From positions 1 through 33,247 of the forward strand of contig JAGGTH010000015.1 in NCBI GenBank assembly GCA_021163845.1: a stretch of DNA of 33,247 nucleotides, written 5' to 3'. This document shows positions 1 through 33,247 of the stretch, piece after piece (within the stretch, counting starts at the first letter, position 1; every line of letters begins with the position of its first letter). This stretch comes from Helicobacteraceae bacterium (GTDB taxonomy: Bacteria > Campylobacterota > Campylobacteria > Campylobacterales > Sulfurimonadaceae). The notes under the pieces are model-generated. The model had not been told where the DNA came from. It searched no databases and saw nothing but the letters and a program-made list of their open reading frames with translations. Position numbers and translations under genes: made by a program.

Positions 1-1248
1 ATTTTAGACAAAATATTTGATAAACTAGATTCAAATAATGCTTCTGCAATCATCATTGGTGGATATATTCGTGATTTTCTTTTAACTATTCCCTCAAAAG
101 ATATAGATATTGAGGTTTATGGTATCAGTTCATACAATCAGCTTGAAGATATATTACAAGAGTTTGGTGATGTTTGTACTGTTGGCAAAAGCTTTGGTGT
201 GTGTAAACTTTTACTTGATGATCTTGATCTTGACTTTACTCTTCCTAGAATTGATAATCATATAGCCTCTGGACACAAAGGTTTTGAGGTATGTTTAGAT
301 CCAAATTTGGATTTTGTGCGTGCCACTTCCAGACGCGATTTTACTATCAACGCCATCGGCTATGATGTGAAAAAGAAAAAAATTCTCGATCCTTTTGGGG
401 GAAGAGAAGATCTTAAAAACAAAGTATTACGTGCAGTAGATCCAAAAACTTTTATAGAAGATCCCCTAAGAGTGATGCGTGCTCTACAATTTGCTGCTCG
501 TTTTGAACTTCATCTGCACCACACTCTTTTTAACCTATGTCAGGATATGATACAAAAACAGATGCTCCATGAGCTTCCAAAGGAAAGGATCTTTGAAGAG
601 CTAAAAAAACTTCTTCTTCAATCCAAGCGACCATCCCTTGGCTTTTTGCTCCTTAGAGATCTTGGTGCATTTCTCTATTTTGATCCATTTTTACAGCTCA
701 CAGATGAGAGCTACATAAAGATGCTCTCACATCTTGATAGATTTGCACAGGATCAAACTCTCTCTCAAGAGATGAGACTTCTCCTTTTTCTCGCTCTTTT
801 AGCCAAACCTCTACATCCCAAGGCAAAAGCACAAGAGTTTCTTAGTAAACTTACAGCACAAAAAGATATTTTAGAGGGTGTTTCAAAGATCTTGGAGCAT
901 CAAGCCTTACTCTTTAAACTTCAAACCCTCTGTGACACAGAGATCTATCAACTCGCAGCAAAGATAGAGATCAAGCTGTTTGTATCGTTTCACAAAGCAT
1001 CTCTTCCTTTAGATTCAAAAGAGTATCAACTTCTTACTCCTTTAGAACAAAGAGCAAAAGAGCTAGATGTATATACAAAGCCACTCAAAGCTCTCGTACT
1101 TGGAAGAGATCTTATCTCACTGGGTCTTGCACCCTCAAAAGAGTTTAAAAAGATTTTAGAAGATGTTTATGCAGCGCAGATGCGTCGCGAGTTTGATTCG
1201 CATAAAGGGGCTCTTTTTTGGCTTAAAGAGCATTTAGCCAAAGTTTAA
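1..1248 (+). CDS. cca: CCA tRNA nucleotidyltransferase, 5' end cut by window edge
   Basis: Adds or repairs the 3'-terminal CCA of tRNAs from CTP and ATP, in the cytoplasm. The reading frame is open from base 1, so only the extreme N-terminus is missing; 415 residues are visible. The class II nucleotidyltransferase head shows GGYIRDF (visible residues 20-26) followed by KDIDIEVYG, whose two Asp are the expected metal ligands. RRDFTINAIGYD (about 110-121), PFGGREDL and EDPLRVMRALQFAARF are the next conserved motifs of the PolyA polymerase/CCA-adding family. The rest is the helical body and tail. A GTG at 199 is not the start because the catalytic motifs lie upstream of it. The 3' end overlaps the convergent unknown gene by 15 bases. 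A CC-adding or A-adding specialised enzyme cannot be excluded from motifs alone. Confidence 0.9.
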   Translation: MLDKIFDKLDSNNASAIIIGGYIRDFLLTIPSKDIDIEVYGISSYNQLEDILQEFGDVCTVGKSFGVCKLLLDDLDLDFTLPRIDNHIASGHKGFEVCLDPNLDFVRATSRRDFTINAIGYDVKKKKILDPFGGREDLKNKVLRAVDPKTFIEDPLRVMRALQFAARFELHLHHTLFNLCQDMIQKQMLHELPKERIFEELKKLLLQSKRPSLGFLLLRDLGAFLYFDPFLQLTDESYIKMLSHLDRFAQDQTLSQEMRLLLFLALLAKPLHPKAKAQEFLSKLTAQKDILEGVSKILEHQALLFKLQTLCDTEIYQLAAKIEIKLFVSFHKASLPLDSKEYQLLTPLEQRAKELDVYTKPLKALVLGRDLISLGLAPSKEFKKILEDVYAAQMRREFDSHKGALFWLKEHLAKV

Positions 1249-1689
1249 TAATCCAAGCTTTTTTTTCAACTTTGAGATCCCATCCATATTTTTGAGTGCT
1301 ACATCCAAAGCTTCTTTGAGTTTCCTTTTGTATATCTGTTTGTTTTCTTCATCAAACTTCTCGATCACATCCTCGTACAGATGGATAAATTCTACTATCA
1401 ACTCTATTGCAACCACGGTGATCTTTTTATGTTGTGCTATTGTGATGATAAGATCAAAACCTTTTTTGACCTTCACATCCATATCATCAAGCTCAATATA
1501 GCGCTTAGAGGTTTGCGAATCTTTTGTTGTAAGTCTTTTAAGTATCTCTATGAGACCTTGTTCGCTTACTTCTGCTTTATTATTTACATAGGAGCGCATC
1601 TCTGTAAGATTCATCTTAGAGATTTTCTCCTCCAAACCATTATCAGAAGGATCTTTACTTACTTTTTTTCCAAGGATCCTTGAAAACAT
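1234..1689 (-). CDS. Unknown 151-residue cytoplasmic protein
   Basis: I do not recognise a family. The protein is mostly helical and highly charged (Lys/Glu rich), with no signal peptide or membrane segment; it starts MFSRILGKK and ends in a Lys-rich helix KLKKKLGLLNFG. The start is supported by AAGGGA five bases upstream of ATG; this ribosome site lies across the queF stop region, nine bases away, so the gene is probably the last of the leftward gyrB-GGDEF/EAL-queF run. Its last 15 bases overlap the end of cca on the other strand, which leaves no room for a private terminator. Codon use looks like that of its neighbours. Confidence 0.75.
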   Translation of the reverse strand: MFSRILGKKVSKDPSDNGLEEKISKMNLTEMRSYVNNKAEVSEQGLIEILKRLTTKDSQTSKRYIELDDMDVKVKKGFDLIITIAQHKKITVVAIELIVEFIHLYEDVIEKFDEENKQIYKRKLKEALDVALKNMDGISKLKKKLGLLNFG

Positions 1690-1698
1690 ATTCTTCCC

Positions 1699-2076
1699 TT
1701 ATAGCTTTGTGCTGTCTATCTCCACAACTGTGTGAACATTCCCTCGTGGGTTATAATCGGCAATAATCTTCATATATTTTGGTTTAAGCTTTTTATCTAA
1801 AACCTCATAGATCTCATTTGCAGCATTTTCATGAGAGATATGTCTCTCTCTAAAAGAGTTGATATAGAGTTTGATAGCTTTGAGTTCCACCACATATTCA
1901 TCTGGTGTATATTCCAAATAGATCGTTGCAAAATCAGGATATCCACTGCGTGGACAAAGTGATGCGAACTCTGGCAATGTCATCTTTATAAGATAGTTTC
2001 TCTTATATTCATTAGGCCAGATCTCTAGATCTTTTTCTACATCAAACTCGTTAATAACTTTTTCACCATATTTCAT
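1699..2076 (-). CDS. queF: NADPH-dependent preQ0 reductase QueF, short form
   Basis: Reduces the nitrile 7-cyano-7-deazaguanine (preQ0) to preQ1 with two NADPH in queuosine synthesis. The 125 residues match the short unimodular QueF type. The catalytic Cys is at about residue 41 in SLCPRSGYPDFA, with the conserved Asp48 of the same motif, and the NADPH-binding QueF signature follows as VVELKAIKLYINSFRERHISHE from about residue 61. AAGGA six bases before the ATG supports the start; it overlaps the stop of the GGDEF/EAL-like gene, three bases upstream, so the two are likely cotranscribed. FolE, which makes the first pathway intermediate, is encoded at 25,605-26,192. Confidence 0.93.
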   Translation of the reverse strand: MKYGEKVINEFDVEKDLEIWPNEYKRNYLIKMTLPEFASLCPRSGYPDFATIYLEYTPDEYVVELKAIKLYINSFRERHISHENAANEIYEVLDKKLKPKYMKIIADYNPRGNVHTVVEIDSTKL

Positions 2077-2079
2077 TTT

Positions 2080-3486
2080 TTATCCTTCATTATTTGTTTG
2101 TAAAGAGGCAAGATATTTTCCTTGGATATAGTCTATTTCTAGTTTATTTGCCCATTCATAGCTTGCTTTATCTTCAACCATTTTGATCCATGATTTTATA
2201 CTATTTTTATGTGCCATCGTATTAAATCCCTCGATTATACTTTGCGATTTTGCTGTTTGTATCTCTTTTGTATACAAAGAATCATAACGTATGCAATCTA
2301 TGTCAAGCTCTCTTAGATATAAAAAGCTTGTTTGAACAGCTCCTATTCTATCAATCGTTATTAAAACACCTAGTTCTCTAAGTGAATTCAAAAGTGTTTT
2401 GTATTTATCAATATGTGGATAATACTCACTCTCGCTTAAAACAAACATCACTCTGTTTTGTAGCTCTTTATTCTCATTTAAAAGCTCTTTTACTCTTGTT
2501 GTAAAAATTCTATTTCTCAAAGATTTTGGTGAGATAGAGAGTGCAAAAATATAGTCGTTTCCCTGCATATATCTCTTTAATATCTCTTCGACCATCATCA
2601 AATCAAAATCAAGCATCAAGCCAAGTTTATTGAGTACTTTGAGATAACTCTTGGGATGTATTAGTTTTTCATCAAATGTTTTGAGTTTTACAAAACACTC
2701 TTTCATCACTCTTTTTTCTTTCGTAAAAACATCTTGAAAAAGTACAAAAAAACTTTTCTCACGCATTGCTTTAATAACAAAAAGCTCTAACTCACTAGGA
2801 CTCATCTCTAAATGGTTAGAGATTTTTTTAAAGTTTCTTTTTGCTTCTTGAAGATCAAAAAGTTTATCCATCAAATATTCTATATTTTGTGAAAAAGATG
2901 TATCAACTATAGCTCCTGATATTTTTACCTCTATACCATCAACCTTATAATCGCTCAGTTTCAGACACAGAATCTCAAAAAGTGTTTGATACTCCTCCTT
3001 ATCTCCTGCCAATCCAAGGATAAAATCACCACTTTTTAAATGTCCCAGAGGAAAACTATCGATCTCTTTTTCACTCAAAAATTCACCTAAGTATTTTGCA
3101 AATTTTAAAAGTACTTTATCCCCATTTTTAATCCCATAGAGTGAATTAATATCTTGAAGATTATCTACGCTCAATAATACTAATGTATATTTTTTTTCTT
3201 TATGTATCTCTTTGTTTAAATATTCATAGAGATATTCTCTAGAAAATGTTTGTGTTATAGAGTCTGTTATCTTTACATCAAAACCATGATGAATAAGATA
3301 AAAAATAAAATAGATACTTACAATAACCAAAAGGATCGATTCGATATAAAAAGAGAGATCTAAACTCTCATAAGAGCTCACAAGTGTGTGGGATATAAGA
3401 GCAACGATAAGAGCAAAGATGGGAAGTCCCATCCGAAGTGCTAGCTTAAAACGGTATTCTCGCTCTTTTTTTTGTGGAAGAAGCAC
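2080..3486 (-). CDS. Membrane protein with degenerate GGDEF and EAL-like domains
   Basis: 468 residues. Two membrane segments (about residues 20-38 and 47-67) precede a GGDEF-type fold (about 80-215; YTLVLLSVDNLQDINSLYGIKNGDKVL) and an EAL-type fold (about 232-460). The GGDEF signature reads KSGDF (151-155), the EAL position reads ECFVKL, and the DDFG-type metal motif reads IDRIGA, so key catalytic and metal-binding residues of both enzymes are lost. It is therefore more likely a c-di-GMP receptor, a regulator or a structural sensor than an active cyclase or phosphodiesterase; this is inference. The start is GTG, 16 bases after gyrB, with only a weak AGG-type ribosome site. An ATG at the head of the first membrane segment is an alternative. 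Confidence 0.8.
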   Translation of the reverse strand: MLLPQKKEREYRFKLALRMGLPIFALIVALISHTLVSSYESLDLSFYIESILLVIVSIYFIFYLIHHGFDVKITDSITQTFSREYLYEYLNKEIHKEKKYTLVLLSVDNLQDINSLYGIKNGDKVLLKFAKYLGEFLSEKEIDSFPLGHLKSGDFILGLAGDKEEYQTLFEILCLKLSDYKVDGIEVKISGAIVDTSFSQNIEYLMDKLFDLQEAKRNFKKISNHLEMSPSELELFVIKAMREKSFFVLFQDVFTKEKRVMKECFVKLKTFDEKLIHPKSYLKVLNKLGLMLDFDLMMVEEILKRYMQGNDYIFALSISPKSLRNRIFTTRVKELLNENKELQNRVMFVLSESEYYPHIDKYKTLLNSLRELGVLITIDRIGAVQTSFLYLRELDIDCIRYDSLYTKEIQTAKSQSIIEGFNTMAHKNSIKSWIKMVEDKASYEWANKLEIDYIQGKYLASLQTNNEG

Positions 3487-3502
3487 TTAGATACCTATAA
3501 CA

Positions 3503-5872
<2,370 letters not shown>

Positions 5873-5956
5873 CTATCGAAATTTATCTAAAAGTAAGTTT
5901 TATGAGGGTTTATTAGGTGAATATAGAAAGATTTAGTTCCCAAAATAGGAACTAAA

Positions 5957-7024
5957 TTAGATGACGATAGGCATTACGATTGTTTTGAAGTTGTCATCAC
6001 TTAAAACAAAAGGAAGATTTCCTTCATTAAGTCCAATGGTAAACTCACTATTGTGAATTGTATTTAAAAAATCTAAGAGATATCTGCTGTTGATAGCAAT
6101 GGTAAAAGGTGTTGCAAAGCCTGTTGTGAATCCTATCTCTGTTTTTGCTTCTATGTTGTCATCACTGAGAGATTCAAAGGTAATAGTGTCATTATGAAAT
6201 ATGATCTTTACATCTGTAGAGATAGTAGTGATCTGTTTGATAGATTCTATCATTACTGCTTTTGGAAGTAAAAGGGTATTTGCTATCTCTTTAGGGATAA
6301 TTCTTGAATACTCAGGAAATTTTCCATTGAGAAGTTTTGTAAAAAATGTATATTGCTCTGAATGGATAATAAGATAAGTTTGATCATAATAAAGTTCAAT
6401 ATTATCAAAAAAGAGTTTTTGGATCTCTATGATCGCTTTTTTAGGCAAGATGATAGAGAGTTCATCAGAACTTTGATTGTCTATGCTTACAACAGCAAGT
6501 CTTCTCGTGTCCGTGGAAGCAAAGAAGATCTTATCTTGTTTGATGTCTATTAAAGCACCATTGAGCTCTATTTTTGGATTATTTGTGTCAATGGCAGGTG
6601 TGATCTTTTTCAAGGATTCTATAAGGAGATGTGAATCGATTGATATTCTAGGTTTTCCCTCATAGCTTGGAAATTCTGGAAATTCTGTATGTGTAAATGT
6701 TGGAAGTTTAAATTTAGAATGGGATTGTGAAATATAGAGCATATCGCTTTTGAGTTCGAGTTTTATTTCACCATCTTTGAGAATACGGACGATATCAAGA
6801 AGTTTTTTACCATTAGCTGTAGCATCTCCTTCTTGTTCAACATTGATATTTTTAGTCGTAACTCTAAAACCTATTTCATAGTCTGTTGCTCTGAGTGTAA
6901 GTTCTTGGTTTAAGACATGTAATAATATATGTGATGTGATCTGGGATGTATCTTTTTTTTCTAAAAAAGGTCCAGCATGAATGAGCATATTTTCTAAGAT
7001 CGATTTAGAAATAGTTATCTTCAT
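5957..7024 (-). CDS. dnaN: DNA polymerase III sliding clamp (beta subunit)
   Basis: Homodimeric ring that tethers replicative polymerase and other partners to DNA. 355 residues with three repeated clamp folds: the N-terminal MKITISKSILENML, central KLPTFTHTEFPEFP and DTRRLAVVSI, and the C-terminal FTIGLNEGNLPFVLSDDNFKTIVMPIVI, which ends in the classic proximal MPI(V/M) motif. AGGA seven bases upstream of the ATG supports the start. It follows dnaA by 182 bases that contain the second oriC subregion, so dnaN transcription and origin unwinding share the same DNA. Confidence 0.96.
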   Translation of the reverse strand: MKITISKSILENMLIHAGPFLEKKDTSQITSHILLHVLNQELTLRATDYEIGFRVTTKNINVEQEGDATANGKKLLDIVRILKDGEIKLELKSDMLYISQSHSKFKLPTFTHTEFPEFPSYEGKPRISIDSHLLIESLKKITPAIDTNNPKIELNGALIDIKQDKIFFASTDTRRLAVVSIDNQSSDELSIILPKKAIIEIQKLFFDNIELYYDQTYLIIHSEQYTFFTKLLNGKFPEYSRIIPKEIANTLLLPKAVMIESIKQITTISTDVKIIFHNDTITFESLSDDNIEAKTEIGFTTGFATPFTIAINSRYLLDFLNTIHNSEFTIGLNEGNLPFVLSDDNFKTIVMPIVI

Positions 7025-7206
7025 ATGAATTTCCTATTATATTTATAATTTTTAGTATGTAGTAGTAGGGAGATGTGATAGTGTGAATATCACTAAACGA
7101 GCCCTATTTTCCAAGTTCTTTTGATGTGATGAACACACAGAGGACTATTCACATCTATTCACTTTTATGATTATATCTTTTTTAAAGATTTTTTTCTAGA
7201 GATTTC
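7025..7206. other. oriC subregion 2 between dnaA and dnaN, with AT-rich unwinding stretch
   Basis: Gene-free interval downstream of dnaA. It holds DnaA-box-like 9-mers TGTGAATAT (7082-7090), CTATTCACA (7145-7153) and CTATTCACT (7155-7163). The last two are in the same orientation with starts 10 bases apart, an arrangement suited to cooperative DnaA loading. They are followed immediately by a very AT-rich run (7164-7206) containing the inverted repeat ATCTTT-TTT-AAAGAT, the best candidate for the DNA unwinding element. Known Campylobacterota origins are bipartite with unwinding in this subregion; placing it here is by analogy. Confidence 0.8.
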
Positions 7207-8511
7207 TTAGTTAGAGGTTATCTTATTGGTCAATTCATCGATTTTTGTTTTAAAATCTTCATCATTTTGGATCAGTTCATTGATCTTTTTTATGGTGTGT
7301 GAGATCGCTGTGTGGTCTTTCATACCAAAATACTGAGCAAGCTGAGGCATTGTATTTTGGGTGAGTTCACGGCATAAGTAGATGGCGATGCGTCGTGCAT
7401 ACACAAGATTTTTACTACGCCCTTTAGATTTGATCTCACTTGGTTTGATATTGAGATCTTTTGCAACACTTTGAGTGATCACATCCAGAGTAAGGTTAGT
7501 TCTTTTCTCTTGGAGCTGGTCTTTGAGCACATTTTTTGTAAACTCTATGGTGATATCGACATGCATCAGTTGTGAATAGGCATGAAGCTTGGAGAGGATC
7601 CCCTCGATCTCACGTACATTGCTCTCGATGACAGTTGCGATATAGTTAACGATCTCTTTGGAGAGTTTGACCTTATTGATCTCACATTTTTTCTCAATGA
7701 TGGCAATCTTTGTCTCAAGTTCTGGGGGTTGAATATCTGCTACAAGTCCGTGTTCAAAACGGCTTTGGAGACGTTTTTCAAGCCCACCTATCTTCTTGGG
7801 ATGTTTATCTGCGGTGAGGATGATCTGTTTGCCAGCCCCCTTGAGCGCTTCAAAGGTGTGAAAAAACTCCTCTTGAATACCCTCTTTGTTACTTAAAAAC
7901 TGGATATCGTCAATGAGAAGTACATCACATTTGCGGTATTTTTCTTGAAAACGCTCCATTGTTTTGTTACGAACATGGCGGATGAAGTCGTTTAGAAACT
8001 GCTCTACTGTGGTATAAATTACCACTTTTCCTTGATTTTGAAACACATTTCCAGCAGCTTGCATAAGGTGGGTTTTTCCAAGACCAACTCCCCCGTGAAT
8101 AAAAAGGGGATTGTAGAGGATCCCTGCTTTTTCACTGACACTTTTGACCGCTGCATAGGCGAACTGGTTGGAGCCTCCAACCATAAAGTTATCAAAGGTG
8201 TGAGAGGGGTTGAGTAGTGAATGCCCTGTTTTTTGTTCTACTTTTTGTTTTGTTTTTTTTGTATCGACCTGATTTTTGAGTGTGACATTGACACTTACTT
8301 TATCCCCTGTCTTTACTTCAAAGAGGTGCGCGATCTTATCGCGGTATTTACTTTTGATCCAGTTGGCAACAAGAGCATTGGGTGCGTAAAAAATTGCCAG
8401 ATCACTTGATGACTTTTTCTCATCGTAAGAGAGTTGCTTGATATATCGATTATATTCAACCTCAGTGATCTCTTCTTTGAGTAATAATAATACCTCTTCG
8501 CCTCTATTCAC
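7207..8511 (-). CDS. dnaA: Chromosomal replication initiator DnaA
   Basis: AAA+ initiator that binds DnaA boxes and opens oriC. Domain I (helicase-loading) comprises the first 80 or so residues, including APNALVANWIKSKYRDKI. A short domain II leads into domain III with Walker A GGVGLGKTHLM, Walker B DVLLIDDIQFL and the sensor/arginine-finger region RLQSRFEHGLV. Domain IV carries the box-recognition helix KDHTAISHTIKKI. I choose the GTG at 8511 (VNRGEEVLLLLKEEI, 434 residues) because GAAGG lies seven bases upstream; the in-frame ATG at 8562 has no ribosome site, and the extra 17 codons would run through a DnaA box (8538-8546). Another box (8504-8512) overlaps the start codon, suggesting autoregulation. 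Confidence 0.96.
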   Translation of the reverse strand: MNRGEEVLLLLKEEITEVEYNRYIKQLSYDEKKSSSDLAIFYAPNALVANWIKSKYRDKIAHLFEVKTGDKVSVNVTLKNQVDTKKTKQKVEQKTGHSLLNPSHTFDNFMVGGSNQFAYAAVKSVSEKAGILYNPLFIHGGVGLGKTHLMQAAGNVFQNQGKVVIYTTVEQFLNDFIRHVRNKTMERFQEKYRKCDVLLIDDIQFLSNKEGIQEEFFHTFEALKGAGKQIILTADKHPKKIGGLEKRLQSRFEHGLVADIQPPELETKIAIIEKKCEINKVKLSKEIVNYIATVIESNVREIEGILSKLHAYSQLMHVDITIEFTKNVLKDQLQEKRTNLTLDVITQSVAKDLNIKPSEIKSKGRSKNLVYARRIAIYLCRELTQNTMPQLAQYFGMKDHTAISHTIKKINELIQNDEDFKTKIDELTNKITSN

Positions 8512-8612
8512 ATCTAAACCTTCGTTAATATTTCTGATGTGAATAGTAGCAATAATTTCCATAAATAGCGGTTAAAAATATGTGAATAAAAAAATTTCCC
8601 CAAGGTGAATAA
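8504..8612. other. oriC subregion 1 / dnaA-ruvC divergent regulatory region with four DnaA boxes
   Basis: Four 9-mers match the TTATNCACA-type DnaA box or differ by one base: CTATTCACA at 8504-8512 on the plus strand, then TGTGAATAG (8538-8546), TGTGAATAA (8581-8589, perfect) and GGTGAATAA (8604-8612) in the opposite orientation. The group covers the dnaA start and leader and lies just before the ruvC promoter. This matches subregion oriC1 of the bipartite Campylobacterota origin and would also let DnaA control its own gene and perhaps ruvC. Confidence 0.82.
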
Positions 8613-8635
8613 GTAAAATAAAGAGCCTCTTTGTA

Positions 8636-8641
8636 TATAAT
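8636..8641 (+). promoter_or_regulatory. Probable -10 element of ruvC
   Basis: TATAAT lies 30 bases before the ruvC ATG, downstream of the DnaA-box group. No clear -35 is seen, which is common for sigma-70 promoters in this phylum. Confidence 0.5.
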
Positions 8642-8671
8642 TTGTCTTACATTTGAAAGATAGGGAGTGAG

Positions 8672-9157
8672 ATGACCATTTTAGGGATAGATCCAGGAAC
8701 ACGAAACATGGGATACGCACTGATATCTCTACAAAACGGCAAGATCGCACTCATCGAAGCGGGGCTTATCAAGATGAAAGCAGAAGATCTTCAGTTTCAG
8801 ATCCCGCAGATGGTGGAAGCTCTAGATACTATCTTTGCCAAACACACCATCGATCAAGTGGCTGTGGAGGATATCTTTTATGCACATAATCCTGCTACAA
8901 CGATCAAACTCGCACAGTTTCGTGGAGCGATCATGCTCAAACTTCTTCAAGAGTTTGGACAGTTTCATGAATACACCGCACTTCAGGTAAAAAAAGCACT
9001 CACAGGAAAAGCAAAAGCACAAAAGGAACAAGTCGCTTTTATGGTGAAGCGTTTGCTTAATATCAAAGGGGAGATAAAGCCGCTTGATATTAGTGATGCA
9101 ATGGCTGTGGCGATTACACATTCTCAAAGAGTTAAAATAACAAAAGAGCCTCTTTGA
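8672..9157 (+). CDS. ruvC: Holliday junction resolvase RuvC
   Basis: Dimeric endonuclease that cuts Holliday junctions with RuvAB. 161 residues, a usual length. The RNase H-like fold begins [16 protein letters not shown] with the first catalytic Asp (residue 7). [25 protein letters not shown] supplies the conserved Glu, and the C-terminal [13 protein letters not shown] holds the remaining acidic residues. GGGAG four to five bases before the ATG supports the start. It is divergent from dnaA. The last codons contain a 14-base sequence (AAAGAGCCTCTTTG) also found upstream of the gene. Confidence 0.96.
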
Positions 9158-9173
9158 AAAAATAAGCTATAAT
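9144..9173 (+). promoter_or_regulatory. Probable promoter of the PilZ-domain gene
   Basis: TTGAAA (9144-9149) and TATAAT (9168-9173) are separated by 18 bases. The -35 overlaps the end of ruvC. The start codon lies 38 bases after the -10. Confidence 0.55.
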
Positions 9174-9211
9174 GGTATCGATTTGTGCAATGCATACAAT
9201 TGGGAGACATT

Positions 9212-11092
9212 ATGAATATTTGCCATCTTTATTATTTACAAAAGAAGAACCCGCTTGTAGAGGAAATTCTTAACTCTTTTGATGAGCAGAACTCTTTGGA
9301 TATAGCAGAAACTGAAAAGATTGATGCCTATAATGTGTACTTGATAGAACTCAATGGTTTGAATGAAGAGATCTCAGCTAAGGTTAAAAAACTTTTTGTA
9401 TCACGTTCCCATCCGCTTATCTACTTCTACATCCCAAAAGAGTATAACATTGCCCTTTTTCAGTTAGCCCTTGTTTTGAAAACAAAAGGGTATATAACAG
9501 CATCGCATAATGTGAGTACGATCGTCTCAAAAATAAAAAATGATTTTAAAAATAATGAAGATGAATATTTTCAAAATCTTCTTGGAAAAACAGTTCTGCA
9601 ATCGAAACATTTTTTGCTTTTTAAAGAGAATACTCTTTTCTTTGCGAGTAGCAAACTTTTAGAAGTTTTTTCCTTTAAAAATATCTCTGAGGTACAAGAA
9701 AAGCTACTTCCAAAGCTTGATCTTAAAACACTTTTAGCGAGTGAGACGATGAGTAAAGAACCTCTGCAAAATGAAAGTCAACAAAGCTTTTATACGCGGA
9801 GCGTGAATATTAGCCAAAACAATGAAAAGGTGATCTTTTTAGATCCTTTTATACAAAGTGATACTCCTTTGCCAAAAGTAACACAAGAGATCGCACAAAG
9901 CTCTGACAAACTGGCTTTCATTAAAAATAGAATTAGTTTTATAGAACTTCTCAAAGATAAAACGATAGAGTCAAAAATATCGCCTGAGGGTTTTATTCTC
10001 CTCACGCTTAATATCGAAAATATGGAGAAGCTTCGTAAGAGTATGACAGAGCTTGAGATCGAAGAGGGGATGCGTGATTTTTTACTCCAAGTAGATATCT
10101 TACTCGATAAAAAAATCGCTTTTGCACAGTATGATAAAGATCTTTATGTGGCACTTTTTGAGCATATAGAGTTTGATGCTTTTAAAGAAAAGATCCATGA
10201 ATTCAATACAAAGATCCTCAACTATTTTCAAAAACAAAAATACACTCCACTGCTTGGGACTTTTTCCTTTGAAGTGAAAAATCAAGAGCTCAACGAGATC
10301 TTAAATATCTTTGAAAAGATTTTAAATAGAACTATTACCCAAGAAGATGTTGAAAAATATAAACTCGAATATATAAATAACATCCAAGAGGATATGGAAG
10401 AATCTGAAGTGATTCGCTCTCTTTTAGAGACCGCATATATCAATGATGAGAATGTGAAGCTTCTTAATATCTACAAAGGTCTTTGCATAAATACCTCTGC
10501 AAAGGTGATCAAATATCGAGATGATTCGATCTATATCAAACTTGAGCAACTTCAGGGTACTGTGATGAAAGAAGAAAAAGAGACGGTCTTGCAATCTCCA
10601 CTCTTTTTTAAAGATATTCGTGCAAGTGTAAAACATGTAAGTTTAGAAAAAAATGTAGCGATACTCGATGAGTTTAAATTTTTAGATACAAACGCTAACG
10701 CGAGAAAATATTCTCGTGTTACCTTTGATAAAAAAACTTTTGTTGTACTTTCTTACAAAAATGCCACACTCAATGGAGAAATACTTGATATCTCTGTTAC
10801 ATCCATTGCTATAGCATCAAAATATGCAAAGGTATTTGACCTTATTCATGATCAAGTGGTAAAACTTACTTTTGTACTTCCAAATCCTGCAAACGTAGAT
10901 GGGTTTACAAAAATGAATATTCAGGCAAAGGTGGTTTTCTCTGTGTGTGATGCGAATAAAAACTGCAAGATTGTTTGTGAGTTTATCCATGATGAAAGTG
11001 CTGAAGCGATTTTGATGGAGTATGTTTATAATAGACAAAAAGAGATTATTATCGAACTCAAAAAACTTGCTAAAAAGAAGAAAATAGCTTAA
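9212..11092 (+). CDS. PilZ-domain protein with degenerate GGDEF-like region
   Basis: 626 residues, no signal peptide or membrane segment. The N-terminal 250 residues are unassigned. Residues about 260-385 resemble a GGDEF fold (GFILLTLNIENMEKLRKSM; AQYDKDLYVALFEHIEFDAF), but the GGDEF signature is replaced by DKDLY, so cyclase activity is unlikely. The C-terminal 125 residues are PilZ-like: ARKYSRVTF gives the RxxxR c-di-GMP motif at about 497-501, and DISVTSIAI at about 525 stands where DxSxxG is expected, with the Gly missing. The start at 9212 has GGGAG five bases upstream; an upstream GTG at 9185 lacks one. A c-di-GMP receptor role, perhaps in motility or adhesion, is inference. Confidence 0.82.
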   Translation: MNICHLYYLQKKNPLVEEILNSFDEQNSLDIAETEKIDAYNVYLIELNGLNEEISAKVKKLFVSRSHPLIYFYIPKEYNIALFQLALVLKTKGYITASHNVSTIVSKIKNDFKNNEDEYFQNLLGKTVLQSKHFLLFKENTLFFASSKLLEVFSFKNISEVQEKLLPKLDLKTLLASETMSKEPLQNESQQSFYTRSVNISQNNEKVIFLDPFIQSDTPLPKVTQEIAQSSDKLAFIKNRISFIELLKDKTIESKISPEGFILLTLNIENMEKLRKSMTELEIEEGMRDFLLQVDILLDKKIAFAQYDKDLYVALFEHIEFDAFKEKIHEFNTKILNYFQKQKYTPLLGTFSFEVKNQELNEILNIFEKILNRTITQEDVEKYKLEYINNIQEDMEESEVIRSLLETAYINDENVKLLNIYKGLCINTSAKVIKYRDDSIYIKLEQLQGTVMKEEKETVLQSPLFFKDIRASVKHVSLEKNVAILDEFKFLDTNANARKYSRVTFDKKTFVVLSYKNATLNGEILDISVTSIAIASKYAKVFDLIHDQVVKLTFVLPNPANVDGFTKMNIQAKVVFSVCDANKNCKIVCEFIHDESAEAILMEYVYNRQKEIIIELKKLAKKKKIA

Positions 11093-11094
11093 AG

Positions 11095-11124
11095 TTGTTC
11101 TTCTTACGCGAAATTTGTTATAAT
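11095..11124 (+). promoter_or_regulatory. Probable ppnP promoter
   Basis: TTGTTC (11095-11100) and a perfect TATAAT (11119-11124) are 18 bases apart, 28 bases ahead of the ppnP ATG. Confidence 0.6.
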
Positions 11125-11152
11125 CCATAAACCCAAGAAAAAAAGGTAGTTT

Positions 11153-11467
11153 ATGTCAATTTTTAATAATGTAAATATTAAAAAAGAAGCGAATGTTTAT
11201 TTTGATGGAAAAGTAACAAGTCGCACATTAGAGTTTGAAGATGGTTCGATCAAATCATTGGGGATCATGCTTCCTGGTGAGTATACATTTAATACGGCAG
11301 ATGCTGAGATTATGGATATGTATTCAGGTGAGTTTGAAGTAAAGCTTCCTGGAAGTGATCGATTTGAACCTATGACTGCACCGTGCAGTTTTAATGTAGG
11401 TGCCAACACATCATTTGATGTTATAGCAAAAAGTGTAGTGGATTACTGCTGTTCATATATTAAATAG
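11153..11467 (+). CDS. ppnP: Pyrimidine/purine nucleoside phosphorylase PpnP
   Basis: Small cupin-fold enzyme (formerly YaiE/DUF1255) that phosphorolyses several nucleosides to the base and ribose-1-phosphate. The 104 residues match the family along the whole length: FNNVNIKKEANVYFDGKVTSR, SLGIMLPGEYTFNT, EIMDMYSGEFEVKLPGS and the C-terminal NTSFDVIAKSVVDYCCSYIK. It is monocistronic, with its own promoter and a strong palindromic terminator right after the stop. Confidence 0.93.
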   Translation: MSIFNNVNIKKEANVYFDGKVTSRTLEFEDGSIKSLGIMLPGEYTFNTADAEIMDMYSGEFEVKLPGSDRFEPMTAPCSFNVGANTSFDVIAKSVVDYCCSYIK

Positions 11468-11471
11468 TTGT

Positions 11472-11499
11472 TTTAGCTATAACGTACGTTATAGCTAAA
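11472..11499. terminator. Perfect 28-base palindrome, likely bidirectional terminator
   Basis: TTTAGCTATAACGT is followed directly by its reverse complement. It sits between the convergent ends of ppnP and fliW. On the plus strand a T-rich run (ATTTTTAT) follows. A protein-binding palindrome is an alternative. Confidence 0.65.
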
Positions 11500-11506
11500 G
11501 TCATTT

Positions 11507-11887
11507 TTATCTAAACGACTTAATACTTTCTGCCATTCCAAAGTCTGGATGGTCTTTTGAACTCAAAACTTCTTGTGCCAGCTCATTTGTGTCGTTATTG
11601 ATAATGATAGGAGCTAAAAAATTTATGCATGAATCTTCTAAAGGTGTTTTAATAACTACAATGTTATACACGCTAATGTTTGAATCTTCTTTGATATTTA
11701 GAAGTACCTCTACGCTTTTAGATACATCAAAAGAGTACTCTCTAAGTAGATAGGGATTGACTATCGTAAAAGCGATATCTTTGTTATTCACATCTTTCAT
11801 CGTTGCAAACATCTCATCTATTTGAGTGATCTCTAGCTCTTGAATATTTTCAAAACCTAAAATACTTTTTTTGACTGTGTACTTCAT
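11507..11887 (-). CDS. fliW: Flagellar assembly factor FliW
   Basis: FliW binds flagellin and the translational repressor CsrA, coupling flagellin supply to translation. The 126 residues carry the family pattern: KKSILGFENIQELEITQID near the N-terminus, FTIVNPYLLREYSFDV around 60-75, NIVVIKTPLEDSCINFLAPI (about 85-105), and the HPDFGMAESI end. AAGGA five bases before the ATG supports the start. It is the last gene of the leftward purB-nrdA-unknown-fliW run; no csrA is next to it in this window. Confidence 0.9.
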   Translation of the reverse strand: MKYTVKKSILGFENIQELEITQIDEMFATMKDVNNKDIAFTIVNPYLLREYSFDVSKSVEVLLNIKEDSNISVYNIVVIKTPLEDSCINFLAPIIINNDTNELAQEVLSSKDHPDFGMAESIKSFR

Positions 11888-11901
11888 AAAATTCCTTTTT
11901 T

Positions 11902-12258
11902 TCAGATAGAGTTTTCCTCTATTTGTAGTGATTGTGCTAAAACAAAAAGTGAACTATCTTTAATGTTATCAATATTGTTATATTGGCCAACTCCAAAAGC
12001 AAAGAGTTGGTTGGCTTTAAAAAGACTCGCACCCTCTTCTAAAGATAAGAACTTTAGCTTAGACTCTTCAATAAGTCTAGCATCTTCTATTCCTTTAAAA
12101 GATAAGGTCAATTTGATCCAGTCAAAATCACGAGCTTTGTCTTGTACATGGAGGGTGATCTCTATATGTGTTGGTGTTGGGATGTAAAGAGATTTGATCT
12201 CAGCACCCCTAAAAGAATCAAAACGTTCTAAGGCATTTCCTATTGACATCCCACACAT
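11902..12258 (-). CDS. Unknown 118-residue protein overlapping the end of nrdA
   Basis: I recognise no family. The protein looks soluble, with an alternating strand/helix pattern (IKSLYIPTPTHIEITLHVQD; DFDWIKLTLSFKGIED; LFAFGVGQY) and no signal peptide. The frame opens inside the last codons of nrdA: an ATG at 12258 overlaps by 19 bases, and a second ATG at 12249 with GGA nine bases before it is an equally good start, overlapping by 10. Either way translation is probably coupled to nrdA. fliW follows after 14 bases. Confidence 0.7.
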   Translation of the reverse strand: MCGMSIGNALERFDSFRGAEIKSLYIPTPTHIEITLHVQDKARDFDWIKLTLSFKGIEDARLIEESKLKFLSLEEGASLFKANQLFAFGVGQYNNIDNIKDSSLFVLAQSLQIEENSI

Positions 12259-14606
12259 TCCATTGATCTGTCTTCTACATCACTTGCCATCTCTGGAGAT
12301 TGTGAGCGTAGATAGTAAGTAGATTTGAGTCCAAGTTTCCATGCGAGCATATAGATATCATTGAGATACTTTCCGCTTGCTTTATCAAGTGTAACAAAGA
12401 TGTTGAGGCTTTGTCCTTGATCGATCCACTTTTGACGAATAGCAGCCGCTTTGATAAGGACTCTTTGGTCAAGATCATACGCAGGTGTATAATAGCTCCA
12501 TGTCTCAGGAGAGAGATTTGGAACAACTACAGGGATAAGTCCTGAGAGATTTTCCTCAAACCATTTGCGCTTAAATACAGGCTCTATCGCTTGTGTCGTC
12601 CCTGTGAGAATAGAGATAGAGCTTGTTGGCGCAACAGCCATGAGATAGCCATTTCTCATCCCTTGCTTTTTCACTTTTACCCTGAGTTCATCCCATTCGT
12701 ATTTAGAAGCAAATAATCCACCACGATCGACAAGATTGATAACCTCTGCATTCGCATGGTCATGTGGCATGATACCTCGACTCCATTTAGAACCTTCAAA
12801 CTCTGGATAAACACCTTTTTCCAAAGCGATATCACTAGAAGAGTTGATTGCGTTATAACTTACAGCTTCCATGATCTCATCGATCGTATCAAAGTGTTCT
12901 TGGCTTCCCCATGTGATAGCTTTTTTCGCTAGCATCTCTGCTTCACCCATAACACCGAGACCGATAGAACGACTTTTCATGTTTGTGCGTTTTACTTTCT
13001 CTACTGGATAGAAGTTAAGATCTATAACGTTATCGAGTGCGCGAATAGCCGTTGGTACGATTCTGTCTATGTCCTCTTTTGTATTAATGCGTGAGAGGTT
13101 AATTGATGCGAGGTTACAAACAGCCGTTGCACCATCCACTTTTTCTTTCTCTACTACATAGATCTGACGTCCATCAAGGGAGTCAAGTGCAGTTACTTTC
13201 TTCGCTGGTTTTGTGAGTCCGCTATCGACAGTAATAAGATCTTCTTCTTCATAACTAACACTCTCACCGTTTTCAAAAATAAACTTGATCTTGTAGTGAT
13301 TCGGTTCGGTATTTTGAAAGATCTCTGTACATAAGTTCGAGCTTCTAATAACACCATAATGATCATTAGGGTTTGCTCTGTTAGCATTATCTTTAAAACA
13401 GAGGAAAGGACTTCCCGTCTCAAAATAAGATGTGAGTATCTTCTTCCAAAGATTTTTTGCTTTTATCTTTTCTTTGACCAAAGATTCATTCTCTTCAAAT
13501 TCAAGATATTTTTTATTGAACGCTTCTCCATGAAGTACAGCAAGCTCACCACAATCATAAGGATCAAAAAGGGTCCAGATACCATCTTCTTGAACTCTTT
13601 GCATAAAAAGGTCATTGAGCCAAAGAGCAGGGAAAAGATCGTGTGCACGACGACGCTCTTCCCCTGAGTTTTTCTTGAGATCTAAGAAGTCATTGATATC
13701 GATATGCCAAGGCTCGAGATAAACAGCTATCGCACCCTTACGTGTTCCTAGTTGGTCAACTGCGATCGCAATATCGTTGGTGATCTTGAGAAAAGGAACC
13801 GTTCCTCCTGCAGCATTTTTATGTCCATCGATATAAGAGCCCATAGAGCGAACTTGTGTCCAATCCCAACCGATACCTCCACCAAACTTAGAAAGCATTG
13901 CCATCTCTCTGTATGCGTCGAATATCCCCTCGATATTATCAGGAGTCGAACCAATATAGCATGAGCTAAGTTGGTGACGCGTTGTTCTTGCATTTGAGAG
14001 TGTTGGTGTAGCCATCATCACTTCAAACTGAGAGATCATGTCATAAAACTTGATCGCCCACTCTTCACGGTTCTCTTCACGCTGTGCTAAAAACATAGCA
14101 ATTGCCATAAACATATGTTGTGGTAACTCTATAGGGTTCGAGTTTCTATCTTTGATCAGGTATCTATCATAGAGTGTTTTAACCCCAAGATAATTAAAGA
14201 GCATATCACGTTCTGGTTTGATATGTTTTTCGAGTACATCCAAATCATACATATCACGCAAGCCATAAAGGATACGACCCTCAGCTTCCCCTTTGATAAA
14301 ATACTTTTCAAGTGAATCATAACCTGAAAAGCCATTGACTTGATGATATAAGTTAAACAAGAATAATCTTGCCGCAACGAATGTCCAGTTAGGAGCATCT
14401 ATATCGATCTTATCTACTGCTGTTTTGATAAGTGTTTGCTGGATCTCTTTGGATGTAATACCATCACGAAAGTGGATCTGAGCATCTACCTCTAACTCAC
14501 TTTGAGAGACGTTATCCAAACCTTTAACAGCATCACGCGTGTACTTTTGGATCTTTGTAATATCTAAGGGCTCTGTACGCCCATTTCTTTTTATAACTGT
14601 TATCAT
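12240..14606 (-). CDS. nrdA: Ribonucleoside-diphosphate reductase alpha subunit (class Ia)
   Basis: Reduces ribonucleoside diphosphates to deoxy forms with an NrdB radical subunit, which is not in this window. An N-terminal ATP-cone (residues 1-95, starting MITVIKRNGRTEPLDI) is the allosteric site. Catalytic residues are visible: redox Cys about 216 (LSSCYIGS), the thiyl Cys about 426 with partners (SSNLCTEIF), the second redox Cys about 497 (AVCNLASINLS), the Tyr pair in STYYLRSQ and a C-terminal CVGC tail pair. About 48 extra residues separate NLCTEI and AVCNL compared with E. coli NrdA. I take the ATG at 14606 (788 residues) because AGGA lies seven bases upstream; the ATG at 14639 would overlap purB. 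Confidence 0.95.
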   Translation of the reverse strand: MITVIKRNGRTEPLDITKIQKYTRDAVKGLDNVSQSELEVDAQIHFRDGITSKEIQQTLIKTAVDKIDIDAPNWTFVAARLFLFNLYHQVNGFSGYDSLEKYFIKGEAEGRILYGLRDMYDLDVLEKHIKPERDMLFNYLGVKTLYDRYLIKDRNSNPIELPQHMFMAIAMFLAQREENREEWAIKFYDMISQFEVMMATPTLSNARTTRHQLSSCYIGSTPDNIEGIFDAYREMAMLSKFGGGIGWDWTQVRSMGSYIDGHKNAAGGTVPFLKITNDIAIAVDQLGTRKGAIAVYLEPWHIDINDFLDLKKNSGEERRRAHDLFPALWLNDLFMQRVQEDGIWTLFDPYDCGELAVLHGEAFNKKYLEFEENESLVKEKIKAKNLWKKILTSYFETGSPFLCFKDNANRANPNDHYGVIRSSNLCTEIFQNTEPNHYKIKFIFENGESVSYEEEDLITVDSGLTKPAKKVTALDSLDGRQIYVVEKEKVDGATAVCNLASINLSRINTKEDIDRIVPTAIRALDNVIDLNFYPVEKVKRTNMKSRSIGLGVMGEAEMLAKKAITWGSQEHFDTIDEIMEAVSYNAINSSSDIALEKGVYPEFEGSKWSRGIMPHDHANAEVINLVDRGGLFASKYEWDELRVKVKKQGMRNGYLMAVAPTSSISILTGTTQAIEPVFKRKWFEENLSGLIPVVVPNLSPETWSYYTPAYDLDQRVLIKAAAIRQKWIDQGQSLNIFVTLDKASGKYLNDIYMLAWKLGLKSTYYLRSQSPEMASDVEDRSMECVGCQ

Positions 14607-14616
14607 TTTTTGAGTC

Positions 14617-15948
14617 CTATTTCTTAAATACTCTATCAAATATTTTGTCTACATTTTTCGTATAGTAGTCAAAATTAAAACACTCTCTGATCTGTTCTTC
14701 ACTGAGTGAGTTTCTTAGTTCCTCATCTGCTAAAAGGTGGTTCAGATAAAGTGACTCCCCTTTTTCGTTTATGGTTGGTTTTCCTTTTTGGATCTCTTCC
14801 CAAACTTTCATTGCATTGCGCTGTACGATCTTATAGGCATCTTCACGACTCACACCTTTAAGTGGTAGTTCTAATAACACACGTTGGGAAAACACCAAGC
14901 CACCTGTTAGGTTCAAGTTTCGCATCATATTTTCTGGATAGACTGTAAGTTTTGCGATAACACTATTCATTCTATGGAGCATAAAGTCAGTGGTGATAAA
15001 TGCGTCTGGCAACCAAAATCTCTCAGTTGATGAGTGAGAGATATCACGTTCGTGCCAGAGTGCTACGTTTTCCATAGCAGGCATTGCATAAGCGCGAATC
15101 ATACGTGCAAGACCTGTGATGTTTTCTGTAAGGATAGGGTTACGTTTGTGTGGCATTGCAGAGGAGCCCTTTTGCCCCGCAGCAAAATACTCTTCTGCTT
15201 CATATACTTCTGTTCTTTGTAAGTGTCTTACCTGCACAGCAAACTTCTCAACAGAAGAAGCAAGGAGTGCGAGAGTCGTTGCAAGTCTTGCATATCTATC
15301 ACGATGTACAACTTGGTTAGAACATGGCTCAGGTTTGAGTCCTAGCTCTGCCATCGCATACTCTTCAAGTTCAAGTGGTGCGTGAGCAAAGTTCCCCATC
15401 GCTCCAGAGATCTGCCCTACTGAGATCACTTCCATAGTCTCTTCGAGGTTTTTGAGGTGGCGTGCTACTTCATCGTACCAAACAGCAAGCGTCAAACCAA
15501 AAGTGATCGGCTCTCCATGAATCCCGTGGCTTCTTCCAACCATAAGAGTATACTTGTGTTCTTGGGCTCTTGTTTTGATAGACTCCATAAGCATCTTTAC
15601 ATCTTCTATGATGATCTTGAGAGAATCTCTCATCTGAAGTGCGACACCAGTATCGACCGCATCTGAAGATGTCATACCATAATGGAACCAACGTGACTCT
15701 TCCCCTAATGATTCTGAAACAGATGTATTAAATGCTATAAGGTCGTGTTTTGTTACCGCTTCTATCTCTTCGATTCTCTCTACTGAAAACGTAGCATTTT
15801 CTACGATCTTTTTGCAATCTTCGTCAGGTATGAGCCCTAGTTTATTCCAAGCTTTTACAGCTGCTTTTTCTACTTCTAGCCACGCTGCATATCTTGCATG
15901 TTGTGTCCAGTTCTTACTCATCTCTTCACGAGCATATCTTTCTACCAT
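14617..15948 (-). CDS. purB: Adenylosuccinate lyase
   Basis: Fumarase/aspartase-superfamily enzyme acting twice in purine synthesis (SAICAR to AICAR; adenylosuccinate to AMP), releasing fumarate. 443 residues. Motifs in order: KHDLIAFNTSVSE with the active-site His, HYGMTSSDAVDTG, VGRSHGIHGEPITFG, and the flexible signature loop GSSAMPHKRNPI with the catalytic Ser. AGGA and AGGTGA precede the ATG. It heads the leftward run into nrdA (10 bases away) and is divergent from the pseudouridine synthase gene; the 103-base gap between them must hold both promoters. Confidence 0.96.
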   Translation of the reverse strand: MVERYAREEMSKNWTQHARYAAWLEVEKAAVKAWNKLGLIPDEDCKKIVENATFSVERIEEIEAVTKHDLIAFNTSVSESLGEESRWFHYGMTSSDAVDTGVALQMRDSLKIIIEDVKMLMESIKTRAQEHKYTLMVGRSHGIHGEPITFGLTLAVWYDEVARHLKNLEETMEVISVGQISGAMGNFAHAPLELEEYAMAELGLKPEPCSNQVVHRDRYARLATTLALLASSVEKFAVQVRHLQRTEVYEAEEYFAAGQKGSSAMPHKRNPILTENITGLARMIRAYAMPAMENVALWHERDISHSSTERFWLPDAFITTDFMLHRMNSVIAKLTVYPENMMRNLNLTGGLVFSQRVLLELPLKGVSREDAYKIVQRNAMKVWEEIQKGKPTINEKGESLYLNHLLADEELRNSLSEEQIRECFNFDYYTKNVDKIFDRVFKK

Positions 15949-16051
15949 TCACCTATCCTTATCCAAATATTTTTGATTTTTTGTGTTAAAATTCGCACCT
16001 ATATAAAGTCTTTTATTTTACAAAAAATAGACTTGAAAAAGGATTAAGACT

Positions 16052-16957
16052 TTGCCATTTGTATTAAAAAAAATGATAGCCCAAGAAAGACAAAAAGCAT
16101 TTCTATTTTTGATGCGTGAACTAGGGCTTACACAAAAAGAATCACAGCGTCTTATAGCAAAAGGAAGACTCCTAGTCGATGGTGAGCCTATGGTAAAAAC
16201 TTCAGGTGAGGTTGAGGGGATATTTGAACTCATAGACTTTGAGCCAATATCCAGAGGTTTGAAGCCATGTATGGTGCATGAGCGTTTTGTTGTCTTTGAT
16301 AAACCAAGTGGAGTTCTTATCCATCCACAAAATAGAAATACACAGTACTCACTTATAGACGAGCTTAAAGCTCAGTTTGGTCGTGATGCTAATATAGCAC
16401 ATCGTATCGATCAAGAAACGAGTGGACTTGTACTTTGTGCAAGAGACAAAGAGAGCGAGAGAGATATCAAGATGATGTTTCAAGAGCGCGATATGAAAAA
16501 GAAGTATCTCGCTCTTGTGCATGGTGAACTTAAAGAGGTACTTACTATTGAAGCGCCACTTTTGAGAAAAGAGGATGAGAGTGCGATAGTGAGAATGGTA
16601 GTCAAAGTTGATCCAAGCGGGAAAGCTTCAAAAACTGATATCCGCCCTTTAAAATATTTTTCTGATTCCAACACCACTCTTGTAGAGTGCTCCCCTTTGA
16701 CTGGAAGACAGCATCAGATTCGTGTGCATTTGTTTCACGTGAAACATCCGATCGTTGGTGATCCTATCTATGGTCAAACTCCAGAGAATATTATTCGCTT
16801 CTTAGATAAAGAGCTCAGTGCTGATGAGAGAAAAGAACTAAGTGGAGCTTCTCGACTTTTACTTCATGCAAACGAATTAGAGTTTGAACTTTACGGCGAG
16901 ACATATAATGTAAAAAGTGAGCTAGATTTTGAAGCTCTTTGCCTTTCTCACCTTTGA
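16052..16957 (+). CDS. RluA-family 23S rRNA/tRNA pseudouridine synthase with S4 domain
   Basis: Isomerises uridine to pseudouridine in RNA; the exact target (RluD-like is most likely) cannot be read from sequence. The N-terminal S4-like RNA-binding segment (about residues 20-60: GLTQKESQRLIAKGRLLVDGEPM) precedes the catalytic fold. FDKPSGVLIHP and AHRIDQETSGLVLCARDK hold the catalytic Asp, and SPLTGRQHQIRVHLFHVKHPIVGDPIYG is the conserved C-terminal motif. The start is TTG at 16052, supported by AAGGA seven bases upstream; ATG at 16073 is possible. The codons for LFHVKH form a perfect parS site (16731-16746). Confidence 0.9.
   Translation: MPFVLKKMIAQERQKAFLFLMRELGLTQKESQRLIAKGRLLVDGEPMVKTSGEVEGIFELIDFEPISRGLKPCMVHERFVVFDKPSGVLIHPQNRNTQYSLIDELKAQFGRDANIAHRIDQETSGLVLCARDKESERDIKMMFQERDMKKKYLALVHGELKEVLTIEAPLLRKEDESAIVRMVVKVDPSGKASKTDIRPLKYFSDSNTTLVECSPLTGRQHQIRVHLFHVKHPIVGDPIYGQTPENIIRFLDKELSADERKELSGASRLLLHANELEFELYGETYNVKSELDFEALCLSHL
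16731..16746. other. parS centromere site, perfect consensus, inside a coding sequence
   Basis: TGTTTCACGTGAAACA is identical to the bacterial ParB-binding consensus and is a perfect 16-base palindrome. It lies in frame in the pseudouridine synthase gene as the codons for Leu-Phe-His-Val-Lys-His. Chromosomal parS sites are typically near oriC, as here (about 8.2 kb from dnaA). parA and parB are not in the window. Confidence 0.9.
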
Positions 16958-16959
16958 AA

Positions 16960-16975
16960 TGTTTCATGTGAAACA
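16960..16975. other. Second parS-like site, one mismatch
   Basis: TGTTTCATGTGAAACA differs from the parS consensus by one central base (C to T). It begins two bases after the stop of the pseudouridine synthase, 229 bases from the perfect site. Confidence 0.8.
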
Positions 16976-17025
16976 TTGGATGAGAAGATACAAAGCTCGT
17001 ACTTAAAGTGAGCAACTGACAAAAT

Positions 17026-17246
17026 TGTGAATAACTTATCTCATTCTTCATATTCATTCACAATGTGATATTCCAATACTCACAAGAGCTGTACAAAAGC
17101 CCCTGTTTAAGGGTGTTTAATGAAATAAAAATTTTGTGAATTTCAGGACATATTTATATAAAATAAATATTAAACCAAGGAAGAATTTTCCAATTTATGA
17201 AAAAGAATATCAGTTTTATTCACATGTTGAAACACTGTGTGAATAG
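17026..17246. other. Cluster of five DnaA-box-like sites in a 440-bp gene-free stretch
   Basis: The interval 16,958-17,397 has no convincing gene. It holds TGTGAATAA (17026-17034, perfect box), TCATTCACA (17054-17062), TGTGAATTT (17135-17143, weaker), TTATTCACA (17216-17224, perfect) and TGTGAATAG (17238-17246), in mixed orientation and AT-rich surroundings, beside the two parS sites. It could be a DnaA-titrating locus, a third origin element or a DnaA-regulated promoter; the sequence does not decide. Confidence 0.7.
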
Positions 17247-17360
17247 TACACATATTTACAAAATATTCAATTTTTTTTCTACTGTTAGGGAATTTTAAGA
17301 TTGGAAAGTAAGTTTTTATGGATTATATTTCTATAAGAAAAGTAAGGTATTATTACAACG

Positions 17361-17393
17361 GTAAACGACCTCCCTGGTGTGTTGGTCGTTTAC
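17361..17393. other. Strong hairpin: possible terminator or small-RNA end
   Basis: GTAAACGACC and GGTCGTTTAC form a perfect 10-bp stem around a 13-base loop beginning TCCC. On the plus strand TCTTTTAG follows, a modest U-tract. It lies just beyond the stop of the leftward 78-residue gene. No rightward gene upstream needs it as a terminator, so it may end a short RNA transcribed rightward from the gap. Confidence 0.5.
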
Positions 17394-17397
17394 TCTT

Positions 17398-17634
17398 TTA
17401 GACTTCGTTATATCTTTTGATTATTTTTTTTACACGATTTTTTAGCTTACGCAATGCTTCTGTACTAGTAGCACCATCCGCTGTCAAATTTTCAAAGCCA
17501 TCATCAAATTGTGCCTTTGCTATCCATCCGATCTTTTTATGATACTTAATACCTACAAAGCGTATATCACCAAAGTGTCCTTTGCAAAGTTTATATATCT
17601 CTTTGATTCTTTGCGTATCTGTTTTTTGTGACAT
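17398..17634 (-). CDS. Unknown 78-residue basic protein
   Basis: I recognise no family. It is lysine/arginine-rich with a central strand-rich part (FVGIKYHKKIGWIAKAQFDDGFENL) and a C-terminal basic helix (EALRKLKNRVKKIIKRYNEV), so nucleic-acid binding is conceivable but unproven. A very good AAGGAG lies five bases before the ATG. It stands alone between the DnaA-box gap and the rlmN run. Confidence 0.75.
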   Translation of the reverse strand: MSQKTDTQRIKEIYKLCKGHFGDIRFVGIKYHKKIGWIAKAQFDDGFENLTADGATSTEALRKLKNRVKKIIKRYNEV

Positions 17635-17713
17635 TGTATCTCCTTTATAAAATAGCTTGTATTATAACAGCTATAAGTTTGTATTTACTTGAGTGGGATG
17701 TATGGAGATTAAG

Positions 17714-17731
17714 TACAGGCTTTAGCCTGTA
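17714..17731. repeat. Dispersed hairpin repeat, copy A (3' hairpin only)
   Basis: TACAGGC-TTTA-GCCTGTA is a 7-bp stem with a 4-base loop. The same hairpin ends the longer copies at 21,143, 22,581 and 25,470. It lies downstream of the leftward rlmN/small peptide run and may also act as a weak terminator. Confidence 0.7.
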
Positions 17732-17752
17732 AAGAAAATTTATAAAACAGAG

Positions 17753-17857
17753 CTAATTTTTTTTATCATCTTTTGTAGCGACTTTCATAAAGCCGACAAA
17801 GCCAACGACAAACACTAAGATCAAAAACACTAATTGAAAAATTTCTACTCCACCCAT
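17753..17857 (-). CDS. 34-residue single-span membrane peptide coupled to rlmN
   Basis: The frame encodes MGGVEIFQLVFLILVFVVGF followed by VGFMKVATKDDKKN: a short acidic start, one membrane segment of about 20 residues, and a charged Lys/Asp tail. The rlmN stop and this start overlap as TAATG. AAGGA six bases before the ATG, inside the end of rlmN, is a good ribosome site. These features support a genuine small gene; I know no function. Translational coupling to rlmN is likely. Confidence 0.72.
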   Translation of the reverse strand: MGGVEIFQLVFLILVFVVGFVGFMKVATKDDKKN

Positions 17858-18936
17858 TATATTTCCTTTTGTTTGGATTCTTGCTCTTTGAGCTGACCAC
17901 ATGCAGCAGAGATGTCGATCCCTTTTGAATCACGAATAGTACAAAGCAAACCGTGTTTTACAAGATACTCTTGAAACGCGATCATATCTTCACGCGTCGG
18001 ACGATCGTAGTCACTTCCTGGATAGGGATTGAAATAAATTAGATTTACTTTTGCCTTGATGCCACTGAGAAGCTTTACAAGTTTTTTTGCTGAGGCGATA
18101 TCGTCATTTTTGTTTTTGATCACCAAATATTCAAACATCACCCTTTTTCTAGTATCGATTGGGAAGCGCTTCACTGCATCGATGATCGACTGAATGTTGT
18201 GCGCCTTATTCATTGGAATAAGCTCTGTACGTAGTTCATCATCCACCGCATGAAGCGAGATGGCGATATGTACACCAAGATCCATTTCACCGAGCTTGTC
18301 TATCTTTGAGCTCAGACCACTTGTAGAGACCGTTTGGCGTTTTCCTGAGATACATAGTCCATCATCTTCTTGAAAGATCTCTATCGCTTTGGCGAGGTTA
18401 TCAAGGTTGTCAAGTGGCTCACCCATTCCCATATAGACAATATTGAGCATTCTATTGTGTTTGTGCTCATTATCACGCTTGAGTGCTACAACCTGCCCTA
18501 CGATCTCCCCAGCACTGAGATCACGCGTAAAACCACCCTTTGCTGTAAGACAAAAAGAGCATCCTACCTTACATCCCACTTGTGTTGAGACACAGATAGT
18601 ATATTTTGCTTCTTGGGTGATTTGCCCTGCTTCGTCGTACTGGGTCTCTTTCATCTTGAGCCACACAGCTTCGATCGTTTTGCCATCTTGGAGCTCTAAG
18701 AGATATTTGATCGTGCCATCGCTTGAGATTTCTTTTTTGATGATATGAAGTGGACTTACTAGATATTTTTCTTCAAGCTCCTCTTTGAGTGCTTTGGGAA
18801 TATTTTTCATCGCTTCATAATTCTCGGCATAATGGTGATAGAGCCATCCATAGATCTGCTTTGCACGAAAACTAGGTTTGACGATGCTTTGAAGCTCTTT
18901 GAGGGTAAAGTCTAGGAGTGAGGGTTTGAGACTCAT
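17857..18936 (-). CDS. rlmN: Dual-specificity 23S rRNA/tRNA m2A methyltransferase RlmN
   Basis: Radical SAM enzyme that methylates C2 of A2503 in 23S rRNA and A37 in some tRNAs. 359 residues. The N-terminal helical domain (FRAKQIYGWLYHHY) is followed by the radical SAM barrel with CKVGCSFC, whose three Cys bind the 4Fe-4S cluster. MGMGEPLDNLDNL, RQTVSTSG, HAVDDELRTELIPMN and the C-terminal catalytic Cys (ISAACGQL) are all present. The start ATG overlaps the phosphorylase stop as ATGA, so the genes are translationally coupled; GAGGAG is 13 bases upstream. Confidence 0.95.
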   Translation of the reverse strand: MSLKPSLLDFTLKELQSIVKPSFRAKQIYGWLYHHYAENYEAMKNIPKALKEELEEKYLVSPLHIIKKEISSDGTIKYLLELQDGKTIEAVWLKMKETQYDEAGQITQEAKYTICVSTQVGCKVGCSFCLTAKGGFTRDLSAGEIVGQVVALKRDNEHKHNRMLNIVYMGMGEPLDNLDNLAKAIEIFQEDDGLCISGKRQTVSTSGLSSKIDKLGEMDLGVHIAISLHAVDDELRTELIPMNKAHNIQSIIDAVKRFPIDTRKRVMFEYLVIKNKNDDIASAKKLVKLLSGIKAKVNLIYFNPYPGSDYDRPTREDMIAFQEYLVKHGLLCTIRDSKGIDISAACGQLKEQESKQKEI

Positions 18937-19475
18937 TTTTTTGTAAGCTCCTCTATGCGTGATTTGACATGCGCGCTTAAAAGCTCTTTTGCTCTCTCAT
19001 GGTTTGTTAGAAAATCTTTGTGGGCATTTGCATCGGTATAGTTTGTGATACAAAACACTCCACCCGCGGGAATATCAAACTCTTGGGCGATACGAAGCAC
19101 AGAGAAGAACTCCATATTTTCTAGCCCTACTCCAAACTTTAAAAATTTCTCAGTGAGTTCTTTGGATGTAGAGATGTAGTTTGAGGAGTTTACGATGATA
19201 TCTTTTGTATTTGTCGTATTTGTGCTTATCACATTATCAAGAGGTGTGTAGGCTTTTTGTTCTAAAAAAGCGAGTTCAATATTGGAAGCGGTTTTTGACT
19301 CTACGATATCAAAGAGTTTAAGATCTCCATAGCTTCCAGCACTTCCTACAAAGAGTAAAAATTCAGGTTTGTCAAAAAGACACAAACGTGTGAGATTCAT
19401 AGCCATCTCTACAAGCCCTACTCCCATAGGAGTTGCAAAATCAAAAGTTTCGTTGTTTCCTGCGCAAATGATCAT
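18933..19475 (-). CDS. Nucleoside phosphorylase-superfamily protein
   Basis: 180 residues of the PNP/MTAN phosphorylase superfamily, probably a purine nucleoside phosphorylase or related nucleosidase. Visible motifs are FVGSAGSYGDLKLFDIVE (about 42-59), the base/ribose-binding GLENMEFFSVLRIAQEFDIPA (about 115-136) with the ME pair, and FCITNYTDANAHKDF (about 140-154) containing the position of the catalytic Asp. It is shorter than usual (about 230) because the N-terminal strand is reduced. The ATG follows the hisF stop with no gap and the stop overlaps rlmN, so hisF, this gene, rlmN and the small peptide form one unit. Substrate is not determined. Confidence 0.75.
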   Translation of the reverse strand: MIICAGNNETFDFATPMGVGLVEMAMNLTRLCLFDKPEFLLFVGSAGSYGDLKLFDIVESKTASNIELAFLEQKAYTPLDNVISTNTTNTKDIIVNSSNYISTSKELTEKFLKFGVGLENMEFFSVLRIAQEFDIPAGGVFCITNYTDANAHKDFLTNHERAKELLSAHVKSRIEELTKK

Positions 19476-20234
19476 CTAAAGTCTTACTGGGATGTTGTTA
19501 TCGTGAAGATAATGTTTGAGATCCATAATATCGATCTCTTTGTAGTGAAAGATGCTCGCAGCAAGAGCCGCATCAGCACCATGTTCAAACGCTTCTTTGA
19601 TATGTTCCATCGTCCCTGCTCCACCACTAGCAATCACAGGAACATTGACCGCACGGCTGATCTGTTCAGTGATATTGAGCTCAAAACCGGCTTTGGTACC
19701 ATCTGTATCCATGGATGTAAGTAAGATCTCTCCGCTTCCACGATCAACTACCTCTTTTGCCCACTCTATCGCATCGAGCCCAGTATCCACACGACCACCA
19801 TTTAAAAACACATGGTACTTGTTACCCGCTTTTTTTACATCGATCGCTGTGACGATACACTGGCTTCCAAAACGTTTGGCACCCTCATCGATGAGTTCAG
19901 GGCGTTTGATAGCCGCAGAGTTCACACTCACTTTGTCACATCCGACGTTGAGGAGTTTATAGATATCTTCGAGTTTCCTAATTCCTCCACCCACGGTAAG
20001 GGGGATAAAGATCTCACGCGCAACCTCGGCGACGATATCAACGATGGTATCGCGATTATCAGAAGAAGCTGTGATGTCTAAAAAGGTAATTTCATCGGCA
20101 CCCTCTTCGTTGTAGCGGCGTGCTACCTCGACGGGATCGCCCGCGTCTTTGAGCCCTACAAAGTTCACACCCTTGACTACCCTGCCATCTTTTACATCCA
20201 AACATGGGATAATTCTTTTAGCAAAATAGTTCAT
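19476..20234 (-). CDS. hisF: Imidazole glycerol phosphate synthase, cyclase subunit
   Basis: Uses ammonia from HisH to turn PRFAR into imidazole glycerol phosphate and AICAR in histidine synthesis. A (beta/alpha)8 barrel of 252 residues starting [22 protein letters not shown] with catalytic Asp11. [13 protein letters not shown], the second catalytic Asp in [13 protein letters not shown], and the phosphate-binding [17 protein letters not shown] are present. The frame is open to an ATG at 20303, but homologues begin at the ATG I use; AAGGA lies 10 bases upstream of it. hisH and the other his genes are not adjacent. Confidence 0.95.
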
Positions 20235-20295
20235 TAGAGGAGTTTCCTTTTTATTTAATAACGCGATTATATCGTGCTTTGACTTATTAAAAGTT

Positions 20296-20601
20296 TTACT
20301 CAAAGATGTTTACGTTGTATTTTTCTACTAAACCATCAGGGCTGAGACATTCACGCTCAAAGAATTCTACAATATAAGGCATCTGACAATGTTTTTCAAA
20401 GATCTCTACACTTTCCCAGATCTCATTGAATAATATTCCATAATGCTCCCCTGGTGCAAAAGGATTTTCTATCTTGCGCATCACTTTGTATTGAATACAT
20501 CCCACTTCCTTGTGTGTCGGCTCTTCTAGGGCTTGTAGGACAGAAAAAAGCTCCTCTTCTTTGCCCTCTTTTGCTTTAAATTCAGCTGTGCAGTAGATCA
20601 T
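20296..20601 (-). CDS. ABM-domain protein, putative quinol monooxygenase-like
   Basis: 101 residues of the antibiotic-biosynthesis-monooxygenase (dimeric alpha/beta barrel) family: [18 protein letters not shown], then [17 protein letters not shown] and [29 protein letters not shown] with the family's conserved E-x-W and H positions. Members act on quinols or clear reactive compounds, but many have no known substrate. AAGGGAG precedes the ATG. It ends 61 bases ahead of the hisF start and may share its transcript. Confidence 0.8.
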
Positions 20602-20671
20602 TGTTATCTCCCTTTCTTATCTTATAAGTAAGATGTGATTATACTTGCAAAACTAAAAACTAGGATTAAAA

Positions 20672-21136
20672 ATGTTTTCACAAGGCTTTCTTGGCACTGC
20701 TGCCCCGTTTTACATGGATATTGTTACTCTCTATTTCGCCCTCTTGCCTTTTTTAATGATCGCTGGCATTATTATGGCTGTACGTAAAAAGTTTGAACTT
20801 CATTACAAGATGCAACTGAGTACTTTTTTGCTTACCTTGGTGATGGTAGTTGTCTTTGAGATCGGTGTACGCATTTCAGGTGGTTTCCCTATCTTTATGC
20901 AAAATGCAAATATAGATGAGACTTTTATGTGGATCTTCTTGGTCGTACACGTACTTATCGCACTTGCAAGTGTTGTAGCGTGGTCTATTTTGGTTTATAG
21001 TGCCGTCAAAGAGTTTAAACTTGGTGCGACCCCTTTTGTAAAATCTCATAAGAAGCTTGGGATGTGGGTCTATGCAGGGATGAGTATCACCTCTTTTATG
21101 GGTGTGCTGATCTACTATTTTCTTTTTATCTATTAG
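20672..21136 (+). CDS. DUF420-like four-helix membrane protein
   Basis: 154 residues with four membrane segments (about 15-36, 48-68, 88-108 and 128-152). Conserved-looking His residues at HYKMQL, VVHVLIA and SHKKLGMWVYAG fit the DUF420 family, which is related to proteins around cytochrome oxidase assembly; the role is unknown. AGGA six bases upstream of the ATG supports the start. It is followed directly by repeat copy B. Confidence 0.7.
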   Translation: MFSQGFLGTAAPFYMDIVTLYFALLPFLMIAGIIMAVRKKFELHYKMQLSTFLLTLVMVVVFEIGVRISGGFPIFMQNANIDETFMWIFLVVHVLIALASVVAWSILVYSAVKEFKLGATPFVKSHKKLGMWVYAGMSITSFMGVLIYYFLFIY

Positions 21137-21142
21137 TATTTT

Positions 21143-21208
21143 ACGGACTCAAGCCCGTGTTGCGAGAGAGTCTTACATCCCAAGCTCGTAACACAGGCTT
21201 CAGCCTGT
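21143..21208. repeat. Dispersed hairpin repeat, copy B
   Basis: Starts with ACGGACT-rich DNA that can form a small imperfect hairpin (ACGG...CCGT), then a linker with CTTACATCCCAAGCTCGTAAC, and ends in ACAGGCTTCAGCCTGT (21193-21208). The linker is nearly identical to copy C. Confidence 0.8.
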
Positions 21209-21298
21209 AAGGAAACGTTAATAAAATCATAATAAATCATCATTATTGTTATAATTTTGTAACCAAAAAATCCTACTATTTTGAAAAAAAGGAATAGT

Positions 21299-22561
21299 AT
21301 GCGTTTTTTTACAAAGATCAATTTCATCTTCACACTTCTTTTATTGTTATTAATGGGAAGTTTATTGATAGCTTTTTCCCCAGAACTCTCCACGCATCAA
21401 AAACACAGTCACTCTTGTCCAGCTCCAACAAAACTTATCAGTGAAGATTTTGAGGGCAAGGCAGTGTGCCAGATATTAGGTGTTATGAGCCAAGATTTGA
21501 TCCTTACAAATGATAAGTTCTGGACACTCAGTGGGGAAGTTCATATTGGTGTTGACAGAGTGAAAAAAGTCTTTTTAGAGATACAAGAGGGCACAACTAT
21601 TTTTGGGAAGACTGAAAAAGATTTTTTGGTTGTGAATAGAGGATCGAAAATCATTGCAGAGGGAACAAAAGAACAGCCAATCATCTTTACTTCACGTAAT
21701 GATGCAGCAGGACTTGTTGCCAAAGCAGGCGAGTGGGGTGGAATCGTGATCGCCGGAGAGGCTGGTATTAACGCTTCAGGTGGAGAAAATAGCTTTGAAT
21801 TTTCAACAACTCCAATCTATTATGGTGGCAATGATGATGAGGATAGCTCAGGAGTTCTGCGCTATGTGCTTGTGAAATATGCAGGACATATCGTATATAC
21901 GGCAAAAGAGCTTAATGGGATTAGTTTTGGAGGTGTGGGTCGTGGCACTGAGGTGGATTATGTCGAGGTCTACAAAGGCAAAGATGATGGCATTGAGCTA
22001 TGGGGTGGTACAGTGAACCTCAAACACATTGTTCTCATTGACAATGGGGATGATAATCTTGATATCGATGAGGGATATAGAGGAAATATTCAATATCTTT
22101 ACTCTTCACAAAATGTAGAAGATGCATTTTATGCGCGTGCGCTAGAGGGTGATAATAATGCTGATAGTCCATTTGCATTTCCACGCAGCGCACCTATTAT
22201 CAGTAACTTTACCTTTATTGGTGGTGGCTATGCTTCTGAGGGTGTGGTGCTTAAAAAGGGTGGGGGAGCTACACTTTTAAATGGAATTATTAAAGGTTTT
22301 GAACAAACATGTCTTGGTCTAGAAGATGAGAGTACACTAGTGAATAAGGCAATCAAGATCGATGCTGTAACACTCTTGGGATGTGAGAAAAAACACTTTG
22401 GTAAAAGACTCGACCAAGAGAAGGTAGATGCGATATTTGCACAGAGTTCTGCAAGCTATGTGAGTCCGAAAAGTTATGGTTCGTTTTTTGAAGAGACAAA
22501 CTATCAAGGGGCGTATGAAGAGGGGAATGATTGGCGAGCAGGGTGGAGTAAGCTTTATTGA
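21299..22561 (+). CDS. Exported right-handed beta-helix-type protein, function unknown
   Basis: 420 residues. A hydrophobic N-terminus (FIFTLLLLLLMGSLLIAF, about residues 10-27) is a signal peptide or anchor, followed by a His/Cys-bearing SHSCPAPTK stretch. The body is strand- and glycine-rich with repeated patterns (GEWGGIVIAGEAGINASGG; DDGIELWGGTVNLKHIVLID; GDDNLDIDEGYRGNIQYL) typical of parallel beta-helix secreted proteins, known also from Bacteroidota. Surface or periplasmic location is likely; ligand or activity is unknown. I use the ATG at 21299 with AAGGA five bases upstream; the TTG at 21281 has none. Copies B and C of the repeat flank it in the same orientation. Confidence 0.75.
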   Translation: MRFFTKINFIFTLLLLLLMGSLLIAFSPELSTHQKHSHSCPAPTKLISEDFEGKAVCQILGVMSQDLILTNDKFWTLSGEVHIGVDRVKKVFLEIQEGTTIFGKTEKDFLVVNRGSKIIAEGTKEQPIIFTSRNDAAGLVAKAGEWGGIVIAGEAGINASGGENSFEFSTTPIYYGGNDDEDSSGVLRYVLVKYAGHIVYTAKELNGISFGGVGRGTEVDYVEVYKGKDDGIELWGGTVNLKHIVLIDNGDDNLDIDEGYRGNIQYLYSSQNVEDAFYARALEGDNNADSPFAFPRSAPIISNFTFIGGGYASEGVVLKKGGGATLLNGIIKGFEQTCLGLEDESTLVNKAIKIDAVTLLGCEKKHFGKRLDQEKVDAIFAQSSASYVSPKSYGSFFEETNYQGAYEEGNDWRAGWSKLY

Positions 22562-22580
22562 TAGGATAGCTTTTATAGTA

Positions 22581-22645
22581 TGGACTAAACTACGTGTTAC
22601 GAGGGCTTGCTACATCCCAAGATCGTAACACAGGCTTTAGCCTGT
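22581..22645. repeat. Dispersed hairpin repeat, copy C
   Basis: Begins TGGACTAAAC, has the linker GCTACATCCCAAGATCGTAA, and ends in ACAGGCTTTAGCCTGT (22630-22645). The first hairpin (GGACTAAAGTCC in other copies) is eroded here. Confidence 0.8.
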
Positions 22646-22712
22646 ACGAGTAAAAATGAATTTTTATATCAACTTACCTTATTATAAGAAATAATAGTAT
22701 AAACTCACGTCT

Positions 22713-23522
22713 ATGAATAAAAATAGCGTAGTGGCTAAAAAGAAATTTGGTCAAAACTTTCTCAAAGATGAGTCCGTTTTGCGCAAAATCATCGAAGCGA
22801 TGCCCAAAAATGATAATAAGATCGTCGAAATTGGGCCTGGCTTAGGTGATTTAACTAAATATTTAGTTGATGTCAAAAGTGTAGAAGCTTTTGAGGTAGA
22901 TACCGATTTATGTAAACTGTTACAAAATACTTTTGAAAAAGAGATTGCTACCAAGCGCCTCCATATAAATTGTGGGGATGTATTGAACGCTTGGCAGAGT
23001 AGCCTTGTAGATGAAGCGTACGATTTAGTGGCGAACTTGCCATATTATATCGCTACGAACATAATCTTAAAAGCACTCGCAGATCCAAAATGCAAAAATA
23101 TTCTTGTGATGGTACAGCTAGAAGTGGCAGAAAAATTCTGTGCGGATGCTGGAGAGAAAGTGTTTGGTGCTTTGAGTGTTATCACCCAAAGTGTGGGAGA
23201 GGCACATATTGTGACAATTGTTCCCCCAAGTGCTTTTGAACCTGCCCCAAAGATTGATTCTGCAGTGTTTTTGATACAAAAACACGCTGATAGAAGTGAT
23301 GAGGGTTTTGAGGGTATGCTTCGAGTTGCATTTAAGCAACCTCGCAAAACACTTATGAAAAATCTATCGTGCGTGTATGATAAAGCACAACTTCAAGAGG
23401 CTTTTGCCGCGCTAGATCTTACATTAACGATTCGTCCTCATCAAGTGGGTACCGCTGACTATCACCAACTCTATACGAAAATACAAAGGAGTTTGGATGG
23501 CAGAAGAGACACAAGGGAATAA
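22713..23522 (+). CDS. rsmA: 16S rRNA dimethyladenosine transferase RsmA (KsgA)
   Basis: Dimethylates A1518 and A1519 of 16S rRNA with SAM late in small-subunit assembly. 269 residues: KKKFGQNFLKDESVLRKII at the N-terminus, SAM motif I IVEIGPGLGDLTKYL, the catalytic NLPYYIATNIIL, and VPPSAFEPAPKIDSAVF with the C-terminal helical domain. No Shine-Dalgarno precedes the ATG, and a TATAAA ends nine bases before it, so the mRNA may have almost no leader. The 3' end overlaps the rnj start by 26 bases, implying coupling. Confidence 0.94.
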   Translation: MNKNSVVAKKKFGQNFLKDESVLRKIIEAMPKNDNKIVEIGPGLGDLTKYLVDVKSVEAFEVDTDLCKLLQNTFEKEIATKRLHINCGDVLNAWQSSLVDEAYDLVANLPYYIATNIILKALADPKCKNILVMVQLEVAEKFCADAGEKVFGALSVITQSVGEAHIVTIVPPSAFEPAPKIDSAVFLIQKHADRSDEGFEGMLRVAFKQPRKTLMKNLSCVYDKAQLQEAFAALDLTLTIRPHQVGTADYHQLYTKIQRSLDGRRDTRE

Positions 23523-25458
23523 TAGCCCTCAAGTAGATCAAAAACCAGAACAAAAACGATACAACAAACCGCGTTCAGGAAGTAGAAATCCTCAGAATAG
23601 AAACAAAGAGGGTGTAGCACCAAAACAGGGTGCAAAACCAGCTGCAAATAATAATAGAAATCCTCAAAATAAAAGCAAAGGGAATCGTAGCCGCCGCCAT
23701 CAAGCAGCACCGATAGATGAGAACCTTAAAGCTTTTGTAGTAAAAAATCAAGAAGCGCACAAGCAAAGACTCAATCCACATTTTAAACTTGATCTTAACT
23801 CCAATGCAAAGATCCGTATCACACCACTAGGTGGACTCGGTGAAATCGGTGGAAATATTGCAGTTTTTGAAACAGAAAAAGAGGCGATTTTAATCGATGT
23901 AGGGATGAGTTTTCCAGATGAAGATATGCACGGTGTAGATATCTTGATCCCTGACTTTTCTTATCTACGTGAGATCAAAGACAAGATCGTAGGTGTTATC
24001 ATTACACACGCACACGAAGATCATATCGGTGCGATGCCATATCTTTATAAAGAGATGCAGTTTCCAATCTATGGAACACCACTTCCACTTGCAATGATCG
24101 GAAATAAATTTGATGAGCACCATATTAAAGAGCATAGACGTTTCTTTAATCCAGTAGAGAAAAGACAGATCTACAAAATTGGAAATGATTTTGAGATCGA
24201 GTGGATGCATATGACACACTCTATTATCGATTCTTCTTCTCTTGCGATCACAACAGCAGCAGGAACAGTGATCCATACGGGTGACTTTAAGATCGATCAT
24301 ACACCAGTTGATGGATATACAGCAGATCTTCACAGACTTGCTTATTATGGAGATAAGGGCGTTTTATGTTTGTTGAGTGACTCTACAAACTCTTACAATG
24401 CACTTCCTACCCCATCAGAGCTTACAGTCGGACCAGCACTTGATCGTGCCTTTGCAAAAGCAGAAGGGCGTGTGATCCTCTCTACATTTAGTTCAAACGT
24501 ACACCGTTTGCAACAAGCGATCCAGTATGGTATCAAGTATGGACGTAAAGTGTGTGTGATCGGGCGTTCTATGGAGAGAAACCTTGAGGTAACACTTCAG
24601 TACGATTATCTGAGATTTCCAAAAAATATTTTTGTGGATACTGAAGAGATCGCGCATATGAACGATAAAGATGTCCTCATTGTAACAACAGGATCACAAG
24701 GAGAGCCAAGTTCTGCGCTCTTTAGAATGGCGATCGGTGAGCATAGACATGTCAAGATCAAGCCAACCGACTCGATCGTACTTTCATCTCGTGCAATTCC
24801 AGGAAATGAGGGAAGTATCTCTAATATGCTCAACTTCCTCCAAAGAGCAGGAGCAAAAGTTGTAACAGATAAAGAGATCCACGTATCAGGTCACGCTTCT
24901 ATGGAGGAGCAAAAACTGATGCTTCGTCTTGTCAATCCTAAGTTCTTCTTGCCTGTGCATGGGGAATATAACCATGTTATGAAGCACAAAGAAACAGCGA
25001 TTATGTGTGGTGTTCCTGAGAGAAATATCTTACTGATGACAGATGGAGAGCAGATCGAAGTCGCACCAAAATATATGAGAAAAGTGAAAACTGTAAAAAC
25101 AGGGAAAACTTATATCGACAACCAAAACAACCATCAGATCGAGGATGACATCGTCTTAGATCGTCAAAAACTTGCATCTGAGGGTATCGTTATGCTTGTT
25201 GCTCAAATAGATGGACAAAGCTCAAAAATGGTAGCAAAACCACGTGTTACAACATTTGGTATCGTAGCAGATAAACAAGATAAGTTTTTTGCTAAAGAGA
25301 TGGAAGATGTACTAGAGCACTTCTTGGTCAACATGAAAGAGGGACTCATTGACAACCCTAGAGCCCTAGAGAATGACTTACGCCAGATCGTTCGTAAACA
25401 CATCTACCGTAAAATGAAAAAATATCCACTTATCGTTCCACACGTATTTATCTCCTAA
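23497..25458 (+). CDS. rnj: Ribonuclease J with long basic N-terminal extension
   Basis: Metallo-beta-lactamase/beta-CASP endo- and 5'-3' exoribonuclease, the main mRNA-decay enzyme of this phylum, which lacks RNase E. 653 residues. The first 95 are disordered, rich in Asn, Gln, Lys and Arg, with RNPQN occurring twice; H. pylori RNase J has a similar extension. The catalytic core starts KIRITPLGGLGEIGGN; HAHEDHIGAMPYL (about 170-182) is the metal motif, HTGDFKID and LLSDSTNS follow, and the beta-CASP part has SGHASMEEQKLML and LPVHGEYNH. A strong AAAGGAG lies five bases before the ATG, inside rsmA. Repeat copy D follows the stop. Confidence 0.94.
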   Translation: MAEETQGNNSPQVDQKPEQKRYNKPRSGSRNPQNRNKEGVAPKQGAKPAANNNRNPQNKSKGNRSRRHQAAPIDENLKAFVVKNQEAHKQRLNPHFKLDLNSNAKIRITPLGGLGEIGGNIAVFETEKEAILIDVGMSFPDEDMHGVDILIPDFSYLREIKDKIVGVIITHAHEDHIGAMPYLYKEMQFPIYGTPLPLAMIGNKFDEHHIKEHRRFFNPVEKRQIYKIGNDFEIEWMHMTHSIIDSSSLAITTAAGTVIHTGDFKIDHTPVDGYTADLHRLAYYGDKGVLCLLSDSTNSYNALPTPSELTVGPALDRAFAKAEGRVILSTFSSNVHRLQQAIQYGIKYGRKVCVIGRSMERNLEVTLQYDYLRFPKNIFVDTEEIAHMNDKDVLIVTTGSQGEPSSALFRMAIGEHRHVKIKPTDSIVLSSRAIPGNEGSISNMLNFLQRAGAKVVTDKEIHVSGHASMEEQKLMLRLVNPKFFLPVHGEYNHVMKHKETAIMCGVPERNILLMTDGEQIEVAPKYMRKVKTVKTGKTYIDNQNNHQIEDDIVLDRQKLASEGIVMLVAQIDGQSSKMVAKPRVTTFGIVADKQDKFFAKEMEDVLEHFLVNMKEGLIDNPRALENDLRQIVRKHIYRKMKKYPLIVPHVFIS

Positions 25459-25469
25459 AAATAACTTTA

Positions 25470-25516
25470 TGGACCAAAGTCCACGCTACATCCGAAGAAT
25501 ACAGGCTTAGGCCTGT
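25470..25516. repeat. Dispersed hairpin repeat, copy D
   Basis: Both hairpins are intact: GGAC-CAAA-GTCC (25471-25482) and ACAGGC-TTAG-GCCTGT (25501-25516), joined by the short linker ACGCTACATCCGAAGAAT. It lies between rnj and folE and may end the rsmA-rnj transcript. Confidence 0.8.
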
Positions 25517-25604
25517 AAGGGTGAATAACAAACTTTCAAAACCTATCTTTTTCTCAGCATTTTAGTGTTACTCTATCATCAACAAAACTTTTGAGGTAGA
25601 TACA

Positions 25605-26192
25605 GTGAGCAAAGAAAAAGAAGATGCGATATTTGAAGAAGCGGTAAAGTCTATGATGCTTCACGTAGGGGAAGACCCAGAGCGTGAAGGGCTTTTGGAA
25701 ACTCCTAAGCGTGTGAGAAAAGCGTATGAGTTTATTTTTGGCGGCTACAAAGAGAATCCTAAAGAGATCCTCGAAAAAGCACTTTTTACAAGCTCTAATG
25801 ATGAGATGGTACTCATTAAAGATATCGAGTTTTACTCTACGTGTGAGCACCATCTTTTACCTATTATCGGGCGTGTTCATGTTGCTTACATCCCAGATGG
25901 TAAAGTAGTAGGGCTCTCAAAGATCCCACGTGTGGTTAATGTATTTGCACGCCGTATGCAGATCCAAGAGCAGCTCACAGAACAGATCGCAGATGCTATT
26001 ATGGATGCGATCGAGCCCAAGGGTGTTGCAGTTGTAGTTGCAGCGCGTCATATGTGTATGGAGATGCGAGGAGTTGAAAAGATCAACTCTACGACTACAT
26101 CCTCAGCGCTTCGTGGACTCTTTAAACGTGATGAAAAAACACGTGCAGAGTTCTTTTCTCTTATCAATTCACCTACTGGAACGAGATACTAA
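25605..26192 (+). CDS. folE: GTP cyclohydrolase I
   Basis: Converts GTP to 7,8-dihydroneopterin triphosphate, first step of both folate and queuosine synthesis. 195 residues, type I family: [20 protein letters not shown], the Zn-binding [21 protein letters not shown] with Cys and two His, [27 protein letters not shown], and the second Zn Cys region [14 protein letters not shown] with the active-site His. The start is GTG with GAGG eight bases upstream. fliI starts six bases after its stop, so both are likely cotranscribed. Confidence 0.95.
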
Positions 26193-26198
26193 AAACAG

Positions 26199-27503
26199 AT
26201 GCCTTTTTCATCCCTCAAAGAGAAGATATCCTCCAAAAACCACTCTACCCCTTTTGGTGAGATCATCAAGATCAACGCTACTATAATCATTGCTCGCGGT
26301 CTAAATGTGAGCATCAGTGACATGGTACGTGTTGTCTCAAACACTACATCCCAAGAGACGATCGGGATGGTTACAGAGATCGATGGAAACACTTTTTTCA
26401 TTACCCCTTTTAGCTTTGTAGAGGGTTTTCGCTCTGGTGATCGCGTCTTTTTAGATCAAACTGGGATGACGATCCCTGTGAGTTCTTCTCTTTTGGGGCG
26501 TGTGGTCGATCCTTTTATGAATCCCATTGATGGCAAAGGTCCTATCGGACAAGCAAAACTCTCCCCTATTATCAAGGCCCCAATCGCAGCGATGAAGCGA
26601 GGCATGATAGATGAGATCTTTAGTGTTGGTGTGAAGAGTGTAGATGGGCTTCTTACTTGTGGAAAAGGGCAAAAGCTCGGGATCTTTGCGGGGAGTGGGG
26701 TTGGGAAGTCAACACTCATGGGGATGATCGTTCGTGGTGCTGATGCTCCGATCAAAGTGGTCGCTCTTATTGGGGAACGTGGACGTGAGGTTCCCGAGTT
26801 TATCGAGAAAAACTTGGGTGGAAACTTGGAAAATACAGTGATCATCGTTGCAACAAGTGATGATTCTCCCCTGATGCGTAAATATGGTGCCTTCTCCGCG
26901 ATGAGTGTTGCTGAGCACTTTAAAGACAAAGGGATGGATGTTCTTTTTATTATGGACTCAGTGACCCGTTTTGCTATGGCACAGCGCGAAATAGGCCTCT
27001 CTCTTGGCGAGCCTCCTACATCCAAAGGCTATCCACCATCTTCACTTACTCTTTTGCCGCAGTTGATGGAACGTGCAGGAAAAGAGGAGGGTAAAGGGAG
27101 CATTACCGCTTTTTTTACCGTTTTGATCGAGGGGGATGATATGAGTGATCCAATCGCCGATCAATCGCGCTCTATTCTCGATGGACATATTGTGCTCTCT
27201 CGTGAACTCACAGACTTTGGGATCTATCCACCTGTGAATATTCTCAACTCTGCTTCAAGGGTGATGGGAGATATTATTAGCTCAGAACATCTGCGAGCAG
27301 TCCTCAAATTTCGTCGGCTTTATACGATACTTAAAGAGAATGAAGTGCTGATTCGCATTGGTGCCTATACCAAAGGAACTGATCCTGAATTTGATGAAGC
27401 GATGAATAAAAAAGAGGCGATGGAGAAGTTCTTATCTCAAGATTCGATGCAACAGATCCCTTATCAAGAAAGTTCCCAAGCCCTTATAGCGCTGATGTCT
27501 TAA
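26199..27503 (+). CDS. fliI: Flagellar export ATPase FliI
   Basis: Hexameric ATPase of the flagellar type III export apparatus, working with FliH and FliJ. 434 residues. An F1-like N-terminal barrel is followed by the Walker A GIFAGSGVGKSTLMGMI (about 154-170), the catalytic GERGREVPEF, Walker B DVLFIMDSVTRFAMAQREIGLSLGEPPTSKGYPPS, which is diagnostic for FliI against F1 subunits, and GSITAFFTVLIEGDDMSDPIAD. There is no clear ribosome site, consistent with coupling to folE. Its TAA and the TAA of the opposite WD40 gene share the four bases TTAA, so no terminator fits between them. Confidence 0.95.
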   Translation: MPFSSLKEKISSKNHSTPFGEIIKINATIIIARGLNVSISDMVRVVSNTTSQETIGMVTEIDGNTFFITPFSFVEGFRSGDRVFLDQTGMTIPVSSSLLGRVVDPFMNPIDGKGPIGQAKLSPIIKAPIAAMKRGMIDEIFSVGVKSVDGLLTCGKGQKLGIFAGSGVGKSTLMGMIVRGADAPIKVVALIGERGREVPEFIEKNLGGNLENTVIIVATSDDSPLMRKYGAFSAMSVAEHFKDKGMDVLFIMDSVTRFAMAQREIGLSLGEPPTSKGYPPSSLTLLPQLMERAGKEEGKGSITAFFTVLIEGDDMSDPIADQSRSILDGHIVLSRELTDFGIYPPVNILNSASRVMGDIISSEHLRAVLKFRRLYTILKENEVLIRIGAYTKGTDPEFDEAMNKKEAMEKFLSQDSMQQIPYQESSQALIALMS

Positions 27504-29596
27504 TCTACGATCGAGGAATAGATCCAGCTATCTCGTTTGTCTCGAGTATCTTGTTCGTGGGTAATGGCGAGTTTTTTTTCTGCAAGTGCCTCATACTGCT
27601 TCATAAGTTCTAAAATTTCACTATCTATCCCAAAAATATCAATGTAAGAGTAGATAATATTTTGTGCATTGTGGTACATCCGAACGTCCAAAAGATGGAG
27701 GATCTTTGACTGAAAACTGAGACGCAAAATATCCCCGATCTTTTCAAGGCGTGAGGGGAGGGTAAGAAGCTCTCCCAGAGCCTTTTTGATATGCGCAATA
27801 TTCGCTTGGAGTGCGTACTCTTCACACCGTGCTATGAGTTTTGCCCAGTGTTGCTCAAGAAGCTTTGCGAGTTGGGTTGTTTGGAGCGAAAAGTTTGCAT
27901 CAAGGATCTCGTAGCATTTTGTAAAATCATTGTACTCATAGGCCCTTTGAAGCTCTCTCATCGCTGCACAATCTCTTTGGAGTCTTTGTACCTCTGTTTG
28001 TACTTCTTTAACCCCATGAAGTATTTCTAGCATCTCTTCAGCTTTTTCTACCTGCCCTTTTTTGAGTGTATCCTTGATAGTCACTATCCTCTCTTGCATA
28101 CGCTTTTCTAGAGTGATATAGTTTGGAAGTTTTTGCAAAGAGCGATGTTTTTGTGCGAGCTGGGTTGCCTGGAGAAAGTTTTGTGATTCGCACGCTTTGA
28201 GAAAAGATAGAAAAAGGCTGTTTTCTTGGAGGATAAGTTTGATGATATCACGTTTTGAAGTTATCGTGATGAAGGGATGTAGCAACTCTTTTGCATCAGC
28301 TGTATTGCCTGCGAGGATACGTTTTTGCGCTTGTTGGAGTACTTGGCGCCAAAGAGTTTCCATCTTTTGATAAGGGGGAACTTGCTGCAAGAGCGGGTAT
28401 TTTGTACACAGAGCATAAGCGAGCGAATATTTTTCCTCACGATAAAGATCGCAAAACCTCTCATAGTTTTCAAACGCCTTGATACAAAGCTTCACCTCCT
28501 CTCGGGTTTGTTTGATATTTAGATAGGGCTGTAGATACTCTAAGGCTTCATTCTTGTTATTTTTTTGAAATGTAGCAAGTGCAGATGTAGAGGCTATTTT
28601 ATAGCGTTCCTCTAGTTGTTTGTAGTAGTGGCTTGTTCTCAAAAGGGGGTTACGTTCTACAAGCTTGTACGCATCCTCTAGCTCGTTGTGGAGCATCGCA
28701 GAATAAAGTGACTCTGTACCTAGTATATTCACTTTATTTAAAGTACTGTCACTCTGTGCAATATAGAGATCTTCTCCAAGTAAAGCGATTTTTTCTATAG
28801 GAGCAGATGTATGAATGAACTTTGCTTGAAGCAGCTTTTTCTTCGCTCTATCGATAAGAGATATATCATAGCCACCCCCATGAACGAGGAGATATTCACT
28901 CTCTTTGATAGGGAGAATCTGTGAAATCTGCTCAAGTGGGGTATGGATCGTATGCGCTTTTCTCTGCTCTTTAAACGTATGAAGGGCGAGTATTCCATCC
29001 CCATCTCCGCTTAAAAGTGTGTCTTCATCTAAAAAATGCAGAGCCTTGATCGATTGATGCGTTGTTTGTATCTTGATCTTGCTTGCTTTTGTATAAAGAT
29101 CCATGACAAGAATCATTCCATTTTGTGCCCCACATCCCAAGATATTACGAAAAGAGGCAAAACTTTCTACAGCTTTTTTGGATCCATTCGCTTCGAAAGA
29201 GCAAAGTCTTGAGAGTAATGAACGCTCATAGATTCTATATTGAAATACACGGCCGTCTTGTGTGCCTACGAGGAGATAGCGTGAGCTTGGATCAAAATGC
29301 AGTGTTTGGATATTATGATGTGGGATCTTTTGGATTGGTGTCGCCGTTTGTGTCTCTAGGATGTAAATAAAACTAGGGGAACTAAAAGCGATAAAGCATG
29401 CATCAGGACTAAAACAAAGGGCCGTTGTTTGTGAATTGAGATGCTCATGTGTGATGTGTGAAACTATTTTTCTCTCTTTTGTATCATAGAGATATGCACC
29501 ATGATAGCGCGTGCTAAAAGCTAAAATATTCTCATGAAGTACTTCAAGATGAGAAACTCTGGAATGGGTATTTAAGAATTTCTCAGTGCAAAGCAT
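27500..29596 (-). CDS. WD40-like propeller protein with four 84-residue helical repeats
   Basis: 698 residues, no signal peptide, no recognised gene name. Residues 1-300 are strand-rich with WD40-type blades (SQTTALCFSPDACFIAFSS; IQTLHFDPSSRYLLVGTQDG; SIKALHFLDEDTLLSGDGDG), pointing to a beta-propeller. Residues 309-644 consist of four gap-free 84-residue helical units, with a partial fifth after them. I choose the ATG at 29596, which overlaps the lipoprotein stop by 14 bases and has GGA six bases upstream; a longer frame to 29701 would run deep into the lipoprotein gene. A scaffold role is suggested by architecture only. NapL of epsilonproteobacterial nap clusters also has WD40-like repeats but is much shorter, and no nap genes are here. 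Confidence 0.8.
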   Translation of the reverse strand: MLCTEKFLNTHSRVSHLEVLHENILAFSTRYHGAYLYDTKERKIVSHITHEHLNSQTTALCFSPDACFIAFSSPSFIYILETQTATPIQKIPHHNIQTLHFDPSSRYLLVGTQDGRVFQYRIYERSLLSRLCSFEANGSKKAVESFASFRNILGCGAQNGMILVMDLYTKASKIKIQTTHQSIKALHFLDEDTLLSGDGDGILALHTFKEQRKAHTIHTPLEQISQILPIKESEYLLVHGGGYDISLIDRAKKKLLQAKFIHTSAPIEKIALLGEDLYIAQSDSTLNKVNILGTESLYSAMLHNELEDAYKLVERNPLLRTSHYYKQLEERYKIASTSALATFQKNNKNEALEYLQPYLNIKQTREEVKLCIKAFENYERFCDLYREEKYSLAYALCTKYPLLQQVPPYQKMETLWRQVLQQAQKRILAGNTADAKELLHPFITITSKRDIIKLILQENSLFLSFLKACESQNFLQATQLAQKHRSLQKLPNYITLEKRMQERIVTIKDTLKKGQVEKAEEMLEILHGVKEVQTEVQRLQRDCAAMRELQRAYEYNDFTKCYEILDANFSLQTTQLAKLLEQHWAKLIARCEEYALQANIAHIKKALGELLTLPSRLEKIGDILRLSFQSKILHLLDVRMYHNAQNIIYSYIDIFGIDSEILELMKQYEALAEKKLAITHEQDTRDKRDSWIYSSIVD

Positions 29597-30095
29597 CTTT
29601 ATTCCAGAGTATTTCTTGGAGTTCCCATTTTGTTGTATCTTTTGGAATAAAGATGAGTTGGATATGTTTGTAGTCTTTTGAATTGCATCGCATCTCATCA
29701 AGCGTTTTATTGCATAGGAGATCGAGCTCAGAGTGATATTCTTCCCCTATTTGTATATCAAAAGGGTATTGAACCAAGTTACTTGTAATAGCGATGCTTT
29801 CAAGAGTGCTTTCTTGGTCTTTTTTACTTTGGGTAGGAAAGAGGAGCATCACCTCTTCATCATAGTGTGTGACGCGCATGATGCTTTGCACTTTTCCCGC
29901 TTCAAAGGCAGAGAAGAGCTCAATATCATATCCCACGAGTTTGGGTGCAATGATATTTTCTAAAAAGGGAGTGGAGATACTCAGTGTATTGACACCTTTA
30001 TCAGTGAGCACAAGAGTATGAAGTGGTTTTGTTTTTTGCTTTGAACATGATGCTAAAAAAAGAAGTATTACGAGTAAAAATATCGATGTTTTCAT
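29583..30095 (-). CDS. Lipoprotein resembling the RpoE-regulated (YfeY/DUF1131) family
   Basis: 170 residues. The signal peptide MKTSIFLLVILLFLASC ends in the lipobox LASC, so Cys17 should be lipidated. The mature part shows the pattern of the YfeY-like family: LVLTDKGVNTLSI, FLENIIAPKLVGYDIE, IQIGEEYHSEL, two Cys (LLCNKT and MRCNSK) and a C-terminal KWELQEILWN. Its molecular role is unknown. A TATAAT ends six bases before the ATG with no Shine-Dalgarno, suggesting a leaderless mRNA. The WD40 protein overlaps its end and is probably cotranscribed. Confidence 0.68.
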   Translation of the reverse strand: MKTSIFLLVILLFLASCSKQKTKPLHTLVLTDKGVNTLSISTPFLENIIAPKLVGYDIELFSAFEAGKVQSIMRVTHYDEEVMLLFPTQSKKDQESTLESIAITSNLVQYPFDIQIGEEYHSELDLLCNKTLDEMRCNSKDYKHIQLIFIPKDTTKWELQEILWNKDALH

Positions 30096-30101
30096 AGAAT
30101 G

Positions 30102-30107
30102 ATTATA
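30102..30107 (-). promoter_or_regulatory. -10 element placing transcription start at the lipoprotein ATG
   Basis: TATAAT on the minus strand, separated by only CATTCT from the ATG at 30095. With usual spacing the first transcribed base would be the A of ATG. No clear -35 is seen. Confidence 0.5.
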
Positions 30108-30155
30108 AAAGAAAAAAGTAGTAAAAGCGCTGAATGAAAGAAAAAAGAGGAAGGT

Positions 30156-30179
30156 TTTGAGTCACAAAAGTGACTCAAA
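30156..30179 (-). terminator. Hairpin terminator after the cytochrome-like gene
   Basis: TTTGAGTCAC and GTGACTCAAA form a perfect 10-bp stem with a 4-base loop, six bases after the stop codon. The following minus-strand bases are pyrimidine-rich (ACCTTCCTCTTTTTT). Confidence 0.6.
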
Positions 30180-30185
30180 GAGAAA

Positions 30186-30509
30186 TTAGCAAGATGGAAC
30201 GTTTCCACTATCACTTGCAAAGTTATGGAAAAAGTCAAAGTAGTGTTGTATATAGCTATCTTTTACATCAGCATCACTTACATTTGGACAAATTGTTTTG
30301 ATCTCTTTTGCGAGCTCACCATCTTCGTGGATTACTTGCCACTCATATTGAGTGTGCTTTCCAGCCATTGCTGCACCAGTCATTCCACATGGGCTCTTAA
30401 GTTTTTTTGCGAAAAGTTTTTGACCTTTTGCAACATCAGCAGTAGCAGTACTAGCACCAAGTCCTAAAACCAATACCGCACCTAATGCTATTTTAGTAAG
30501 TTTATTCAT
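30186..30509 (-). CDS. Periplasmic cytochrome c-like protein lacking the haem motif
   Basis: 107 residues. Signal peptide MNKLTKIALGAVLVLGLGAS with cleavage near ATA/DV (about 24). The mature protein begins like a class I cytochrome (KGQKLFAKKLKSPCGMTGAAMAGKHTQYEW) but has no CxxCH anywhere; three Cys remain (SPCGM, TICPN and the C-terminal VPSC). Similar small proteins in the phylum are often labelled cytochrome c. It may be a redox-disulfide or partner protein; that is inference. AAGGAG seven bases before the ATG is strong. SQR lies upstream in the same direction, 131 bases away, so a functional link to sulfide oxidation is possible. Confidence 0.72.
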   Translation of the reverse strand: MNKLTKIALGAVLVLGLGASTATADVAKGQKLFAKKLKSPCGMTGAAMAGKHTQYEWQVIHEDGELAKEIKTICPNVSDADVKDSYIQHYFDFFHNFASDSGNVPSC

Positions 30510-30617
30510 TATAGATCTCCTTCAAATTTTAAATATTTTAACTAAGTAAATATAAAAATAAGATTTATTCTCTTATTTATGTGATATTTTTATAATTTTA
30601 TTACAAATTTAGCCTAT

Positions 30618-30633
30618 AAGCCCCAGAGGGCTT
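30618..30633 (-). terminator. Weak hairpin after the SQR gene
   Basis: AAGCCC-CAGA-GGGCTT, a 6-bp stem seven bases beyond the SQR stop. There is no proper U-tract on the minus strand, so readthrough into the next gene is likely. Confidence 0.4.
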
Positions 30634-30640
30634 TGAGCTT

Positions 30641-32113
30641 TTATGCACGACCTGGAAGCATTCCGTAGATAGTCATTGGTTTGAGTGCGTATACTTTGAG
30701 TAACCACCAGATCCATCTCTCTTGCGTAGGGTCAAGTGGGAATGAAGGAGTTGGTTTTTTACTCCAGTCAAACTCTGCAAGCATAACTGTTCCAATACTT
30801 GTAATAAGTGGACATACTGTATATCCGCCGTATGCAGATGGAAGCTCTTTTTTCCCTTCCATTGTTGCAACAAGGTTGTCTACAAGTACTTTGTATTGTT
30901 TACGAACTGATCCACCCGTTTTCCCCATAGGAACAGCAGCAACATCTCCAAGACACCATACATTTGAAAACTTCACATGTTGAAGTGTTTCTTTTTTAAC
31001 AGGTACCCATCCTTGTTCAGAACCAACAGCAGAGTTTCCTACTACATCCGGAGCTTTCATAGGAGGTGTAACATGAATAAAGTCATATTTAAATTCAACT
31101 TTTTCACTCTTCGTAACCATCATGTACTCTTCGAGATCTTTATCGTACTCACCTTTTTCTTTCCAATGGTGATTAAAGACAGCTACCTTATTTTCTGTAT
31201 CGATCTCTACTAGGTTGTGTGCATAGTTCCATTTGAAGTCTCTATCTTTGAATTGTTGTAAGATAGCCTCATGGTATTCAGGTACACCAAACATCGCTCC
31301 ACCGTTTGGATTGAAGATAAGTTCTACTTTGTCTCTTACACCTGCTTTTGTAAGGAGGTCATGCGTTAGATACATGATCTTTTTAGGTGCTCCACCACAT
31401 TTGATTGGTGTGTTTGGGTGCGTAAAGAGTGCTTGAAGTTTCCCTTCACCTGTGTGTGCTTTTGCTTGCGCGATAAGCTCTTGGATCCCTTTGTAAGTAT
31501 CTGCTGCACCATCACGGAAGTAAATAGAGTAAACACCATCTTTTCCAATTTTTTGCTTGACGATAGCGTTATCTGTTCCACTTGATGTGATCTCACCCTC
31601 AAGTCCTTTGATCGCACCATAGTTAAGCATAAGCCCTGTAGCAATGATAAGTTGATCGTAAGAGATCACATCTTTGCCATCTACTGTAACCGTATTGTTC
31701 TCTGGATCAAAAGCAGTGACACTTCCCTTGATAAGAGTTACACCAGATGGTACAAATTCATCTCTATTGTAGATGATATCTTCTTTCTCCCAAACACCAC
31801 CAGCGATAAGTGTTTGACCTGGCTGGTAAGAAACAGATGTAGGATCTGGTTCGATCACTGTAATATCAGGATTTGATAAAGTATTACTTAGACGTGCAGC
31901 TGTACTCATACCAGCGAGCCCTCCACCAACAATAACGATCTTACCTTGTGCATCCGACGCGCTTACACTTGTAGCACCAACAGTAGCTCCAGCTAAAACC
32001 GAAGCTGCTAATGGTGACACACTCATATATTTTAAAGCATCACGACGAGACATGATCTCTGGATGTTTGTCAACTTCGTTTAGAATCTCTTCTAATATTT
32101 GGTTTTTACTCAT
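30641..32113 (-). CDS. sqr: Sulfide:quinone oxidoreductase with Tat-type signal
   Basis: FAD enzyme that oxidises sulfide to polysulfide and passes electrons to quinone at the membrane. 490 residues. SRRDALKYMSVSP (Arg pair about 23-24) plus a hydrophobic stretch to about 52 looks like a Tat signal, so the folded flavoprotein would reach the periplasm. FAD-binding GKIVIVGGGLAGMSTAARL follows. The two redox Cys of type II-like SQRs are in PIKCGGAPKKIMYL (about 239) and GGYTVCPLITSIG (about 434); a third Cys is in VWCLGDVA (about 387). The C-terminus has a membrane-contact helix (WIWWLLKVYALKP). I use the ATG at 32113 with AAGGA five bases upstream; 32137 has none. The SQR subtype is uncertain. 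Confidence 0.88.
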   Translation of the reverse strand: MSKNQILEEILNEVDKHPEIMSRRDALKYMSVSPLAASVLAGATVGATSVSASDAQGKIVIVGGGLAGMSTAARLSNTLSNPDITVIEPDPTSVSYQPGQTLIAGGVWEKEDIIYNRDEFVPSGVTLIKGSVTAFDPENNTVTVDGKDVISYDQLIIATGLMLNYGAIKGLEGEITSSGTDNAIVKQKIGKDGVYSIYFRDGAADTYKGIQELIAQAKAHTGEGKLQALFTHPNTPIKCGGAPKKIMYLTHDLLTKAGVRDKVELIFNPNGGAMFGVPEYHEAILQQFKDRDFKWNYAHNLVEIDTENKVAVFNHHWKEKGEYDKDLEEYMMVTKSEKVEFKYDFIHVTPPMKAPDVVGNSAVGSEQGWVPVKKETLQHVKFSNVWCLGDVAAVPMGKTGGSVRKQYKVLVDNLVATMEGKKELPSAYGGYTVCPLITSIGTVMLAEFDWSKKPTPSFPLDPTQERWIWWLLKVYALKPMTIYGMLPGRA

Positions 32114-32270
32114 TTTTCTTCCTTTTTTAAAAATCAACTTTTCCGATTGTACAAGTTTAAGACTTAAGAATTCTTTTATATAGGTAAGATATAGCTTGAA
32201 ATGTGTAAAAAGAAAGAATAGAGATGAAGTATAATTTATTTGTATTTTTATTATAAGTGGAATATTGTAA

Positions 32271-32297
32271 AATTAAAGAGCAAAGTGCTCTTTAATT
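32271..32297 (-). terminator. Intrinsic terminator of the outer-membrane protein gene
   Basis: AATTAAAGAGCA and TGCTCTTTAATT form a perfect 12-bp stem with a 3-base loop, nine bases after the stop. The minus strand continues with TTTTAC. Confidence 0.75.
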
Positions 32298-32306
32298 GTA
32301 TGAAGA

Positions 32307-33247
32307 TTAATATCTATAGCGGAAATAAACGCGAAGATCTGAAGCTGTTTCAATTGAATTCATTGCTGCTGCTTCAGCTGAATCAATTTTATATGGTGTA
32401 CCACCGTCACCAAAGAAACCATCTGAACCTGTATAGTCATAATCAATGTATGTATAACGTACTTGCATTGAGAAAACATTTTTGATAAGTGGTTGTGTCC
32501 AGTATGCTTCATAAGCACTACCACGAGCAGCTAGTTTAGAACCAATCATAGTATCTTCACCATATGTGAATGGTCTCCAATGCTCACTTCCTTTATTGTA
32601 CTCAAGTCCAAATTTACCACCTGTAAGGTTTGGCATAACTGCTCCAACCCAAATAGAGTTACCAGTTTCAGATTCAGCACTTCCTAACATAGATTTGCCA
32701 GTCATAGTTTGTGTTTGAGTTGGATTTGTTCCCGTTACGTCAATCATTGTCACATTTCTTGAAATATCAGCTGTTGGATGAGATTTGGATACAGCATATG
32801 AAGCGAAAAGCGTGGTTGCATCTAAAAAGTCAGAAATACCATCACCAATACCAGAAACTTTTACAGAAAGAGCCATTCCATCCATATCACCTATTGTTTG
32901 CATACCAAAAGCTGTAGGTTCCATTCCCATTTGTTGACCTGTAGTTCCATTGTAATAAGCATTCACATCTGTTCCTACAAGACCAGGAACATTAAATCCT
33001 CTATACCAAGTAGTTTTAACAGAATATTGTCCATCATCATAAGGTACAAAAATAAATCCTGCCATATCTACAGTATCTAAGTTATTACTATCTTCTACAT
33101 AGTTTGGAAGTGTAGAACCACCAACCATTCCACTCATACCAGTTGGAGCTAAATAGTTTGCAGCTTGACTTGCCCAACCAGTTGCATTCGTGAGACCACG
33201 ACCTAAGCAGAGTTTAAAAAGCATACCAGGAAGCACATTGTCAAGTT
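32307..33247 (-). CDS. Outer-membrane beta-barrel protein (DUF3373-like), cut by window edge
   Basis: 313 C-terminal residues are visible and the frame is open through the right edge, so the N-terminus and signal peptide are missing. The sequence alternates amphipathic strands (YSVKTTWYRGFNV; SIWVGAVMPNLTGGKFGLEYNKGSEHWRPF; FSMQVRYTYIDYDYTG) and ends RVYFRYRY with an aromatic last residue, the outer-membrane insertion signal. The pattern recalls the DUF3373 family common in Campylobacterota; pore function is unproven. A strong terminator follows. Confidence 0.72.
   Translation of the reverse strand, partial: LDNVLPGMLFKLCLGRGLTNATGWASQAANYLAPTGMSGMVGGSTLPNYVEDSNNLDTVDMAGFIFVPYDDGQYSVKTTWYRGFNVPGLVGTDVNAYYNGTTGQQMGMEPTAFGMQTIGDMDGMALSVKVSGIGDGISDFLDATTLFASYAVSKSHPTADISRNVTMIDVTGTNPTQTQTMTGKSMLGSAESETGNSIWVGAVMPNLTGGKFGLEYNKGSEHWRPFTYGEDTMIGSKLAARGSAYEAYWTQPLIKNVFSMQVRYTYIDYDYTGSDGFFGDGGTPYKIDSAEAAAMNSIETASDLRVYFRYRY

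Follow-up and report, generated by a model that had tools for sequence, protein, structure and literature searches.

A putative DnaA-binding module with fixed geometry near the bipartite replication origin of Sulfurimonas and related genera

In genomes of Sulfurimonas and other genera of its family, three DnaA boxes (A, B and C) and an AT-rich dyad form a module of fixed geometry that lies near the replication origin and outside it. A DnaA module beside an origin of the Sulfurimonas type is previously undescribed. From the features of the site, we lean slightly towards reading it as an origin-vicinal DnaA-binding regulatory module, which would be neither an origin nor a joint element with the neighbouring parS sites. 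As the module is kept across the whole family, it probably helps to control the time of chromosome copying. Little is established on how Campylobacterota confine initiation to a single round per cycle; the papers cited here name HobA and the HP1021-type repressor as regulators. A family-conserved DnaA module with fixed geometry outside oriC is a concrete, testable candidate for initiation control.

Results

A dense cluster of DnaA boxes next to rluA

The site was analysed in a stretch of 33,247 nucleotides from a Helicobacteraceae bacterium (family Sulfurimonadaceae; contig JAGGTH010000015.1), here called the window. It is located about 8.5 kb from dnaA. Its features and, for reference, those of the origin region are the following:

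7025-7206: oriC2 (between dnaA and dnaN), containing an AT region and the DnaA-trio-like TAGTAGTAG
8563-8671: oriC1 (dnaA-ruvC intergenic region), with DnaA boxes
16052-16957, plus strand: rluA-family pseudouridine synthase gene (open reading frame and homology; the orthologue adjoins the same site in relatives)
16731-16746: parS1, TGTTTCACGTGAAACA, perfect, within the 3' part of the rluA coding sequence
16960-16975: parS2, TGTTTCATGTGAAACA, one mismatch, starting 2 bp past the rluA stop codon
17026-17034, minus strand: DnaA box A, TTATTCACA
17054-17062, plus strand: extra DnaA box, TCATTCACA, which relatives do not have
17100-17113: terminator-like hairpin, CCCCTGTTTAAGGG, from a scan
17135-17143, minus strand: extra DnaA-like box, AAATTCACA, which relatives do not have
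17141-17208: AT-rich element, composed of the dyad TTTCAG-N5-ATTTATATAAAA-N4-ATATTAAA and further AT-rich sequence after it
17216-17224, plus strand: DnaA box B, TTATTCACA
17225-17237: B-C spacer, conserved, genus consensus ..TTAGAACAATG
17238-17246, minus strand: DnaA box C, CTATTCACA, its start exactly 22 bp past that of B
17247-17252: TACACA directly after box C, which many relatives share (alignment)
17348-17353, plus strand: putative -10 element TATTAT within conserved GGTATTATTACA, proposed from conservation
17361-17393, plus strand: covarying hairpin, stem GTAAACGACC/GGTCGTTTAC, 13-nt loop TCCCTGGTGTGTT; candidate tiny RNA
up to about 17399: T-rich tail of the covarying hairpin
17398-17634, minus strand: convergent small open reading frame of 78 aa, read from the sequence

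The 440 bp between rluA (plus strand) and the 78-aa reading frame (minus strand), at 16958-17397, had been described as a stretch without genes. They are indeed free of protein genes, but hold the AT-rich dyad and the covarying hairpin, neither of which had been noted before. As the flanking genes converge, neither has its promoter in this interval. Homologues of the 78-aa reading frame occur at the equivalent place in 33 of 94 loci. CCC..GGG hairpins like that at 17100-17113, which is probably the rluA terminator, do so in 52 of 80.

All five boxes of the window, which the preliminary description had listed as DnaA-box-like 9-mers, match HHATTCACA, the consensus from DMS footprints of DnaA of the congener S. 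denitrificans (PMC5043019). Box density in the rest of the genome had been named as a test of the site. When the background was counted on 1.62 Mb (72%) of the window's own genome, 144 HHATTCACA boxes were obtained, and the window site, with five boxes in 221 bp, was the densest cluster of this sampled part, exceeding oriC1. Three boxes in 250 bp were otherwise found only at oriC1 and at one nrdB site within the same 72%, and by a Poisson estimate about 0.0002 windows holding at least four boxes would be expected. Pairs of boxes in inverted orientation, separated by at most 30 bp, occur at four places genome-wide, two of them here, one at oriC and one elsewhere.

An inverted ATTCACA pair outside the origin region is located at G000:C51:8086-8129. 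The nrdB cluster (G000 contig C46, locus L304, 2901-3300) is the second-densest of the sampled genome; four DnaA boxes, three of them within 82 bp, are placed at the start of this gene for the small subunit of ribonucleotide reductase. In E. coli, DnaA also controls nrdAB.

Boxes A, B and C and the AT-rich dyad keep fixed spacings

Geometry was counted on 85 non-redundant full-length loci with at least 600 bp of upstream sequence. Since most of them were found via the hairpin, they were not selected on the boxes; co-occurrence with the hairpin, in turn, was selected for in the hairpin-found loci. Unselected evidence comes from the genome searches with a core profile (AT dyad, B and C) and with a hairpin model, and from a parS-anchored set of loci. 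Throughout, related genomes are non-independent observations.

In the genomes of the same genus that were compared, the cluster reduces to A (minus strand), B (plus strand) and C (minus strand), with A about 188 bp before B and C exactly 22 bp after it. The 22-bp B/C pair is present in 81 of the 85 full-length loci. Conservation of the boxes in relatives had also been named as a test, and A together with B/C was found in 77 of the 85. Box A reads TTATTCACA in 73 of 77 scored loci; the B/C spacing is 21 bp in Sulfuricurvum. The AT-rich dyad lies between A and B; in 69 of 80 loci its distance to B is 64-65 bp, and its consensus, TTTCAG-N4-ATTTATATAAAT-N3-TTCTTAAA, occupies near-invariant alignment columns. 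Helical phasing of A to B was not significant. The motif TGTTWCW, which we take to be the HP1021-type box, is present in the window spacer and absent from most relatives.

Searched in 299 genomes of the order, the core profile gave one strong match per genome in all 17 Sulfurimonas genomes sampled, and it matched 10 of 12 genomes from other genera of the family; outside the family, matches among these genomes were at chance level only. Where module and dnaA are on one contig, they are about 7-16 kb apart in most genomes. A few genomes have a larger distance, G001 about 24 kb and G026 57 kb, which counts against an origin-vicinal module. The Sulfuricurvum module adjoins ruvC-dnaA, with the parS in rluA about 2.4 kb off (L121, L140).

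Loci of genus g27 (L253, L255, L256) show a clear B/C pair with the conserved spacer, far from the hairpin and with no recognisable AT element; this is possibly a reduced form of the module. Four genomes placed in the same genus as the window (G006, G024, G034, G035) are without a close rluA orthologue or a hairpin match, which may reflect gaps in the assemblies or the divergence of their lineage.

B and C change at their first positions independently of each other and within the limits of the DnaA consensus, as two separate DnaA sites would. Because of this independent variation of the outer positions, B/C as the stem of an RNA hairpin was rejected. Conservation extends past the boxes into the B-C spacer (TTAGAACAATG) and the TACACA after C. 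This would agree with a palindromic site of an unrelated transcription factor that only resembles DnaA boxes, and DnaA binding alone gives no account of the conserved spacer and the AT dyad, which counts against a DnaA module. However, all three boxes, including the isolated box A, match the DnaA consensus position by position, their variation falls mostly on the tolerated first positions, and no protein-gene promoter faces the site. A transcription-factor site is thus, in our judgement, quite improbable.

The module is additional to oriC1 and oriC2

Few duplexes of the window are as unstable as the AT element, which is in this respect similar to the AT region of oriC2. It would therefore also fit an unwinding site, which counts against a regulatory module. 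The preliminary description had considered a third origin module. In such a module, DnaA at B/C would unwind the AT-rich element and load the helicase; besides the instability of the element, its fixed spacing from B and its closeness to dnaA are consistent with this. Yet no DnaA-trio (TAG repeat) was seen between box and AT element, unlike in oriC2 with its TAGTAGTAG, and the canonical oriC1/oriC2 pattern is retained next to dnaA in the genus. Unwinding in S. denitrificans was mapped to oriC2 (PMC5043019), and IGR2 of C. jejuni, which is bound by DnaA and predicted to be unstable, neither unwinds nor supports a minichromosome (PMC6052347). Taken together, these points make a third origin quite unlikely. 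Since oriC1 and oriC2 each keep their own conserved box pattern beside dnaA across the genus, the DnaA module is additional to oriC and not a displaced part of it. The DnaA-trio-like sequence of oriC2 is at window positions 7057-7070, beside its AT-rich part.

parS and the module are separable

Apart from parS1 and parS2, no sequence in the whole 2.24-Mb draft genome matches the parS 14-mer with one mismatch or none. They have the hallmarks of chromosomal parS: a palindrome of 16 bp (TGTTTCACGTGAAACA), few deviations from it, and a place near the origin. A motif search for ParB gave no match in the sampled 72% of the genome. A parS inside rluA is also found in several other families of the order, which lack the DnaA-box cluster, and is older than the DnaA module. 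In most Sulfurimonas a second parS is present near hisF, about 3.5 kb away, and 11 other relatives with the hairpin as well as two other genera (L246, L249) have one positioned like parS2. The second parS has changed place, between the vicinity of hisF in most Sulfurimonas and the position directly 3' of rluA.

ParB on parS and DnaA on the module might act together as a centre of segregation and initiation, with coupling of the Soj/ParA-DnaA type. Such a joint centre had been proposed, and it would agree with a parS no more than 465 bp from box A in 75 of the 85 full-length loci and with the parS between rluA and module in L246 and L249. On the other hand, other families have parS in rluA without the module, the Sulfuricurvum module is about 2.4 kb from parS, and parS and a DnaA module are both expected near the origin anyway. 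The occurrence of parS without the module elsewhere and the gap in Sulfuricurvum indicate that parS and module are separable neighbours at the origin. As one functional unit the proposed joint centre is not supported, although a looser functional link is conceivable, and we consider the joint proposal the least probable of the readings discussed here.

A covarying hairpin adjoins the module

The hairpin at 17361-17393 has the stem variants ACGACC/GGTCGT, GCGACC/GGTCGC, ACGGTC/GACCGT and GCGGCT/AGCCGC across genera. Seven of eight stem pairs are altered on both sides, which was reached by none of 500 shuffles; the base pairs are maintained by compensatory changes, as in a structured RNA, and the hairpin has z = -3.2. 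Its 13-nt loop is invariant save for the second base (93%) in 99 Sulfurimonas and Sulfuricurvum loci. As the search pattern that yielded these loci already prescribes a large part of the loop, the independent evidence is the genome search with the hairpin model. The loop is nearly invariant in other genera also (TCCCTGGAGTGTT, CTCCTGGTGTGTT). Of 46 family genomes sampled, 45 have a match to a covariance model of the hairpin; about 350 genomes outside the family gave no convincing match, and an Rfam scan of 16700-17900 gave no family match at E up to 1. The hairpin is single copy per genome.

Upstream of the hairpin lies the conserved promoter-like GGTATTATTACA; a generic sigma-70 scan did not list this -10-like element and returned promoter numbers at about chance. 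An ordinary terminator is unlikely, as the loop is nearly invariant while the stem covaries. From these sequence patterns, a tiny RNA gene is the best reading of the hairpin, and it is a candidate for a new RNA family. A literature search for small RNAs of Sulfurimonas or for clusters of DnaA boxes beyond oriC returned only the 2016 oriC paper.

In most genomes the hairpin adjoins the module and the orientation of the two to each other is unchanged, even in the rearranged Sulfuricurvum. This retained adjacency raises the question of whether the boxes are the DnaA-controlled promoter region of the tiny hairpin RNA. A and B/C would then be helix-phased with the promoter, DnaA would switch the RNA on or off in step with the cell cycle, and the CCUCC-containing loop of the RNA would act on target mRNAs. 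The covariation and family-wide occurrence of the hairpin and the conserved promoter-like sequence upstream of it are in line with this reading. The distances from B to the hairpin cluster at steps of about 10.7 bp (R = 0.54; grouped null, p = 0.005); on unique distances the phasing reaches only p = 0.08, and it is no more than suggestive. However, the hairpin is distant from the module core in three g27 genomes and 45 kb away from it in G334, and in most loci 200-370 bp separate the hairpin from A and the AT dyad upstream of it, beyond what a simple promoter needs. As module and hairpin are apart in g27 and G334, the module is not merely the promoter of the hairpin, and we regard the promoter reading as unlikely.

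Discussion

The preliminary description had suggested, among other roles, a segregation centre that also titrates DnaA as datA does in E. coli. Boxes far above background and conserved in relatives are consistent with a DnaA-control site, the control itself being a prediction. For the regulatory module that we slightly favour, we infer DnaA binding, DNA bending, looping and an effect on initiation. DnaA would bind at box A and at the inverted boxes B and C, and the AT-rich dyad at its fixed distance from B would bend the DNA or bind an architectural protein. The bent DNA would bring A to B/C in one defined nucleoprotein complex; the fixed spacings argue for such a complex rather than for mere titration, which needs none. 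Being about 8.5 kb from dnaA, the module would be copied soon after initiation, so that a second complex would form early. This second complex may alter the DnaA available or active at oriC, the conceivable routes being sequestration, a change of nucleotide state, or bridging to oriC.

One earlier result may bear on this model. A putative 'oriC3' fragment of S. denitrificans did not bind DnaA (PMC5043019). This fragment might be the present module, and its lack of binding would then count strongly against a DnaA module.

The DnaA switch site and the adjacent tiny RNA could also form a family-specific replication-control locus, in which occupancy of A, B and C would set transcription of the RNA and the RNA, through its nearly invariant CCUCC-containing loop region, would feed back on initiation or division genes. 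We think of this combined scheme as a rather speculative, minor possibility.

If the favoured regulatory role is true, the module would be an independently evolved counterpart of datA and DARS. datA is defined by promoting hydrolysis of ATP-DnaA, and DARS promotes the exchange of ADP for ATP on DnaA. By analogy, our best reading is that the module may work like datA/DARS or like IGR2 of C. jejuni.

Among the known elements, bacterial parS are likewise canonical 16-bp sites near dnaA, and those of the window are unusual only in their placement, one within rluA and one directly after it. The bipartite oriC1-dnaA-oriC2 of Epsilonproteobacteria (PMC5043019) shares with the module the box consensus, a genus-conserved pattern and a similarly unstable AT element, whereas the module is about 8.5 kb away, shows no DnaA-trio and has its dyad AT element between boxes.

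E. coli datA is likewise a non-coding, non-origin box cluster with a bending or accessory element between boxes at fixed spacing, and its position relative to oriC is conserved, as is that of the module. In datA the spacing of the DnaA boxes to the IHF site matters (PMC4585315); the module keeps a fixed spacing to its AT dyad, and no IHF site was identified in it. The module is about 8.5 kb from dnaA, and its possible likeness to datA is one of general layout. Moreover, an origin-near region of high box density in E. coli was reported to titrate DnaA (PMC12371093). DARS1 and DARS2 resemble the module as non-origin sites with few DnaA boxes in a conserved arrangement; the module differs in that B and C are 13 bp apart and A is about 190 bp away.

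Within the same order, IGR2 of C. jejuni, which lies beyond ruvC, is a target of DnaA; electron micrographs show DnaA complexes that span oriC and IGR2, without unwinding at IGR2 (PMC6052347). IGR2 is thus DnaA-bound, whereas the module is a sequence-level prediction whose profile is at chance level outside the family; C. jejuni boxes 12 and 13 are separated by 104 bp, and an A/AT/B/C geometry has not been described for them. As in the module, the boxes of IGR2 are intergenic, near but outside oriC, in DNA predicted to be helically unstable, and the Sulfuricurvum module occupies the equivalent place beyond ruvC.
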